Of a stretch of 64,000 nucleotides of DNA, positions 1 through 64,000 are shown in pieces (position 1 is the stretch's first letter; each line of letters starts with the position of its first letter). Position numbers and translations under genes: made by a program. The DNA is from Hyphomicrobiales bacterium (GTDB lineage Bacteria > Pseudomonadota > Alphaproteobacteria > Rhizobiales > Beijerinckiaceae): positions 1 to 64,000 of the forward strand of contig JAQGKD010000117.1 of NCBI GenBank assembly GCA_028290285.1, written 5' to 3'. Below the pieces are notes generated by a model. The model saw only the letters and a program-made list of their open reading frames with translations. It had not been told where the DNA came from and did no database searches.

Positions 1-1498
1 GATTGACAGCGATTCCAATTTGCGCCGCTTCCTGAGGTGTGAGCTTCAACCCCGTTAGGAGCGAGCGAGCAGCTTCCAACTGAACCTTCTTCTCATGGAA
101 CGCATTTGCACGTTGGCTACCCACGCAGCGGGCCTCGATCCCCAGACTCGTAAGTCTCTGGTCTGCATTGTCCGCCCGCAAGGATAGGCGGTACTCGGCT
201 CGGGAGGTGAACATTCGATAGGGTTCCGTTACCCCACGCGTGACTAAGTCGTCGATCATAACGCCGATGTACGCCTGATCACGACCCAAAACGAAGGGGC
301 GTGAATTCCCCGCCGCACGTGCGGCATTCAGCCCGGCGATAAGCCCCTGCGCTCCAGCTTCCTCATATCCCGTACTTCCATTTATTTGACCCGCCAGATA
401 AAGCCCATTTACGCGCTTCGTCTGCAGCGTGGGAAGCAACTCTCTCGGGTCGATGAAGTCATATTCTATAGCATAGCCCGATCGCAAGATCCCGACGCGC
501 TCTAGACCCGGCATGGTACGTATAAATGCAGCTTGAACATCTGCCGGCAATGAGGACGAGATGCCATTGGGATAGACCGTATTATCGTTAAGGCCTTCAG
601 GTTCGAGAAATACCTGGTGGCTTTCACGATCGGCAAACCTCGAAATTTTGTCTTCTATCGATGGGCAGTATCGCGGTCCTCGGCCGGTGATTGCGCCGGA
701 ATGAACAGCAGCTCGGTGTAAGTTATCCCTGATGATCTTGTGGCCCGCTGGAGTTGTGCGGGTAATGTGGCAGGGAACCTGACGTGTTGTGATGTGACTC
801 GTTAAGTACGAAAACGGTTCCGGGCGCGAATCGCCGCACTGAACTTCTAAACTCGACCAGTCGATGGTAGTGCCATCCAGACGTGCTGGCGTGCCGGTTT
901 TCAAACGCCCCAGGTGAAAGCCGTGAGATAGGAGCGAAGCACTGAGACGGTTGCTGGGAAGATCCCCGAGGCGACCGCCAGGCATACGCTGATCTCCTAT
1001 ATGGATGACCCCCTTCAAAAACGTCCCTGTCGTTAGAACAACGGATCGGCAACGCACGCGCCCGATACTAGCGTCCAGTCCTACGACAACGCCAGTATCG
1101 ATCAATATTTCTTCAGCTTCTCCCTCAACGATCGTGAGGTTTTCGACATCGGATAACGCGGTTTGCATCGCGGAAAGGTACAATCTCCGGTCGGTTTGGG
1201 CTCGGGGACCGCGGACGGCGGCGCCTTTTGAACTATTGAGCACACGAAACTGGATGCCGGCTTTGTCGGCAGTGCGTGCCATAAGTCCATCCAACGCATC
1301 AATTTCCCGCACGAGATGCCCTTTCCCCAATCCTCCAATTGCGGGATTGCACGACATCGTGCCTATTGTGGAAACAGACTGGGTCAAGAGCAAGGTTTTT
1401 GCGCCGAACCGGGCGGACGCAGCCGCGGCTTCGCAGCCCGCATGACCACCGCCAACCACTACGACGTCATAGGCGAGTTTCATATCGTGCGTGAACAT
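1..1498 (-). CDS. mnmG: tRNA uridine-5-carboxymethylaminomethyl modification enzyme MnmG (GidA), 3' end cut by window edge
   Basis: The minus strand is open from 1498 to the left edge, about 499 of the usual 620-630 codons. MnmG binds FAD and works with MnmE to build the cmnm5 group on wobble U34 of certain tRNAs. The N-terminal dinucleotide-binding motif [13 protein letters not shown] follows the start. The family stretches [33 protein letters not shown] and [14 protein letters not shown] are readable further in. Two in-frame ATGs (1498 and 1483) are possible; homologs begin a few residues before the GGGHAG motif, so either fits. mnmE lies just upstream with a parS site between. The C-terminal MnmE-binding domain is outside the window. 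Confidence 0.97.
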
Positions 1499-1516
1499 GA
1501 CGTATCCGAATCAACC

Positions 1517-1532
1517 TGTTTCACGTGAAACA
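1517..1532. promoter_or_regulatory. parS: parS site (ParB/Spo0J binding), perfect 16-mer
   Basis: The 16-base palindrome TGTTTCACGTGAAACA lies between the mnmE stop and the mnmG start. It matches the bacterial parS consensus TGTTNCACGTGAAACA at every position. ParB loads here to build the origin-proximal partition complex with ParA and to recruit SMC. parAB usually sit beyond mnmG-rsmG in this order, which would be off the left edge (inference). Confidence 0.93.
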
Positions 1533-1534
1533 AA

Positions 1535-2839
1535 TCATTTGCCCATACAAAATCGCGAGAAGATTGCGCCGAGAACATCCTCGGTCCCAACGTTTCCACT
1601 CAATGCGCTCAGAGTTATAGCGCAACGTCGGATATCCTCGGCGAGAAGCTCTATTGACACCGTCTGGATTGCCATGACCCCCGACAATTGTCGAGCAGCA
1701 TTCTCAATGTGCATCCGATGACGCTCATTTGTGATAAGCGGCGGTTCTCCTGCCAACTCCGCGGCGGCAAGTTCCGCAACACGCTGCTTAAGCGCTTCGA
1801 TACGGTTTTCGTCACCTATGGACATGCCGACGTCCGCCCACTCTGGCATCGATGCGACCAGATCCATTTTGCTTGCAACGATCAAGGCCGGAGTACCACT
1901 ATCCAGCTGGGGTGCCTCTCCTCTTGCATCGGCTAACCAAATAATCAAATCAGCAGAGCGCAGCGCAGCGCGTGTTCGCGCTACGCCGATTTTTTCTACA
2001 GGGTCGACTGTTTCCCTAACGCCCGCCGTGTCACAAACGACTATCGAGAAGCCATTTAGATCAAATTCAACTTCGATAATGTCGCGGGTTGTTCCTGGAT
2101 GTTCCGTCACGATCGTCACATCTCGCCTGACAAGCGCATTCATCAGACTCGACTTTCCAGCATTGGGTAGCCCGGCAATTACGACCCGGTATCCGCTTCG
2201 AACGCGTTCGCTGCGTCCTGCGTCCGCAAGTGCGGCCTCGAGTTGTGAAAGAAGGAGCCGACAGAGAGACAGGACCTGTGAAACCACTCCGGTAGGAGCC
2301 TCTCCCTCATCGGAGAAGTCAATTTCGGCATCCAGAAATGCTAGCGCTTCTAGGAGAAGCTCGCGCCACTTCGCCGACTCGTCCGCCAGATGACCGCCAG
2401 CCTGGGCCAGAGCTTGCTTGCGTTGTGCCTCTGTTCGGGCATCAATCAGATCAGCAACTCCCTCCACGGAAGTCAGCGCCATTTTTCCGTTCTCAAAAGC
2501 GCGGCGAATGAATTCACCTGGTTCAGCAAGGCGGGTCTTAGGAAAGCAAGCGAGCGATCTTATAAGCCGTTTGATAACCGCCGGACTGCCGTGAACCTGA
2601 AACTCCGCGCAGTCTTCACCGGTAAAACTGCCTGGAGCTGCAAAGAAAAGCACTATCCCAGTATCGATCAAGTCGTCGTTGTCGGGATCGATGATGCGGC
2701 AATATGTTGCTTCGCGGTCGATCACCTCACGCCGGCAGCAGCGTTTTATGATAGACGGAACCTCAAGGCCTGAAACCCTGACGATTGCAATCGCACTCGC
2801 AGAATTTCCAGTCGCTAAAGCAAAGATTGTATCTTTCAA
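1535..2839 (-). CDS. mnmE: tRNA modification GTPase MnmE (TrmE)
   Basis: 434-residue GTPase that pairs with MnmG to modify U34 of tRNAs. The N-terminal formyl-THF-binding/dimerisation domain is followed by a helical domain with an inserted G domain. Seen in the G domain: G1 GLPNAGKS (223-230), TTRD near 250-253, DTAG (270-273) and an NKxD variant SKMD (323-326). The C terminus ends in FCMGK, the conserved C(x)GK motif with the catalytic Cys. The start must be TTG at 2839, because a TAG stop lies only two codons upstream and the first residues (MKDTIFALAT) already match the family. Minus-strand neighbour of mnmG. Confidence 0.96.
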   Translation of the reverse strand: MKDTIFALATGNSASAIAIVRVSGLEVPSIIKRCCRREVIDREATYCRIIDPDNDDLIDTGIVLFFAAPGSFTGEDCAEFQVHGSPAVIKRLIRSLACFPKTRLAEPGEFIRRAFENGKMALTSVEGVADLIDARTEAQRKQALAQAGGHLADESAKWRELLLEALAFLDAEIDFSDEGEAPTGVVSQVLSLCRLLLSQLEAALADAGRSERVRSGYRVVIAGLPNAGKSSLMNALVRRDVTIVTEHPGTTRDIIEVEFDLNGFSIVVCDTAGVRETVDPVEKIGVARTRAALRSADLIIWLADARGEAPQLDSGTPALIVASKMDLVASMPEWADVGMSIGDENRIEALKQRVAELAAAELAGEPPLITNERHRMHIENAARQLSGVMAIQTVSIELLAEDIRRCAITLSALSGNVGTEDVLGAIFSRFCMGK

Positions 2840-2879
2840 CGTCTAAACCCCGGGCGGTAAACGCGCCAAACAGTGCCGC

Positions 2880-2919
2880 CATTAAACACAAAAGTGGGCC
2901 CACAATGTGAGCCCACTTC
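2880..2919 (-). terminator. Intrinsic terminator downstream of rho
   Basis: On the minus strand, 27 bases past the rho stop, AAGTGGGC (2918-2911) pairs with GCCCACTT (2899-2892) across an 11-base loop that can form a small inner CAC/GTG stem. The run TTTTGTGTTT follows. Stem plus T-rich tail is a standard Rho-independent terminator, here ending the rho transcript before mnmE. Confidence 0.75.
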
Positions 2920-2921
2920 GC

Positions 2922-2937
2922 TGATTCACGTGAAACA
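2922..2937. promoter_or_regulatory. parS: Second parS-like site, 15 of 16 matches
   Basis: TGATTCACGTGAAACA lies between rho and its terminator and differs from TGTTTCACGTGAAACA only at the third base. The core TTCACGTGAA is intact. It sits 1.4 kb from the perfect copy at 1517. Clustered intergenic parS sites close to the origin are the usual arrangement. Confidence 0.82.
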
Positions 2938-2945
2938 CATTCCGT

Positions 2946-4214
2946 TCAGGTGTTCATGGATTCGAAGAAGGTGGTGTTCCCCTTCGGCGTCTCACGAAGT
3001 TTTCCAAGCAGGAACTCGATCGCGTCGACCGTTCCCATCGGATTGAGGATACGACGCAAGACATACATTTTCTTGAGAATGTCTCCAGGTACCAGCAACT
3101 CTTCCTTGCGCGTACCGGAACGCGTGATGTCGATAGCCGGGAAGGTCCGCTTGTCCGCTACCTTACGATCAAGAATGATCTCAGAATTTCCAGTACCCTT
3201 GAATTCTTCGAAGATAACTTCATCCATACGTGAGCCGGTATCGATCAAGGCTGTTGCGATGATGGTCAGCGAACCGCCTTCTTCGATATTACGAGCAGCT
3301 CCGAAAAAGCGTTTCGGCCGTTGCAATGCGTTAGCGTCTACGCCGCCGGTCAAGACCTTTCCCGACGACGGTACAACGGTGTTGTAGGCACGCCCAAGCC
3401 GAGTGATCGAATCCAGAAGAATAACCACATCCCTGCCATGCTCGACAAGACGCTTGGCTTTTTCGATAACCATCTCAGCGACCTGCACGTGCCGGACGGC
3501 CGGTTCGTCAAATGTCGAGGACACCACCTCGCCCTTCACGGAGCGCTGCATGTCAGTAACTTCCTCTGGCCGCTCGTCGATCAAGAGAACAATGAGGTAG
3601 CACTCAGGGTGGTTGGCAGTGACGGACTGGGCAATGTTTTGCAGCAAAACGGTCTTACCAGTGCGGGGAGGCGCCACGATGAGCGCTCGCTGACCCTTCC
3701 CGATAGGGGCCACGATATCGATAATCCGCGAGGAGAAATCTTTTCTGGTAGGGTCCTCTATTTCGAGCTTCAGCCTCTCATCTGGATACAGCGGCGTCAG
3801 ATTGTCGAAATGGACCTTGTGCCGAACCTTTTCGGGATCCTCGAAATTAATTGTGTTGACCTTGAGAAGCGCAAAATAGCGCTCGCCCTCTTTAGGACTA
3901 CGGATGAGCCCTTCGACAGTATCACCAGTGCGCAGCCCGAACCGGCGGATCTGCGATGGCGATACATAGATATCGTCAGGACCAGCGAGATAATTGGCGT
4001 CAGGTGATCTAAGAAAACCGAAACCATCTTGCAAAACTTCGACCACACCCTCACCGACGATCTCGATGTCCCGGCTGGCCAGCTGTTTCAAAATAGCAAA
4101 CATCAACTCCTGCTTGCGCATGATCGATGCATTTTCGACCTCATGCTCCTCGGCAAACGCAAGAAGTTCGGTCGGTGACTTGAGTTTCAAGTCTTGAAGC
4201 TTGATTTCCCGCAT
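2946..4214 (-). CDS. rho: Transcription termination factor Rho
   Basis: 422-residue hexameric RNA helicase that ends transcription of untranslated RNA. The N-terminal helical domain (1-45) and OSB RNA-binding fold with RNP1-type GFGFLR (64-69) precede the RecA-type motor. Its P-loop is APPRTGKT (181-188), and the Q/R-loop regions are seen as [10 protein letters not shown] and [23 protein letters not shown] at 4214 has AAGGA about nine bases upstream. A 222-base non-coding leader separates it from hemJ. Length is normal and I see no insertions. Confidence 0.98.
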
Positions 4215-4436
4215 GGGGATGGTCCTTGAAAATTCGCCCGGTGTTGGCGAGGTCGGATCTGGGAGAAGGCGGCGCCACAGGGAAGCGAACGTTGAACGTC
4301 CACACGCAAAAGTGACGGAGGCATTTTAGGAGGGAGTTAAAACGTAACTCGATTCCGCCGCTTCGGCAAGTCGGTAAATATCTCGCTTGGGCTGAGTAGC
4401 CGGCGCTGATTGGAGGCAGACGGGAATCGTCAAGCC

Positions 4437-4865
4437 TCAGCCCCAAGGCTTCACCACAACCAGTATGACGATCCCAACCATGAAGAGCGTTGGCAGCTCG
4501 TTGGTGATTCGGAAAAATCGGGCGCTTCTATAATTTTTTCCTTTGACGAAATCCCTGCGGACTTTGGAAAGAAACCCATGAACCGCTGACATTCCAACCA
4601 CCAGCAGTAGCTTGATATGAAGCCAGGTAGCGTCAAAAAATCCAGCCCAGTACACCAATGACAAACCCGTAAGCCACACTACGATCATCGCCGGCGTCAT
4701 GATGTAGCGAAGCAGCCTGAACTCCATAACCTCGAAGAGATCGGATTCAGGAGATCCTCGCTTAACGCTCACATGATAAACGAAAAGTCTTGGCAGATAG
4801 AGCATTCCTGCCATCCAGGAAATGACCGCAACGATGTGAAAGGCTTTAAGCCAAAGGTAGCCCAA
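4437..4865 (-). CDS. hemJ: Protoporphyrinogen IX oxidase HemJ
   Basis: 142-residue membrane protein of the HemJ (UPF0093) family, which oxidises protoporphyrinogen IX to protoporphyrin IX in the heme pathway. Hydrophobic segments at about 3-24, 50-75, 78-95 and 122-140 fit four membrane helices. The N-terminal AFHIVAVISWMAGMLYLPR carries the conserved His, and LRYIMTPAMIVVWLTG follows the family pattern. The start is TTG at 4865, with GGGGAG about eight bases upstream inside the end of hemE. hemE ends three bases before, so the two heme genes look co-transcribed. Confidence 0.93.
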   Translation of the reverse strand: MGYLWLKAFHIVAVISWMAGMLYLPRLFVYHVSVKRGSPESDLFEVMEFRLLRYIMTPAMIVVWLTGLSLVYWAGFFDATWLHIKLLLVVGMSAVHGFLSKVRRDFVKGKNYRSARFFRITNELPTLFMVGIVILVVVKPWG

Positions 4866-4868
4866 GAC

Positions 4869-5909
4869 TCACGCTCCCCGTACACGTTGAACCAGATGCT
4901 CGACGTGTTCCAGAGGGGTCTCCGGCACGATCCCATGTCCTAGGTTAAAAATATAAGGCTTTCCTGCGAATGCGCCATGGATGAGGTCAATGGCTCGGTC
5001 CAGGGCCGGGCCACCCGCAACTAGCGCAAGCGGGTCGAGATTGCCTTGCACGGGCTTGTGCGGCTGTATTTCCCTAGCTGCCCAGGCCGGATCGATCGAA
5101 GTGTCGAGCCCAATCGCGGTGACACCGGGGAGTTTGGCAAACAGGGCAAGTCTCGATCCGGCGCCTCGGGGAAAGGCTATGATCCTGGCGTCAGGTACGC
5201 TCGCGCGGACACCCTCTACAATTGCCTTGATCGGTGCGAGTGACCAACGCTCGAATTCGCCTGCGGGCAGAACACCTGCCCACGAATCGAAAATCTGGAC
5301 CGCTTCGACACCCGCTGAGAACTGTCTGGTCAGATAATCAACGGAGGCAGTGACTAGCAGGTCGATCAGCTTTTGGAAGAGCTCTGGGTGCAGATAGGAG
5401 AACAGTCTGGCCGGCCCTTGGTCCGGAGTGCCGCGTCCGGCAATCATATAGCTCGCAACCGTCCAGGGAGCTCCGCAGAAGCCTATCAGGGCTGTTTCCT
5501 TTGGAAGGGCAGTCTTTACACGGTCGATTGTCTCGAAAACACTCGACAGCCGGTCCAGACTTAACGTGTCTCGCAAAGCTGCCAGGCCCGCGGCATCGCT
5601 GATTGGTTCAAGGCGGGGTCCCTCGCCCTGTTCAAAACTGACGGCCTGCCCGAGAGCATCCGGTATTACCAAGATATCGCTGAACATGATGGCGGCATCA
5701 AAGCCGAACCGTCGAATAGGCTGGAGCGTTGCTTCTGTCGCCAGACGAGGAGTGTAACAAAAATCCAGGAAGCTCGGAGCAGTGGCGCGGATGGCGCGAT
5801 ATTCCGGCAGGTAGCGTCCAGCCTGACGCATCATCCAAAGCGGAGGCTTCGACGTCACCTCACCATCGAGTGTCCGAAGGAATGGTTTGTTGGCATGGGA
5901 CTTATCCAC
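4869..5909 (-). CDS. hemE: Uroporphyrinogen decarboxylase HemE
   Basis: 346-residue cytoplasmic enzyme that removes four acetate carboxyls from uroporphyrinogen III to give coproporphyrinogen III. The signature PPLWMMRQAGRYLPEYRA (about 23-40) carries the substrate-binding arginines. IMFSDILVIPDALG has the key Asp, and GFCGAPWTVASYMIAG and NLGHGIVPETP are family blocks. The start is GTG at 5909 and overlaps a DnaA-box-like sequence (5902-5910). It is transcribed away from the putative origin, as hemE is in Caulobacter. Confidence 0.97.
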   Translation of the reverse strand: MDKSHANKPFLRTLDGEVTSKPPLWMMRQAGRYLPEYRAIRATAPSFLDFCYTPRLATEATLQPIRRFGFDAAIMFSDILVIPDALGQAVSFEQGEGPRLEPISDAAGLAALRDTLSLDRLSSVFETIDRVKTALPKETALIGFCGAPWTVASYMIAGRGTPDQGPARLFSYLHPELFQKLIDLLVTASVDYLTRQFSAGVEAVQIFDSWAGVLPAGEFERWSLAPIKAIVEGVRASVPDARIIAFPRGAGSRLALFAKLPGVTAIGLDTSIDPAWAAREIQPHKPVQGNLDPLALVAGGPALDRAIDLIHGAFAGKPYIFNLGHGIVPETPLEHVEHLVQRVRGA

Positions 5910-5910
5910 G
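5902..5910 (+). promoter_or_regulatory. DnaA-box-like sequence at the hemE start
   Basis: TTATCCACG matches the consensus DnaA box TTATCCACA at 8 of 9 positions and includes the hemE GTG start codon on the opposite strand. Weaker 7-of-9 candidates lie at 5999-6007 (reads TTGTGCACA on the minus strand) and 6290-6298 (CCATCCACA on the minus strand). The assignment depends on this being the origin. Confidence 0.5.
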
Positions 5911-6040
5911 TCGGGCTCCGGTCTTCTAAAAGAATCTTAGAATCTTTTTTAATCGTCTTCTTTTTCTTATTAGGGGGTGGATTAGCGTTCCGCTGGCCTG
6001 TGCACAACCCAAATCGGTTTTATCCCGGTTTTGGGCGAAG

Positions 6041-6055
6041 TTAACAGAGCGTAAA
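6041..6055. promoter_or_regulatory. Near-consensus CtrA site (TTAA-N7-TAAA)
   Basis: TTAA, seven bases, then TAAA: one mismatch to the CtrA consensus TTAA-N7-TTAA. It lies 31 bases before a perfect copy, inside the candidate origin. CtrA blocks replication initiation at such sites in Caulobacter. Confidence 0.5.
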
Positions 6056-6071
6056 CGTGCCTGTGGACGGC

Positions 6072-6086
6072 TTAACGAACTCTTAA
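6072..6086. promoter_or_regulatory. CtrA box, full TTAA-N7-TTAA
   Basis: TTAACGAACTCTTAA matches the CtrA recognition pattern TTAA-N7-TTAA exactly. Its place in the hemE-ppsR gap parallels the CtrA sites in Caulobacter oriC, where phosphorylated CtrA represses initiation and can also act on the hemE-side promoter. Confidence 0.65.
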
Positions 6087-6322
6087 CGTTTTCAGTCGTG
6101 GGGGCCGCTCGCCTCATGTGAAACATCATCGCCCTATCCCCAATGACCACTGATCGCACAGGACTGAGCTCCAAAACCGTCCGGTCCACCTTTCCTGTTG
6201 ATCCGATTCAGGCAAAAGGTGAGATTTGAAATCCTGCCAGCCTTACAGGGGCCGGTTGTCCGCTTTCTTCCCCAGGTCCAGGCTTGCCCTGTGGATGGCA
6301 GCATAATAGTTCGGAATTCGCC

Positions 6323-7156
6323 TTGGGCCGGAATTACTTCCATCTACATCTCGTCTCTGACGCCACCGGTGAGACCCTGATTGCGGTGAGCCGAGCGGTT
6401 ACCGCTCAGTTTCAGGGGGTCTCTTCGATTGAGCACGTCTACCCCTTGATCCGAACCCGCGCTCAACTTGATCGCGCGATATCGGAAATCGAGTCTGCTC
6501 CTGGAATCGTCCTGTTCACGCTCGTCGATCATGATTTGTCGGACGCGCTTGTAAGCGCTTGCCGGGAATGCGGGAGTCCGTGCCTCTCGGTCCTCGATCC
6601 GATTTTTGGCATGTTCCAATCCTATCTAGGGACCGCACAGACATCTCGGCCAGGGGCCCAGCACATGCTGAACGCTGAATATTTCAAGCGAATTGATGCT
6701 TTGAATTTCACGATGATGCACGATGACGGGCAGCAAGCCGACAACCTTGAACAGGCGGATGTTCTGCTTCTGGGTGTGAGCCGGACATCCAAGACACCAA
6801 CCAGCATCTATCTGGCGAACCGAGGAATCAAGACGGCAAATATTCCGCTGGTGCCAGGGGTGTCGCTTCCCCCATTTGTCGAAAACCTCCGTCATCCACT
6901 CATCGTCGGCCTGATCGCATCTCCCGAACGGATCGTGCAGATCCGGCAGAATCGATTGCTTGCGCTCAATGCAGATCAGGAAAGCCCCTATGTCGATCGC
7001 ATGGCGGTTGCTGCCGAGATCGCTCATTCCAAGCGCCTGTTTGCGGAGCGCGGCTGGTCCATGATTGACGTCACACGACGGTCAATTGAGGAAACGGCAG
7101 CCGCGATCATCGATCTGTATAAGGAACACAGGCTTAAATTTATCGCTGACTCCTGA
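6323..7156 (+). CDS. ppsR: Pyruvate phosphate dikinase / PEP synthetase regulatory kinase-phosphorylase (DUF299, PPRP)
   Basis: Bifunctional ADP-dependent kinase and Pi-dependent pyrophosphorylase that switches PPDK or PEP synthase off and on by threonine phosphorylation. The N terminus YFHLHLVSDATGETL is the family hallmark, and the nucleotide-binding loop GVSRTSKTPTSIYLANRG lies mid-protein. No ATG or GTG precedes the conserved region. TTG at 6323 starts five residues before the conserved block and is my choice (277 aa); TTG at 6284 is the only earlier option. Neither has a strong ribosome site. It is the first plus-strand gene right of the putative origin. Confidence 0.93.
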   Translation: MGRNYFHLHLVSDATGETLIAVSRAVTAQFQGVSSIEHVYPLIRTRAQLDRAISEIESAPGIVLFTLVDHDLSDALVSACRECGSPCLSVLDPIFGMFQSYLGTAQTSRPGAQHMLNAEYFKRIDALNFTMMHDDGQQADNLEQADVLLLGVSRTSKTPTSIYLANRGIKTANIPLVPGVSLPPFVENLRHPLIVGLIASPERIVQIRQNRLLALNADQESPYVDRMAVAAEIAHSKRLFAERGWSMIDVTRRSIEETAAAIIDLYKEHRLKFIADS

Positions 7157-7190
7157 TTGCACACCCGAGAAAGAGGTGACCGTAGAGCCT

Positions 7191-7805
7191 ATGACGCTTT
7201 GGAAAGAGAAATCTCCCCTTATCCTTGCATCGACGAGCGCAACGCGGCTTCAGCTCTTGATTGCGGCCGGCTTGCCTGTAAAGGCTGTGACAGTCGACCT
7301 CGACGAGCGGGCACTTGAATTCTCGCTGCAATCGAAACTGGCAGACCCACGCACGATCGCGCTCGAACTTGCCAAGGCAAAGGCCGAGACCGTAGCGATG
7401 CGCTACGCAGATTGTTGGGTTCTGGCAGCTGACCAGACCCTCGCCTTAGGAAATATTCAGTTTCACAAACCGATCGGGATCCACCAGGCTGCCGAGCATC
7501 TGCGGATGCTTTCAGGACAGACGCACCATCTCAATTCCGCAGTCTGCCTGTATAGGGATGGGGTTTGTCGCTTTGAACACGTCGAGACGGCTATGATGAA
7601 AATGCGCAGCTTTGGAGAGGCGTTTGTTGCCGACTATCTCGATGCTGCTGGAGATGCCGTGACCCGAAGCGTCGGCGCCTATCAGATGGAAGGCTTGGGC
7701 GTTCACCTTTTCGAACGGATCGAAGGCGATCACGCGACGATTCTCGGACTTCCAATCCTCCCTCTTCTTGCATTTCTTCGTTCAGCGGGAGCACTGGAAA
7801 GTTGA
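7191..7805 (+). CDS. maf: Maf-family nucleoside triphosphate pyrophosphatase
   Basis: 204-residue Maf protein, which hydrolyses non-canonical or modified nucleoside triphosphates to monophosphates and pyrophosphate. The N-terminal LILASTSATRLQLL replaces the usual LASxSPRR but keeps the pattern. LAADQTL holds the catalytic Asp, and ITRSVGAYQMEGLGVHLFERI-type sequence is seen near the C terminus. ATG at 7191 follows AAGAGG at 7171; an in-frame GTG at 7176 is a close alternative. It lies 34 bases after ppsR and 19 bases before coaE, likely one operon. aroE, often found after maf in relatives, is absent here. Confidence 0.92.
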   Translation: MTLWKEKSPLILASTSATRLQLLIAAGLPVKAVTVDLDERALEFSLQSKLADPRTIALELAKAKAETVAMRYADCWVLAADQTLALGNIQFHKPIGIHQAAEHLRMLSGQTHHLNSAVCLYRDGVCRFEHVETAMMKMRSFGEAFVADYLDAAGDAVTRSVGAYQMEGLGVHLFERIEGDHATILGLPILPLLAFLRSAGALES

Positions 7806-7824
7806 TGGTCAAGGTGAGTGTGCC

Positions 7825-8430
7825 ATGCTGATCATAGGTCTCACAGGCTCCATTGGCATGGGAAAATCGACGACCGCGGCGCTTTTTCGGGCTTTCGGCG
7901 TTCCTGTCCACGATTCTGATCGCGCGGTTCATGACCTCTATAGGGGGGATGCAAATGATGAAATCGCATTCGCTTTTCCAGCGGCTATGAACAACGGCGG
8001 CGTAGATCGCCAGTTGCTGGCCACGCAAGTTCTCGCCAATCCGCAGGCGCTACGCCGCCTCGAGGCAATCATTCATCCGCGCGTCAGCGCGCACCGTCTC
8101 GCATTCGTCCGTGCGTGCAAGCAGGCCGGCGCACGCCTAGTGATCTGTGACATACCCTTGCTCTTTGAGACAGGAGCAGACCGCGATTGCGATCTCGTCG
8201 TTGTCGTGTCCGCTTCGACGCCTGTGCAAAAAGCGCGTGTCCTCGCGCGTCCTGGAATGACCCCCGAGCGCTTTGATGCCATCGTGGCAAAGCAAATGGC
8301 CGACGCTGAAAAGCGCCGCCGAGCGCACATCGTGATCGATACCGGTCGCGGGATTGTCGCTGCGCAGCGACAGGTCGCGGAATTTCTTCGCGCCACTTCT
8401 GCTGTTCGGGGCCACGCATTTAAAGGTTGA
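7825..8430 (+). CDS. coaE: Dephospho-CoA kinase CoaE
   Basis: 201-residue P-loop kinase that phosphorylates the 3'-OH of dephospho-CoA, the last step of coenzyme A synthesis. The protein opens MLIIGLTGSIGMGKSTTA, with the Walker A loop at about 8-16. VHDSDRAVHDLY carries the catalytic Asp, and CDIPLLFETG is the CoA-lid region. ATG at 7825 is preceded by AAGGTGAG. It is between maf and dnaQ on the same strand, with seven bases to dnaQ. The 3' part is read without frameshift. Confidence 0.95.
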   Translation: MLIIGLTGSIGMGKSTTAALFRAFGVPVHDSDRAVHDLYRGDANDEIAFAFPAAMNNGGVDRQLLATQVLANPQALRRLEAIIHPRVSAHRLAFVRACKQAGARLVICDIPLLFETGADRDCDLVVVVSASTPVQKARVLARPGMTPERFDAIVAKQMADAEKRRRAHIVIDTGRGIVAAQRQVAEFLRATSAVRGHAFKG

Positions 8431-8437
8431 TCAATCC

Positions 8438-9127
8438 ATGCGCGAAATCGTCCTAGATACGGAGACAACAGGGCTCGACCCGTCCACGGGGGACCGGCTG
8501 GTTGAGATTGCCTGCGTTGAGATCGTAAATACTGTACCAACTGGCGAAAGTTTTCACGTGTATATCGATCCGCAGCGGGACATGCCCGAGGAAGCCTTCA
8601 GGGTTCATGGCCTCTCGATCGAGTTCCTCAAAGGCAAGCCGCTCTTTGAGCATGTGGCAGACGAATTCCTGAGCTTCATCGGCGATTCGCCTCTGGTGAT
8701 CCACAACGCCGAATTCGACATGCGTTTCATCAATTCCGAATTGAGGCGCAGCAACCGGCCTCCGCTGGAAATGAGTCGCGTGATCGACACTCTTCCCATG
8801 GCGAGGCGGAAGCATCCAGGTTCCCCGAACAGCTTGGACGCATTGTGCACGCGATATCGAATCGATAATTCACGCCGCACGAAGCACGGCGCGTTGCTGG
8901 ATTCCGAATTGCTGGCTGAGGTTTATGTGGAACTCGTGGGCGGTCGCCAGTCCGCCCTCGTTCTGGCGAGCGAGATCAAGGTTGTGCAGACAGTCGAGAT
9001 CAAAGCTGTCTCTGCGCGCACCGAACCCATTTCGTCCCTCGTCGACGACGGCGAGGCAGACGCCCACCGCAACTTCATAGCGGCGATGGGCGCCAAAGCA
9101 GTTTGGCTCAAGTACCTTTCGCAGTGA
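8438..9127 (+). CDS. dnaQ: DNA polymerase III epsilon subunit (3'-5' proofreading exonuclease)
   Basis: 229-residue DEDDh exonuclease, the proofreading subunit of the replicative polymerase. Exo I is VLDTETTGLDP (about 5-15), Exo II is VIHNAEFDMRFIN, and Exo III is KHGALLDSELLAEVYVEL, with the catalytic His and Asp. ATG at 8438 follows AAAGG. It is shorter than the E. coli protein because the C-terminal alpha-binding tail differs, as is usual in alphaproteobacteria. Last plus-strand gene before convergent secB. Confidence 0.95.
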   Translation: MREIVLDTETTGLDPSTGDRLVEIACVEIVNTVPTGESFHVYIDPQRDMPEEAFRVHGLSIEFLKGKPLFEHVADEFLSFIGDSPLVIHNAEFDMRFINSELRRSNRPPLEMSRVIDTLPMARRKHPGSPNSLDALCTRYRIDNSRRTKHGALLDSELLAEVYVELVGGRQSALVLASEIKVVQTVEIKAVSARTEPISSLVDDGEADAHRNFIAAMGAKAVWLKYLSQ

Positions 9128-9139
9128 TCCAGTGATCAC

Positions 9140-9610
9140 TCAAGAAAGAGTAGGCGCAGCTTCGGTCACGCGCTGCCGATAAAGGGCGTGAAAGTCGATA
9201 GGGTCGATCAACAAAGGCGGGAAGCCACCGCAGCGCACCGCGTCAGCCACGATCTGGCGGGCGAACGGAAACAGAAGACGCGGGCATTCGATCATGATGA
9301 TCGGATGGATTTCCGTCTCCGGAATGTTCTGAAGACGGAAGACGCCGGCATAGTTCAAGTCGAATTTGAACAGGGTCGAGGTGCCATCGACGGCCGATCC
9401 TTCTAGGACCAGCTCGACCTCATAGTCGGTCTCTGCCAACTGCCGCACGTTCACGTTGACCTGGATCGAAATATTCGGGCTCGCTTCCTGCGGGCCCAGC
9501 GAACGCGGCGCGTTCGGATTTTCGAAGGACAGGTCTTTCGTGTATTGCGCCAGGACGTTCAGCTGCGGAACCGCTTCCGTCTGGGCACCGTTGCCGTTTG
9601 CCTCTGCCAT
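9140..9610 (-). CDS. secB: Protein-export chaperone SecB
   Basis: 156-residue tetrameric chaperone that keeps preproteins unfolded and delivers them to SecA. The family core is seen: [27 protein letters not shown], the SecA-contact strand [11 protein letters not shown], and [19 protein letters not shown] with [13 protein letters not shown] near the C terminus. ATG at 9610 follows GCAGGAG. It converges on dnaQ with 12 bases between stops, a conserved arrangement in this order. Confidence 0.97.
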
Positions 9611-9706
9611 AATCCCGTCTCCTGCTGCTCAAACCGCGTGTCGCGTTGAGCCCGCCGGGTAGCACGGGTCACCCGTATTCACAAGGTGCAGAGACTTGGC
9701 CGAGGT

Positions 9707-10165
9707 TTATGGCCCAGACTTGTAACGCTCGATACGAGCTCCAGAGGACTCACTTTCTGTCGAACGCCATTCGTCGCGCGAAAGGTCCAATGTTCCGTTG
9801 AGGCCCTGCCCATGAATGTCACCAAAGCGACACGTGAGGCCGTGCCGAATCGTGGGCGAAGCAAGGGCAAGCCCGATCAGGTCAGTCACGAAACCTGGCA
9901 ATATCAAAAGTATGGCGCCGATCCCCTGCAAGGAGCCGTCTAGGACAGGGCCAGAGCCGACGGGTCCGCCCCGGAAGCCGGCCTGGAGGCTGTCTATGGC
10001 GCGCCGACCCACATCGCGGATCATGATGAATCCGGCCAGCGACGTGAGGATGCCAAGCGCGGCGGCCCCCGACCAGCCGACAACGCTAACCACGAACGAG
10101 AGCATGACCAACTCAGCCCCAAGCCAACCTGCAACGAGCAAGAGCACTTTGTGAGACTGACGCAA
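9707..10165 (-). CDS. fxsA: FxsA family membrane protein
   Basis: Small inner-membrane protein of the FxsA family (in E. coli, overproduction relieves T7 exclusion by F). Hydrophobic stretches VLLLVAGWLGAELVMLSFVV, ALGILTSLAGFIMI and IGAILLILPGFVTDLIGLAL fit three to four helices. The phrase LLILPGFVTDLIGL is the family signature. TTG at 10165 has AAGGAG six bases upstream and is favoured; TTG at 10189 is the outermost start. Physiological role in this organism is unknown. Diverges from timA. Confidence 0.85.
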   Translation of the reverse strand: MRQSHKVLLLVAGWLGAELVMLSFVVSVVGWSGAAALGILTSLAGFIMIRDVGRRAIDSLQAGFRGGPVGSGPVLDGSLQGIGAILLILPGFVTDLIGLALASPTIRHGLTCRFGDIHGQGLNGTLDLSRDEWRSTESESSGARIERYKSGP

Positions 10166-10276
10166 CTCACTCTCCTTTTTCCATGGCAAAACTGCAGCGC
10201 CGACTTATCTGATATATGATGTGGTCGAGTGGCTGGCGCAACCTGCCGCCCGGAAAACGCTGACCTAGGCTTGGTA

Positions 10277-10996
10277 ATGAACGATTCCTTTGATTTGACG
10301 ACAATTATCTTCGCACTTCTTGCCGTTTTCGTGGTCTGGAAGCTTCGCTCGGTCCTCGGGACGCGGACGGGCCACGAACAGCCGCCAGGCGAGCCCTACC
10401 GGCGGCAGACTGGGGCGGATTCAGTGGCAGCCGACAGCGATCGCAATGTCGTTCGCCTGCCCGGTGCCGCACGTGAGCCGGCACAACAGCAGACTCCAGA
10501 TGACCGCAAGGTTGCTTGGTCAAAGATTCCGGGCCTGGATGCGCGCGCGCTCCCGGGGCTGGAAGCTATCGCCAGCGTCGATCCTTCTTTCGAGCCCAAA
10601 ATGTTCATCAGCGGGGCCAAGAGCGCCTACGAGATGATCATAATGTCCTTTGCTGCGGGAAATAGCGTCGCCTTGCGTGACCTCTTGTCCAAGGACGTGT
10701 TTGAGAGTTTTTCTTCAGCCATCGCCGCTCGCGAAACGCGTGGGGAAAGCGTCGATACGACCTTTGTGTCGATAGACAAGGCGCTTCTTGAAGATGCGCA
10801 GCTGCGTGGAACTTTGGCGCAAATTTCTGTCCGATTTCAGTCCAAACTGATCACGGTCACGCGCGATTCCACAGGGACCATCGTCGACGGAAGTGCTGAC
10901 AAGGTTGTCGATATGGTGGACGTCTGGACATTCGCCCGCGAGACATCGTCGCGTGACCCGAACTGGAAGCTCGTCGCAACCGAGGCCGGAGCGTGA
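10277..10996 (+). CDS. timA: Tim44/TimA family membrane-associated protein
   Basis: 239 residues: an N-terminal membrane helix (about 5-22, TTIIFALLAVFVVWKL), a Pro/Gln-rich linker to about residue 75, and a C-terminal Tim44-like domain from about 90 (FISGAKSAYEMIIMSFAAGN to the end). Bacterial TimA is the relative of mitochondrial Tim44, but its bacterial role is unclear. Start ATG at 10277 gives the helix right at the N terminus. It sits directly upstream of mltA, as in relatives, and diverges from fxsA. Confidence 0.88.
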   Translation: MNDSFDLTTIIFALLAVFVVWKLRSVLGTRTGHEQPPGEPYRRQTGADSVAADSDRNVVRLPGAAREPAQQQTPDDRKVAWSKIPGLDARALPGLEAIASVDPSFEPKMFISGAKSAYEMIIMSFAAGNSVALRDLLSKDVFESFSSAIAARETRGESVDTTFVSIDKALLEDAQLRGTLAQISVRFQSKLITVTRDSTGTIVDGSADKVVDMVDVWTFARETSSRDPNWKLVATEAGA

Positions 10997-11026
10997 CATG
11001 CAGTCACTCATGCCGCCAAAGCGCAT

Positions 11027-12193
11027 ATGGTTGGAACATTGAGCAGCTCGGCCGACGCGATACTGATGGAAAAAGCGAGACTGACGGCCGTATCCTTTGG
11101 CGACCTGCCAGGGTTTCACGCTGATAACCACAGTGAAAGCTGGAAAGTCTTCAGATCGTCGTGCGCGGCAATCGTCTCCGGCCAGCCGGAGCTGCGCCAG
11201 GGACGTGCGCCCAGCAATCACCACTTCGTCCTCGCTCGGGAGTCGGTCCAGGCGCCAGAAGCCTTGGATGCAGACGACGCGCGCACCTTTTATGAAAAAA
11301 AGTTCATCCCGCATTTGATCGAGCCGCTCGGCAGCGCCGAGGGCACGCCTTCGGAACCAGCATTCTTCACAGCATATTATCGTCCAGAGGTGCCTGCCTC
11401 TCTCATACGGACCAGTGCCTTCCGTGAGCCGATATTAGCCAGACCCACTGACCTCGTGACGCTGCCCTCTTTCGGAGATCCCTCTCTACCCGCCGGATTG
11501 ACTTCGGCCAGACGCACCGCGGATGATGGGTTCGCGCCCTATCCAACGCGTGCCGAAATTGACCGAGGCGCGCTTGGCTCTAGTTCAAAACCCATTGCTT
11601 TTGTCGAAGACGCGATCGAAGCATTTATGATCCAAGTGCAGGGCTCGGCGAGACTGCGTCTTCAGGATGGACGAGCGATTGATCTCACCTACGCCGGACG
11701 CAACGGTCATCCATATGCGTCGATCGGCAAAATGCTACTGGCTGACAACGAAATCGAACCTTCCGAAATGTCACTCGACCGGTTGAAGAACTGGGTTCGC
11801 AGGAACGGGCAAGAACTTGGAAACCGCGGACGCAACCTGCTGCATCGAAATCCGTCGTTTGTGTTCTTTTCGGCTTCAACTGCGGATGAGACCGGCCCCG
11901 GCCCCATCGGAGCTTCTGGACTGCCTCTTACGCCGTTGCGATCGATTGCCGTCGACCGTCACATTTGGTCGTACGGCCTTCCGTTCTGGATCGAAGCAAA
12001 GTTGCCGGGGCGCAATGGCGTCGATTTTGCCCTCGATCGTACAATGGTCGCCCAAGATACCGGTTCCGCAATTATTGGGCCCGCGCGCGCCGACCTGTAC
12101 TTTGGGTCCGGCACCATCGCCGGTCAGCTTGCGGGAGGCATACGCCGCGCTGGGCGCATGTTCGTCTTCTTGCCAAGGGAAGACGATGCATGA
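11027..12193 (+). CDS. mltA: MltA-domain murein transglycosylase
   Basis: 388-residue lytic transglycosylase of the MltA type, which cleaves MurNAc-GlcNAc bonds in peptidoglycan. The MltA barrel region contains FFTAYYRPEVPAS and EAFMIQVQGSARLRL. The C-terminal 3D domain contains DTGSAIIGPARADLYFG with the catalytic-type Asp residues. ATG at 11027 is the first possible start, since a stop lies ten codons upstream in frame. No signal peptide or lipobox is visible, which is odd for an envelope enzyme. Its stop overlaps the smr start (ATGA). Confidence 0.9.
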   Translation: MVGTLSSSADAILMEKARLTAVSFGDLPGFHADNHSESWKVFRSSCAAIVSGQPELRQGRAPSNHHFVLARESVQAPEALDADDARTFYEKKFIPHLIEPLGSAEGTPSEPAFFTAYYRPEVPASLIRTSAFREPILARPTDLVTLPSFGDPSLPAGLTSARRTADDGFAPYPTRAEIDRGALGSSSKPIAFVEDAIEAFMIQVQGSARLRLQDGRAIDLTYAGRNGHPYASIGKMLLADNEIEPSEMSLDRLKNWVRRNGQELGNRGRNLLHRNPSFVFFSASTADETGPGPIGASGLPLTPLRSIAVDRHIWSYGLPFWIEAKLPGRNGVDFALDRTMVAQDTGSAIIGPARADLYFGSGTIAGQLAGGIRRAGRMFVFLPREDDA

Positions 12194-12786
12194 AGGACGG
12201 CCCGAAAGCCGCGCGCTCTCGCCTTCGCGTGCTCACGCAGGATGAGGTGACATTATGGGTCGAGGTGACAAAAACCGTGACGCCCAAGCGCGGAGCGCAT
12301 GTTCCGCCGTCCACACCAGCGCGCGAAAGCATTGCCGCTGACCCCGCGAAGACGCAGTCGAAGGGGCCTGCGCTGTCAGCACCCGCGAAGAAAGAAATTA
12401 GAGGAACGCCCAAGGTTCTTCCTCTTGCTCCCCTCGAAAAACGCTTGAAACAGCGCCTCTCGCGGGGCCGGGCCGAGGTTGACGCGAAGGTTGACCTTCA
12501 CGGCTTGCGCCAGGATGAGGCCCATTCGGTACTTCGCGGCTTTCTGCACCGTGCAAGCCACAACCGCGCACGGGTCGTGCTCGTCGTAACCGGCAAAGGT
12601 AACCGATCCGGCGCGGTAACGTGTGGATCGGACCGTGGGATCCTTCGGCGTATCGTTCCGCATTGGCTTGCCGGCCCCGACCTTCGCCACATTGTCCTGG
12701 GCTTCGAGGAGGCTGCGGCCTCGCATGGTGGGTCCGGCGCGCTTTATGTGCGTCTCCGCAACCCCACACGCCTGACCCTCCAATGA
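12190..12786 (+). CDS. Smr/MutS2 C-terminal domain protein
   Basis: 198 residues. A charged, Pro/Ala-rich N-terminal half (to about 100) leads to an Smr domain. DLHGLRQDEAH is the DxHG motif, and VLVVTGKG is followed by the variable loop and HWLAGPDLRHIVLGFEEA. Smr domains act as nicking endonucleases in MutS2 and other contexts; the role of stand-alone copies is not established. The ATG overlaps the mltA stop by four bases, so translation is probably coupled. Confidence 0.92.
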   Translation: MKDGPKAARSRLRVLTQDEVTLWVEVTKTVTPKRGAHVPPSTPARESIAADPAKTQSKGPALSAPAKKEIRGTPKVLPLAPLEKRLKQRLSRGRAEVDAKVDLHGLRQDEAHSVLRGFLHRASHNRARVVLVVTGKGNRSGAVTCGSDRGILRRIVPHWLAGPDLRHIVLGFEEAAASHGGSGALYVRLRNPTRLTLQ

Positions 12787-12796
12787 GGCCTCTATC

Positions 12797-13180
12797 ATGA
12801 CGCCATTTGGTCACAAGCTGCGGGCTATGCGAGCCGAACGAAAGGTCACCCTGAAGACCATGGCGGATGCGCTTGGTGTTTCCCCGGCCTACCTGTCTTC
12901 GCTCGAGCATGGGCGTAGGGGTGCGCCGACGTGGTATCTAGTCCAGCGCGTGATCACCTTTTTCAACGTCATCTGGGACGAGGCGGAGGAAATCGAACGT
13001 CTTGCTCAGATATCACATCCGCGCGTGGTCATAGATACGTCGGGGCTCGGACCAGAAGCGACCGAGTTTGCAAACAAACTCGCCCGCCAAGTGGGTAACC
13101 TGACCGAATCGGACATTGGGGCCCTGCTCGATCTTCTGAATGTGCGTCTGAAGTCTGGCTTGAAGTCGTCCAGAACTTGA
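12797..13180 (+). CDS. Small XRE-family helix-turn-helix regulator
   Basis: 127 residues. The N-terminal HTH (about 5-62) reads FGHKLRAMRAERKVTLKTMA, then ALGVSPAYLSSLEHGRRGAP. The C-terminal half, with FANKLARQVGNLTESDIGAL, is helical and probably dimerises. ATG at 12797 follows GAGG in the smr tail, ten bases after smr. A small XRE gene next to smr is common in this order. Target genes are unknown. Confidence 0.9.
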   Translation: MTPFGHKLRAMRAERKVTLKTMADALGVSPAYLSSLEHGRRGAPTWYLVQRVITFFNVIWDEAEEIERLAQISHPRVVIDTSGLGPEATEFANKLARQVGNLTESDIGALLDLLNVRLKSGLKSSRT

Positions 13181-13241
13181 CGCCGCAGACTGGTCGGTGC
13201 GACACCGGCGGCAACGCGAGCAATACAGACCGGAGTTGAAT

Positions 13242-14249
13242 ATGCCCGATCACAAATTCGAGGTTCTCGGCCTCGGCAATGCAATTGTCGACGTGATTGC
13301 GCCTGCCGAGGATGATCTCCTCGAACGCGAGAACCTGAACAAAGGCGCGATGGTTCTCATTGACGAAGAGAGATCGGCGTCGCTCTACGGACTCATGGGC
13401 AGCACGACAATCACGTCTGGCGGGTCTGCCGCGAATACGATCGTCGGCCTCGCGTCCTTTGGCATTCGCTCCGCCTTCATCGGCAAGGTCAAGAACGACG
13501 AGGCCGGTCACGCCTTCTCGCACGACATCCGATCCAGCGGCGTCCACTTTGGGACGCCTTTCGCCACAGAGGGGCCCGGGACGGCCCGCTGCCTTGTTCT
13601 GGTGACGCCCGATGGCGAGCGCACGATGAGCACATATCTCGGCGCCTGCCAGAACCTTGGACCTGACGATGTCGACGAAAGCCTCGTCAAGGCATCGTCG
13701 ATCCTTTATCTGGAGGGCTATCTGTGGGACCCGCCAGCCGCGAAGCAGGCCTTCATAAAGGCCGCAGCAATCGCACATGCCGCCGGGAATCAGGTGGCTT
13801 TGACCTTATCGGATGCGTTTTGCGTCGATCGATACCGTGATGAGTTCCTCGATCTGATGCGGACGAAGACCGTAGATATCATCTTCGCCAATCAGCACGA
13901 GTTGCGGTCGTTGTACCAGACGGCCGATTTCGACACAGCGGTCACGGCGTTCCGGGACGAAAACCTTCTAGGGATCGTTACCCGTTCGGAGCACGGCTCA
14001 ATGGTGGTCACCCGGGAGGAAACGCATGCGGTGCCCGCGTCGCCGATCGAGCGCCTTGTCGACACAACGGGTGCGGGCGACCTCTTCGCTGCAGGCTTCC
14101 TCGCCGGTCTCGTCCGGGGTTCTGATTTGAAGGATGCCGCCCGCCTCGGTGGGTTGGCAGCGGCCGAAATCATCCAGCATTATGGCGCCAGACCACATGT
14201 CCGGTTGAGCGACCTGGCCGCTGAAAATGGTCTGGCATTGCCGCTCTGA
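13242..14249 (+). CDS. PfkB-family kinase, adenosine kinase type
   Basis: 335-residue ribokinase/PfkB-fold kinase. GLGNAIVDVIAPAEDDLL opens the sugar-binding region, and TSGGSAANTIVGLASFG is the PfkB signature 1 area. DTTGAGDLFAAGFLAG carries the anion hole and catalytic Asp. The subgroup is usually annotated adenosine kinase in alphaproteobacteria; the substrate is not provable from sequence. ATG at 13242 follows CGGAG. It converges with coaA; 18 bases separate the stops. Confidence 0.88.
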   Translation: MPDHKFEVLGLGNAIVDVIAPAEDDLLERENLNKGAMVLIDEERSASLYGLMGSTTITSGGSAANTIVGLASFGIRSAFIGKVKNDEAGHAFSHDIRSSGVHFGTPFATEGPGTARCLVLVTPDGERTMSTYLGACQNLGPDDVDESLVKASSILYLEGYLWDPPAAKQAFIKAAAIAHAAGNQVALTLSDAFCVDRYRDEFLDLMRTKTVDIIFANQHELRSLYQTADFDTAVTAFRDENLLGIVTRSEHGSMVVTREETHAVPASPIERLVDTTGAGDLFAAGFLAGLVRGSDLKDAARLGGLAAAEIIQHYGARPHVRLSDLAAENGLALPL

Positions 14250-14267
14250 TCTACAACCTGGGCAAAG

Positions 14268-15227
14268 TCAGAGCTTCCGGAGGGCGACCCGCTCGATGCT
14301 ATGATTTGTCCCCTTTGTGAGAACAAGGCTGGCGCGCGCGAGCGTCGGCAGGATGTTTTCATGCAGGTTGCGCAGGTTGATGCGTTGCCAGATTTCGCGC
14401 GCCATCTCCCTGGCGGTGCCATCGTCGAGATCGGCATATTTACGGAAATAGGACCGAGGATCACGGAATGCCGTCTCGCGCAGACGCATGAACCGGGCAA
14501 TATACCAGCTCTCGAGATCCTGCTCGCTGGCATGCAGGTATATGGAAAAGTCGAAAAAATCAGAGACGAAGGGGATGTCCTTACCCGGCCTGTTCGGCAG
14601 CAGAACATTCAGACCTTCTACGATCAGGATATCCGGTCGGTCGACGATGATTTCCTGGCCGGGAACGACGTCGTAGACGAGATGCGAATAGACCGGTGCG
14701 GGAACATTGCGCCTGCCAGCCTTTATGTCCGAAAGAAATCGGAGCAGAGCGGTGCCGTCATAACTCTCGGGAAAGCCCTTCTTATCCATCAGGCCTTCCC
14801 GTTCCAGCACCGAGTTGGGGTGCAGAAACCCGTCCGTCGTGACGAGTTCCACCTTTGGCGTATTTGGCCAGCGCGAAAGTAGAGCCTGCAGCACGCGTGC
14901 GGTGGTCGATTTTCCAACGGCCACGGACCCCGCGACACCGATGATGTAGGGCATCTTGCCATCTTCCGCGCCGAGGAAACGTTGGGTCGCTTTGAAGAGT
15001 CCCTGTGTGGCGGCGACGTAGAGAGCCAGCAATCGAGACAGGGGGAGATAGATCGCGATGACTTCGTCCACCGAGATCGGATCGTTGATCGACTGGAGTT
15101 TCTCCAGATCCTGGATCGTGAGGGTCAGAGGCGTGTCAGCCCGCAGCGACGCCCATTCGGAACGGCTGAAATAGCGATAAGGAGATAGTTCTCCCGGCGG
15201 TGGACCAAGTGCGGCACGCTGCATCAT
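14268..15227 (-). CDS. coaA: Pantothenate kinase, type I (CoaA)
   Basis: 319-residue kinase for the first and usually rate-limiting step of CoA synthesis. The P-loop [15 protein letters not shown] lies near residue 97. [30 protein letters not shown] and [13 protein letters not shown] are family blocks. ATG ATG at 15227 follows GGGGA. It sits downstream of the his genes on the same strand, the usual rhizobial his-coaA order, so it may be on the his transcript. Confidence 0.97.
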
Positions 15228-15272
15228 AACAAAGATCCCCGTGCCCCCGCAGGCCAGCCGGAATTCCCGGGA

Positions 15273-15596
15273 TCAGGACCGAGAGGCTTTTTCCTCGAGG
15301 CCCGACGTTTGCGTCCTTCGCCCGAGTTCCTGCAGAACATCCTGCAACGGAACCTCGCACGCATGTAGAGCTACCAAGAGGTGATATAGAACATCGGCCG
15401 CTTCTGCTGTCACCGCTTTGGTCTCACCCAGAGCAGCCGCTATTATGAACTCGACAGCTTCCTCACCGAATTTTTTCGCGCATCCCACAGCGCCTTTGTC
15501 GAGCAGGGATCGAGTGTAGGATTTCGTAGCTGTTGCCGAACGCCGAGTGGCTATCAAGCCGTCGAGATCTTCGAGGGAGAAATGGGTCATTTTCAT
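15273..15596 (-). CDS. hisE: Phosphoribosyl-ATP pyrophosphatase HisE
   Basis: 107-residue enzyme for step two of histidine synthesis, hydrolysing PR-ATP to PR-AMP. SYTRSLLDKGAVGCAKKFGE and EAVEFIIAAALGE carry the acidic metal-binding residues, and EAADVLYHLLVALHA is the second helix pair. ATG at 15596 is chosen (MKMTHFSLEDLDGLI); a second ATG two codons later is possible. It is separate from HisI, as in most alphaproteobacteria. Lies ten bases after hisF. Confidence 0.95.
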   Translation of the reverse strand: MKMTHFSLEDLDGLIATRRSATATKSYTRSLLDKGAVGCAKKFGEEAVEFIIAAALGETKAVTAEAADVLYHLLVALHACEVPLQDVLQELGRRTQTSGLEEKASRS

Positions 15597-15606
15597 CTCG
15601 TTTCGT

Positions 15607-16368
15607 TCAATCCAGCCGAACCGGCAAGCCCGCGTGTTGCATGTGCTCTTTGGCAGCTCGTATCGTAAACTCCCCAAAATGGAAGATCGAGGCGGCGAGA
15701 ACCGCTGTTGCATGCCCGTCACGAATGCCTTCGACGAGATGGTCGAGTGTTCCAACTCCGCCTGATGCGATGAGCGGCACACGGACAGAATCGGCGATTG
15801 CGCGGGTTAACTCGATGTCGAAGCCCGACCGTGTGCCATCACGGTCCATGGACGTCAGCAGGATTTCGCCTGCTCCCAATTCAGCGACTTCTTTTGCGTA
15901 GTCGAGAGCATCGAGGCCGGTTGGCTTTCGTCCGCCGTGCGTGAAGACTTCCCAGCGTCCCGGCGAGACCTTCTTGGCGTCGATGGCAACGACCACGCAT
16001 TGGCTGCCGAATTTCTCGGCCGCTTCGCGCACGAAGGCACGGTTGTGCACAGCCGCCGTCATGATCGAGACCTTGTCCGCACCGGCCAGAAGCAGGTTAC
16101 GAATGTCGTCAATCGTTCGGACGCCGCCACCGACGGTCAGTGGCATGAAACAGGCTTCCGCTGTCCTTCGGACCACATCAAGAATGGTGCCCCGGTTTTC
16201 GTGGCTTGCCGTAATATCCAGAAAGCAGAGTTCGTCGGCACCGGCCGCATCATAAGCTATCGCGCTTTCCACGGGATCCCCTGCGTCCTTGAGATCCACA
16301 AAATTGACGCCTTTGACAACGCGCCCGTCTTTCACGTCCAGACAGGGAATAACACGGCACTTAAGCAA
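15607..16368 (-). CDS. hisF: Imidazole glycerol phosphate synthase, cyclase subunit HisF
   Basis: 253-residue TIM-barrel cyclase that uses ammonia from HisH to make imidazole glycerol phosphate and [17 protein letters not shown] near the N terminus has catalytic Asp11, and VVVAIDAKK has the second catalytic Asp. Phosphate sites are [17 protein letters not shown] and IASGGVG. The start is TTG at 16368, overlapping the end of hisA by eight bases, with GGGAG seven bases upstream. Coupled translation with hisA is likely. Confidence 0.97.
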
Positions 16369-17116
16369 GTGTGGTCTCCCGTGCCGCTCGTATCAGCGCC
16401 AGGGCCGCGGTGGGGTCGAGGCGTCCGTCGTAAAGCGCCCGTCCGGTAATGGCGCCGGCAAGCTTTTTGCAATCCGGCTCGAGCAACCGCTCGACATCGG
16501 CTAGCGAAGCCAGTCCTCCGGACGCGATCACGGGGATCGATATGGCATCGGCAAGCGCAAGGGTCGCCTCGACATTGAGGCCCTTCAGGACTCCATCGCG
16601 AGCAATGTCCGTGTAGATGATAGCCGCGACACCGGCATCTTCGAAACGCCGTCCGAGCTCCACAGCCGTAACCTGTGACACCTTGGCCCACCCATCTACG
16701 GCCACGAGACCGTCCCGCGCGTCGATGCCGACTGCGATTTGACCCGGATGGAGGCGAGCGGCCTCGCGAACCAGATCGGGATCGCGAACCGCAGCGGTGC
16801 CTATGATCACGCGACGTACGCCTTTGGCCAGCCAACCCTCAATCGTGCGCATATCGCGGATGCCACCTCCGAGTTGGACAGGCATTTGGATTGATTCAAG
16901 GATCGCTTCCACGGCTTTCGCATTGCGCGGCGCGCCGGCGAAGGCACCGTCGAGATCGACCACGTGGAGATACTCGAAGCCTTGAAGCTCGAAGTCCCGC
17001 GCCTGCGCCGAAGGATCCGTGTTGAAGACCGTCGCCTGGCTCATGTCGCCATGGATGAGGCGGACGCACTCGCCCTGCTTGAGGTCGATCGCCGGATAAA
17101 GGATCAAGGGGACCAC
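16361..17116 (-). CDS. hisA: ProFAR isomerase HisA
   Basis: TIM-barrel isomerase for step four of histidine synthesis. [14 protein letters not shown] has the catalytic Asp, and [11 protein letters not shown] and IASGGLASL are phosphate loops. GTG at 17116 is the outer start (251 aa). TTG at 17107 gives the family-typical [10 protein letters not shown], overlaps the hisH stop as TTGA, and has AGGTGG five bases upstream, so it may be the real start. It overlaps hisH upstream and hisF downstream. Confidence 0.96.
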
Positions 17117-17748
17117 CTGAGGAAGTTGCCGATCAAGGATAAGCCGAGCTTTTGGCTCTTCTCGGGATGAAACTGCGTGCCGACGATATTGTCACGACCG
17201 ACGATGGCCGCCAGTGGCCCACCGTAATCAGTGGTCGCGATGATTAGATCGGGCTCAGCAGCCTGCAGATGGAACGAGTGGACGAAATAGGCATGAAGGC
17301 CTTTTTCGCCGGTCGGAATCCCATCCAGGAGCGCATGCGGGCGCGCCGCGGCTAGAGTGTTCCAGCCCATATGGGGAACCTTGAGCTCGGGCGAGGAGGG
17401 CTCGATTGCCACTACATCTCCGGGAATCCATCCAAGCCCGTGTGTGACTTCATGCTCGAGCCCGCGCGAAGCCAGAAGCTGCATACCTACGCAGATTCCA
17501 AGGAACGGCCGGCCGAGACGGATGACGCTGTCCTCCAGCGCCTCGACCATGCCAATGACGCTGTCGAGACCACGCCTGCAGTCCGCGAAGGCGCCAACGC
17601 CGGGCAGGACAATCCTGTCACTCCTGCGAACGATATCGGGGTCAGATGTCACGACGACCCGAATGCCTGCGTCGCTAGCCGCGCGTTCGACCGCCTTCTG
17701 CGCGGAATGCAGATTACCGGAGCCGTAATCGACGATAGCGACTGTCAT
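17104..17748 (-). CDS. hisH: Imidazole glycerol phosphate synthase, glutaminase subunit HisH
   Basis: 214-residue class I glutamine amidotransferase that supplies ammonia to HisF. It opens [19 protein letters not shown]. The nucleophile is in [15 protein letters not shown], and the C-terminal [10 protein letters not shown] holds the His-Glu pair. ATG at 17748 is chosen over upstream codons because it matches the family start. It lies in the his run, after the small DUF2628 gene. Confidence 0.97.
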
Positions 17749-17752
17749 TAAT

Positions 17753-18223
17753 TCATCCGCCCATCGAGGGGAAAAGGCCAACCATGGCAGTGTCCTGCGC
17801 GCGCCCAACGCTTGTCGGGCTGAGCTGCGGGCCTTCTGTCACTGTCAACAGGCTGCGAGTGAAACAGGTCCGCTCTGCCTGCTCCAAGCGGGGAGCCGAG
17901 ATCACATCCACGATCACAAATCCTCTCCGTGCCAGCGCGCTACTCCGGATCTGGGAAGCCTCGAGCGCGAGACCGAGCGCCAGGATGACTTCCAGGACGC
18001 CGGTCAGACGAAAACTCGGCGTGATCCAGGTTCCGAAAGCCAAGATAACTCCTTGGCTGCCAAGCCAAACCAACAAGGCTAGCCAGGCTCTGCGCCAGAT
18101 CAGCCAAAGCGGGCCCAAGACCAGCGCCGCCCAGGAAAAGCCGTCCCGTGTCAGGACCGTTCTGTCCGACAGGCCTACGGGATCATAAGGGCTACCCTTT
18201 ACGTGAACTGTGTAAATCGCCAT
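17753..18223 (-). CDS. DUF2628 membrane protein within the his cluster
   Basis: 156-residue protein of unknown function, DUF2628 type. The N terminus [15 protein letters not shown] and [19 protein letters not shown] are typical of the family. Hydrophobic segments at about 30-55 and 66-92 suggest two or three membrane helices. It lies four bases before hisH and ten bases after hisB on the same strand. This location inside the histidine operon is conserved in rhizobia, but a link to histidine synthesis has not been shown to my knowledge. Confidence 0.88.
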
Positions 18224-18233
18224 TCGGGAGCGC

Positions 18234-18827
18234 TCAGCCGGAAAGGCTGCCTTTGGTCGAAGGAATACGATCCTGCTGCCGAGGATCGATTGCAACGGCC
18301 ACACCGAGCGCCCGTGCGAGACCCTTGAAGCATGATTCGGCGATATGGTGGTCATTCAGCCCATAAAGCGTCTCGACATGCAGCGTGACCCCGGCGTGAA
18401 CCGTGAAGGCCTGGAAAAACTCCCGGACAAGATCGGTGTCGAAGTCCCCGATCTTGGGGTGATGGAACGTTGTGCGGAAAACGAGGAAGGGGCGGCCTGA
18501 AACATCCAGCGCGACGCGCGTCAGCACTTCATCCATTGGGAGGAGTACGTCCGAATAGCGGACAATCCCACGCATATCGCCGAGAGCCTGGCGAACCGCC
18601 TGGCCCAGAACGATGCCTACGTCCTCCACCGTGTGGTGCTGGTCAATGTGGAGATCACCATGCGCCACGATGTCGAGGTCGATCAGGCTATGACGCGCGA
18701 TCTGGTCGAGCATGTGGTCAAAGAAGCCGATCCCCGTCTGGATCGACGCGCTGCCGGATCCGTCAAGCTTGACCGTCGCCTTGATGTCGGTTTCGCGAGT
18801 TTTGCGCGAAAGTGTGGCGGAACGCAT
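18234..18827 (-). CDS. hisB: Imidazoleglycerol-phosphate dehydratase HisB
   Basis: 197-residue monofunctional dehydratase for step six of histidine synthesis, manganese-dependent. [15 protein letters not shown] and [18 protein letters not shown] give the first metal-binding His set, and [20 protein letters not shown] gives the second. ATG at 18827 ([10 protein letters not shown]) is chosen over a longer N terminus. First gene of the minus-strand his run. It diverges from hslV across 140 bases. Confidence 0.97.
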
Positions 18828-18967
18828 TCTGATATCCTCGAAGGTTCGAGCGGCTTCTAGCAAGCCTAGTGCCGCATGGCTACCACCCCCTTGCGATGTG
18901 GAGCTCCGATTTATAGATCCTCTCCAGCTTCCTACCGCCGTTTCCCTCCATCAGGTCATGAGCACCC

Positions 18968-19543
18968 ATGCTGAATGCGCCCTCCTCGTCTCCGCAAAGC
19001 TGGCATGCCACGACCATTCTCATGGTGCGCAAAGGAGGCCGTACGGTGATCGGTGGAGATGGTCAGGTCAGTCTGGGCCAGACGATCATCAAGGGAAACG
19101 CCCGGAAAGTGCGCAGGTTGGGCAAGGGAGACGTCATCGCAGGCTTCGCCGGTGCGACTGCGGATGCCTTCGCTCTCTTCGAGAGGCTTGAGACGAAGCT
19201 AGAACAGTATCCCGGACAGCTCCTGCGGGCTTCCGTCGAGCTCGCCAAGGATTGGCGCACGGACCGTTACCTTCGGCGCCTTGAGGCCATGATGCTGGTG
19301 GCTGACTCGACCGTCGGGCTTGTCCTCACGGGGACAGGGGATGTGCTTGAGCCGGAGCAGACGCAACACGGCGCAGTCATGGCCATAGGTTCCGGCGGGA
19401 ATTATGCGCTGGCCGCCGCGCGCGCGCTGCTACCTGTTCAGGAGGACGCTGAACAGATTGTGCGTTCTGCGATGCAGATCGCGGCGGACATATGCGTCTA
19501 CACGAACGCCAATCTGGTGATCGAAACGATCGGGACACGCTGA
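18968..19543 (+). CDS. hslV: ATP-dependent protease subunit HslV (ClpQ)
   Basis: 191-residue N-terminal-threonine peptidase, proteasome-like. A propeptide ([14 protein letters not shown]) precedes the catalytic Thr in [32 protein letters not shown] and the sodium-site Gly/Ala region near [10 protein letters not shown] follow the family. ATG at 18968 gives the short propeptide that relatives have. It pairs with hslU, 29 bases downstream, and diverges from hisB, a common rhizobial arrangement. Confidence 0.97.
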
Positions 19544-19572
19544 TCTCGCAGAATATGTCGACAGGGATGCAT

Positions 19573-20880
19573 ATGACCGATTTTTCTCCTCGCGAGATCG
19601 TCTCCGAACTAGATCGCTACATCGTCGGGCAGGACGAAGCTAAACGAGCCGTTGCGATTGCACTGAGAAATCGTTGGCGCCGCCTTCAGCTGCAAGGCGC
19701 GATGCGGGAGGAGGTTCTCCCGAAAAACATTTTGATGATCGGCCCCACCGGCTGCGGCAAGACAGAAATAGCGCGACGTTTGGCGAAGCTTGCTGCGGCG
19801 CCATTCCTGAAGGTCGAGGCGACCAAATTTACGGAAGTCGGCTACGTCGGCCGCGACGTCGAACAGATCATCCGGGACCTTCTCGAAATCGGAATCGGTC
19901 TTGTTAAAGATCGAAAGCGCAAGGCTTTGGTCGCGAAGTCTCAGGCGGCTGCCGAAGAGCGCGTTCTGGACGCGCTGGTTGGAAAAACGGCGTCCGCTGC
20001 GACGCGCGAAAGCTTCCGACGCAAATTGCGTCAGGACGAACTCGACGACAAGGAAATTGACATCGAGATCGCGCAGTCGTCGTCATCGATGCCTATGTTC
20101 GAGCTCCCAAACATGCCGGGATCGTCCGTCGGGGCGATTTCCATTGGCGATATCTTCGGCAAAGCGTTGGGTGGCCGGACGAAGACCTTGCGCACCACGG
20201 TTAAGGAGGCCTATGCGCCCTTAATCGTCGAAGAAAGCGACAAGCTGCTCGACAACGATCAGATCGTCCAGGAAGCCATACGCGACGTCGAAAACAACGG
20301 CATCGTGTTCCTCGACGAAATCGACAAGATTTGCGCCCGCGAACATCGGGGCGGAGCCGACGTTTCTCGTGAGGGCGTCCAACGAGATCTGCTGCCCTTG
20401 ATCGAGGGCACGAATGTTGCAACCAAACACGGGACCGTAAAGACCGACCACATTCTTTTCATTGCCTCCGGCGCCTTTCATACTGCCAAGCCCTCCGATC
20501 TCCTGCCAGAACTGCAGGGCAGGCTGCCGATCCGCGTGGAACTCCGGCCGCTGGTCGAAGATGACTTTCGGCGCATTCTCGTCGAGACCGAAGCGAGCCT
20601 GGTCAAGCAATATGTCGCCCTCCTCCAGACGGAGGGCGTGTGCCTTGAATTTACCAGCGAGGGCATCGACGCCCTGGCGCGCATTGCCGTTCAGGTTAAT
20701 TCCACCGTCGAGAACATCGGTGCGCGGCGACTGCAGACGATCATGGAAAAGTTGCTGGAAGAGGTCAGCTTCACCGCGCCTGACAGGGTCGGCCAGTCGG
20801 TAACCATCGATGGCGCGTTCGTGGAACGCCAGATCGCCGATCTCGCCCGGAATGCCGATCTAAGCCGCTTCATTCTATGA
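19573..20880 (+). CDS. hslU: HslUV unfoldase ATPase subunit HslU (ClpY)
   Basis: 435-residue AAA+ unfoldase that feeds substrates to HslV. Walker A is GPTGCGKT (57-64). Walker B is [10 protein letters not shown], the pore loop sits in [13 protein letters not shown], and sensor 2 lies in [10 protein letters not shown]. The I domain (about 110-240) is present. ATG at 19573 follows AGGG and gives the family-typical [14 protein letters not shown]. In-frame ATGs at 19555 and 19567 are alternatives. Confidence 0.97.
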
Positions 20881-20984
20881 GCGCCGGTCGGGGAAGGACT
20901 TGGCCGTTCGGAGGGTCACTTGCCAGAGGTGCAGAGCTTTTGCGATAAGGCTGGCCTTGGCGATCGGCGGAGTTTCGTTCCCAC

Positions 20985-22019
20985 ATGCAAACATTTCCCC
21001 AGCTCGTCTTCTCGGGCGTCCAGCCGACCGGTAATTTGCATCTGGGCAATTACCTCGGAGCCATCACGAAGTTTGTGGCGCTTCAGGACACCCACGACTG
21101 CATCTACTGCGTGGTCGACCTTCATGCGATCACCGTGGCGCAGAAGCCTTCGGAGCTCACGTCGAACATTCGCGAAGTGACGGCTGCGTTCATTGCGGCT
21201 GGGATCGACCCCACGAAGCATATCGTCTTCAATCAAAGCCAGGTCGCCGAGCATGCGGAGCTGGCTTGGATCTTCAACTGCGTGGCGCGGATGGGCTGGC
21301 TCAACCGGATGACTCAATTCAAGGAGAAGGCCGGAAAAGATCGCGAGAATGCTTCGGTAGGGCTCTATGCCTATCCAACCCTGATGGCGGCGGACATTTT
21401 GGTCTATCGCGCGACGCATGTCCCGGTTGGCGAAGACCAGAAGCAACACCTGGAACTGGCACGCGATATCGCGCAAAAATTCAACAACGACTTCGTCTCG
21501 GGCAACCCGACTTTTGCCGAGGGTGAGGGCTTTTTCCCGCTTCCAGAGCCCCTGATTCAGGGCCCGGCGACGCGGGTGATGAGCCTCCGCGAAGGTTTGA
21601 AGAAGATGTCTAAGTCCGACCCTTCGGACAATTCGCGCATCAACCTCGCTGACGACGCCGATACGATCGCCCAGAAGATTCGCAAGGCCAAGACGGACCC
21701 GGACGCGCTGCCTTCCGTTCTGGAGGGGCTCGCCGGCCGGCCGGAGGCCGACAATCTCGTTGGGATTTTCGCCGCGCTCGATGGGCAGACCAAGCTTGAT
21801 GTGCTGCAGCAGTTCGGCGGGGGGAACTTTTCGACCTTCAAATCTGCCCTGATCGACCTGGCCGTGACCAAGCTAGCCCCTATCGGCAACGAGATGCGCC
21901 GTCTGCAGGCCGATACGACCTACATCGATTCGGTCCTTCGCGATGGGGCGAACAGGGCCCGTGTGCGGGCTTCGCAGACCATGGTGGCTGTCCGCGACAT
22001 CATGGGTTTCGTGCGCTGA
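20985..22019 (+). CDS. trpS: Tryptophanyl-tRNA synthetase
   Basis: 344-residue class Ic synthetase charging tRNA-Trp. The HIGH-type motif is HLGN (19-22, in [13 protein letters not shown]), and KMSKS is at 207-211 within [30 protein letters not shown] is the family block around residue 147. Start ATG at 20985 gives [16 protein letters not shown]. It is 104 bases past hslU. In several relatives trpS lies near murJ and uspA; here nfuA follows directly. Confidence 0.97.
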
Positions 22020-22063
22020 GGCTACGGCTGTTTTGTCGATGCGCCATTGATCTTCAGGGGTGC

Positions 22064-22089
22064 GAGGCCTTATCTGACGAGAAGGCCTC
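22064..22089 (+). repeat. Hairpin between trpS and the NifU-like gene
   Basis: GAGGCCTT (22064-22071) and AAGGCCTC (22082-22089) form a perfect eight-base stem with a ten-base loop. No T-run follows, so it is a poor intrinsic terminator. It could be an mRNA-stabilising or leader structure. Function unknown. Confidence 0.4.
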
Positions 22090-22143
22090 ACCGCGAGACC
22101 ACCATCCGAACGCCGGCCTTGAACCGGACGCTGGGAGATTGTC

Positions 22144-22713
22144 ATGTTCATCCAGACCGAAGCCACGCCTAATCCTGCGACCCTCAAGTTCCTTCCGGGA
22201 CGAGAAGTCCTGCCCAGCGGCACGCTTGAAATGGGCGATATCGCCAGTGCTTCCAAGTCGCCTTTGGCAGGCGCGCTTTTCGCTATTCCCGGCGTGTCAG
22301 GCGTGTTCTTCGGCTCGGATTTCATCTCCGTAAGCAAATCAGACGGAGACTGGCAGCACCTCAAGCCCTCGATCCTCGGCGCGATCATGGAGCATTATGT
22401 TTCCGGGGTGCCGTTGCTCGTTGAGGACCTTTCCGGTGAAGCAACCGGCGCGGGCGAAGGGGACGAGTTCTTTGCGCCCCAGGACGCGGAAACCGTGGCC
22501 ACCATAAAGGAATTGCTCGAGACGCGAATTCGCCCCGCTGTTGCCAGCGACGGCGGCGACATCACTTTCCGTGGTTTTCGGGACGGGACTGTCTATCTCA
22601 GCATGAAAGGCGCTTGTTCAGGCTGCCCGTCGTCTACGGCGACGCTGAAGAATGGCATTCAGAACTTGCTAAAGCACTTCCTCCCTGATGTTCAGAGCGT
22701 CGAACAGATTTGA
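22144..22713 (+). CDS. NifU/Nfu family iron-sulfur carrier
   Basis: 189-residue Fe-S scaffold or carrier. An Nfu N-terminal domain (MFIQTEATPNPATLKFLPG, about 1-88) is joined to a C-terminal NifU domain with the cluster-binding CSGC motif (Cys158 and Cys161). Nfu proteins pass 4Fe-4S clusters to client enzymes; MiaB is one such client and is encoded 1.3 kb downstream. ATG at 22144 fits the family start. Conserved position upstream of tsaB in this order. Confidence 0.94.
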   Translation: MFIQTEATPNPATLKFLPGREVLPSGTLEMGDIASASKSPLAGALFAIPGVSGVFFGSDFISVSKSDGDWQHLKPSILGAIMEHYVSGVPLLVEDLSGEATGAGEGDEFFAPQDAETVATIKELLETRIRPAVASDGGDITFRGFRDGTVYLSMKGACSGCPSSTATLKNGIQNLLKHFLPDVQSVEQI

Positions 22714-22755
22714 TCAAGTGATGGACTTCCAGCCCCTGGGGAGTGTCTCGGTGCG

Positions 22756-23445
22756 ATGAAGATTCTGGCGATCGACACGGCACACCCAGCCGTTTCCGCC
22801 TGTCTGCTCTCTGGCAGCAGCAGCGGGCCGCTCGCGCTTGAGACGCTTGCCATGGTGCGAGGACATTCCGACGCGCTGCTGCCGCTGATCGAACGCGTCA
22901 TGGCCGCTGGTGACCTGCGGTTCGATGCTCTTGAGCGGATAGCTGTTGTGGTGGGCCCGGGATCATTTACTGGGATCCGGATCGGCATTGCCGCAGCGAG
23001 GGCTATCGGGCTGGCTTGCGGTATTCCCGTTGTAGGCGTCTCGTCGCTCGCGGCCTTCGCGGCTCCGTTGATCGGACGTAGCGGTGGGGCGGTCGTGGCC
23101 GCGGGTGTGGATGCCAAGCACGGCCACATCTACGTCCAGGGCTATGGCCCGCAGGGGCAGAATGTCCTTTCGGCCCGGCTCGCCACGGTGCGGGATGCCG
23201 TGCGTGCCCTGGGATCGGGACCCCTGAAACTCACGGGGTCAGGCGCCCCAATGATGGCCATCGAGGCTTGGTCCATGGGAATGGAAGCCGAGGTCGTCGG
23301 GCAAACCGTGGCGCCCGACATCGTCTATGTTGGCCACCTTGGAACTTTGGCCGACCCGGCAAGAAGCATGGCTCGGCCATATTATCTAAAGGCGCCGGAC
23401 GCACAGCCTCAGTCCAAGGGCATCGTTGCCCGCGTAGCGAGCTGA
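22756..23445 (+). CDS. tsaB: tRNA threonylcarbamoyladenosine synthesis protein TsaB
   Basis: 229-residue ASKHA-fold protein that partners TsaD and TsaE for t6A37 formation on tRNAs reading ANN codons. It opens MKILAIDTAHPAVSACLL, and VVGPGSFTGIRIGIAAARAI is the family motif. The stop is followed two bases later by the first possible rimI start. tsaB-rimI pairing is widespread. Confidence 0.95.
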   Translation: MKILAIDTAHPAVSACLLSGSSSGPLALETLAMVRGHSDALLPLIERVMAAGDLRFDALERIAVVVGPGSFTGIRIGIAAARAIGLACGIPVVGVSSLAAFAAPLIGRSGGAVVAAGVDAKHGHIYVQGYGPQGQNVLSARLATVRDAVRALGSGPLKLTGSGAPMMAIEAWSMGMEAEVVGQTVAPDIVYVGHLGTLADPARSMARPYYLKAPDAQPQSKGIVARVAS

Positions 23446-23449
23446 ATTG

Positions 23450-23935
23450 ATGCTGTGGCCAGCATCGTGGCGTCGGTCGCCACCGACCATCCGTAGGCTT
23501 GACGACGCATGGGCGCCGGCCTGCGCCGCCATCCACGGAAGTGCTTTTGCTCGGCCATGGAGCCGCGACGAAGTTGAACAGCTTATAAGCCAGCGTGAGG
23601 TGCTGTCGGATGCTGCGATGACGGGAAAAGGAAAGACACTGGTTGGTTTCGTGATGTCACGGATTGCGCCGCCGGAAGCCGAAATCCTCACGATCGCGGT
23701 CGATCTGGGCCAGAGAAAAAGGGGAATTGGCCGTACTTTGCTCAGCCACCACCTATCCCGGCTGGCTGCGTCAGGCATCAACTGCGTTTTTCTCGAGGTT
23801 GACGAGGGCAATGTCCCGGCTCTGAAACTCTACAAGGGGTTGGGCTTCGAGAAGGTGGGCCAGCGGCCTGGCTACTATGCGATGAAGGACGGCACTCGTG
23901 CGACCGCGCTGGTCCTGCGGGCCGATATCGACTGA
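23450..23935 (+). CDS. rimI: Ribosomal-protein-alanine N-acetyltransferase RimI
   Basis: 161-residue GNAT acetyltransferase. The acetyl-CoA loop is QRKRGIGRTLLSHHL (about 91-105). VDEGNVPALKLYKGLGFEKVG is the conserved tail, and RPGYYAMKDG follows. RimI acetylates the N terminus of ribosomal protein S18 in E. coli. ATG at 23450 follows an in-frame TTG at 23447. It is directly downstream of tsaB. In many rhizobia a fur/mur gene comes next, but here only 120 non-coding bases precede miaB. Confidence 0.92.
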   Translation: MLWPASWRRSPPTIRRLDDAWAPACAAIHGSAFARPWSRDEVEQLISQREVLSDAAMTGKGKTLVGFVMSRIAPPEAEILTIAVDLGQRKRGIGRTLLSHHLSRLAASGINCVFLEVDEGNVPALKLYKGLGFEKVGQRPGYYAMKDGTRATALVLRADID

Positions 23936-24055
23936 TCAGTTTTATTTGAAAATGGCCAGATCACACTGGATGCGGCCAAAACTTCGCATATCCTGCGAAG
24001 GTGCTGCTAAAGAGAGTGATGGCGCCAGAAACCGGAAAGCGAAGGTAGAGCCCGC

Positions 24056-25477
24056 TTGGACAGATACACAACCGATGAACCCGTCGCGCCCTCAATGGCT
24101 GGAGACAGGGCTGACGTGGCGGCCGTCCGCCGCAAGTTATTCGTGAAGTCCTACGGCTGCCAGATGAACGCCTACGATGCCACGCGGATGGCTGACGTTC
24201 TCGCCCCCGAAGGTTACGAGGAAACCACGGAAATCACAGAAGCTGATCTCGTGATCCTCAACACCTGCCATATTCGCGAGCGAGCAGCGGAAAAGATTTT
24301 CTCCGAGCTTGGAAAAGTGCGAATCGTGAAGGAAGAACGCCACGCCCGTGGCCTCACGACGAAGATCGCAGTTGCCGGATGCGTGGCGCAAGCTGAAGGG
24401 GCTGAAATTTTCCGTCGTCAGAAAGCAGTCGATCTTGTGGTCGGGCCGCAGAGCTATCACCGCTTGCCCGAAATGTTGCGCGAAGCGGAAGGCTCGACAT
24501 CGGTTCTTGATACTGATTTCCCGCTCGAAGATAAGTTTGGCCAACTTCAGCCGCCGTCCCGTTCGAAAATTGCGAGCCGAGGCGTCAGCGCTTTCGTGAC
24601 GATCCAGGAAGGCTGCGACAAGTTCTGCACTTTCTGTGTCGTGCCCTACACGCGCGGTGCGGAGATGTCTCGGCCGGTGGCTCAGATCGCCGGAGAGGTC
24701 GAACACCTGGTTTCCGCTGGGGTCCGCGAAGTCACGCTTCTGGGCCAGAACGTCAACGCCTATCACGGCCATGATAGCGCCGGCGGCAACTGCTCGCTGG
24801 CCACACTGGTCGTTGAACTCTCCCGGATCCCGGGCTTGAGGCGGCTGCGCTACATGACAAGTCACCCTAACGATATGTCCGAAGATCTGATCGCCGCTCA
24901 TGCGGGCGAAACAGCTCTGATGCCTTTCCTTCATTTGCCGGTTCAATCGGGCTCGGATCGAATCCTGGGGTCGATGAACAGAAAGCACAGTGCCCAAAGC
25001 TACCTCGATCTGATCGCGCGCATTCGCCTCGTTCGCCCCGACATCGCTCTGTCTTCCGATTTTATCGTCGGCTTTCCCGGCGAAACCGAAGCGGATTTCC
25101 AGGCGACGCTCGATCTCGTCAGCACAGTTGGCTATGCGAGCACTTACTTCTTCAAATATTCGATGCGCCCCGGCACACCGGGTGCGCAGATGCCCGATCA
25201 GGTCGCTGAATCGGTCAAGAGCGAGCGTCTGGCGCGGCTGCAGGTCCTTGCTGACGGGCAACGCCGCGCATTCAATGCGTCCGCCGTCGGACGTACCATG
25301 GACGTCCTCTTCGAGAAGAAGGGACGTCACCCGGGCCAGATTGCCGGCAAGACTCCCTATATGCAGGCCGTACAGGTTGACGGAGCGGACCACCTCATCG
25401 GTGAAGTTGCCGCTGTGGAGGTGATCGGTACGAGCTCCAATTCATTGTTTGGCCGGTTGGTCGAACACAGGTCGTGA
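24056..25477 (+). CDS. miaB: tRNA-2-methylthio-N6-dimethylallyladenosine synthase MiaB
   Basis: 473-residue radical-SAM methylthiotransferase acting on i6A37 of tRNA. The UPF0004 domain has Cys35, Cys71 and Cys109 for the auxiliary 4Fe-4S cluster. The radical-SAM motif CDKFCTFC gives Cys187, Cys191 and Cys194, and a TRAM domain is C-terminal. TTG at 24056 is favoured, with GAAGG eight bases upstream. The in-frame ATG at 24095 lacks a ribosome site and shortens the N terminus by 13 residues. phoH follows with a GTGA overlap. Confidence 0.96.
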
Positions 25478-26571
25478 ACCGTGGCAAAGGGGATGCGCGC
25501 TTGAGATCATCTGAAAAGACAGGAACCGCTCATCGTTCCGCTCCCTCGACGGAAGGCGCCGCTGCGGCGACCCTCGGCGGACAGGAAATTGCCGAGGTCA
25601 CACTGGCTTTCGACGACAATCGTTTCGCCTCGCTCGTGATCGGCCATTACGATCAGAACCTGGCCCGGATCGAGCGGCGCCTGGGCGTCTCTGCGCATGC
25701 CAATGGAAACCATGTTACCATAAAGGGACCGCAGGATGCCTGCGATCATGCCCGCCGGGTTCTGGAAAACCTCTACGCACGCGTGAAAGCGGGTCAGGCC
25801 CTCACGCTCGGAGATGTAGACGGCGCTGTCCAGGAAGGCGCGCTCCAAGGGAGCCTCTTTCCTAAGGAACAGGAGGCCGCGCGTACAAGCTTCGAACAGG
25901 TCACAACGCGCAAGCGCGGCGCAGTTCGCGCGCGTAACGCGGCTCAGGATCTCTATCTCCACGCGCTGAAGCGAAACGAGCTGGTCTTCGCCGAGGGGCC
26001 TGCTGGCACGGGCAAAACCTGGCTGGCCGTCGGCCACGCAGTATCCCTTCTTGAGCAGGGCGTCGTCGAACGGCTCATACTCTCGCGTCCTGCCGTGGAA
26101 GCTGGCGAGAGATTGGGATTTCTTCCCGGCGACATGCGGGAGAAAGTCGATCCCTATATGAGGCCGATCTTCGATGCGCTCTACGACTTCATGGACGGTC
26201 GAATGGTCGAGCGCGGCCTTCAGACCGGCATGATCGAAGTGGCGCCTCTCGCATTCATGCGGGGACGGACCCTCACCAGCGCGTGCGTGCTGCTGGACGA
26301 AGCCCAGAATGCGACGTCCATGCAGATGAAGATGTTTCTGACGCGCTTGGGTGAAGGCTCGCGCATGATCGTGACCGGTGACCCGACTCAGACAGATTTG
26401 CTTCCGGGTCAAAAGTCCGGGCTCAGCGAAGCCATAACTTTGCTCTCGGAACTTGAGGGGATAGGCCACGTCAGGTTCCGAGATGTGGATGTCGTCCGAC
26501 ACGATCTCGTGCGTCGCATCGTGGGTGCCTACGAAGCCGCCGCTCCGGTCGCAGGTAGGCCTGCAACATGA
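25474..26571 (+). CDS. PhoH-like ATPase (YbeZ)
   Basis: 365-residue P-loop ATPase of the PhoH/YbeZ group. A KH-like region (about 55-105) precedes the Walker A loop GPAGTGKT (175-182) and Walker [27 protein letters not shown] is a family block. YbeZ partners YbeY in RNA and ribosome quality control. GTG at 25474 overlaps the miaB stop (GTGA). ybeY follows with a four-base overlap, preserving the ybeZ-ybeY-corC-lnt order. Confidence 0.95.
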
Positions 26572-27068
26572 CTCTCGATGTCGATGTGAGCGTAGAAGCC
26601 GACGCATGGTCGGCTGTCGCAGATCTGCACGACCTGTCGCACAATGCCATTCATGCTGTTTTGACGGAGACCGGCGAGGCTGTTGCGCCTGACGCGGAGG
26701 TCAGTCTGCTCTTCTGCGATGATGAGAAGATACGAGAACTGAACAAGGCATGGCGTGGCATGGACAAGCCGACCAATGTTCTTTCGTTTCCCGCAGTTCA
26801 ACCCGGTCACGTCGCGAAAGCGCCACTGCTTGGCGACATCGTCATCGCTTTCGAAACGGTCCAGCGCGAAAGCCTCGAGGAGAACAAGCACCTGAGCGAC
26901 CATGTCTCTCACATGGTCGTGCACGGCTTCCTCCACCTGCTCGGCTACGATCATGAAAGTGACGCGGATGCAGACAAAATGGAATCAGCGGAGCAGCGGA
27001 TTCTCGCGCGCCTTGGCATCGCTGACCCTTATGCTTCTACCGTACCCGTTGGAGATGATCAGCGATGA
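26568..27068 (+). CDS. ybeY: Endoribonuclease YbeY
   Basis: 166-residue zinc endoribonuclease needed for rRNA maturation and ribosome quality control. The metal motif HGFLHLLGYDH (H3xH5xH type) is intact, and NVLSFPA is the other family mark. ATG at 26568 overlaps the phoH stop. Its own stop overlaps the corC ATG at 27065. The chain of four-base overlaps implies a single, coupled transcript. Confidence 0.96.
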   Translation: MTLDVDVSVEADAWSAVADLHDLSHNAIHAVLTETGEAVAPDAEVSLLFCDDEKIRELNKAWRGMDKPTNVLSFPAVQPGHVAKAPLLGDIVIAFETVQRESLEENKHLSDHVSHMVVHGFLHLLGYDHESDADADKMESAEQRILARLGIADPYASTVPVGDDQR

Positions 27069-28111
27069 GTCCGACCGATCGCGAGCCGGGCTCGCCGGGC
27101 GAAGCTAGATCCGAGCGAACGAGCCTCGTCGATCGCATGCGCGCCTTGTTTGGTTTCAGCGCTGCGTCCATCCGAGATGACATAGAGGATGCGCTTGACG
27201 ATACATCCGCGACGGGAGACTTCACGCCGCAAGAGCGGGCAATGCTCAAGAATGTTCTCGGCCTGCACGAACTGCGTGTTCAGGACGTGATGGTGCCGCG
27301 TGCTGACATTATCGCGGTCGCGCTTGAGGATACGCTGGGCGACGTATTGTCGGTATTCCGGACAGCTGGTCATTCGCGTTTGCCGGTTCATGGAGAGACT
27401 CTGGATGATCCCAGAGGCATGGTCCACATTCGCGATTTCGTCGATTACATCGCAAAGTCGGCCGAAACGTTCCTGAACACCTCACCAATACCAACAGGAC
27501 AACCGGGCGAAGACCGTGAAACGATGCGACAGACGATCGTGCGTCTGCGCGGCATCGGGGAACTGGATCTGTCGCTTCCCTTGTCCAAGGCGGGGGTCGT
27601 CCGCCCGGTTCTGTTCGTTCCTCCCTCCATGCCTGCTCTCGATCTACTTGTGAAAATGCAGGCGACTCGGACGCACATGGCTCTGGTCATTGACGAATAT
27701 GGAGGCACCGATGGCCTCGCTTCGATTGAAGACATCGTTGAGATGATCGTCGGCGACATTGAGGACGAGCACGACGAGGATGATCACCCCAAGATCGATC
27801 AGGCCGCAGACGGAAGCTGGGTGGTGGATGCACGCGCCAGTCTCGAAGACTTGTCCGCGGCCTTGGCCGTCGATCTGGCGTCCATCTTTGCGGAAGATGA
27901 TGTCGATACTCTAGGCGGCCTCGTGACGACAGTTGCGGGCCGCGTGCCCTCCCGCGGCGAGATCGTCGTGTCGCCAGAAAACTTCGAGTTTGAGATACTG
28001 GATGCAGATCCACGCCGTGTGAAGCGGGTGCGGATCCGACGCCTCGGGGATGACCAAAAATCCTCAAACGAAGCGCCGCTCCAAGACCTCGGGCGAATTC
28101 AGGACAAGTGA
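27065..28111 (+). CDS. CorC/HlyC-type CBS-domain protein
   Basis: 348 residues. Two CBS domains (about 70-195, starting LHELRVQDVMVPRADIIAV) are followed by a CorC/HlyC transporter-associated domain (about 230-325, with VVDARASLEDL and DTLGGLVTTVAGRVP). There are no membrane helices, so it is the soluble CorC type linked to magnesium/cobalt handling rather than the DUF21 membrane form. ATG at 27065 overlaps ybeY. lnt follows, the usual partner. Confidence 0.93.
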   Translation: MSPTDREPGSPGEARSERTSLVDRMRALFGFSAASIRDDIEDALDDTSATGDFTPQERAMLKNVLGLHELRVQDVMVPRADIIAVALEDTLGDVLSVFRTAGHSRLPVHGETLDDPRGMVHIRDFVDYIAKSAETFLNTSPIPTGQPGEDRETMRQTIVRLRGIGELDLSLPLSKAGVVRPVLFVPPSMPALDLLVKMQATRTHMALVIDEYGGTDGLASIEDIVEMIVGDIEDEHDEDDHPKIDQAADGSWVVDARASLEDLSAALAVDLASIFAEDDVDTLGGLVTTVAGRVPSRGEIVVSPENFEFEILDADPRRVKRVRIRRLGDDQKSSNEAPLQDLGRIQDK

Positions 28112-28171
28112 GATTCCACGAGCCGCACCGAGTTTCGGATAGACGTCTGTTGCTGCGCAAAATGAGACGAA

Positions 28172-29806
28172 ATGATATTCTGGATTCACTCGATCATGCT
28201 CTCCTATGGCTGGAAGCGCAGGGCCATAGCTTTTGCGAGCGGCTGCATCGGAGCGTTGGCGCTCTCGCCGCTAAATGTTTTCCCCCTCATCGCCGTACCC
28301 CTCTGCGTCGGGGTCTGGCTACTTGACGGCGCTGATTCTGTCTCTCTCAAGAAAAACAGCCGCCGCGCGACCGGCTGGCCGAGCATTCGTGCGGCGCTAG
28401 GCATTGGCTGGTGGATTGGTTTCGGCTATTTCGTCGCTGGCCTCTGGTGGCTCGGCGCAGCCTTCCTGGTCGAAGCGGATCAGTTCGCATGGGCTTTGCC
28501 CCTCGGCGTCGCTGGTCTGCCCGCGGTGCTTGCTTGCTTTACCGCGCTCGGATTCGCAGCGGCGCACCTTTGCTGGTCGCCCAGTTCAATGCGCATCGTC
28601 GCCCTCTCCCTTGGCCTTGCGTCTTCCGAGTGGTTGCGCGGAACTTTGTTCTCGGGGTTCCCGTGGAACGACATTGGCATGGCACTCGGCGGCAACCTCG
28701 TTCTTGGGCAAGGGGCCAGCCTTGTGGGCCTGCACGGCCTCACCCTGCTTTCCATCATGATCTTCGCGAGCCCCGCCATTCTTGCGGATCAAAGGCGCAA
28801 CGGGGAACGGCTGCGACATAAGCCCTTCTGGTTCGCCATCTTCGTATTTGGAGGCCTCGCGGCTTTTGGCGCATTACGTCTCTCGACCGGGACCGTCGGA
28901 AATGTGGAGGGTGTCCACATCCGGATCATGCAACCGAACGTTCCGCAGGATGCGAAATTCCGTCCAGAAAACAAGGAAGCTATCCTCCGTCATTATCTCG
29001 AGCTGTCAGACCGCGCGACCTCGCCGGGTACGGCCGGGCTCACAGACGTAACGCATCTGATCTGGCCGGAATCGGCTTTTCCCTTCATTTTGTCTCGCGA
29101 TGCCTGGGCGCTCTCGCAAATCGGTGAGGCCCTCAAGTCCAGGACGGTTTTGGTGACCGGGGCCGCTCGAATGGAAGCGATCGAAGGCGACCAGCTACCG
29201 GGCGAAAGTCGCGTTGCATATTTCAACGCCATTCAGGTCATTTCGGGCGGCGGCATGATCCTCGACAGTTACGACAAGGTACATCTCGTTCCCTTCGGCG
29301 AATATCTGCCACTGTCTGATTGGCTTGAATCCCTTGGTGTGCGGCACTTTGTTCATATTCCTGGGGGATTCCAAGCGGGATCCATGCAGAAGCTTCTGCC
29401 GATTCCCGGACTCCCGACCGCATTTCCACTCATTTGCTACGAGGCGATCTTCCCCGGCCTTCTCGATCCGTCGATCCGCGATGAAGCAGGCCTGCTCCTG
29501 AATGTCACGAATGATGGCTGGTTCGGTCTGACGGCTGGCCCTCATCAACATCTTGCTCAGGCAAGACTCCGCACGATCGAGGAAGGGCTTCCACTCCTGC
29601 GCGCGGCGAATACAGGGATCTCAGCCATCATCGACCCATATGGTCGTGTGATTACGAGCTTGCCACTGGGCATAGAGGGGGTCCTGGATGGAGCCCTGCC
29701 ACGCAAAATCGAGCCGACGCTGTATTCGCGCGCGCCCCTGGGTGCGCCTCTGATCCTTTACGGAATGGTCCTTCTCGTATTTCTTTTTTCGAGGCGCCGA
29801 AATTAA
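28172..29806 (+). CDS. lnt: Apolipoprotein N-acyltransferase Lnt (rhizobial ActA)
   Basis: 544-residue inner-membrane enzyme that adds the third acyl chain to lipoproteins. About seven hydrophobic segments fill residues 15-240, with the nitrilase-fold domain in the periplasm. The catalytic triad is visible: Glu300 (IWPESAFPF), Lys369 (YDKVHLVPFGEY) and Cys422 (LICYEAIFP). The Sinorhizobium ortholog actA is needed for acid tolerance and lies beside phrR, as here. Start ATG at 28172. Confidence 0.96.
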   Translation: MIFWIHSIMLSYGWKRRAIAFASGCIGALALSPLNVFPLIAVPLCVGVWLLDGADSVSLKKNSRRATGWPSIRAALGIGWWIGFGYFVAGLWWLGAAFLVEADQFAWALPLGVAGLPAVLACFTALGFAAAHLCWSPSSMRIVALSLGLASSEWLRGTLFSGFPWNDIGMALGGNLVLGQGASLVGLHGLTLLSIMIFASPAILADQRRNGERLRHKPFWFAIFVFGGLAAFGALRLSTGTVGNVEGVHIRIMQPNVPQDAKFRPENKEAILRHYLELSDRATSPGTAGLTDVTHLIWPESAFPFILSRDAWALSQIGEALKSRTVLVTGAARMEAIEGDQLPGESRVAYFNAIQVISGGGMILDSYDKVHLVPFGEYLPLSDWLESLGVRHFVHIPGGFQAGSMQKLLPIPGLPTAFPLICYEAIFPGLLDPSIRDEAGLLLNVTNDGWFGLTAGPHQHLAQARLRTIEEGLPLLRAANTGISAIIDPYGRVITSLPLGIEGVLDGALPRKIEPTLYSRAPLGAPLILYGMVLLVFLFSRRRN

Positions 29807-29945
29807 CGCTGCGGCAAATTTGCGGACTCGCGCTCTCGTTGCACTTGCCCAAGTCTTCGCTTAATGAGACAAGTATGACTGGCTACGATCAAGCTTGAAT
29901 GGGGAGCGGCCACCATTCGAGACTGTTAGCCCGGAGACTTGGCCA

Positions 29946-30385
29946 GTGACGAAGACACCGAATCCTATCGACCAGCACGTTGGCAACCGCGTGCGCATGC
30001 GCCGAACAATGCTTGGCTTCAGTCAGGAAAAACTGGGGGAGCGTTGGGCCTTACCTTCCAACAGGTGCAGAAATACGAGAAGGGCACAAATCGCATCGGC
30101 GCTAGTCGCCTGCAGGCGATTTCCAAGATTCTGGATGTGCCACCATCATTTTTCTTCGACGGAGCACCGACGAGCGGCGATAACGCTGCGGACGGTTTCC
30201 GCGACGCAAGCACAGTCCCTTACGTGCCCGATTTTGTGACCACCGCCGAAGGGCTCCAGCTTAACCGCGCATTTGCCCGTATTCGAAACCCTAAGGTACG
30301 CAAGCGGATTGTGGAACTCGTGGCCGTACTCGCCGAGACCGAGGGGCACCAAAGCCCGGAGTCAAACCGTGAGCTCGTGGTCTGA
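29946..30385 (+). pseudogene. PhrR/PraR-type XRE regulator, single-base frameshift
   Basis: The N-terminal part, from GTG at 29946 with GGAG upstream, reads TKTPNPIDQHVGNRVRMRR and then MLGFSQEKLGE. The rest of the protein, ALGLTFQQVQKYEKGTNRIG to SNRELVV, is in the frame one base back from about 30041. Restoring one base (an extra G in the G-run at 30035-30039, or GAG-GCG for GAGCG at 30039-30043) rebuilds a normal regulator of about 146 residues. The break is inside the HTH. It lies between lnt and metK, the expected phrR/praR position. It could be a real lesion, a sequencing error, or a -1 slip on the G-run. Confidence 0.85.
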
Positions 30386-30390
30386 TGACG

Positions 30391-30408
30391 TTCGTTATAT
30401 AGAACGAA
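30391..30408. promoter_or_regulatory. Inverted repeat TTCGTT-N6-AACGAA upstream of metK
   Basis: TTCGTT (30391-30396) and AACGAA (30403-30408) form a perfect six-base inverted repeat around ATATAG, five bases past the regulator stop. The centre is AT-rich and could double as a -10 element for metK. It has the size of an XRE-family operator; the adjacent regulator is a natural candidate to bind it (inference). Confidence 0.4.
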
Positions 30409-30466
30409 AAACGCTGAAATGCTTGACCTGACGAACGCTCGATGGCACAAAAGCGTCCGGCGTTGC

Positions 30467-30495
30467 CGCCTCGCTCTTGCCTGAAGAGCGAGGCG
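30467..30495 (+). ncRNA. Long hairpin in the metK leader
   Basis: CGCCTCGCTCTT (30467-30478) pairs perfectly with AAGAGCGAGGCG (30484-30495) around the loop GCCTG. This 12-base stem ends 45 bases before the metK GTG. No U-run follows, so it is not a classical terminator. I could not match the leader (30386-30540) to the SAM-I, SAM-II or SAM/SAH riboswitch patterns I know. Possible leader control element. Confidence 0.4.
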
Positions 30496-30540
30496 AGGGG
30501 CAGCGCAGGGATCCATTTTTCGCGACGAGCGGAGATAAGC

Positions 30541-31731
30541 GTGACCAGACAGAGCTACTTGTTCACGAGCGAATCAGTGTCCGAGGGGCATCCAGACAAG
30601 GTCTGTGACCGCATCTCCGATGAAATCGTCGATCTGTTTTTCCGCGAGGGTGCTAAGGTCGGGCTCGACCCCTACCAGATCCGCGTCGCTTGCGAGACGC
30701 TCGCAACGACCAACCGGGTCGTGATCGCGGGTGAAGTACGCGGTTCCGATATCTCCAAGGAACAGATCATCCATACTGCTCGTCAGGCCATCCGCGATAT
30801 TGGCTACGAGCAGCAGGGGTTCCATTGGCAGAATGCCGACATCGAAGTGCTTCTCCATGCCCAGTCCGCGGATATCGCCAAGGGCGTCGACGCCGATGGT
30901 AACAAGGACGAAGGCGCTGGCGATCAGGGCATCATGTTCGGCTACGCCTGCCGCGAAACCCCGGAGCTGATGCCAGCCCCGATCCACTATGCTCACAAGA
31001 TCCTCCGCCTCGTGTCCGAGGCCCGCCGTTCCGGCATTGAGAAGCATCTCGGGCCGGATGCGAAAAGCCAGGTTACCATCCGTTACGAGGGCGGTCGTCC
31101 AGTCGGCGCAACCCAGATCGTCGTGTCGCACCAGCATGTGACCGAGGATCTGACCTCCGAGCAGGTCAGGGCTATCATCCGCCCCTACGTCGAAACGGCT
31201 TTGCCCGAGGGATGGATTTCCAAGGATACGATCTGGCACATCAATCCGACCGGCAAGTTCTACATCGGCGGGCCCGACGGAGACTGCGGCCTCACAGGTC
31301 GCAAGATCATCGTCGACACTTACGGCGGCGCCGCTCCGCACGGTGGCGGAGCCTTTTCCGGTAAGGATCCCACCAAGGTGGATCGTTCCGCCGCCTATGC
31401 GGCGCGCTATCTCGCCAAAAACGTGGTCGCCGCTGGCCTCGCCGATAGCTGCACCCTTCAGCTCTCCTATGCGATCGGTGTCGCACAGCCGCTGTCGATC
31501 TATGCGGATCTGCACGGCTCGGGTCACGTGGACGCAGCCAAGCTCGAAAGCGTGCTGATGCAGGTCATGAGTCTGTCTCCCCGCGGGATCCGGGAGCACC
31601 TGAGCCTGAATCGCCCGATTTATGCGCGGACCTCCGCCTACGGTCATTTCGGCCGCACGCCGGATGCCGAGGGCGGATTCTCGTGGGAGAAGACCGATCT
31701 GGCGGACACGCTCAAGCGCTATTTCTCCTGA
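30541..31731 (+). CDS. metK: S-adenosylmethionine synthetase MetK
   Basis: 396-residue enzyme making SAM from methionine and ATP. GHPDK (16-20) is the methionine/ATP motif. [15 protein letters not shown] is signature 1, and [19 protein letters not shown] is the P-loop-like signature 2. GTG at 30541 follows GGAG at 30532 and gives the family-typical start [17 protein letters not shown]. The upstream in-frame extension lacks family similarity. Follows the PhrR/PraR-type gene, precedes trmB. Confidence 0.97.
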
Positions 31732-31770
31732 CGGCCAAAAGCGTCCGAGTCACCAAGCGGGACAATCGAT

Positions 31771-32526
31771 ATGGGCGACGACCCTCGGCTGTCAGGCCTG
31801 GCGGCCGATCTTCCGGAAGTCCGGACGTTGTTTGGGCGCCGCAAGGGAAAGAAATTGCGTGCGCATCAGGCAACCCTCTTGGCCGAGGTCCTGCCGGCGC
31901 TCGCGCTTGATCTTTCTACGGCCGCGATTGACGATCCGGCCCAGCTATTTCCTGACGTGCCTGACGACGTCCGAATGGAAATAGGGTTTGGCGGAGCAGA
32001 GCATCTCGTCTTTGAAGCAGCGCGACAGCCGAAGATCGGCTTCATTGGCTGTGAGCCCTTTGTCAACGGAGTTGCCAAGCTCCTCGTCCAGGTGGAGGAG
32101 CAGAATTTGCGCAACGTCCGTGTACACCACGGCGATGCGCGTCAAATTCTGGAACGGCTCCCGAATGGCACACTCGGCCGCGTCGATGTGCTCTATCCTG
32201 ATCCGTGGCCCAAATGGCGGCAACGCAAACGCCGGTTTCTTTCGGCCGAAAATCTCAACGAGATCGCCCGCGTGCTGCGGCCGGGCGGCAAGTTTCGGTT
32301 TGCCACTGATATCGACGATTATGCAGGCTGGGTTCTGGCGCGCGTATTGAAGATGAACAGCTTGTCTTGGGAAGAGTCCGGCGGACGTGACTGGTGTCAG
32401 GCCTGGCCACAATGGCCGAGCACGCGTTATGAAGCCAAGGCCTTCCGGGAAGGACGACCGCCCGTTTATCTGACCTTCGTCCGTAGGGACGGAGCAACGA
32501 CGTTGGGTTCCGCTCCAAATCTGTGA
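31771..32526 (+). CDS. trmB: tRNA (guanine-N7-)-methyltransferase TrmB
   Basis: 251-residue SAM-dependent methyltransferase forming m7G46 in tRNA. MEIGFGGAEHLVFEAA is motif I. LYPDPWPKWRQRKRRFL is the TrmB signature with the catalytic Asp, and RPPVYLTFVRR is the C-terminal motif. Its position after metK, the SAM supplier, is usual in rhizobia. The last 61 bases overlap the 3' end of the convergent metallopeptidase gene. rimP-nusA, which often follow in relatives, are absent. Confidence 0.96.
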   Translation: MGDDPRLSGLAADLPEVRTLFGRRKGKKLRAHQATLLAEVLPALALDLSTAAIDDPAQLFPDVPDDVRMEIGFGGAEHLVFEAARQPKIGFIGCEPFVNGVAKLLVQVEEQNLRNVRVHHGDARQILERLPNGTLGRVDVLYPDPWPKWRQRKRRFLSAENLNEIARVLRPGGKFRFATDIDDYAGWVLARVLKMNSLSWEESGGRDWCQAWPQWPSTRYEAKAFREGRPPVYLTFVRRDGATTLGSAPNL

Positions 32527-33299
32527 AGTCCCGTTCCATGCGCTTTTAGCCACGTCTCCGCGCGATCCGTTTGCGGAGCAAGTTCACGCGTGAGCTCCCA
32601 AAATTTCTCGGAATGATTCATGTGAACGAGATGCGCAACCTCATGGGCCGCGAGATAGTCCAGCACGAACGGCGGCGACATGACCAGCCGCCATGAAAAG
32701 TTGAGCGACCCGCTCGCCGAACATGAACCCCATCGGCTCGTTGTGTCCCGCACTGTGACACGGCGCGCGGCATAACCGAGTTGCTTCGTGTGGTGGCGGA
32801 CTGCCGTTTCGAGATCTTGCTTGGCTTCGCGTTTCAGAAAGTCGCTGATCCGGCGGGGAACGTATTCCGCTCCGCAAGACACTCGCAGCACAGGAGAGGC
32901 GCCGTCCTCATCGTTGTGGTCGTCTACCATGATACCGCCGCGCGCAGCTTCGACATGAACGATCAGATGATCATTCCCCCGAATCGGAATGATGAAGCCA
33001 TGTCGAAATGGAACAGCATTTGGGAGACGATGTAGTCGCGCCGCTATCCAGGCTGCATGCCGCTGCGCAAAATCCAGAGCTGCTTTCGTCGAGCCGCGGT
33101 TCGGCATCGTCAGCACGACATCGCGTGTCGCAGCGCGAACTCGCAACGTAAATCGACGGGCTCCCGTCACGCGCTTGAGCGCGACGGAGTAGGCCTGCCC
33201 TTCATGCAACACATGGAGGCGATCGTGTGCAGGAGAGTCGGAGGAAGCGTCTCGTCGGAACAGGCGTAGCATTCCGACGAGTCTAATCGCATTTGGCAC
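32466..33299 (-). CDS. M48-type metallopeptidase, YgjP/SprT-like (DUF45)
   Basis: 277-residue putative zinc protease. The motif HEVAHLVHMNHSEKFWEL has HExxH plus the third His, and RWGSCSASGSLNFSWRLV upstream is the DUF45/YgjP signature. Substrate and role are unknown. GTG at 33299 is the outer start; ATG at 33272 (MLRLFRRDASS) is an alternative nine codons in. The 3' end overlaps trmB by 61 bases, tail to tail, so mRNA ends could pair. Confidence 0.9.
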   Translation of the reverse strand: MPNAIRLVGMLRLFRRDASSDSPAHDRLHVLHEGQAYSVALKRVTGARRFTLRVRAATRDVVLTMPNRGSTKAALDFAQRHAAWIAARLHRLPNAVPFRHGFIIPIRGNDHLIVHVEAARGGIMVDDHNDEDGASPVLRVSCGAEYVPRRISDFLKREAKQDLETAVRHHTKQLGYAARRVTVRDTTSRWGSCSASGSLNFSWRLVMSPPFVLDYLAAHEVAHLVHMNHSEKFWELTRELAPQTDRAETWLKAHGTGLHRFGAEPNVVAPSLRTKVR

Positions 33300-33327
33300 T
33301 GAGTCGCCAGTGTGGCGATTGGGTTCG

Positions 33328-34647
33328 TCAGCTGTTCGACGCGGCGATCTTCAATGTGACCGGTTTCGAACCTTTGCCCTTCGCTGCAGAAGCGTCGTTT
33401 TCCAGGTTGGCGATGAAGTCTCGGATACGCGGTGCAATTTCCGAGCGATAGCGCGATCCATTGAACACGCCGTAATGCCCGACTCCCATCTGGAGATAGT
33501 GAAGCTTTTTCGCCTCCGGGATATTCACGCACAATTCCTGAGCTGCATACGTCTGGCCGACGCCGGAGATGTCGTCGTTTTCGCCCTCCACGGTCATAAG
33601 GCCCGTCCTGTGGATGGCGGTGAGATCGACCGGTTTCCCGCGATGCGTCATCTCCCCCTTTGGAAGAGAATGCCGCACAAAGACGCATTCGATCGTCTGC
33701 ATATAATAATCAGCGGAGAGATCCATCACCGCCATATATTCATCGTAGAAATCGCGATGCTTTTCAGCCGAATCACCGTCTCCCTTCACGAGATGGTTGA
33801 ACATGTCGAGGTGAGCGTTCACGTGCCTGTCCATGTTCATGGCCATGAAGCCCGACAATTGCAGGAAGCCCGGATAGACCTGTCGACCGAGGCCGGGATA
33901 AGGGAACGGCACGTTGGCAAGGCAGTTCTTGCGAAACCATTCGGTTCCACGTTCCTGCGCGAGCTTGTTGACCGCAGTGGGGCTGCGTCGCGTGTCGATC
34001 GGGCCCCCCATCAGGGTCATGGAAGCAGGCACGTGCGGATGATCCTCCATTTCCATCCGTGCGACGGCCGCGATAAGCGGGACGGACGGCTGGCAAACTC
34101 CGAGGGTGTGCAGGCCCGCGCCCTCGCTGTCCTTGCCGAGGAGCGTAAACATCGAGATCAGGTAGTCGATGTAATCATCGAGATCGAACCCGCCCTCGCT
34201 CAGAGGCACCATGCGCGCATCCGACCAGTCTGTGATGTAGACCTCGTAATGAGGAAGAAACGCCTCGACCGTGCCACGCAACAGTGTCGCGTAATGCCCG
34301 GACACAGGCGCCACGATGAGAAGTTTCGGCTGTGGGCGCGCCAGGCGTGTCGTGCTGCGCGAAAAATGAATGAGCTTGCAGAATGGCCGCTCCCAGACGA
34401 TCTCTTCTGTGATCGCAACGCGCTCTCCGTTGACCTCGGTCGTCTCGAAACCGAAGATCGGCTTCCCGTAACGGCGCGTGATCCGCTCGAACAATTCGGC
34501 GGAGGCTGCCACGTTCTTGCCGAGGGCAGTGTGCGCCAGGGGGTTCATGGGGCTCTTGAAGAGAAGACGCGTCGCGTCCGACCATGCGCGCGCCGGCACG
34601 AGCGCGGCATGGGCCATTTCATACATTTGATACGAATAGCGGTTCAT
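33328..34647 (-). CDS. phaZ: Intracellular polyhydroxyalkanoate depolymerase PhaZ
   Basis: 439-residue depolymerase of the intracellular type found in rhizobia and Cupriavidus, which mobilises stored PHB granules. The N terminus MNRYSYQMYEMAHAALVPAR is characteristic. GVCQPSVPLIAAVARME carries the lipase-like nucleophile Cys in place of Ser, MTVEGENDDISGVGQT has the catalytic Asp region, and VGHYGVFNGSRYR has the His. ATG at 34647 is chosen over a non-conserved upstream extension; it has no clear ribosome site. Diverges from regB. Confidence 0.95.
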   Translation of the reverse strand: MNRYSYQMYEMAHAALVPARAWSDATRLLFKSPMNPLAHTALGKNVAASAELFERITRRYGKPIFGFETTEVNGERVAITEEIVWERPFCKLIHFSRSTTRLARPQPKLLIVAPVSGHYATLLRGTVEAFLPHYEVYITDWSDARMVPLSEGGFDLDDYIDYLISMFTLLGKDSEGAGLHTLGVCQPSVPLIAAVARMEMEDHPHVPASMTLMGGPIDTRRSPTAVNKLAQERGTEWFRKNCLANVPFPYPGLGRQVYPGFLQLSGFMAMNMDRHVNAHLDMFNHLVKGDGDSAEKHRDFYDEYMAVMDLSADYYMQTIECVFVRHSLPKGEMTHRGKPVDLTAIHRTGLMTVEGENDDISGVGQTYAAQELCVNIPEAKKLHYLQMGVGHYGVFNGSRYRSEIAPRIRDFIANLENDASAAKGKGSKPVTLKIAASNS

Positions 34648-34846
34648 GGAGAAACCAATCCTATGCAGGCGCGCGCGCCGATAACTTAACTTGTCGCGAA
34701 GCAGTTCGGTTCGAAGAACTTTAGCATTCCTTGCATCGCAACATAAGCGTCTCTTATTTTCAAGCGCGCACAATGGCGGAGACGCAGCAGAACAGGAGAG
34801 AGCGTAACACTGGTCAAGCGACCGGATACGCCCTAGTTAACGAGCG

Positions 34847-36184
34847 ATGCCCGACCTTGCTAACCTGAACTTGGGACGTCGTGCTCGGCGCCTGCGCGTG
34901 GACACATTGATCCGCTTGCGCTGGCTAGCCGTGGCGGGACAGTCCGCGGCGGTCCTGGCGACATTTTATGGCCTCGGTTTTCCACTTCCTCTCGGGTTGT
35001 GTTTTCTCGCGATAGCAGCTTCTGCCTGGCTCAACATCGGTTTGCGCGTCAGGTTCCCGGTCAGCCATCGCCTCGAAGATACCGCAGCCCTCATTCTCCT
35101 CTCATACGATGTCCTGCAGCTTTCGGGTCTGCTGTACCTGACCGGGGGTCTTGAAAACCCGTTTGCAATGCTCTTCCTTGCTCCCGTTATGATAGCCGCG
35201 GTGTCCCTGACCAGCCGGGCCACTCTGTTACTGGGGATCCTGATCGTTCTGGCGGCCAGCTTCCTGGCATTTTTTCACTTGCCCCTGCCTTGGCTGCCGA
35301 ACGAGAGCCTCAGCCTTCCGATTCTTTACCTTGCGGGAATCTGGCTCGCGATTGTGCTCGGGGCGGCTTTCATCGGAATTTATGCTGCGCGGGTGGCAGA
35401 AGAAGCCCGCCGGCTCTCGGACGCGCTGGCTGCGACCGAACTCGTCCTGGCGCGCGAGCAGCACCTAACCCAACTCGACGGTCTTGCTGCAGCCGCTGCT
35501 CACGAACTGGGCACGCCCCTTGCCACGATTACGCTCATCGTCAAGGATCTCGCCGAGATGTTACCTATCGAGGGATTGATCGGCGAAGACGTGGTTCTAC
35601 TCGCCCAAGAGGTCCAGCGCTGCCGTATGATCCTCGGCAAACTTGCCTCCCTCGGCGACGAGGGGGCTGAGATGCTCGACCGGATGACGGTCAGTCACCT
35701 GGTTGAGGAGGTTGTCGAGCCACAGCGCAATTTCGGGGTCGAACTCGTCATCGACAATGCGGGCGAAGGCGCCGAACCGATCTGCCGGCGCAATCCGGGA
35801 ATTCTCTACGGACTCGGCAATCTGGTCGAGAATGCGATGGATTTCGCTAACAGCCGTGTCCGGATCGAAATGCGGTGGACGCAGGATCAGGTACGGATCA
35901 CCATTGAAGATGATGGACCCGGCTTTCTGCCCGACGTCCTCATCCGCGTGGGGGAACCCTATATCTCAACCAAGGGGCCGGAACGGCGCGCCAAGTCTGA
36001 AAACGGCGGGCTTGGCCTCGGCCTGTTCATTGCCAAGACATTACTCGAGCGATCCGGGGCGACCGTAGCCATGGCGAACGCTCCGCCGCCGGGCCGCGGA
36101 GCACGAATCGTTGTGATCTGGCCGCGATTGCTGTTCGAACGGTTGAAGACGGGTGAAGCTGAACGATCTGCTCGGGGTCGGTGA
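34847..36184 (+). CDS. regB: Redox-sensing histidine kinase RegB/ActS/PrrB
   Basis: 445-residue membrane kinase with about six helices (residues 22-190). GGLENPFA (100-107) matches the RegB quinone-sensing loop. The H-box is AAAHELGTPLATI with His219, and Cys259 in QEVQRCRMIL fits the redox-active RegB cysteine. N, G1 and G2 boxes are NLVENAMDFA, EDDGPGF and GGLGLGLFIAK. In related bacteria RegBA controls photosynthesis, CO2 and N2 fixation, respiration and acid response. regA follows directly. Confidence 0.94.
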   Translation: MPDLANLNLGRRARRLRVDTLIRLRWLAVAGQSAAVLATFYGLGFPLPLGLCFLAIAASAWLNIGLRVRFPVSHRLEDTAALILLSYDVLQLSGLLYLTGGLENPFAMLFLAPVMIAAVSLTSRATLLLGILIVLAASFLAFFHLPLPWLPNESLSLPILYLAGIWLAIVLGAAFIGIYAARVAEEARRLSDALAATELVLAREQHLTQLDGLAAAAAHELGTPLATITLIVKDLAEMLPIEGLIGEDVVLLAQEVQRCRMILGKLASLGDEGAEMLDRMTVSHLVEEVVEPQRNFGVELVIDNAGEGAEPICRRNPGILYGLGNLVENAMDFANSRVRIEMRWTQDQVRITIEDDGPGFLPDVLIRVGEPYISTKGPERRAKSENGGLGLGLFIAKTLLERSGATVAMANAPPPGRGARIVVIWPRLLFERLKTGEAERSARGR

Positions 36185-36237
36185 TGAAAAATTGGTCTTC
36201 CAGGCCTATATCTCCCTGGAAAGGCGAGGATTTAAAA

Positions 36238-36822
36238 ATGACGGAAGACGTTAAGGTAGCTGTTGAGCCTTCGGCCGCAGACGAGCCTGCGCAGCAGGCA
36301 GAGATGACCCTGCTGATTGTCGACGACGACAAGCCGTTTCTTGCTCGACTGACGAGAGCGATGGAGAGCCGGGGCTTTCAGGTAATCGGCGCGGAATCCG
36401 TGGCGGACGGGCTTGCTGCCATCCGGCGGTCTGCGCCGGCTTTCGCCATCATCGACATGCGACTGGCCGACGGAAACGGGCTGGACGTGATCTCGGAGTT
36501 GAAGGCCGTGAGGCCCGACGCCCGCGGAATCATTCTGACCGGCTATGGGAATATCGTGACGGCTGTGACAGCGGTGAAGCTGGGTGCATTCGACTATCTG
36601 GCGAAGCCGGCGGACGCGGACGAGATCTTCAGCGCGCTGATGGCTCTTCAGCACGACAAGGCGGAACTTCCAGAAAATCCGATGTCTGCCGATCGAGTGC
36701 GGTGGGAGCACATCCAGAGGATTTACGAATTGTGCGGCCGCAACGTTTCGGAAACAGCGCGACGTCTCAACATGCACCGCCGCACGCTCCAGCGTATCCT
36801 CGCCAAACGAGCTCCACGCTGA
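36238..36822 (+). CDS. regA: Response regulator RegA/ActR/PrrA
   Basis: 194 residues. The receiver domain has acidic DDD at 29-31, the phosphoacceptor Asp73 (IIDMRLADGNG) and Lys in YLAKPADADE. A Fis-type HTH closes the protein (NVSETARRLNMHRRTLQRIL), almost identical across RegA orthologs. ATG at 36238 with GGCGAGGA upstream is chosen; GTG at 36181, overlapping the regB stop, is an alternative. Co-transcribed with regB. Confidence 0.95.
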   Translation: MTEDVKVAVEPSAADEPAQQAEMTLLIVDDDKPFLARLTRAMESRGFQVIGAESVADGLAAIRRSAPAFAIIDMRLADGNGLDVISELKAVRPDARGIILTGYGNIVTAVTAVKLGAFDYLAKPADADEIFSALMALQHDKAELPENPMSADRVRWEHIQRIYELCGRNVSETARRLNMHRRTLQRILAKRAPR

Positions 36823-36829
36823 AGAGCGA

Positions 36830-37336
36830 CTAATCCATACCGCAGTCTCGATCCCAAAGCAGATGCAGCCGATCCGCAGCCGCCAGGGCGAAGCGCAACA
36901 TCATGGCGCGTCGCGTGGCGGGCGCGAGTCGATGTAACGGTGCTGGCCTGATGATTTCGGCGCCATAGCCATCCGCTACGATGAGGCCGGCATCCTCGGG
37001 AATCAGTTCGGCGGGCAGGTTACTCGCGATTGCGAAGTACAAATGATCGCAATGGTCGCGATAGACCGGCCATTTCTGATCTGCGCGGAAGTCCGCGAGG
37101 GACGATTTGATCTCGACGATGGTCACGGCGCCGTCAGGCCCTAGCGCCACAACGTCGGCGCGCCGGCCGTTTGGCAGCGTGAGTTCCGGTACGGTCGAAA
37201 GGCCGTGCGCCCGCAGAAGTCTCCGCGTTCCCCGCGCAATGAGCAGCGCCATCTCGGATTGGCGACCATCTCGTGGTGCTGCCGGAAGTGACATCGGTTT
37301 CATGGGACTTGGTACACCCGGCATGCCGCGAATCAC
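36830..37336 (-). CDS. mmcB: MmcB family DNA repair protein
   Basis: 168-residue protein of the MmcB family, named for mitomycin C sensitivity in Caulobacter. GRRADVVALGPDGAVTIVEI followed by KSSLADFRADQKW is a nuclease-like core (D...ExK). ADGYGAEIIRPAPLHRLAPA follows. Start is uncertain: GTG at 37336, or ATG at 37324, 37303 or 37294; the conserved part begins near SEMALLIARG. It converges with regA, with only seven bases between stops. Confidence 0.85.
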   Translation of the reverse strand: MIRGMPGVPSPMKPMSLPAAPRDGRQSEMALLIARGTRRLLRAHGLSTVPELTLPNGRRADVVALGPDGAVTIVEIKSSLADFRADQKWPVYRDHCDHLYFAIASNLPAELIPEDAGLIVADGYGAEIIRPAPLHRLAPATRRAMMLRFALAAADRLHLLWDRDCGMD

Positions 37337-37359
37337 AAGAACGCTGTCGAAAACGGGCG

Positions 37360-38133
37360 TCAGGAATCAGCCCCAAGCTGAGCCGCGAGCAGGAGCTCCT
37401 TCCCTGACCCGGAGGACCGGAACGCGAGACCGAAGGCCCTGTCGAGAACTTTGCTGGATAGTATCTCGGCTGGAGCCTCGTCTGCAACGATGACGCCGTC
37501 CTGAAGGACGATGATTCGATCCGCGAATCGCAGCGCGAGTGCCAGGTCATGCAGGACTGCGATCACGGCACCTCCCCTGTGGGCGTAGCGCGCCAGCACT
37601 TGCATGGTCGCTATCTGATGGGCGGGATCCAGCGAAGCGACGGGTTCATCGGCCAGAAGCACCGGAGCTTGCACGGCGAGGGCGCGCGCCAGGAGAACAC
37701 GCGCCGTCTCGCCTCCCGAGAGGGCCACCGTCGACTGATGGCGGATCGGCATGAGATCGCAATCCGTCATCGCCTCGTTGATCGCGGCATAATCATCCGC
37801 ACTTCGATGCTGCAGCGAGGAGCCGAAAGGAAGGCGCCCAAGAGCGACAACCTCGCTGACGGACATCGGCCAATGGATGCGTCCGCCCTGTTCCAAATAG
37901 GAACAATGCTGCGCGCGCGGACGGATCATGCGGCCCGCCCCCATCCCGACGGTTCCCCCACGCAGGGGGAGAAGTCCTGCGGCAGCCTTGAGGAGGCTCG
38001 TCTTCCCGGCGCCATTTGGGCCGACGAGCGCAACGAATTCACCTGCCCGCAGCGACAGTGAAGCATCGCGTACGACGCGGCGTCCGTCGAGCATAACGTT
38101 GACATGGCAAGCTTCGAGCAGGATGGCGCTCAT
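37360..38133 (-). CDS. btuD: ABC transporter ATPase of the B12/siderophore (FecCD) type
   Basis: 257-residue ATPase. Walker A is GPNGAGKTS (about 38-46), the Q-loop region is YLEQGGRIHWPMSVSEVV, the signature is LSGGETARVLLARALA, and Walker B is VLLADEPVASLDP, then the switch His in VLHDLALAL. The best context-based substrate is cobalamin, because btuB upstream has a cobalamin riboswitch. Heme or siderophore is possible from the protein alone. It overlaps the permease gene by four bases. Symbol assigned by context. Confidence 0.85.
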   Translation of the reverse strand: MSAILLEACHVNVMLDGRRVVRDASLSLRAGEFVALVGPNGAGKTSLLKAAAGLLPLRGGTVGMGAGRMIRPRAQHCSYLEQGGRIHWPMSVSEVVALGRLPFGSSLQHRSADDYAAINEAMTDCDLMPIRHQSTVALSGGETARVLLARALAVQAPVLLADEPVASLDPAHQIATMQVLARYAHRGGAVIAVLHDLALALRFADRIIVLQDGVIVADEAPAEILSSKVLDRAFGLAFRSSGSGKELLLAAQLGADS

Positions 38134-39182
38134 GAGCCACCCCCGTCTCCGAAAAAGGCTTTGCGGCTCACGACGAGGTAGAGAAACATCGGAACTCCGA
38201 TCAGGGCTGTGACAACACCGATCTTGATTTCGCTCGTCGCAGGGATGAGGCGGACGAGAATATCCGCCGCTGTCAGCAAGCCTGCTCCGATCAGGGCGGA
38301 GGGGAGAAGCACCCGTTGCGGGTCACCGCCCACGAGCGGTCGCGCCAAGTGGGGGGCAACGAGGCCGACGAATCCAATCGCGCCGGACACGGCGACACCT
38401 GCGCCTATACCGCAGGCGGTTGCCGCGATAGTCGCCACCCGAAGCTGTCCGACGTTGATTCCGAGACTTCGGGCGACATCCTCTCCCAGGGTCAATGCCC
38501 GATAACCGCGTCCGCACCGAAGGAGCACGAAGGCAGACAGGGCGATGAAGGGGGTGGCTAGGAGAACGTGGTGCAGAGAGCGGTCTTCGAACGAGCCCAT
38601 CAGCCAGAAGACGATTTCGGTCACGGCAAAGGGATTGGGCGAAAGATTGATCACAAGCGAGGTCGCTGCACCCGCGAGGCTCGCGACTGCCAGCCCAGAC
38701 AGGATCATCGTGATGAGATGCGCGCCACGTCCCGCCACGACGAAGACGACCATCATCGACGCGAGCGCGCCGATGATCGCGGCCGCCGGAAGTGCCCAGG
38801 AGAGGGCGTCCGCAAGCCCGGAATAAAGCACGATGACTGCACCCAAGGCCGCAGCCTGCGGTCCACCAAAAATGGCGGGTTCGGCGAGAGGGTTTCGCAG
38901 GAGGCCCTGTAGGGAAGCGCCACTCAGACCCAGTATCCCTCCGACACTGATGGCCAGCAGCATGCGCGGCAGGCGGATCTCCAGAATGATAATCCCGGCC
39001 GACCCCTCGCCCCGCAGGCCGGACAGCACTTCACCGGGTGAAAGGTGCGCAGACCCGACGATCAAGGAGATTGCTGCGAGCGATGCGAGGAGAACCAGGA
39101 GAGCCGGAACCAGTCCGCGACCTGTCGCGCCACATGATGAGGCGTGTTTCTTGTCGAGTCTGTCTCCAGCTCCCGCAGTCAT
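38130..39182 (-). CDS. btuC: FecCD/BtuC-type ABC transporter permease
   Basis: 350-residue membrane protein with about ten predicted helices. RLPRMLLAISVGGILGLSGA and LQGLLRNPLAEPAIFGGPQAAA are the FecCD signatures. GFVGLVAPHLARPLVGGDPQ is the loop that contacts the ATPase. Substrate assigned as cobalamin from the riboswitch-led operon. It lies nine bases after btuB and overlaps btuD, so the three genes form one unit. Confidence 0.87.
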   Translation of the reverse strand: MTAGAGDRLDKKHASSCGATGRGLVPALLVLLASLAAISLIVGSAHLSPGEVLSGLRGEGSAGIIILEIRLPRMLLAISVGGILGLSGASLQGLLRNPLAEPAIFGGPQAAALGAVIVLYSGLADALSWALPAAAIIGALASMMVVFVVAGRGAHLITMILSGLAVASLAGAATSLVINLSPNPFAVTEIVFWLMGSFEDRSLHHVLLATPFIALSAFVLLRCGRGYRALTLGEDVARSLGINVGQLRVATIAATACGIGAGVAVSGAIGFVGLVAPHLARPLVGGDPQRVLLPSALIGAGLLTAADILVRLIPATSEIKIGVVTALIGVPMFLYLVVSRKAFFGDGGGS

Positions 39183-39191
39183 CCCAGGGGC

Positions 39192-41174
39192 CTACCAGCT
39201 TGCTTTCACGCCGCCGAAGAATGAGCGTCCCGGCGTGGCGTAATCGCGGATCTCCTCGTAATGCGTGTTCGTCAGGTTTTCCGCACGCGCGAAGACGGAG
39301 AACGTCTTGTCAATATGATACTCAGCGCGCGCGTCGAACCTGCCGTAGGCGCCAAGCTGCACGCGAGAGTAAGGAAAGTCATTGATCACATCGGGGCGTG
39401 TTCCCACGACAAGCAAGCGACCTTCGATCTCCCATTTCGGAATGCCCGTATAGACAAGTCCGAGGCTGCCTTTGTGTACCGGCCTCCTCAGCAGCGAAAC
39501 ACCGCGATCCGTGTCGACGGCGTGCATATAGGTGTAGGTTGCGCGCGCGCGCCAGACATCGGGAGCCAGTTGCGCGTCCGCCGAGACTTCAAGCCCGCGG
39601 ATACGGGCGTGGCCCACATTGAAATACGCGCCGAGGCCATTGTTGCCGCTGAAGTTGAAGTCAATCAAATTGCGATAATGCGTGTCGAATACGGTTGCTG
39701 ACACCTTGAGGCGGTCCTCGAAGAACAACTGGTCGACTCCGGCATCGACGCCCAGATTACTCTCAGCCCCGAGGTTCGGGTCGCCGTATTGACTGAACCG
39801 CTGATAGAGCGACGGAGCTTTCGCCCCCGTTCCCACGCTGGCGCGCAGTTTCGTTCCGCTCTCGAAGATATTGTAGGCGGTCGTAGCTCGCCACGTCGCG
39901 AAAGTTTCGGACCCCACGACGGCATCAATGCGCCCCCCGATCGAAACGTCCCATCGGTCCGTGAGGCGCAATTGTTGCAGCGCAAAAACCGAATTCGTCA
40001 CCTGGCTCTTGCTGACCAAACTCGTCTTGGGCGTGGCGAAAGCGCCGAGCCATTCTTCCGCAGTGTCCGCGCTCTCGCGTTCTGTGCGCAGGCCGAAGGT
40101 GAATGTTCCTCGCGAACCTATCTTCAGGTCTCCCTGATATTCGGCTCCGATCCGTGTCCCTGAGTAGAAGAGATTGCAGTCGGGCGAGTTGAACGTCGCT
40201 GCATCGTAGCAGCCCGCGCCCACACGGTTGAACCGCTCGGTTCGCGTGGCGAAAAGCGTCATCGTGTTGGATAGCAGACCGTCGAAAGCGGACACCTTCG
40301 TGCGCACATGCCCTTCGGTGACGCGGGTGCGTCCGATGTCGAAGGAATTGTCCCGCATCGCGGGATCGTAAGCGCCCGGATTGTCGAGTTGCAACGCGAG
40401 CCAATGGTGCACAAGGCTTGCTTCGATTTCCACCTGATCGGACAAACGATAGCCCGCGCGTGCGCTGAAGCCGAACTTGTCAGTCGCGTCGCGTTCGAGG
40501 GGAACCGCGAGCGCGGATGTAACCCGCGAAATGCGCGTCCCGTAGCGCGAGAAGCCGTCGCTGTGCAGTGCATTGAAGGAGAATGCGTAGGACAAGCGAT
40601 CGGTCGCGCCGGAGACCGCGCCCTGCGTGGACAACGTCCCGTAGCTGCCGGCCTCCGATGAAATGACCGCGCGCGACGCGCGAGTTCCCTTGCGCGTGAT
40701 GATGTTGACGACGCCACCCATCGCATCGGATCCATACAGCGCCGACTGGGGCCCGCGCAAAACCTCGATCCGCTCAACGTCCGTGAGCGAAATGCTTCCG
40801 AGGTCGATTTCCCCGCCGATGCTTGAGGGATCGCCGATGCGGATACCGTCCATCATGACGAGCGTCTGATCCGGCTTCGAGCCGCGCAGGGACACGTTCG
40901 ACAATGTTCCAAGGCCACCGGATTCGGTGACGTCGACGCCGGGGACGCCGCGCAGGACATTTGCGACGCTGCTGGCCCCGAAAGCCTCGATCTCCCTCGA
41001 ATCGATAACGGTGATAGCACTGCCGGCACGCGAGATTGCCAGCGGCGATCGTGTTGCGGTGATGACGAGGTCTGGGGGGGGGGCTTCACCCTGGGCCTGG
41101 GCCGGGAGAGAGCAGACAAAAAACGACGTACTTGCGCTTGCCATCAAGGCCAAGCGCGCCAGGCGCGATACCAT
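39192..41174 (-). CDS. btuB: TonB-dependent outer-membrane cobalamin receptor BtuB
   Basis: 660-residue receptor. A signal peptide (about 1-28, ending AQAQG) is followed by a TonB-box region near PDLVITATRSP, a plug domain with VANVLRGVPGVDV and RIEVLRGPQSALYGSDAMGG, and a 22-strand barrel. The last residue is Trp after GGVKAS, close to the usual aromatic end. ATG at 41174 has GGAGG five bases upstream, right after the riboswitch, which strongly supports B12 as substrate. Confidence 0.95.
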   Translation of the reverse strand: MVSRLARLALMASASTSFFVCSLPAQAQGEAPPPDLVITATRSPLAISRAGSAITVIDSREIEAFGASSVANVLRGVPGVDVTESGGLGTLSNVSLRGSKPDQTLVMMDGIRIGDPSSIGGEIDLGSISLTDVERIEVLRGPQSALYGSDAMGGVVNIITRKGTRASRAVISSEAGSYGTLSTQGAVSGATDRLSYAFSFNALHSDGFSRYGTRISRVTSALAVPLERDATDKFGFSARAGYRLSDQVEIEASLVHHWLALQLDNPGAYDPAMRDNSFDIGRTRVTEGHVRTKVSAFDGLLSNTMTLFATRTERFNRVGAGCYDAATFNSPDCNLFYSGTRIGAEYQGDLKIGSRGTFTFGLRTERESADTAEEWLGAFATPKTSLVSKSQVTNSVFALQQLRLTDRWDVSIGGRIDAVVGSETFATWRATTAYNIFESGTKLRASVGTGAKAPSLYQRFSQYGDPNLGAESNLGVDAGVDQLFFEDRLKVSATVFDTHYRNLIDFNFSGNNGLGAYFNVGHARIRGLEVSADAQLAPDVWRARATYTYMHAVDTDRGVSLLRRPVHKGSLGLVYTGIPKWEIEGRLLVVGTRPDVINDFPYSRVQLGAYGRFDARAEYHIDKTFSVFARAENLTNTHYEEIRDYATPGRSFFGGVKASW

Positions 41175-41204
41175 AATACCTCCAGCCGTCCCACCGACGG
41201 CAGC

Positions 41205-41400
41205 TTGGGTTACAGAATCGTTGGCCGGTCTCCTGGCTTGCGGGTCGTCGCCTTTTTCCGCCTTCCCGGGGAACGATCCCCAGTGACTTCGATGGAAAAA
41301 GACTCGCCGCTTACAGTTGCGGGGGCAGCTGCGGACTTGAGGCCGAGGCCTCTCACCGTATTCCCGTTTCACCTCGGCTTCACCCGAGGCACCAACGCGA
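41205..41400 (-). ncRNA. Cobalamin riboswitch upstream of btuB
   Basis: Reading the minus strand, conserved segments come in order: CGGGAATACGGTGAGAGGC (about 41370-41350), CCCCCGCAACTGTAAGCGG (about 41325-41307), AAGTCACTGGGGA (about 41295-41278), and the B12 box AAGCCAGGAGACCGGCC (41239-41223). This is the class I adenosylcobalamin aptamer. A hairpin GCCGTC/GACGGC (41201-41185) then ends one base before the GGAGG ribosome site (41183-41179), with no U-run. Control of translation initiation is the likely mode. Confidence 0.96.
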
Positions 41401-41483
41401 AACCGACTTTAGGGACTGCAATCGAAGCCCGCAATCGATATTCTCCGACAGCTGGCGACCCGCCCAAGCCTCCCTGGATCCTC

Positions 41484-42332
41484 ATGCGTTACTCGCGGCA
41501 CCTCCTGATATTAGCACTCTGCTGTGGAGCTTTCGCTTGGCGCCCGGCCCAAGCCGCCGACCCGCCGGGTCGAATCGTCTCGGCCAATCTGTGCACGGAT
41601 CAACTGCTTCTTGCGTTGGCAGACAGCGAGCAAATCGCGTCTCTGAGCCCATTCGTACGGGATCCAGCCATGTCTTTTCTATCGGGCATGGGTGCGCGGT
41701 TTCCGATGAACCGCGGCGCTGGCGAGGACCTCATCCGCCTCGAGGCCGACCTCGTTCTGATTGGCCCCTACGACAGTCGGTACACGCGCGCGCTCCTTGC
41801 CGCTCAACACCTGCGCTTCGAGACGGTCGATCCCTGGACGAGCCTGGCTGATGGCGCGGCCCAGATACGCCATCTGGCCGCTCTCTTCGGTCATCCCCAG
41901 CGGGGCGAGGCCCTGATCGCTTCCATCGAGAAGGCGCGCACCGAAATCGCCGGGCTCGCGCGCGTCGCCGGGCGCGTTCCGTCTGTCCTCGTCCTGCACC
42001 GGCGAGGCTACGTTTTTCATGCGGGCGTCACCGGCGAATTGCTGGCGCAAGCCGGGTTCGAGAATGCAGCAGCCCGGATGGGCATCTCAGATGCCGGCTT
42101 CGTCAGCCTGGAAGCGGTTCTGAAAGCCCGGCCGGATTTTTTGATCGTCTCCGATCTCGATGGAGGAGCCGAGGATCAAGGGCAGGCCTTTCTTCAGCAC
42201 CCGGCTCTCGCAAGGCTTTATCCCGCAGCCAGACGGCTCGTCCTGCCAGACCGCCTGACGCTGTGCGGCGGCCCATCGACGCCTGATCTCATCACACGCC
42301 TGGCAAGCGAGATTCGCGAGAAGGTCCACTGA
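41484..42332 (+). CDS. btuF: Periplasmic cobalamin-binding protein, BtuF-like
   Basis: 282 residues. Signal peptide about 1-24 (MRYSRHLLILALCCGAFAWR, then PAQAA). The TroA-type fold opens RIVSANLCTDQLLLALAD, LVLIGPYDSRYTRALL is the first lobe, and a long linking helix follows. It would deliver B12 to BtuCD. It is transcribed away from btuB and is not behind the riboswitch, which is on the other strand. Its TGA shares the palindrome TGATCA with the cobU stop. Confidence 0.87.
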   Translation: MRYSRHLLILALCCGAFAWRPAQAADPPGRIVSANLCTDQLLLALADSEQIASLSPFVRDPAMSFLSGMGARFPMNRGAGEDLIRLEADLVLIGPYDSRYTRALLAAQHLRFETVDPWTSLADGAAQIRHLAALFGHPQRGEALIASIEKARTEIAGLARVAGRVPSVLVLHRRGYVFHAGVTGELLAQAGFENAAARMGISDAGFVSLEAVLKARPDFLIVSDLDGGAEDQGQAFLQHPALARLYPAARRLVLPDRLTLCGGPSTPDLITRLASEIREKVH

Positions 42333-42875
42333 TCAGAAACGATAGTCGAGTGTTGCGGCGGGTTTGATCTGCAGCGGACAGCCGGCCACCACGAGCACGA
42401 CCCGGTCGCAGGCTTGCGCAAGCTGCTGGTTGAGCCGACCCTGAAGATCGCGAAAGCCGCGCGCCATGGCATTGTCGGGCACGATGCCGAAGCCGACCTC
42501 GTTCGAGACAAAGATGACAGGCCCCTTGAGGAGGGGCACGGAGTCCGCGAGCCGCCGACCCTCGTGGGCGGCATCAAGGCCTGCGCACATGAGGTTGCTC
42601 AGCCATAAAGTCAGGCAATCGATAAGGACGATATGCTCCGGCGTCGCCTCTTTCCGCACGACAGCCACAAGATCGAGTGGCTCTTCGACGAGCTGCCATG
42701 ACGGTCCGCGACCTGCGCGATGTTGCTCGATACGATGTCTCATCTCTTCGTCCCCGGCCACCGCGGTAGCTACGAGCATGCGCGCAAGCCCAGACCCCTC
42801 CGCCAGTCCTTGCGCAAAACTGCTCTTTCCAGATCGGGCTCCGCCGAGGACGAGGGCCGTTTTCATCTTTTGCAT
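42333..42875 (-). CDS. cobU: Adenosylcobinamide kinase / phosphate guanylyltransferase CobU (CobP)
   Basis: 180-residue bifunctional enzyme that phosphorylates adenosylcobinamide and transfers GMP to it in nucleotide-loop assembly and cobinamide salvage. P-loop GARSGKS (12-18). EEMRHRIEQHRAGRGPSW carries the guanylylated His region, DCLTLWLSNLM the Walker B, and NEVGFGIVP the second family block. It is tail to tail with btuF with no spacer. Other cob genes are not in the window, so this is salvage or a displaced pathway gene. Confidence 0.94.
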   Translation of the reverse strand: MQKMKTALVLGGARSGKSSFAQGLAEGSGLARMLVATAVAGDEEMRHRIEQHRAGRGPSWQLVEEPLDLVAVVRKEATPEHIVLIDCLTLWLSNLMCAGLDAAHEGRRLADSVPLLKGPVIFVSNEVGFGIVPDNAMARGFRDLQGRLNQQLAQACDRVVLVVAGCPLQIKPAATLDYRF

Positions 42876-42997
42876 AGATCCTGCTCACGCGTGTTCAGAG
42901 GGATAGGACCTTCTAGCAGACCGCGCCCCATGATAGAAAAAGCGCGTCTCGGGCCGCAGACGGCCTCCATGGATCGCTTGCCCGGATTACGCTGCCG

Positions 42998-44149
42998 ATG
43001 AACCCACTCTTTGCGGACCTGCCCACCACCATCTTCGAGACCATGTCGTCCTTGGCGCGGGAGCATCAGGCCATCAACCTCGGCCAGGGATTCCCTGACG
43101 ATCCCGGTCCCGCCGATGTCCGCCAGAAGGCGGCTGAGGCGACGATCTCGGGCAATAACCAGTATCCCTCCATGCTCGGCATCCCGGAATTGCGAGAGGC
43201 CATCGCTACGCATTACGAGCGCTTCCATGGCATCACGCTGGATCCGCAGCGCGAAACCATGGTGACATCAGGCGCGACGGAAGCGATCACGGCGGCGCTT
43301 CTCGCGACGATCCGGCCGGGCGATGAAGTCGTGCTTTTCCAGCCGATGTACGATTCCTATCTGCCAATCGTGCGTCTCGCCGGCGGCGTTCCGAAATTCG
43401 TCACATTGCAACCGCCCCACTGGCACTTCACGGCCGCCGATCTCGACGCCGCCTTCAGCGAGCGCACGCGGGTGGTGGTCTTCAACACGCCGCTGAACCC
43501 AACGGGCACGGTTTTTCCGCGTGAGCAGATCGAATTGCTTGCTCGCTACTGTGTCGCTCACGATGCGATCTGCGTCAGCGATGAAGTCTGGGAACACATC
43601 ATCTTCGACCATCACGAGCATGTGCCCGTCATGAGCGCACCGGGCATGCGCGACCGCACGATCAAGATCGGTTCCGCGGGCAAGATCTTCTCACTGACGG
43701 GATGGAAAATCGGACTCGTGGCCGCCGCCCCCGATTTGCTGCGCGTCGTCTCGAAGGCGCACCAATTCCTGACGTTCACCACGCCTCCCAATCTCCAGAG
43801 TGCGGTGGCATACGGCCTTATGAAGGACACGTCCTACTTCACCGAAATGCGCGCGGTTTTCCAGCGCAGCCGCGATCGTCTTGCTGGCGGACTGAGGTCG
43901 CTCGGCTTTGACGTGCTGCCGAGCCAGGGCACGTATTTTCTCGACATCGACATCGCGCCACTCGGTGAGACGGACGACGTCGCGTTCTGCCGACGGCTCG
44001 TTGAGCATCACGGCGTCGCGACGATTCCAGTCTCGGCATTCTATGCAAGGGACCACGTTCCGACCGTCGTGCGCCTTTGCTTCGCAAAACGCGACGCCAC
44101 ACTCGACGAAGGTCTTGAACGTCTGGCCGGAGCAATCGCGAGACGATGA
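42998..44149 (+). CDS. PLP-dependent class I/II aminotransferase
   Basis: 383-residue fold-type I aminotransferase. The Schiff-base Lys229 is in GSAGKIFSLTGWKIG, NTPLNPTG (163-170) contacts PLP, and the C-terminal Arg in VVRLCFAKRD would bind the substrate carboxylate. INLGQGFPDDPGP resembles kynurenine/glutamine aminotransferases and YbdL-type methionine aminotransferases. The true substrate is unknown. Its stop overlaps an ATG of the next gene. Confidence 0.9.
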   Translation: MNPLFADLPTTIFETMSSLAREHQAINLGQGFPDDPGPADVRQKAAEATISGNNQYPSMLGIPELREAIATHYERFHGITLDPQRETMVTSGATEAITAALLATIRPGDEVVLFQPMYDSYLPIVRLAGGVPKFVTLQPPHWHFTAADLDAAFSERTRVVVFNTPLNPTGTVFPREQIELLARYCVAHDAICVSDEVWEHIIFDHHEHVPVMSAPGMRDRTIKIGSAGKIFSLTGWKIGLVAAAPDLLRVVSKAHQFLTFTTPPNLQSAVAYGLMKDTSYFTEMRAVFQRSRDRLAGGLRSLGFDVLPSQGTYFLDIDIAPLGETDDVAFCRRLVEHHGVATIPVSAFYARDHVPTVVRLCFAKRDATLDEGLERLAGAIARR

Positions 44150-44163
44150 ACAGGAGACATGGA

Positions 44164-45249
44164 ATGAGGCGCATGCTGGTAGCGTTGTCGGCCGCTCTCC
44201 TCTCTGCAAGCGGGGCGTTCGCGCAGGACAGGGTCGTCCGCATCTACAATTGGTCGGATTACATCGACACCAAGGTGCTCGATGAGTTCACACGCGAAAC
44301 GGGCATCAAGGTCGTCTACGACACCTATGAATCCAACGAAATGCTCGAGACAAAATTGCTCGCAGGCAACACCGGTTACGACGTCGTCGTTCCCTCAGGC
44401 ACCTTTTTGCAGCGTCAGATCCAGGCAGGTGTCTTCCAGCCTCTCGATCGCAGCAGGCTTCCGAATGCGAAGGGCCTGTGGCCCGACGTCATGAAGCGGC
44501 TCGCATCCTACGATCCGGGCAACCGTTACGCCGCGAACTACATGTGGTTCACGACAGGCATTGCCTACAACACCGGCAAGTTGAAACAGCGCCTCGGGGA
44601 TAAGCCCATCGACAGCTGGGATATAGTCTTCAAACCAGAACTTCTGAAGCGAGTGTCCGACTGCGGCGTTTATGTTCTCGATAGTCCTGAAGACCTGTTC
44701 GCAATCGCGCTGCGCTACCTGAATCTCAATCCCGATTCGAAAAAGCCGGACGACCTTCGCAAGGCTTCGGCCTTGCTTATGCGCATGAGGGGGAGCGTTA
44801 AGAAATTCCACTCTTCGGAATATATCAACGCACTGGCCAACGGCGATATCTGCCTGGCAATCGGCTGGGCGGGAGATGCATTCCAGGCGCGCAATCGCGC
44901 GCGTGACGCAGGAAACGGCGTTGACATATCCTATGTCATCCCGAAGGAGGGCACGCTCATGTCCCTCGATAATTTTGCCATTCCGAAGGATGCGCCTGAT
45001 GTCGCCGAGGCCTATGCCTTCATCGACTTTATGTTGCGGCCTGAAATCGCGGCGCGCAACAGCAGCGTGACTAACTTCGCCAACAGCATTCTCGCCTCGA
45101 AGACCTTCATGGACAAGAGCGTCATCGACAACACCGCCATCTATCCCGATGACGTCACGATGAACCGCCTTTTCACCGTGACGCCTTACGATCTGGCGAC
45201 ACAGCGCCTCGTCACGCGCGAGTGGACGCGCGTCAAGACTGGACGCTGA
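44164..45249 (+). CDS. Polyamine-type ABC solute-binding protein (PotF/PotD-like)
   Basis: 361 residues. Signal peptide about 1-21 (ending ASGAFAQ). VVRIYNWSDYIDTKVLDEF and the Tyr/Trp/Asp pocket residues (YDVVVPSG, YMWFTTGIAYN, IGWAGDAFQA, IPKEGTLMSLDN) are those of putrescine-binding PotF. ATG at 44164 has AGGAG seven bases upstream; ATG at 44146 overlaps the previous stop. The matching ATPase and permeases are not in the window. It is probably co-transcribed with the aminotransferase. Confidence 0.9.
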   Translation: MRRMLVALSAALLSASGAFAQDRVVRIYNWSDYIDTKVLDEFTRETGIKVVYDTYESNEMLETKLLAGNTGYDVVVPSGTFLQRQIQAGVFQPLDRSRLPNAKGLWPDVMKRLASYDPGNRYAANYMWFTTGIAYNTGKLKQRLGDKPIDSWDIVFKPELLKRVSDCGVYVLDSPEDLFAIALRYLNLNPDSKKPDDLRKASALLMRMRGSVKKFHSSEYINALANGDICLAIGWAGDAFQARNRARDAGNGVDISYVIPKEGTLMSLDNFAIPKDAPDVAEAYAFIDFMLRPEIAARNSSVTNFANSILASKTFMDKSVIDNTAIYPDDVTMNRLFTVTPYDLATQRLVTREWTRVKTGR

Positions 45250-46278
45250 TTATTCGATTAGCGCCTTGGCGCGTTCAGCCAGGTCCTTCGGCGTCGCCAG
45301 GACGTTCTTGACCACGTTCTGCATATCCACGCCGCGCACCGGATCGACCTCTATGTTCGCCGCCTCCGCTTCCTTGAGGAAGTCCGGATCCTTCATCACG
45401 GCGTCGAAAGCGTCGCGCAGGGCCTTCACACGCTCTTCCGGCACACCGGGGGCGGCCGCGAGTGGGCGTCCGAGCAGCGTTCCGGAGAGGAGAAGCTCGA
45501 CGACCTTGCGGTCGTCGGCGTTCTTGATCAGATCCATGACGGACGGCACATTCGGCAGGTCCTTGGCCTTCGGGCCAGCCTGAACAAGCACTGTGATGTC
45601 CTTGTTGCGCAGCCACTCCGGCTTTGTCACTTTCCAGCTCGACCAGGTATTGTTGCGGGCGCCGACTTCGCCGCGCTCCATCGCCAGATTGACGTCGTTG
45701 CCGCCGGGATAGCCCGCGACGATCTTGAATTTGGTGCCAGCGAATTCGTTCAGGAGGGCCGGAAACATGTAGGTGATGGCGCCGCGCCCGGTCGCACCGG
45801 CGATCACCTCCTTGGCCTGCGCGTCCTGGATCGTCTGGATGCCGGTCGTCTTCCAGACCGCCATGGTTTCGACGGTCGGGCAGATCGATCCGATCCAGTT
45901 GAACTTGTTGGCATCGAACATGACGCCCTTGATCCCCGCAGCCTGCATGGCCGGAAACGTGTTGGCGAGCATGCCGATGTAAGTGCCGTCGCGCGGCGCG
46001 ACCTCGTAGAGGTAATTCGCCATCTTGAGACCGCCCGCACCAGTCATGGTCTGTGGCACGACACCGGGATTACCGGGAATATATTTGCCAAGATAGCGAG
46101 CGACCGCGCGCGCATGGAGGTCATATTCGCCTCCAACGGCGACGCCGATTAGAACGTTGACCGTCTTGCCCCGATAAAAATCCGCGACCGAATCGGCTCG
46201 CGCATCGGCTGCAAAACTGCTGGCAACCACCCCGAGCGCAAGCGCGGCGGTACACAAACGAACAGATGCGAGACCCAT
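45250..46278 (-). CDS. Tripartite tricarboxylate transporter solute-binding protein (TctC/Bug family)
   Basis: 342 residues. Signal peptide about 1-28 (ending ADARAD). ADFYRGKTVNVLIGVAVGGE, YDLHARAVARYLGKYIPGNP, and MTGAGGLKMANYLYEVAPRDG are the Bug/TctC pattern. Bug proteins bind carboxylates or other small acids, and the ligand is unknown. No TctA or TctB partner is nearby. Its stop codon abuts that of the convergent polyamine-type gene with no base between. Confidence 0.87.
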   Translation of the reverse strand: MGLASVRLCTAALALGVVASSFAADARADSVADFYRGKTVNVLIGVAVGGEYDLHARAVARYLGKYIPGNPGVVPQTMTGAGGLKMANYLYEVAPRDGTYIGMLANTFPAMQAAGIKGVMFDANKFNWIGSICPTVETMAVWKTTGIQTIQDAQAKEVIAGATGRGAITYMFPALLNEFAGTKFKIVAGYPGGNDVNLAMERGEVGARNNTWSSWKVTKPEWLRNKDITVLVQAGPKAKDLPNVPSVMDLIKNADDRKVVELLLSGTLLGRPLAAAPGVPEERVKALRDAFDAVMKDPDFLKEAEAANIEVDPVRGVDMQNVVKNVLATPKDLAERAKALIE

Positions 46279-46367
46279 TTCTGTATTCCTCCCGAAGCTG
46301 CGGCCGATTTCGGCTCGCCCTTGCGGGTATTATCTCAGGCTCGGCGGGTCCCGTCCATGCGCCGCGA

Positions 46368-47255
46368 TCAGCGCTGGCATTTTGAGCAGAAGAAGGTGGA
46401 GCGTCCCGATTGGACGATTCGCTCGACTTGGCCGGCGCAACCCGGTGTGGGACAAGCCTCTCCCTCGCGGTCGTAGACGCGGAAGGTATGCTGGAAATAG
46501 CCCATCGTGCCGTCGGTCAGCCGATGGTCCCGCAGGGAGGAACCGCCCGACAGTAGGGCCGCCTCCAGAACCTCGCGGATCGTCCCCGCAAGCAGGTTCG
46601 CGCGATCCGTCGGTGCGCCGTTCTTGCGTGCCAGCGTGCCGGCAGCTCGGCGTGGTGACAGTTTCGCGCGGTGCAGGGCCTCGCAGACATAGATGTTGCC
46701 CAGGCCAGCAATCAGCTTCTGGTCGAGCAGGGCGGCTTTAAGCGGGGTTCGGCGCCCCTGCATGAGGCTCGCCAGGCTTGCTCCGTTGAGAGCATTTCCG
46801 AGAGGTTCGATCCCGAGCCCGGCGAAAAACGGATGCTCCGGCAACGCATGCCGGCTCACGAGGTCCATGAAACCGAAGCGGCGCGGATCATTGTAGGTCA
46901 CACGCCGCCCATTCGAGAGATGGAACACGACGTGGTCGTGAGCGGCCATTTTCGAGCGGTCATAGTGAAATGCCCCCGGAGTGTCGGCGTCGGCGGGCTC
47001 GCCGCCCTCGACCCGGAAGGAACCGCTCATCCCCAGATGCATGACGAGGACCTGCCCGTCATCGAGGTCGAGAAGCAGATACTTGGCGCGGCGGCCCAGC
47101 GCGACGATGCCGCGGCCTGTCAGGCGCTCGCCAAAGGCGTCGGGAAACGGAAAGCGAAGATCCGGGCGTCTTTGTTCGACACGGACGATCCGAGTCCCGA
47201 GCATGGCTGGCTCAAGCCCCCGGCGAACCGTTTCAACCTCGGGAAGTTCGGGCAT
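46368..47255 (-). CDS. mutM: Formamidopyrimidine-DNA glycosylase MutM (Fpg)
   Basis: 295-residue base-excision repair glycosylase/AP lyase removing 8-oxoguanine. The catalytic N terminus [13 protein letters not shown] has Pro2 and Glu3. [12 protein letters not shown] has the conserved Lys, [18 protein letters not shown] is the H2TH region, and a zinc finger with two CxxC-type pairs (CPTPGC and CSKC) ends the protein. Start ATG at 47255 is certain from the Pro2 requirement. Diverges from ubiE. Confidence 0.97.
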
Positions 47256-47364
47256 TCTTTCACAACTTTCGCACCCAACTTTTGCGGGACTTGATGAGGA
47301 TGGGATCCTACATAGTCATCGCCAGGCTGTCGCGCTATGGTCCCGCCGCCTCCCGGAGTTCATC

Positions 47365-48144
47365 ATGGTCCAATCCTCCCCGTCCGTTCCCCCTCATGAA
47401 GACGACACGCATTTCGGATATGCGACCGTCCAGTTGGGCCAGAAGCAGGCGCTTGTGGACGACGTGTTCCACAAAGTCGCGGACCGCTACGACCTTATGA
47501 ACGATCTCATGTCGGCGGGCCTCCACCGGATCTGGAAGGATGTCCTCGTCGCGATGGTCAAGCCGGCCCGCAATCGAGCGTTCCGGCATCTCGACGTTGC
47601 CGGCGGCACGGGGGACGTGGCTTTTCGTGTCGCGGAGGCAGGCGGTCGAAACACGCGGGTAACCGTGCTCGATATCAACGGCGAGATGTTGCGCGTAGGG
47701 CAGCAGCGTGCAGAGCGCCTGTCCATCGCGGACCAGTTGACCTTCGTCGAGGCCAACGCCGAAGAACTGCCGCTCCCTGGCAGGAGCTTCGACGCCTACA
47801 CGATAGCCTTCGGAATCCGCAATGTGCCGCGTATCGACAAAGCTTTGGCTGAGGCTTATCGCGTCCTGGATCGAGGCGGGCGTTTCCTTTGCCTCGAATT
47901 CTCTCTCGTCGACTTACCCGGGCTGGACCGGCTCTACGATGCCTATTCATTCACGGCCATCCCGGCGATCGGCAAGGCGGTCACCGGCGACGGGCACCCC
48001 TACCGCTATCTCGTCGAATCCATTCGTAAATTTCCGCAGCCGGAGCAGTTCAAGGACATGATCGAGGACGCCGGTTTCAAGCGAGCTTCTTACACCCGGC
48101 TGACTGGCGGGGTCGTCGCAATTCATTCCGGCTGGAAGCTCTGA
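47365..48144 (+). CDS. ubiE: Ubiquinone/menaquinone C-methyltransferase UbiE
   Basis: 259-residue SAM methyltransferase for the C-methylation step of ubiquinone synthesis. [20 protein letters not shown] and [18 protein letters not shown] are UbiE blocks. [15 protein letters not shown] is motif I, and [20 protein letters not shown] is UbiE signature 2. ATG at 47365 with GGAG six bases upstream is chosen over a long non-conserved N-terminal extension antisense to mutM. ubiB follows three bases later. Confidence 0.96.
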
Positions 48145-48147
48145 AGC

Positions 48148-49722
48148 ATGGGTGCTCTTGGATCTGTCGGCCATTTCTGGCGTCTGGCGCACGCGGGCTT
48201 TGTCCTGGCCCGCGAGGGCGTATTCTCGGATGTCGATGCAGCGAGCTTGCCGCCCACTGCGCGCCTGCCGTTGGCGTTGGCGCGTCTCGTGGCACGGGCG
48301 GGCGTCGCGCCGCCGTCATCCCGACTGGCCATAGCCATCGGAAAACTTGGGCCTTCCTATGTGAAGCTAGGTCAGTTCCTGGCGACGCGTCCCGATGTCG
48401 TCGGCCCGACGGTCGTGCGTGATCTTGAGTTCCTGCAAGACCGCATGGAGCCCTTTTCGCAGCAGATCGCGGAAGAGCGCGTAGTGGCTGCTTTCGGACG
48501 TCCCCTGGACGAAGTCTACACGCAGTTTGGTACGTCGGTGGCGGCGGCTTCCATTGCCCAGGTTCACCGCGCTCGCGTCCGCGACGCCAACGGCGAGCGC
48601 GACGTGGCGGTGAAGATTCTGCGGCCGGGCATCCAGGCCCGGTTCACGCGCGATCTCATGGATATGTACGCGGCCGCGCGGCTCGCCGAAAAGCATCTTC
48701 CCGACGCCGATCGGCTACGTCCGGTCGAGGTTGTCGACACGCTCGCGCGCTCGGTGCGGATGGAAATGGATTTCCGCCTGGAAGCGGCAGCGGCTTCGGA
48801 ATTCGCCGAAAACGTCGTCGACGACCCTGATTTCAGGATCCCGACAATCGACTGGGATCGCACGACCAAGGATGTCCTGACGCTCGAATGGATCGACGGC
48901 ATTCCCCTGTCGGATCTCACCGCGCTCGAACGCGCCGGCTACGACCTGCCGCGCCTGGGCCGCATTGTTATCCAGTCATTCCTGCGTCATGCGCTGCGCG
49001 ACGGTTTCTTTCATGCGGACATGCATCAGGGCAATCTGTTCGTCGATACGACCGGCCGGCTCGTTGCGGTCGATTTCGGCATTACGGGCCGTTTGGGCCC
49101 AAAGGAGCGGCGTTTTCTCGCCGAGATCCTGTTCGGTTTTATCACCCGCAATTACCGCCGCGTCGCCGAAGTGCATTTCGAAGCGGGATATGTCCCGGAA
49201 ACCTTCAGCATCGAAGACTTTTCGCAGGCGGTGCGAGCGATCGGGGAGCCGATTCATTCACGCACGGCCGATCAGATCTCAATGGCGAAACTGCTGACGC
49301 TTCTGTTCGAAATCACCGCCCTTTTCGACATGAAGACACGCACGGAACTCGTCATGCTGCAAAAAACCATGGTCGTGGTGGAAGGCGTGGGTCGCACCCT
49401 CGATCCCAAGCTGGACCTCTGGTCTACGGCGGAGCCAGTTGTGCGCGCCTGGATTGAGGAGAACCTTGGTCCGCGCGGCAAGCTGGAGGACGCCGGACGC
49501 AATCTCTCGACGCTGGCCCGTTTTGCCAACAACCTCCCGGAGGTCCTTCTGCGCGGCGAGCGGCTTCTGGAGCGGCTGGAGAATCTCAGCTCGGAAGGCT
49601 TCGACCTGTCGGCGAGGACGGTCGAGCGGGTCGGTCGCGCGGAGGCGCAGCGCGCTTTGTTTGGCCATACTGCGCTCTGGGTGATTGCGGTCCTTATGGC
49701 GATTGCGCTCTGGCTGCGATAG
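48148..49722 (+). CDS. ubiB: UbiB family protein, ubiquinone synthesis
   Basis: 524-residue atypical kinase-like ATPase (ABC1/ADCK family) needed for ubiquinone production. KLGPSYVKLGQFLATRPD has the KxGQ motif, SVAAASIAQVHRAR is the Ala-rich nucleotide loop, and VAVKILRPG, FHADMHQGN and VAVDFGITGRLG complete the active site. One or two C-terminal membrane helices close the protein (WVIAVLMAIALWLR). Start ATG at 48148, immediately after ubiE. Confidence 0.95.
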   Translation: MGALGSVGHFWRLAHAGFVLAREGVFSDVDAASLPPTARLPLALARLVARAGVAPPSSRLAIAIGKLGPSYVKLGQFLATRPDVVGPTVVRDLEFLQDRMEPFSQQIAEERVVAAFGRPLDEVYTQFGTSVAAASIAQVHRARVRDANGERDVAVKILRPGIQARFTRDLMDMYAAARLAEKHLPDADRLRPVEVVDTLARSVRMEMDFRLEAAAASEFAENVVDDPDFRIPTIDWDRTTKDVLTLEWIDGIPLSDLTALERAGYDLPRLGRIVIQSFLRHALRDGFFHADMHQGNLFVDTTGRLVAVDFGITGRLGPKERRFLAEILFGFITRNYRRVAEVHFEAGYVPETFSIEDFSQAVRAIGEPIHSRTADQISMAKLLTLLFEITALFDMKTRTELVMLQKTMVVVEGVGRTLDPKLDLWSTAEPVVRAWIEENLGPRGKLEDAGRNLSTLARFANNLPEVLLRGERLLERLENLSSEGFDLSARTVERVGRAEAQRALFGHTALWVIAVLMAIALWLR

Positions 49723-49752
49723 GCTGGGCAATCAGGGAGGCCGCCGAAGACA

Positions 49753-51042
49753 ATGCTTCAGGGCAAGACCACTCTCCAGGGCAAGCAGATCCTCCTCGTC
49801 ATCGGAGGTGGCATCGCGGCCTACAAGTCGCTGGATCTTATCCGGCGCCTCCGCGAGCGGGGCGGGAGCGTGCGTGCGGTGCTGACGCCGGCCGCACTGC
49901 ATTTCGTGACGCCGCTCTCCATCGCGAGCCTCAGCGGCAATCGCGTTCACGAGGAACTCTTCTCGCTCATCGATGAAGCCGAGATGGGGCACATCGAATT
50001 GTCCCGCGCCGCGGACCTCGTTGTCGTGGCGCCTGCGACGGCCGATCTCATCGCCAAGGCGGCCAACGGGCTCGCCAATGATCTCGCATCGACACTCCTG
50101 CTGGCGACAGACAAGAAAATCCTGATGGCGCCCGCCATGAACCTGCGCATGTGGCTCCATCCCGCAACCGCCCGCAATGTCCAGCGATTGAAGGCCGATG
50201 GCGCGGCGTTCGTGGGCCCAGCCGATGGGGATATGGCCTGTGGCGAATATGGCCCCGGGCGAATGAGCGAACCGCTCGAGATCGTGGCTGCGATCGAGGC
50301 CGCTCTCATGCAGGATACAACGGTGCCCCTCCCGCCAGGAGTCGGCCGACCGCGCACGGTCGGCGGCAGCCTTGCCGGCCGAAAAGTCCTGATCACCTCG
50401 GGGCCGACGCTTGAGCCGATCGATCCCGTCCGCTACATCGCCAATCGGTCGTCGGGTCGACAGGGCCACGCGATTGCGCGCGCCGCCGCACTCGCCGGAG
50501 CCGAAGTCGTTCTCGTGACCGGCCCGGTCTCGATCCCCGATCCTGCTGGAGTTGACACCCGTCATGTCGAAACCGCGCGCGAGATGCTGGCCTGCGTCGA
50601 CGCGGCCTTGCCGGCGGATATTTTTGTAAGCGCGGCCGCTGTCGCTGACTGGCGTGTGGATGAGGTCGGAGGCAATAAAATAAAAAAGGGGCTGGCGGGC
50701 ACGCCGTCTCTCAGCTTGATCGAGAACCCCGACATTCTCGCCCACGTTGCCCAACTCGCACAGGGTCGGCCGGGTCTCGTCGTCGGCTTCGCAGCCGAGA
50801 CGGAGAAACTGCTCGACAATGCTCGCGCAAAGCTGGCGCGGAAGCGCTGCGACCTCATCGTCGCGAACGATGTCGGCGAAGGCACTGGCGTCATGGGCGG
50901 GCTCAGCAACACGGTCCATCTTGTCACCTTGGACGGCGTCGAATCCTGGCCCCCTCTCGACAAAGACGAGGTCGCGCGACGATTGATCGAGAAGATGGCC
51001 GCGCTTTTTGGCCCCCTTGCATCAGGAGATCAGGCCCAATGA
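49753..51042 (+). CDS. coaBC: Phosphopantothenoylcysteine decarboxylase / synthase CoaBC
   Basis: 429-residue bifunctional flavoprotein of CoA synthesis. The CoaC half (1-190) has [16 protein letters not shown], the catalytic His in [23 protein letters not shown] and the substrate-clamp Cys in [13 protein letters not shown]. The CoaB half has [20 protein letters not shown] then SG, and the synthase motif NKIKKG. ATG at 49753. dut follows with a four-base overlap. With coaE and coaA, this is the third CoA step in the window. Confidence 0.96.
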
Positions 51043-51515
51043 CCGTGAAAATTCTGGTCAAGCGTCTGGCTCATGGCCGGGATCTGCCTCTTCCGGCATA
51101 TCAGAGCGGTGCAGCGGCTGGGCTCGATCTCGTCGCCGCGATCCCGCGCAACGCACGTCTGGTTCTGGAGCCCGGCGGCCGGGACCTCGTGCCGACTGGC
51201 CTGGCGATCCAGTTGCCGGAAGGTTACGAGGCGCAGATTCGCCCACGGTCGGGCCTTGCGCTGCGCTTCGGTGTGACGATCCTCAATTCGCCCGGGACGA
51301 TCGACGCGGACTATCGCGGCGAAATCTGCGTCATCCTCATCAATCATGGCTCGGAGCCATTCGAAATTGCCCGCGGCGACCGCATTGCGCAGATGATCGT
51401 TGCCCCCGTGGTCCAGGCAGAACTTGCGGAGGTCGAGACGCTGGCGCCCTCCGAACGCGGCGAGGCCGGTTTTGGCTCGACGGGTGGTTCACTTTCCGAC
51501 CGGAGTCCGGAATGA
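51039..51515 (+). CDS. dut: Deoxyuridine 5'-triphosphate nucleotidohydrolase (dUTPase)
   Basis: 158-residue trimeric dUTPase. All five motifs are visible: [10 protein letters not shown] (1), PRSGLAL (2), [14 protein letters not shown] (3), [10 protein letters not shown] (4) and [11 protein letters not shown] (5). It keeps uracil out of DNA and supplies dUMP. The start overlaps the coaBC stop, and its stop overlaps the Rrf2 ATG (ATGA). coaBC-dut pairing is widespread in bacteria. Confidence 0.97.
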
Positions 51516-51964
51516 TCCTTCTGTCGCGTCGTAGCCAGTTGGCAGTGGCCGCTGTTGTGGATGTGGCCTTGCATGCGCGGCCCTCGCCTGTGGCGGCGAA
51601 GGCGCTTGCCGCCCGGCACAATCTGCCTCCACGCCATTTGGAAACGCTTCTGCAGGCCCTCGTGCGCGCCAGTATTCTCAAAGGCGTTCGCGGGCCCCGC
51701 GGCGGCTACGAACTCGCCCGTGAGCGACGCCGGATCACGGCAGGGGATATCGTCCGAGCCGCCATGTTGGACACGGCGGAGGAAACGGAAGCGCCCAGCC
51801 CCGAGTCCCGCCTGGTCGACGAGGTGATCGGCCCACTGGTGGAGAGGGCGGGACAGCGTTTTCTTGCCGAGCTCGATGCGATTACCGTCGACGACTTGTG
51901 CCGGCAGGCGGGGGATCGGGCGGTATTCGACGACCTTTCCAGCGGCGCGGATTTTACAATTTAG
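51512..51964 (+). CDS. Rrf2-family transcriptional regulator, CymR-like
   Basis: 150 residues. The Rrf2 winged helix is seen: [40 protein letters not shown] and [21 protein letters not shown]. The only Cys is in DDLCRQ, so the three-Cys Fe-S motif of IscR is missing. A sensor of cysteine metabolism like CymR is a reasonable guess given cysK next door. ATG at 51512 overlaps the dut stop. Confidence 0.88.
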
Positions 51965-51965
51965 A

Positions 51966-51983
51966 AATGTAATACGATACATT
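51966..51983. promoter_or_regulatory. Palindromic operator candidate AATGTA-N6-TACATT before cysK
   Basis: AATGTA (51966-51971) and TACATT (51978-51983) make a perfect inverted repeat directly after the Rrf2 stop and 62 bases before the cysK ATG. The AT-rich sequence TTTACA (51953-51958) precedes it, so the site may overlap a promoter. Rrf2 regulators bind sites of this size; binding by the adjacent one is inferred. Confidence 0.5.
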
Positions 51984-52045
51984 CCTCGACGAGTGACGTG
52001 TTTTGTGCTTGAACCGTCCCCAGAACCGCAACTCGGAGGCGTTCC

Positions 52046-53017
52046 ATGTCCAGCGATCAGCGTTCCCATGTACCCGGCCGCGGCCGAATTTATGAATCCA
52101 TCACCGCGACCATCGGCGACACGCCGCTCGTTCGCCTGAAACGCCTCGCCGCCGAGAAGGGCGTCAAAGCGAACCTGCTCGCCAAGCTCGAGTTCTTCAA
52201 CCCGATCTCGAGCGTCAAGGATCGTATCGGCGTCGCGATGATCGACGCGCTAGAGGCTGCGGGAAAGATTCAGGCAGGTTCGACCACTCTTGTCGAACCG
52301 ACGTCGGGCAACACCGGCATTGCGCTGGCCTTCGTGGCGGCGGCGCGTGGCTACAAACTCATTCTGGTCATGCCGGAATCGATGTCGATCGAGCGCCGCA
52401 AGATGCTCGCGCTGCTCGGTGCCGAGCTTGTTCTCACGCCCGCACCGCTGGGTATGAAGGGCGCGATCGCCAAGGCGCAGGAAATAGTCGCCTCGACGCC
52501 CGGGGCCGTGATTCCACAGCAATTCGAGAACCCCGCGAACCCCGAGATCCACCGCCGCACAACGGCTGAGGAGATCTGGAACGACACCAATGGAACGGTC
52601 GACGTCCTGATCTCCGGCGTGGGTACTGGCGGCACGATTACCGGCGTCGGTCAGGTCCTGAAGCAGCGCAAGCCAAGCGTCCGTATTGTTGCTGTCGAGC
52701 CCGAGGACTCCCCCGTACTTTCGGGCGGGCAGCCCGGCCCGCATAAGATCCAGGGCATCGGAGCCGGGTTTATCCCCGCGGTCCTCGACCGCTCGGTCAT
52801 CGACGAGGTCGTCACTGTCGGTAACCAGACGTCGTTCGAAACGGCACGTCATCTGGCCCGTTTCGAGGGCATTCCCGTCGGCATCTCGTCTGGAGCGGCG
52901 GTGGCCGCGGGCCTCGAGGTCGGCGGCCGCCCTGGCATGGAGGGCAAGAACATCGTGATCATCATCCCCTCGTTCGCCGAGCGCTACCTGTCTACCGCTC
53001 TCTTCGAGGGGCTCTGA
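52046..53017 (+). CDS. cysK: Cysteine synthase A (O-acetylserine sulfhydrylase) CysK
   Basis: 323-residue PLP enzyme making cysteine from O-acetylserine and sulfide. The PLP Lys58 is in [24 protein letters not shown] is the substrate loop, [12 protein letters not shown] the phosphate loop, and [11 protein letters not shown] holds the Ser that contacts the pyridine nitrogen. ATG at 52046 follows CGGAGG. An intrinsic terminator lies 24 bases past the stop. Confidence 0.96.
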
Positions 53018-53041
53018 CCTCCAACGACCAAGACGAAGATC

Positions 53042-53072
53042 GGGGTGTCCATCAGGGCACCCCTTTTCATTT
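53042..53072 (+). terminator. Intrinsic terminator after cysK
   Basis: GGGGTGTCC (53042-53050) pairs with GGGCACCCC (53055-53063) with one G-U pair across the four-base loop ATCA. The tail CTTTTCATTT-like T-rich stretch follows. It ends the rrf2/cysK transcript before the enoyl-CoA hydratase gene. Confidence 0.8.
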
Positions 53073-53125
53073 GCCGTGGGCTGAATTAGCGATGGGCCTG
53101 AACCACGGCGCAGCGGGAGAACTAC

Positions 53126-53899
53126 ATGGCATTCGCGACTATTCTGGTGGAAACACACGGGCCCGTGCAGCTCATCCGCCTGCATCGTCCCGATGCGCTG
53201 AATGCACTCAACGGTCAACTCATCGCCGAACTCAACCAGGCCCTCGATGCCGCGGAGACCGCCGCCGATATCAGGTGCCTCGTCCTGACAGGCTCCGAAA
53301 AGGCCTTCGCCGCGGGCGCCGACGTCAAGGAAATGCAGGGCAAGTCCTACATGGACGCCTATCTGGGCGATTTCGTTGCCAACTGGGAGCGTCTCACGCG
53401 GATGCGCAAGCCGGTTGTCGCGGCCGTCGCCGGTTTTGCGCTCGGCGGGGGCTGCGAACTCGCCATGATGTGCGATTTTATCTTGGCCGCCGAGACGGCG
53501 AGATTCGGTCAGCCGGAAATCAAGCTTGGGATCATGCCCGGTGCCGGAGGCAGCCAGCGATTGACGCGGTTGGTCGGCAAGTCCAAGGCGATGGAAATGT
53601 GCCTGACGGGGCGCCTCATGGACGCGCAGGAAGCAGAACGGGCAGGGCTGGTGTCCCGCGTCGTCCCCGCGGCGGATCTGATCGCCGAGGCGCTGAAGGT
53701 AGGCCAGACGATTGCCGGCATGTCTGCTCCTGCCGTGATGATGACCAAGGAATGTGTCGATCGCGCGTATGAGACCACCCTGAGCGAGGGCATTCGTTTC
53801 GAGCGACGGCTTTTTTATGCGACCTTTGCGACGCCTGATCAGAAAGAAGGCATGCAGGCCTTCATCGAAAAGCGCCCCCCAGCCTTCAAGAACGGCTGA
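53126..53899 (+). CDS. Enoyl-CoA hydratase/isomerase
   Basis: 257-residue crotonase. [11 protein letters not shown] and [14 protein letters not shown] form the oxyanion hole. The two catalytic glutamates are at the family positions (GGCELAM, and [17 protein letters not shown]), so hydratase activity in fatty-acid oxidation is likely. ATG at 53126 follows GGGAGAA. Position next to rpsT and dnaA is conserved in rhizobia (often annotated fadB1x or ech). It is separated from rpsT by a promoter. Confidence 0.94.
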
Positions 53900-53989
53900 A
53901 ATGTACATCCACGGAGTACCCGTGCGCCTGGGAGCCAACGCGCCGAATGTCCAATCGCGAAAGAACAAAAAGGAATCGCATTGTTCCCG

Positions 53990-54018
53990 TTGACGCGGGT
54001 CGCAGTTCGAAGCTATAA
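53990..54018 (+). promoter_or_regulatory. Sigma-70 type promoter for rpsT
   Basis: TTGACG (53990-53995), a 17-base spacer, then CTATAA (54013-54018): five of six matches in each hexamer and ideal spacing. Transcription would start near 54025, giving a leader of about 75 bases before the rpsT ATG. Confidence 0.75.
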
Positions 54019-54099
54019 GCCCCGATCTTCCGCGCAATGGCGTGGAACCGTTTTCACGGCCCGATCACGCATCTGCGGCCGCTCCTTCGAGGAATACCT

Positions 54100-54366
54100 A
54101 TGGCGAATACCTCCTCGGCCAAGAAGGCCGTCCGCAAGATCGAGCGCCGCACGGCCGTAAACCGTTCACGCCGCAGCCAGATGCGCACCTACGTCCGCAA
54201 GGTCGAGGAAGCGCTTGCTTCTGGCGATGCCGGAGCCGCGCAGGCAGCGCTCCATGCGGCTGAACCTTTGGTCATGCGGGCCGCCCAGAAGGGCATCGTT
54301 CACAAGAACAACGCCTCTCGGAAAATTTCGCGCCTGACGGTTCGCGTGAAGGCTCTCGCGCAATAA
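54100..54366 (+). CDS. rpsT: 30S ribosomal protein S20
   Basis: 88-residue basic protein that binds 16S rRNA early in 30S assembly. It opens [33 protein letters not shown] lies mid-protein and [16 protein letters not shown] is the conserved C-terminal stretch. ATG at 54100 follows GAGGA. Own promoter and terminator flank it. It precedes dnaA, as in most rhizobia. Confidence 0.97.
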
Positions 54367-54387
54367 TCTTGGCGAATTCGATGGTTC

Positions 54388-54420
54388 AAAAGCCCGGCTG
54401 TGCCGGGCTTTTTTCGTTTT
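54388..54420 (+). terminator. Intrinsic terminator after rpsT
   Basis: AGCCCGGC (54391-54398) pairs with GCCGGGCT (54402-54409) around loop TGT, with flanking AAA/TTT pairs and the tail TTTTTTCGTTTT. Strong Rho-independent terminator 22 bases after the rpsT stop. Confidence 0.93.
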
Positions 54421-55314
54421 GTGTCAAGGAATTGCATCTCGGACACAGGCCTATGGATTTCTTTTCGAGCCAGCAGGCCAGACTCGCGAACACGTGCTGA
54501 TTCAAGGGCTTGAAAGCAAAGCCTTGGTGGACGGTGCATTCTTGTGCCTTGACATTTGCTTAACGGGCGACATAGCGCTGCATTTCGCACCCGATACGTT
54601 TAAGTATGTCTGATTCGACTCTCCATTGTAATGGTCGGGAATCAGGCGGTTAGCGGCGTCAATTGGGAATCTTGCGTTCCGAGATTGGGGCACGGATGAC
54701 GCTGCCGTGACAGAGTCGGTTGCGAAGGCTAGGGGCGCTGTGTAAGGTTTTCTTCAGACGGGGCGCACCTGAGACGCGACAAGAAATACCAGTGACTTGA
54801 GTGGGTTACGCAAGGATCTCTTCCCTAGGGTCGTGAGGTCGGCGGGTCCTGCGCTGGCATCGGCGGCTTTGGTGGTCAGGTCTGCGTGGCGCGAAAGCGC
54901 ACGTCTGTAAGCGGCGGCTTATGAAAAATTTTGAACATGGGAACTGTGGCCGTCAGGCTGCAGAAGGGGGCTTTATGACTTTTACGCTGGGAACCGGACG
55001 TGCGGCGGGCACGTCGTCTGACTTTAGGGTGCCGAAGAGCGAAAGCGGTTCATTGGCGTTCACGAGCGTGGAAGTGGCTTCGGACTTATCGAGCGAAGTT
55101 GAGTGCGGCGAGTTGCGAGCGACGAGCCGGGTGAGTGCGTTGGAAAATAAGCCATCGCGGACGAATGGTTCGTAGATCGGACGCTTTTTCAAAGTTTGGA
55201 CATTGGCCTTGCTGCGGACGAAACGATCCGCGCGGCTTGCGTCTCGCACCTTTCACAAATCCTGCGCGAGGACTTTCAAGCTCTGCGCGGGCTCAGCGAT
55301 GAGAAGACATTTCG
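54421..55314. other. Long rpsT-dnaA intergenic region, probable dnaA leader/control region
   Basis: About 890 bases without a recognisable gene. It holds TTGACA at 54549-54554 with a weak CATAGC 16 bases on, and a TTAA at 54560. I see no full CtrA box, no DnaA box closer than partial matches, and no RNase P, tmRNA, SRP or tRNA motif. Between about 54953 and 55249 both strands are open. Promoters and control sites for dnaA are expected here. Confidence 0.5.
54953..55249 (-). CDS. Doubtful small ORF of unknown function upstream of dnaA
   Basis: 98 codons from GTG at 55249; a TGA lies two codons upstream, so this start is forced. The reading has many C-ending codons like its neighbours and a balanced composition, with KKRPIYEPFVRDGLFSN near the middle. 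There is no ribosome site at useful spacing. On the other strand an ORF from ATG at 54975 to 55175 has AGAAGGGGG four bases upstream. At most one is likely real, possibly neither. I recognise no domain. Confidence 0.22.
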   Translation of the reverse strand: MRDASRADRFVRSKANVQTLKKRPIYEPFVRDGLFSNALTRLVARNSPHSTSLDKSEATSTLVNANEPLSLFGTLKSDDVPAARPVPSVKVIKPPSAA

Positions 55315-56856
55315 ATGCTCAAACCACGTATCGACGCGACGCGACTTCAAAATTCAGGAATCGTACGATTCTCGCCAGATCAGCTCGAAACTCCGGTGGC
55401 ACCAAGCCATGCCGAGGCGTGGCAGAGAACATGCCGGCGCTTGCGAGCTGAGGTCGGAGAGGATGTTTTCAATTCCTGGTTCGGGCGTCTCGAACTCGAT
55501 GAGGTCCACGACGACACGGCGCGCCTCTCCGTTCCCACCAAGTTCCTGAAAAGCTGGATTCAGTCCCATTACACGGACCGGATCATCGCAGCTCTGTCGT
55601 CAGAGATTCCAGTGGTCGCGGCCTTGGCGATTTCCGTCCGCTCCTCGGGTCGAGTGGCCATGCCGCGCATGGCTGAGATCAATGTGCCTTTGCGCTTCGA
55701 GGAAACGGGAACCCGGTCAAGCCAGTCGCCATTTGCCCCGCCCGCGCCCCTGTCATTTCGGCGCGATGCTGACGCGGCCCCGCGTGACATCAAGCATCTG
55801 GATGCGGAAGCACTCGGTGGATCGCCGCTGGACCGTCGCCTGACGTTCTCAAGCTTCCTGGTCGGACGCTCCAATCAATTGGCCCATGCCGCAGCTCAGC
55901 GGGTCGCGCAGGCGCCGGCGTCGGAGGCACCGCTTTATAACCCGCTCTACATCCACGCTTCGGTGGGCTTGGGAAAAACCCATCTCATCCAGGGCATCGC
56001 TCACTGCGCGAGTGAGGCCGGCCGTCGTGTGATCTACCTGACTGCTGAGAAGTTCATGTACGGCTTCGTGTCCGCCCTGAAGGCGCAGACGGCGATTGCC
56101 TTCAAGGAAAAGCTGCGCGCGATTGACGTGCTTGTCATCGACGACGTGCAATTTCTGCAGGGCAAATCGATCCAGCAGGAGTTCTGCCACACCCTGAATG
56201 CGCTCATCGACGCGGGCCGCCAGATAGTCATCGCCTCCGATCGTCCGCCTTCTGACCTCGAAACCCTCGATGAGCGTGTCAGGTCGCGTCTGGCAGGCGG
56301 ACTTTGCGTCGAAATGGGATCTTTGGACGAGGCTCTGCGCGTCAAGATACTCGACACACGCATTGCTGCCGCTCGCGTGTCCCAACCGACGTTCGAAGTG
56401 CCGCCCGCGGTCGTCTCGCTCGTGGCCATGTCGATCCAGACCAACGGGCGCGATCTCGACGGGGCGGTCAACAGGCTGCTCGCGCACGTCACGCTCACCG
56501 GCGCGCCGCTCACCGTGGAGACGGCGGAGATAGCCATTCGTGATCTTGTGCGCACGCGCGAACCCAAGCGAGTGAAGATCGAGGATATCCAGAAGCTAGT
56601 CGCAACGCATTTCAATGTTAGCCGCGCCGACATCCTGTCCTCGCGCCGGACGGCGACAGTTGTGCGTCCCCGGCAGATCGCCATGTACCTCGCCAAGATC
56701 CTCACCTTGCGATCCCTGCCGGAAATCGGCCGCCGCTTCGGTGGTCGCGATCACACGACTGTTCTGCATGCCGTGCGCAAGATCGAAGGACTGTCGAACA
56801 ACGACGGGCAGCTTTCCGAAGAGCTGGAGCTTTTGAAGCGCATGCTGATGGATTAA
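55315..56856 (+). CDS. dnaA: Chromosomal replication initiator DnaA
   Basis: 513-residue AAA+ initiator that melts oriC and loads DnaB. Domain I spans about 33-105, with a variable linker II to about 170. The AAA+ core has Walker A ASVGLGKT (215-222), where Ala replaces the first Gly of the common GGVGLGKT. Walker B is [10 protein letters not shown], and box VII falls in [12 protein letters not shown]. The domain IV DNA-binding signature is [16 protein letters not shown]. It lies about 49 kb from the putative origin. Confidence 0.97.
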
Positions 56857-56880
56857 GAGCCGACAGGCACACGACCTCTA

Positions 56881-56907
56881 ACGGGCCTCGACGTTGTTGA
56901 GGCCCGT
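56881..56907. repeat. Hairpin downstream of dnaA
   Basis: ACGGGCCTC (56881-56889) pairs with GAGGCCCGT (56899-56907), with extra inner pairs possible in the nine-base loop. It starts 25 bases after the dnaA stop and has no T-run. Possibly an mRNA 3'-end stabiliser working with the terminator that follows. Confidence 0.45.
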
Positions 56908-56944
56908 ATGCGTTTGGAGGCTTCACCCCCCTTCCAGAGCAAAA

Positions 56945-56984
56945 GAAAAAAGGCCACCGCATGGAAATGCGGTGGCCTTTTCAA
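56945..56984. terminator. Bidirectional intrinsic terminator between dnaA and typA
   Basis: AAAAGGCCACCGCAT (56948-56962) pairs perfectly with ATGCGGTGGCCTTTT (56967-56981) around GGAA. A T-run follows on the plus strand (TTTTCAAT), and AAAAGAAAAA gives TTTTTCTTTT on the minus strand. It can end both convergent transcripts. Confidence 0.92.
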
Positions 56985-57011
56985 TGATCGGCAAAAACGC
57001 CTGTGGCGTCC

Positions 57012-58838
57012 TCAGCCGATGACTTCCTTGGTACGGCTCATGCGCTTGCGATCGTTGGGATCGAGGTATGTTTTGCGCAGGCGGACGGACTTCGGTGTCA
57101 CTTCGACCAGCTCGTCGTCTTCGATATAAGCCAGCGCCTTTTCCAATGTCATGCGGATCGGCGGCGTGAGACGAACGGCCTCGTCCTTGCCGGCGGCGCG
57201 CACGTTGGTGAGCTGCTTGCCCTTGAGCACGTTGATCTCGAGGTCGTTGTCGCGGGTATGTTCGCCCACGATCATGCCGCGATAGACCTTCCAGCCGGGC
57301 TCGATCATCATCGGGCCGCGATCTTCGAGCTTCCACATGGCGTAGGTGACAGCTTCACCGGCTTCGTTCGAGATGAGCACGCCGTTGCGACGTCCGGCTA
57401 TCTCGCCCTTATATTCCGAGTAGTTGTGGAACAACCGGTTCATGATGGCGGTGCCGCGCGTATCTGTCAGCAATTCGCCCTGATATCCGATCAGGCCGCG
57501 CGTAGGTGCGTGGAAGACGAGCCGCAGACGATTGCCGCCCGACGGACGCATCTCGATCATGTCAGCTTTGCGCTCGGACATCTTCTGCACGACGACGCCG
57601 GAATGCTCCTCGTCCACGTCGATGACGACTTCCTCGATCGGCTCCAGCAGGGCGCCCGTCTCCGGGTCCTTCTGGAACACGACTTTCGGACGCGACACGC
57701 CGAGTTCGAAGCCTTCACGACGCATCTGCTCGATCAGAATGGCGAGCTGCAATTCGCCGCGGCCCGAAACGATATAGGCGTCGGACTTGGGCGCGGCGTC
57801 GACACGCAGCGCTACGTTGCCTTCGGCTTCCTTGAACAAACGGTCACGAATGACGCGGCTGGTCACCTTGTCGCCTTCGGTGCCCGCGAGCGGCGAGTCG
57901 TTGACCATGAAGGTCATGGACAGCGTCGGCGGGTCGATCGGCTGAGCCTGGAGGGGCTCGGTGACTTCGGGCACGCACATCGTATCGGCGACGTTGAACT
58001 TGGAGAGACCCGCGATGGCTACGATGTCGCCAGCTTCAGCTTCTTCCACCGGAACACGCTCGATGCCGCGGAACGCCAGGATCTTGGAGACGCGGCCTTG
58101 CTCGACGATATTGCCAAGACGGTCGAGAACCTTGACCGACTGGTTCGGCTTGATGCTGCCCGCGAAGATGCGGCCAGTTACGAGACGTCCGAGATAGGGG
58201 TTGGCTTCAAGAAGGGTTCCGAGCATGCGGAACTTGCCTTCTTCAATGCGGGGCTCGGGCACATGCTTCACGACGAGGTCGAACAGCGGCGCCATGGCCT
58301 GGTCCTGCGGACCCTCGGGGGAGTCGGCCATCCAGCCCTGCTTTGCCGATCCATAGATGATCGGGAAGTCGAGCTGTTCGTCCGTCGCGTCGAGCGCCGC
58401 GAAGAGGTCGAACACTTCATTGATGACTTCGCTCGGACGGGAGTCCTGCTTGTCCACCTTGTTGATGCAGACGATCGGACGCAGTCCAATCTTCAGAGCC
58501 TTGCCGACGACGAACTTCGTCTGCGGCATCGGGCCTTCTGCTGCGTCGACAAGCACGATCGCGCCGTCCACCATTGACAGGATGCGCTCGACCTCACCGC
58601 CGAAATCGGCGTGGCCCGGGGTGTCAACGATGTTGATGCGGACATCCTTCCAGACGATGGATGTCGCCTTGGCAAGGATGGTGATTCCGCGTTCCTTTTC
58701 GAGGTCGTTGGAATCCATCACGCGTTCCGCGACGCGCTGGTTGTCGCGGAAGGCACCGGACTGGCGAAGGAGTTGATCGACGAGCGTGGTCTTGCCGTGG
58801 TCGACGTGGGCAATAATAGCGATGTTACGCAGTTTCAT
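57012..58838 (-). CDS. typA: Ribosome-associated GTPase TypA/BipA
   Basis: 608-residue translational GTPase of the EF-G/LepA group that aids ribosome assembly and stress or cold adaptation. G1 is AHVDHGKT (10-17), ERGITI marks switch I, G3 is [13 protein letters not shown] and G4 is NKVD. EF-G-like domains III and V and the TypA C-terminal domain ([16 protein letters not shown]) follow. ATG at 58838. It converges on dnaA across the bidirectional terminator. A long open frame on the opposite strand is only its shadow. Confidence 0.97.
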
Positions 58839-59068
58839 GGGTCTGCCGAGGTTCGGATCTGCGCCGCGGGCGATCCGTGGCGGACATGTCGAGATGATCG
58901 GACCCAGTCTTTAGACCGGGACGGGAAAACTCGAGATCTGGGAAAAGGGACGGCTCAACGCCGCACTTGTTGCGGTGCATACACGAAAGCAGCGCGTTTG
59001 GGAACCCATTACGCATGCCTTCGCGTGGCGAGGACGGCCCCGCCGGGAGCGGGGCCCTAAAGGAAGCG

Positions 59069-60310
59069 TCAGCTGCCGACCGTGCGACGGTTACGCTTGG
59101 CGAGGGTGCGCAGGCGCAGGGCGTTCAGCTTGATGAAGCCCGCCGCATCGCGATGGTCATAGGCGACCGCGCCTTCCTCGAATGTGACGAGGTCCTGATC
59201 GTAGAGCGAATAGGGGCTCTCGCGTCCCACCACCCAGGCGGAGCCCTTGAAGAGCTTCAGGCGAACCCGGCCGCTCACGAATTCCTGGCTCTTGTCGATC
59301 AGCACCTGAAGCATTTCACGCTCGGGCGAGAACCAGAAGCCGTTATAGATCAGCTCGGCATATTTCGGCATCAACTCGTCCTTGAGATGCGCCGCGCCCC
59401 GGTCGAGCGTGATGGATTCAATGCCGCGGTGGGCGAAATAGAGAATGGTTCCCCCCGGCGTCTCGTACATGCCGCGCGACTTCATGCCCACGAACCGGTT
59501 CTCGACGAGATCGAGACGGCCGATGCCATTGTCGTGGCCGTACTTGTTGAGGGCTGTCAGGAGGGTCGCCGGCGACATTTTCTCGCCGTTGATCGCCACA
59601 GCATCGCCGCGCTCGAAATCCACCGTGATGTAGGTCGGCGTGTCCGGCGCATCTTCGGGGCTGATGGTGCGGGAATAGACGTAGTCGGGCGTTTCGAGCG
59701 AGGGATCCTCAAGCACCTTGCCTTCGGAGGAGGCGTGCAGGAGGTTTGCGTCGACCGAGAAGGGCGCATCGCCGCGCTTGTCCTTGGCGATCGGAATCTG
59801 GTTCGCCTCGGCGAATTCGATTAGGGACGTGCGCGAGGTCAGGTCCCATTCACGCCAGGGCGCGATCACCTTGATGTCGGGCTCGAGCGCATAATAGCTG
59901 AGTTCGAAGCGGACCTGATCGTTGCCCTTGCCAGTGGCCCCATGGGAGACGGCGTCGGCGCCGACGCGGCGCGCGATCTCGATCTGCCGCTTGGCGATCA
60001 GTGGGCGCGCGATACTCGTGCCGAGCAGATAAAGGCCTTCGTACTGCGCATTGGCCCGGAACATCGGGAACACGTAGTCGCGCACGAATTCCTCGCGCAA
60101 GTCCTCGATGAAAATATGCTCTGGCTTGATGCCGAGCAACTCCGCCTTCTTGCGGGCCGGCTCCAGCTCTTCGCCTTGGCCGAGGTCGGCGGTGAAGGTC
60201 ACGACCTCGCAGCCATAGGTGGTCTGAAGCCATTTCAAAATGATCGACGTGTCGAGGCCGCCGGAGTAAGCGAGGACGACGCGTTTGATATCGGGACGTG
60301 ATGTGGACAT
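59069..60310 (-). CDS. argG: Argininosuccinate synthase ArgG
   Basis: 413-residue enzyme joining citrulline and aspartate with [19 protein letters not shown] is the PP-loop signature, and [20 protein letters not shown] is the second. [16 protein letters not shown] and [12 protein letters not shown] follow family order. ATG at 60310 ([18 protein letters not shown]) is chosen over a Pro-rich upstream extension. 230 bases separate it from typA; a GC-rich but T-poor repeat lies there. Confidence 0.97.
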
Positions 60311-60371
60311 TTGAGCTGCTCTGGACGTCGCAGGACAGGGAGGCGGGTACGCCCCGCCGGATCGGCGCGGA

Positions 60372-61103
60372 CTATAGAGGCGCGATGTCGCCGCGCAAGT
60401 CGGGATCGCGGACCAAGCCCTCCCCGGCTTCTTTCGGCACGGGCCGGCCGCCAAACAGGAGACGGTAGCAGCCAAGCACGATGAGGATTGTCAGCAAGGC
60501 CGAGATCAGGCTGTCCGACAGGTAATGCCCGCCGAACGCCATCCGCAGGCCAGCCACTGCCGTGCCGAAGACCAGGGCGGCAGCAACCGCCGGCACGCGG
60601 ATTGAGGGGGGAGTGAGGAGGGCTGGCGCGAGGGTCCAGAATGCCGAGGACGCTTCGCCAGACACGAAGGAGCAATTGCGCATGCACCCGCCGTCGAATC
60701 GATACCAGGGCCGGAACGCGAGCTTGCCGCCCAGTTCTTCGGTCTGGACCGGACGCGGCCGATGGGAATTGTCCTTAAGGACCGTATTGACGAGTAGGCC
60801 GGGACCAATGGCCAGGGTCAGCGCGAGAAAAAAGACGGCGCGCCCGCCCGGAAGCCGGAAACGGTGAAAGCCGGCCGTGCGCGCAATCCAGCCGATCACC
60901 GTGCCCGCAAAAAGCCCGAATGGAACGATGTACCCGGCCTTGCGTAGAAATTCACCGGCTGGAGTTGCACCGATGAAGGCTCCAGATGCGTTGACGAACA
61001 AACGCGCTGCCGTGAGGTCCAAATCCGGCCGCAGCCAGAATGTCGCCCCGGTGAGGAGAAGGAGGCCCAGCGCGATGATGAATCCGAGGCGTTGCACGAG
61101 CAT
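60372..61103 (-). CDS. PAP2-family membrane phosphatase
   Basis: About 243 residues with roughly six hydrophobic segments. The PAP2 triad is [22 protein letters not shown] and [13 protein letters not shown]. The middle motif has Glu where classical members have PSGH, so the usual second His is absent. This variant occurs in lipid A or isoprenyl phosphate phosphatase-like proteins, so the substrate is unclear. ATG at 61103 has AGGA touching it; GTG at 61097 has better spacing. Confidence 0.83.
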
Positions 61104-61200
61104 TCCTGTCACAGCCGTCAAAGAAAATCCGACAAGCTGGAGCACGGCAGGGCTGCAGCTGGTATGTCTCGTTCTATTAGCCGGAGCGATGTGAGAGAAG

Positions 61201-61797
61201 ATGACAAGCGTCGATTTCTGGTACGACTTTGCCAGCACCTACTCCTATCCGTCGGCCATGCGGATCGAAAAGCTGGCGGCCGAGCGCGATCTGGCGGTCG
61301 TCTGGCGGCCATTTCTGCTCGGGTCCATCTTCGCCGAGCAAGGATGGCGGAACTCGCCTTTCAACCTGTTCCCCAACAAGGGCCGCTACATGTGGCGCGA
61401 TCTCGAGCGCACATGCGCCCGCTACGATCTCCCCTTCAATCGCCCCGACCCCTTCCCTCAGAACAGTCTTCTGGCGATTCGGACGGCTCTGGCGCTGGAC
61501 GAGGCGCGGCGCCCTGAATTTTCGCGTGCGGTGTTCCGGGCCGAGTTCGAGTTTGGCAAGGCGATCGCCGAGCGCTCCACGCTCGCGGAAATTCTGACGG
61601 GAATGGATCTCCACGCGTCTGCCGTGATCGAGGACGCCGCGCTGCCCGCCGTGAAACAGAAGCTGAAAACCGAGGGCGATGCGGCCAAGCGGCTCGGGGT
61701 CTTTGGTGCGCCCATGCTCGTCACCGATGAAGGTGAGCTGTTCTGGGGTCATGACAGACTGGAGGAAGGGCTCGACTGGGCCGTGGGACGGAGGTAG
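61201..61797 (+). CDS. DsbA-family protein, 2-hydroxychromene-2-carboxylate isomerase type
   Basis: 198 residues with a thioredoxin fold. It opens TSVDFWYDFASTYSYPSAMR, where Ser/Tyr replace the CxxC of DsbA, the pattern of the kappa-GST-like HCCA isomerases. WRPFLLGSIFAEQGW and GVFGAPMLVTDEGELFWGHD (cis-Pro loop, glutathione site) follow. It probably uses glutathione; the real substrate here is unknown. ATG at 61201 diverges from the PAP2 gene. Confidence 0.88.
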   Translation: MTSVDFWYDFASTYSYPSAMRIEKLAAERDLAVVWRPFLLGSIFAEQGWRNSPFNLFPNKGRYMWRDLERTCARYDLPFNRPDPFPQNSLLAIRTALALDEARRPEFSRAVFRAEFEFGKAIAERSTLAEILTGMDLHASAVIEDAALPAVKQKLKTEGDAAKRLGVFGAPMLVTDEGELFWGHDRLEEGLDWAVGRR

Positions 61798-61846
61798 CCG
61801 ACGTTTGCGGCTTGCGGGTCGGGGCTCGCCTGCCTAGTTTGCGCCC

Positions 61847-62629
61847 ATGGCATTGTCATCCGAGGAAATCGAGCGCTACGCGCGTCACATCGTGCTGATG
61901 GGCGTAGGGGGGCCGGGGCAGCAGAGGCTGAAGGCCGCCCGCGTGCTGGTCATTGGCGCCGGTGGCCTGGGCTCACCCGTCCTGCAATATTTAGCAGCAG
62001 CGGGCATCGGACGGCTCGGCATCGTCGATGACGATGAGGTCTCCCTATCCAACCTTCAACGCCAGGTACTGCACGGAACCGATGATCTTGGCCGCCTCAA
62101 GGTAGACAGCGCGGCGGAGGCGATCGCGCGTCTCAACCCCCATGTCGAGGTGACGAAGCATCTGCTGCGGCTCGATGCCGACAACGCCCGCGAGCTCGTG
62201 CGCGATTACGACTTGGTCGCCGATGGTTCGGATAATTTCGAAACGCGCTACGCGGTTTCGGATGCCTGCTTCCACGAGCGCAAGCCGCTGGTGACGGCGG
62301 CGGTGGGCACCTTCGACGCTTCGCTCACGACCTTGCGGCCATTCGAAGTCGCAACGTCCGGCACCCCCAATCCGACTTATCGCTGCCTGTTCCCGGAGCC
62401 GCCTCCCGCTGGTCTTGTGCCTGCATGCGCGGAGGCCGGCGTGCTCGGCGCGCTCACGGGCATGGTCGGCGCCATGATGGCGCTCGAGATCATCCGCGAG
62501 ATCGTAGGCTTCGGCGAAGGTCTCGTCGGACGCCTGCTGCTGATGGACACACGCGCCATGCGGTTCGAGACTGTTCGATATGGCTGGGATCCGGAGAACC
62601 CGCTGAACGGCAATGTGAATTCGATGTAA
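61847..62629 (+). CDS. moeB: ThiF/MoeB-family adenylyltransferase
   Basis: 260-residue E1-like enzyme that adenylates the C terminus of a MoaD- or ThiS-type sulfur carrier. YARHIVLMGVGGPGQQRLK and VLVIGAGGLGSPVLQYLAAA give the nucleotide loop, and DDDEVSLSNLQRQVLH gives the Asp and Arg contacts. DGSDNFETRYAVSDAC follows. MoeB versus ThiF cannot be settled by eye; no carrier gene is nearby. The usual paired zinc CxxC motifs are not evident. Ends 57 bases before convergent amn. Confidence 0.88.
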   Translation: MALSSEEIERYARHIVLMGVGGPGQQRLKAARVLVIGAGGLGSPVLQYLAAAGIGRLGIVDDDEVSLSNLQRQVLHGTDDLGRLKVDSAAEAIARLNPHVEVTKHLLRLDADNARELVRDYDLVADGSDNFETRYAVSDACFHERKPLVTAAVGTFDASLTTLRPFEVATSGTPNPTYRCLFPEPPPAGLVPACAEAGVLGALTGMVGAMMALEIIREIVGFGEGLVGRLLLMDTRAMRFETVRYGWDPENPLNGNVNSM

Positions 62630-62686
62630 TTTCACCCGCTGTACACACTCTTGTCCACAGGTCGTGCACAGGGTTTCGCACAGGTT

Positions 62687-64000
62687 CTATCGAAATGGCG
62701 GTTCGTCGAAACTGCGCAATTTGCGTGAGTGGAGGGTCTCCACCTGCTGTTTCAGAATGCCAATCGCGGCCAGCCCGATCTGAAGATGCTCGCTGACCGA
62801 CTTCTCATAAAAGGCGCTCGCGGCACCAGGCAGTTTGATTTCGCCGTGCAGTGGCTTGTCCGACACACAGAGCAACGTTCCATAGGGCACGCGCATGCGG
62901 AAGCCTTGCGTTGCGATCGTGCCTGATTCCATGTCGACGGCGATGGCGCGGGACATGTTGATGCGCCGCCGCTCCTGGCTCCAGCGAAGCTCCCAGTTGC
63001 GGTCGTCGTAAGTCACGACCGTGCCCGTGCGCAGCCGTCCTTTGAGGGCTTCCCCGCTTTCACCGGTGACGGCGACCGCCGCCTGCTGAAGTGCGACCTG
63101 CACTTCTGCCAGGGCCGGAATCGGCACGCCGGTAGGCACGGCTTTGTCCAGAATGCGGTCCTCCCGAAGGTAGGCATGCGCCAGCACATAATCGCCGATC
63201 TTCTGCGACTCTCGCAGGCCGCCGCAATGCCCGACCATCAGCCAGCAATGCGGACGCAGCACGGCGAGATGATCGGTGATGTTCTTGGCGTTGGCGGGCC
63301 CGACCCCGATGTTGACCAGCGTCACACCCTGTCCGTTCGCGGTGGTCACGTGATAGGCGGGCATCTGGAAACGATGCCACGGTGCCGAGGCTGCGATGGC
63401 CTTCGCCTCTGCGTCGCTCATGCTCGCGTCGATGATGATGCCGCCCGGCAGGATCAGGGTTTCATAGGACCCGTCAGCCCGAATCTGCTGCAGGCCCCAG
63501 GCGATGAACTGATCGACGTATCGATGATAATTGGTAAGCAGGATCCACGGCTGCATGCTGCGCCAGTCAGTGCCGGTATAATGCACGAGGCGGCGGAGGG
63601 AATAGTCGACGCGAACCGCATCGAACAGCGACAGCGGACGTGGTGTGGCTCGACGGTATTCCCAAAGCCCATCCGCGATTTCGTCGCCAACTTCGGAGAG
63701 GAGCGGGACGGGAAAATGCCGCGCGAGTTCAGCCGCGCTACTGCCGCCCATGGCGAGTTCGTCGCCTTGCTCGAACACGTACGGGTAGGGAATCTCCTGC
63801 GGGCTTGTCCCCACTTCCAGTGTCGCCCCGAATTCCTCCGCGAGCGGGCGCAATTGCTCCAGCAGGTAGGTCCGAAAGGCCTCCGGATGAGTGATCGTGG
63901 TTTTGTACAGACCCGCGGTGGGAAATTTCGCGAAGGCGCGTCGCGTCGGCGCGGTCGCTCCTTGCGGCGCGTAGGTGACGCGCAGTTCGGGATAGCGAAA
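62687..64000 (-). CDS. amn: AMP nucleosidase Amn, 5' end cut by window edge
   Basis: The minus strand is open from the right edge to 62687, 437 codons plus stop; the N terminus is missing. Amn splits AMP to adenine and ribose 5-phosphate. YPELRVTYAPQGATAPTRRA and KTTITHPEAFRTYLLEQLRP are typical of the N-terminal region. VGPANAKNITDHLAVLRPHC and DMESGTIATQGFR belong to the nucleoside phosphorylase-like catalytic domain, and CVSDKPLHGEIKLPGAASAF is near the end. Confidence 0.96.
   Translation of the reverse strand, partial: FRYPELRVTYAPQGATAPTRRAFAKFPTAGLYKTTITHPEAFRTYLLEQLRPLAEEFGATLEVGTSPQEIPYPYVFEQGDELAMGGSSAAELARHFPVPLLSEVGDEIADGLWEYRRATPRPLSLFDAVRVDYSLRRLVHYTGTDWRSMQPWILLTNYHRYVDQFIAWGLQQIRADGSYETLILPGGIIIDASMSDAEAKAIAASAPWHRFQMPAYHVTTANGQGVTLVNIGVGPANAKNITDHLAVLRPHCWLMVGHCGGLRESQKIGDYVLAHAYLREDRILDKAVPTGVPIPALAEVQVALQQAAVAVTGESGEALKGRLRTGTVVTYDDRNWELRWSQERRRINMSRAIAVDMESGTIATQGFRMRVPYGTLLCVSDKPLHGEIKLPGAASAFYEKSVSEHLQIGLAAIGILKQQVETLHSRKLRSFDEPPFR

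Follow-up and report, generated by a model that had tools for sequence, protein, structure and literature searches.

Does the short intergenic region between hemE and ppsR in this genome serve as the chromosomal origin of replication and, if so, would CtrA control initiation there as it does in Caulobacter? The stretch in which these questions arise, hereafter called the window, comprises positions 1-64,000 of contig JAQGKD010000117.1 from a Hyphomicrobiales bacterium (GCA_028290285.1, an assembly of 145 contigs). The first-pass annotation had read the gap as a candidate oriC with Caulobacter-like control sites, and had suggested that cell-cycle control of initiation by CtrA is therefore shared. 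The relevant features are collected in Table 1.

Table 1. Features of the window that bear on the hemE-ppsR gap.
Feature	Position	Strand	Basis and remarks
parS, exact TGTTTCACGTGAAACA	1517..1532		consensus match; 4.4 kb from gap
parS-like, one mismatch	2922..2937		3.0 kb from gap
hemE, uroporphyrinogen decarboxylase	4869..5909	-	NCBIfam TIGR01464, 386.6 bits, cut-off 302.95; left boundary gene
DnaA-like TTATCCACG over hemE start, 8 of 9 bases	5902..5910	+	sequence match
AT-rich tract, candidate DNA unwinding element	5924..5973		nearest-neighbour energy
Two GANTC sites inside AT tract	5932-5936, 5940-5944		sequence match
Imperfect CtrA box TTAACAGAGCGTAAA, one mismatch	6041..6055		sequence match
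DnaA box CCGTCCACA, one base from CtrA box	6062..6070	-	fits YBRTCCACA
Perfect CtrA box TTAACGAACTCTTAA (TTAA-N7-TTAA)	6072..6086		exact match, conservation
Third GANTC	6205..6209		sequence match
ppsR (COG1806/DUF299)	6284..7156	+	NF003742, 333.7 bits, cut-off 225; right boundary gene
DnaA box CCATCCACA, ppsR side	6290..6298	-	fits YBRTCCACA
dnaA (Bac_DnaA domain)	55828..56310	+	PF00308, 200.5 bits; about 50 kb from gap

Gene layout and parS sites

As first described, transcription diverges from the gap, with hemE on the minus strand and ppsR on the plus strand. Left of hemE, rho and mnmE also scored above their NCBIfam cut-offs, and the remaining neighbours are, to judge by their sequences, presumably hemJ, maf, coaE, dnaQ, secB, mnmG, rsmG and parA. 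The PpsR sequences of many relatives can be aligned only from about residue 13, where TTG and GTG are common, and the alignment with congeners suggests that the TTG at 6323, rather than position 6284, is probably the conserved ppsR start. Since TTG or GTG is shared at this position, the true gap would run from about 5910 to 6322 (413 bases). Its GC content is 51.3%, as compared to 59.9% for the window. The experimentally mapped origin of Caulobacter is reported to be flanked by the same two genes, hemE and COG1806, which are separated there by 404 bp (PMC1914354).

A survey of the class comprised 86 genomes, including our own; a ppsR match was present in 57, and 40 loci were taken from the 56 others, so that 16 of these 56 genomes were left out. 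One of the loci (L208) belongs to the family of the window. In 37 of the 40 loci, hemE and ppsR point away from each other. Among the 25 other congeneric loci, ten (L090, L093, L094, L096-L099, L102, L104 and L107) lack hemE in the 1.5 kb that precede ppsR; next to the gap they have a HemJ-like gene instead, or rho in L099. The close congeners share at most 74% identity with the window in HemE, and up to 94% in PpsR. Starting from hemE, ppsR was not found beside it in 13 of 80 loci, four of which span less than 2.1 kb upstream of hemE; in L010, L015-L017, L021, L023, L040, L061 and L062, 3.3-6 kb upstream of hemE are available and contain no ppsR. The loci with hemE and without ppsR include Methylosinus, Methylocystis and a Cohaesibacter, which indicates that the pair is split in some lineages.

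The parS sites that had been placed 3-4.4 kb from the gap were found there. When the whole genome was searched with what we take to be the parS consensus, allowing up to one mismatch, only three sites were obtained, namely C31:1517 and C31:2922, both in the window, and C139:80940. The third is adjacent to the end of its contig (L113), where genes resembling parA and rsmG lie with the C-terminal part of MnmG. Because the window starts inside an MnmG-like gene (positions 1-1498), its contig and C139 are probably neighbours. Two other genomes, G022 and G055, likewise have pairs of parS-like sites, 5-7 kb from ppsR.

DnaA boxes, the AT-rich tract and other motifs in the gap

The DnaA box originally put forward for this region includes the hemE start codon. 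The match to eight of nine positions is indeed present; however, none of the 15 other congeneric loci with hemE beside the gap has it at the hemE start. It was consequently rejected as a conserved DnaA element and is probably incidental. Two better DnaA boxes, at 6062-6070 and 6290-6298, had been missed. Both correspond to YBRTCCACA, the reported DnaA-box consensus of Caulobacter (PMC2877005), which has ten matches in the window. The two in the gap region, one before 6284 and the other on the ppsR side, are few in absolute terms and compare with an expectation of 0.06 per 400 bp. All six species of the closest clade share the TCCACA core of the 6062 box, with neither its place nor its spacing altered, and the five nearest species other than the window's own share that of the 6290 box, again in place. 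Across 55 relatives, the gaps contain the consensus 67 times, as compared to 1.3 times in shuffled sequences, and 39 more distant loci contain it 61 times as compared to 1.1.

The AT-rich tract, previously placed at 5922-5971, is at 5924-5973 the least stable 50-mer of the entire window, and the least stable 100-mer covers positions 5876-5975. In 75 of 98 gaps, the start of the AT-richest 50-mer is no more than 70 bp away from hemE.

GANTC is the CcrM-type site, and the three copies noticed earlier are present at 5932, 5940 and 6205. Their number in this gap is not significant (3 vs. 1.46 expected; 162 of 1000 shuffles reach 3). The 55 relatives have more GANTC in their gaps than shuffles do (232 vs. 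101), as do the 39 distant loci (138 vs. 71), and one of four control words, AGNCT, is in excess too (97 vs. 60 and 72 vs. 38, respectively). For both reasons the density of GANTC was discarded as evidence at the window's gap. Microvirga loci contain up to 12 GANTC in and around the gap. The search for an IHF-type site gave no match in the gap, either to WATCAN5WTR (exact) or to WATCAANNNNTTR (up to one mismatch), and no structured RNA reached the Rfam gathering score between 4800 and 7300.

GC skew and the position of dnaA

If the origin lay outside the hemE-ppsR gap, such as beside dnaA at 55.8 kb, the gap would be only a conserved divergent promoter region. The skew of the window itself is compatible with this, as it is weak and noisy, has no clear switch at 6 kb and reaches its cumulative minimum near 18 kb. 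Moreover, of the five congeners examined, four have dnaA 42-52 kb from the gap and one has it on a separate contig, so that a coarse skew cannot always separate dnaA from the gap.

A congener with a 5.9-Mb contig (G022) was sampled in 19 stretches of 20 kb. The skew was negative in eight of the nine stretches between 1.6 and 4.16 Mb (the other being +0.011), and positive in the ten others. When the region from 4.3 to 4.7 Mb was read without gaps, the cumulative minimum fell at 4,508,073, which puts it some 9 kb away from the hemE-ppsR gap. The 50-kb flanks of the gap have skews of -0.006 before it and +0.057 after it, whereas dnaA, 52 kb away from it, has slightly negative values on both sides (-0.011 and -0.008), with no change of sign within 50 kb. 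Nowhere in these 400 kb are DnaA boxes (up to one mismatch) more densely clustered than in the hemE-ppsR gap, and of the four exact CtrA boxes of the region one falls within the gap as well.

The skew check that had been proposed for the origin thus gave a clear answer in G022 and in neither the window nor G055, a single contig from another family with no switch at its hemE-ppsR gap. This last result either counts against the gap as oriC or comes from a genome too weakly skewed to tell; not being clear, it was not used as support. On contig 1 of G055, dnaA is about 729 kb from the gap, as compared to about 50 kb in the genus of the window. In the window, no cluster of YBRTCCACA surrounds dnaA, and the least stable stretch is the AT tract of the gap. 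An origin near dnaA, the case named at the outset as speaking against the proposal, is not favoured, given that the skew of G022 keeps its sign around this gene; we regard an origin outside the gap as very unlikely. The boundary genes, the parS sites, the AT tract, the DnaA boxes in relatives and the skew switch in one congener together give good support to the candidate oriC, and that the hemE-ppsR gap is the chromosomal origin appears to us very probable indeed.

CtrA boxes in the window and its relatives

Both the perfect CtrA box at 6072-6086 and its one-mismatch copy at 6041-6055 are present as annotated. The first half-site of the imperfect copy was found again in three sisters, and the second half was not. 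The exact TTAA-N7-TTAA pattern occurs only once in the window; the genome (5.0 Mb) contains 32 exact matches, as compared to 17 for the reversed control pattern, and dinucleotide shuffling of the gap creates an exact box 29 times in 5000. The perfect box exceeds what chance is expected to give, as its recurrence in relatives shows.

The gaps of 55 relatives contain an exact box in 33 cases (mean of 200 shuffles 0.4, maximum 3), and half-site spacings from 0 to 15 other than 7 were found in at most 10 loci. TTAA half-sites recur at spacings 3, 6 and 14 in 10, 8 and 8 of the 55 loci, above the remaining spacings, perhaps reflecting half-site arrays. In seven Microvirga loci (L037, L038, L044-L046, L050 and L058) two exact CtrA boxes lie 59 bp apart in the gap.

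The distribution of the box was analyzed on a quick PpsR tree of 111 rows, which includes the window and has several long branches. The exact box was found in 13 of the 25 other congeneric loci, in 21 of the 34 further members of the window's 60-row clade, in 8 of 23 loci of other families and in only 1 of 28 loci of the clade formed by Rhizobiaceae, Phyllobacteriaceae and Brucellaceae. The counts exclude L002 and L003, which have the same gaps as L083 and L087, the 13 of 80 loci in which ppsR was not found, and the partial or paralogous ppsR matches of G017, G047 and G058 (its second match). The rows are not independent, since they comprise nine Microvirga and 25 congeners. In the 34 loci of the wider clade, 28 boxes fall within 13,237 bp of gap, and the other 383,472 bp have none. 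The signal weakens outside the order: in the class sample the exact box is present in 5 of 37 hemE-flanked gaps, and other spacings between 3 and 12 reach 3. Of 20 representatives of the order, each from a single family, 6 have it.

Placing the box in 44 of 111 rows needs at least 20 changes on the tree, and therefore the box comes and goes; its absence in exact form from 12 of the 25 other congeneric loci likewise indicates that the site turns over. The idea of a box ancestral to the order and lost in Rhizobiaceae was dropped, considering these changes together with the low counts among the representatives and in the class sample. This patchiness would also be expected if the gap were oriC and its CtrA box a functionless chance match in AT-rich DNA, as the exact box is missing from 27 of 28 loci of the Rhizobiaceae lineage and from nearly half of the congeners, and in the class sample spacing 7 barely exceeds the others. 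However, in the window's clade spacing 7 is far above all other spacings and the boxes cluster in the gap, with none in the 383 kb around it, so that a chance match is in our judgement very unlikely.

A DnaA-CtrA module and the proposed control of initiation

In the window and in the five closest species, a TGTGGA core is located exactly four bases before the CtrA box. A nine-base DnaA-type box thus precedes the CtrA box by one base in all six species (eight rows, L002 and L003 being the duplicates), the CtrA box itself being exact in five of them and having one mismatch in the sixth. This arrangement was found in no other locus among 113, nor in the 40 class loci, and none of 2000 single-base shuffles produced it. 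Since the sequence around it has diverged, the module looks as though it has been under selection.

The proteins that such an arrangement calls to mind are encoded in the genome. CtrA (L162) matches NF045991 with 423.6 bits (cut-off 350), and its best match of known structure is Cell cycle response regulator CtrA, 4qpj, over residues 1-118. GcrA, DnaA and a protein with a RAMA domain, which we take to be part of CcrM, are encoded as well.

From the layout and the motifs we infer binding, competition and origin activity as follows. DnaA would bind at 6062-6070, at 6290-6298 and at weaker boxes, and would melt the AT tract at 5924-5973. The site for phosphorylated CtrA would be the full box (6072-6086), perhaps together with the imperfect copy (6041-6055). 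With a single base between the full box and a DnaA box, CtrA would stand in the way of DnaA there, and the origin would be held closed until CtrA is removed; ParB, bound to the parS sites, would segregate the region. The conservation of the motif and the sharp control given by its spacing support a role of CtrA in initiation, and we hold the whole account, an oriC gated by competition between CtrA and DnaA at 6072-6086, to be probable.

The same box might instead act as a promoter site of hemE or ppsR within an oriC whose replication it does not gate. This would suit the main function of CtrA, which is that of a transcription factor, and the place of the box between two genes that start in opposite directions; furthermore, in 5 of the 13 loci with no ppsR found beside hemE, the 450 bp upstream of hemE include an exact box, and so the box may also go with this gene. 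On the other hand, six of the ten congeneric loci that lack hemE retain the exact box upstream of ppsR, which means that the box does not need hemE. Also against a promoter site are the DnaA-type box that abuts the CtrA box at a fixed distance in six species, and the search of 5850-6350, which gave neither a terminator nor a sigma-70-type promoter (CtrA-type promoters being outside its reach). A purely transcriptional role therefore seems to us unlikely, and gating of initiation by CtrA is the reading that we favour.

How widely this control is shared is a separate matter. The oriC of the first-pass annotation is well supported, but its statement that control by CtrA is shared is too broad and holds for part of the order: 1 of 28 loci in the Rhizobiaceae lineage and 5 of 37 gaps in the class have the box, and the Sinorhizobium meliloti origin is reported not to be bound by CtrA (PMC4433202). 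We lean towards a reading in which a CtrA-gated origin characterizes much of the Hyphomicrobiales, the Rhizobiaceae lineage excepted. In this reading the full box often occupies a similar place of oriC in Beijerinckiaceae, Methylobacteriaceae, Chelatococcaceae and Bosea-type bacteria (the named rows do not include Methylobacterium, Bradyrhizobium or Brucella proper), the fused module belongs to the lineage of the window, and the Rhizobiaceae lineage would control initiation without the box. If this is true, the lack of CtrA at the S. meliloti origin is a trait of that lineage and not the rule of the order.

Comparison with known origins

By position and parts, this oriC is ordinary for alphaproteobacteria; what is new is the distribution of CtrA boxes outside the Rhizobiaceae lineage. 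The conservation in other alphaproteobacteria of the genes flanking Cori has already been published, and the same paper mentions unpublished observations of binding sites conserved in over 30 genomes (PMC1914354). Among the literature matches listed, none dealt with CtrA boxes at the origin for any of the families considered here; subscription journals are mostly outside the coverage of that search, so that absence from the literature is unproven.

How CtrA restrains replication outside Caulobacter is the question that the box-carrying clade addresses. In S. meliloti, loss of CtrA is reported to increase the DNA content about 20 times even though the origin is unbound (PMC4433202). Cultured relatives of the window, such as Microvirga lupini (L045) and Methylocella tundrae (L005), would allow direct and indirect control to be compared within one order.

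The gap resembles Caulobacter Cori in its boundary genes, in its length of about 400 bp, in its AT tract, in DnaA boxes of the Caulobacter consensus, in a full TTAA-N7-TTAA box and in the position of a CtrA box beside a DnaA box. It differs from Cori, for which PMC1914354 reports five CtrA sites and five DnaA boxes, in having one full and one imperfect CtrA box and two good DnaA boxes, and also in the lack of an IHF-type match. With fewer sites and no such match, it is not classed as a full Cori-type origin, but only as similar in its working.

The S. meliloti chromosomal origin is reported to lack a CtrA motif (PMC4433202). In the related Sinorhizobium and Ensifer loci of our set, hemE and ppsR enclose a gap of this kind too, and it contains one DnaA box in L054 and four in L055 when one mismatch is allowed. 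The near absence of the exact CtrA box from the Rhizobiaceae lineage agrees with that report. In Hyphomonas neptunium, which belongs to another lineage, a CtrA ChIP-seq peak is reported to adjoin the chromosomal origin (PMC7200025); the likeness noted here is one of position. Finally, the origins of Rickettsia and Wolbachia are described as flanked by hemE, mostly 380-455 bp long and with predicted DnaA and CtrA motifs (PMC1914354). They share these traits with the gap studied here and differ from it in belonging to AT-rich genomes and, in Wolbachia, in having COG1253 as the right-hand gene.
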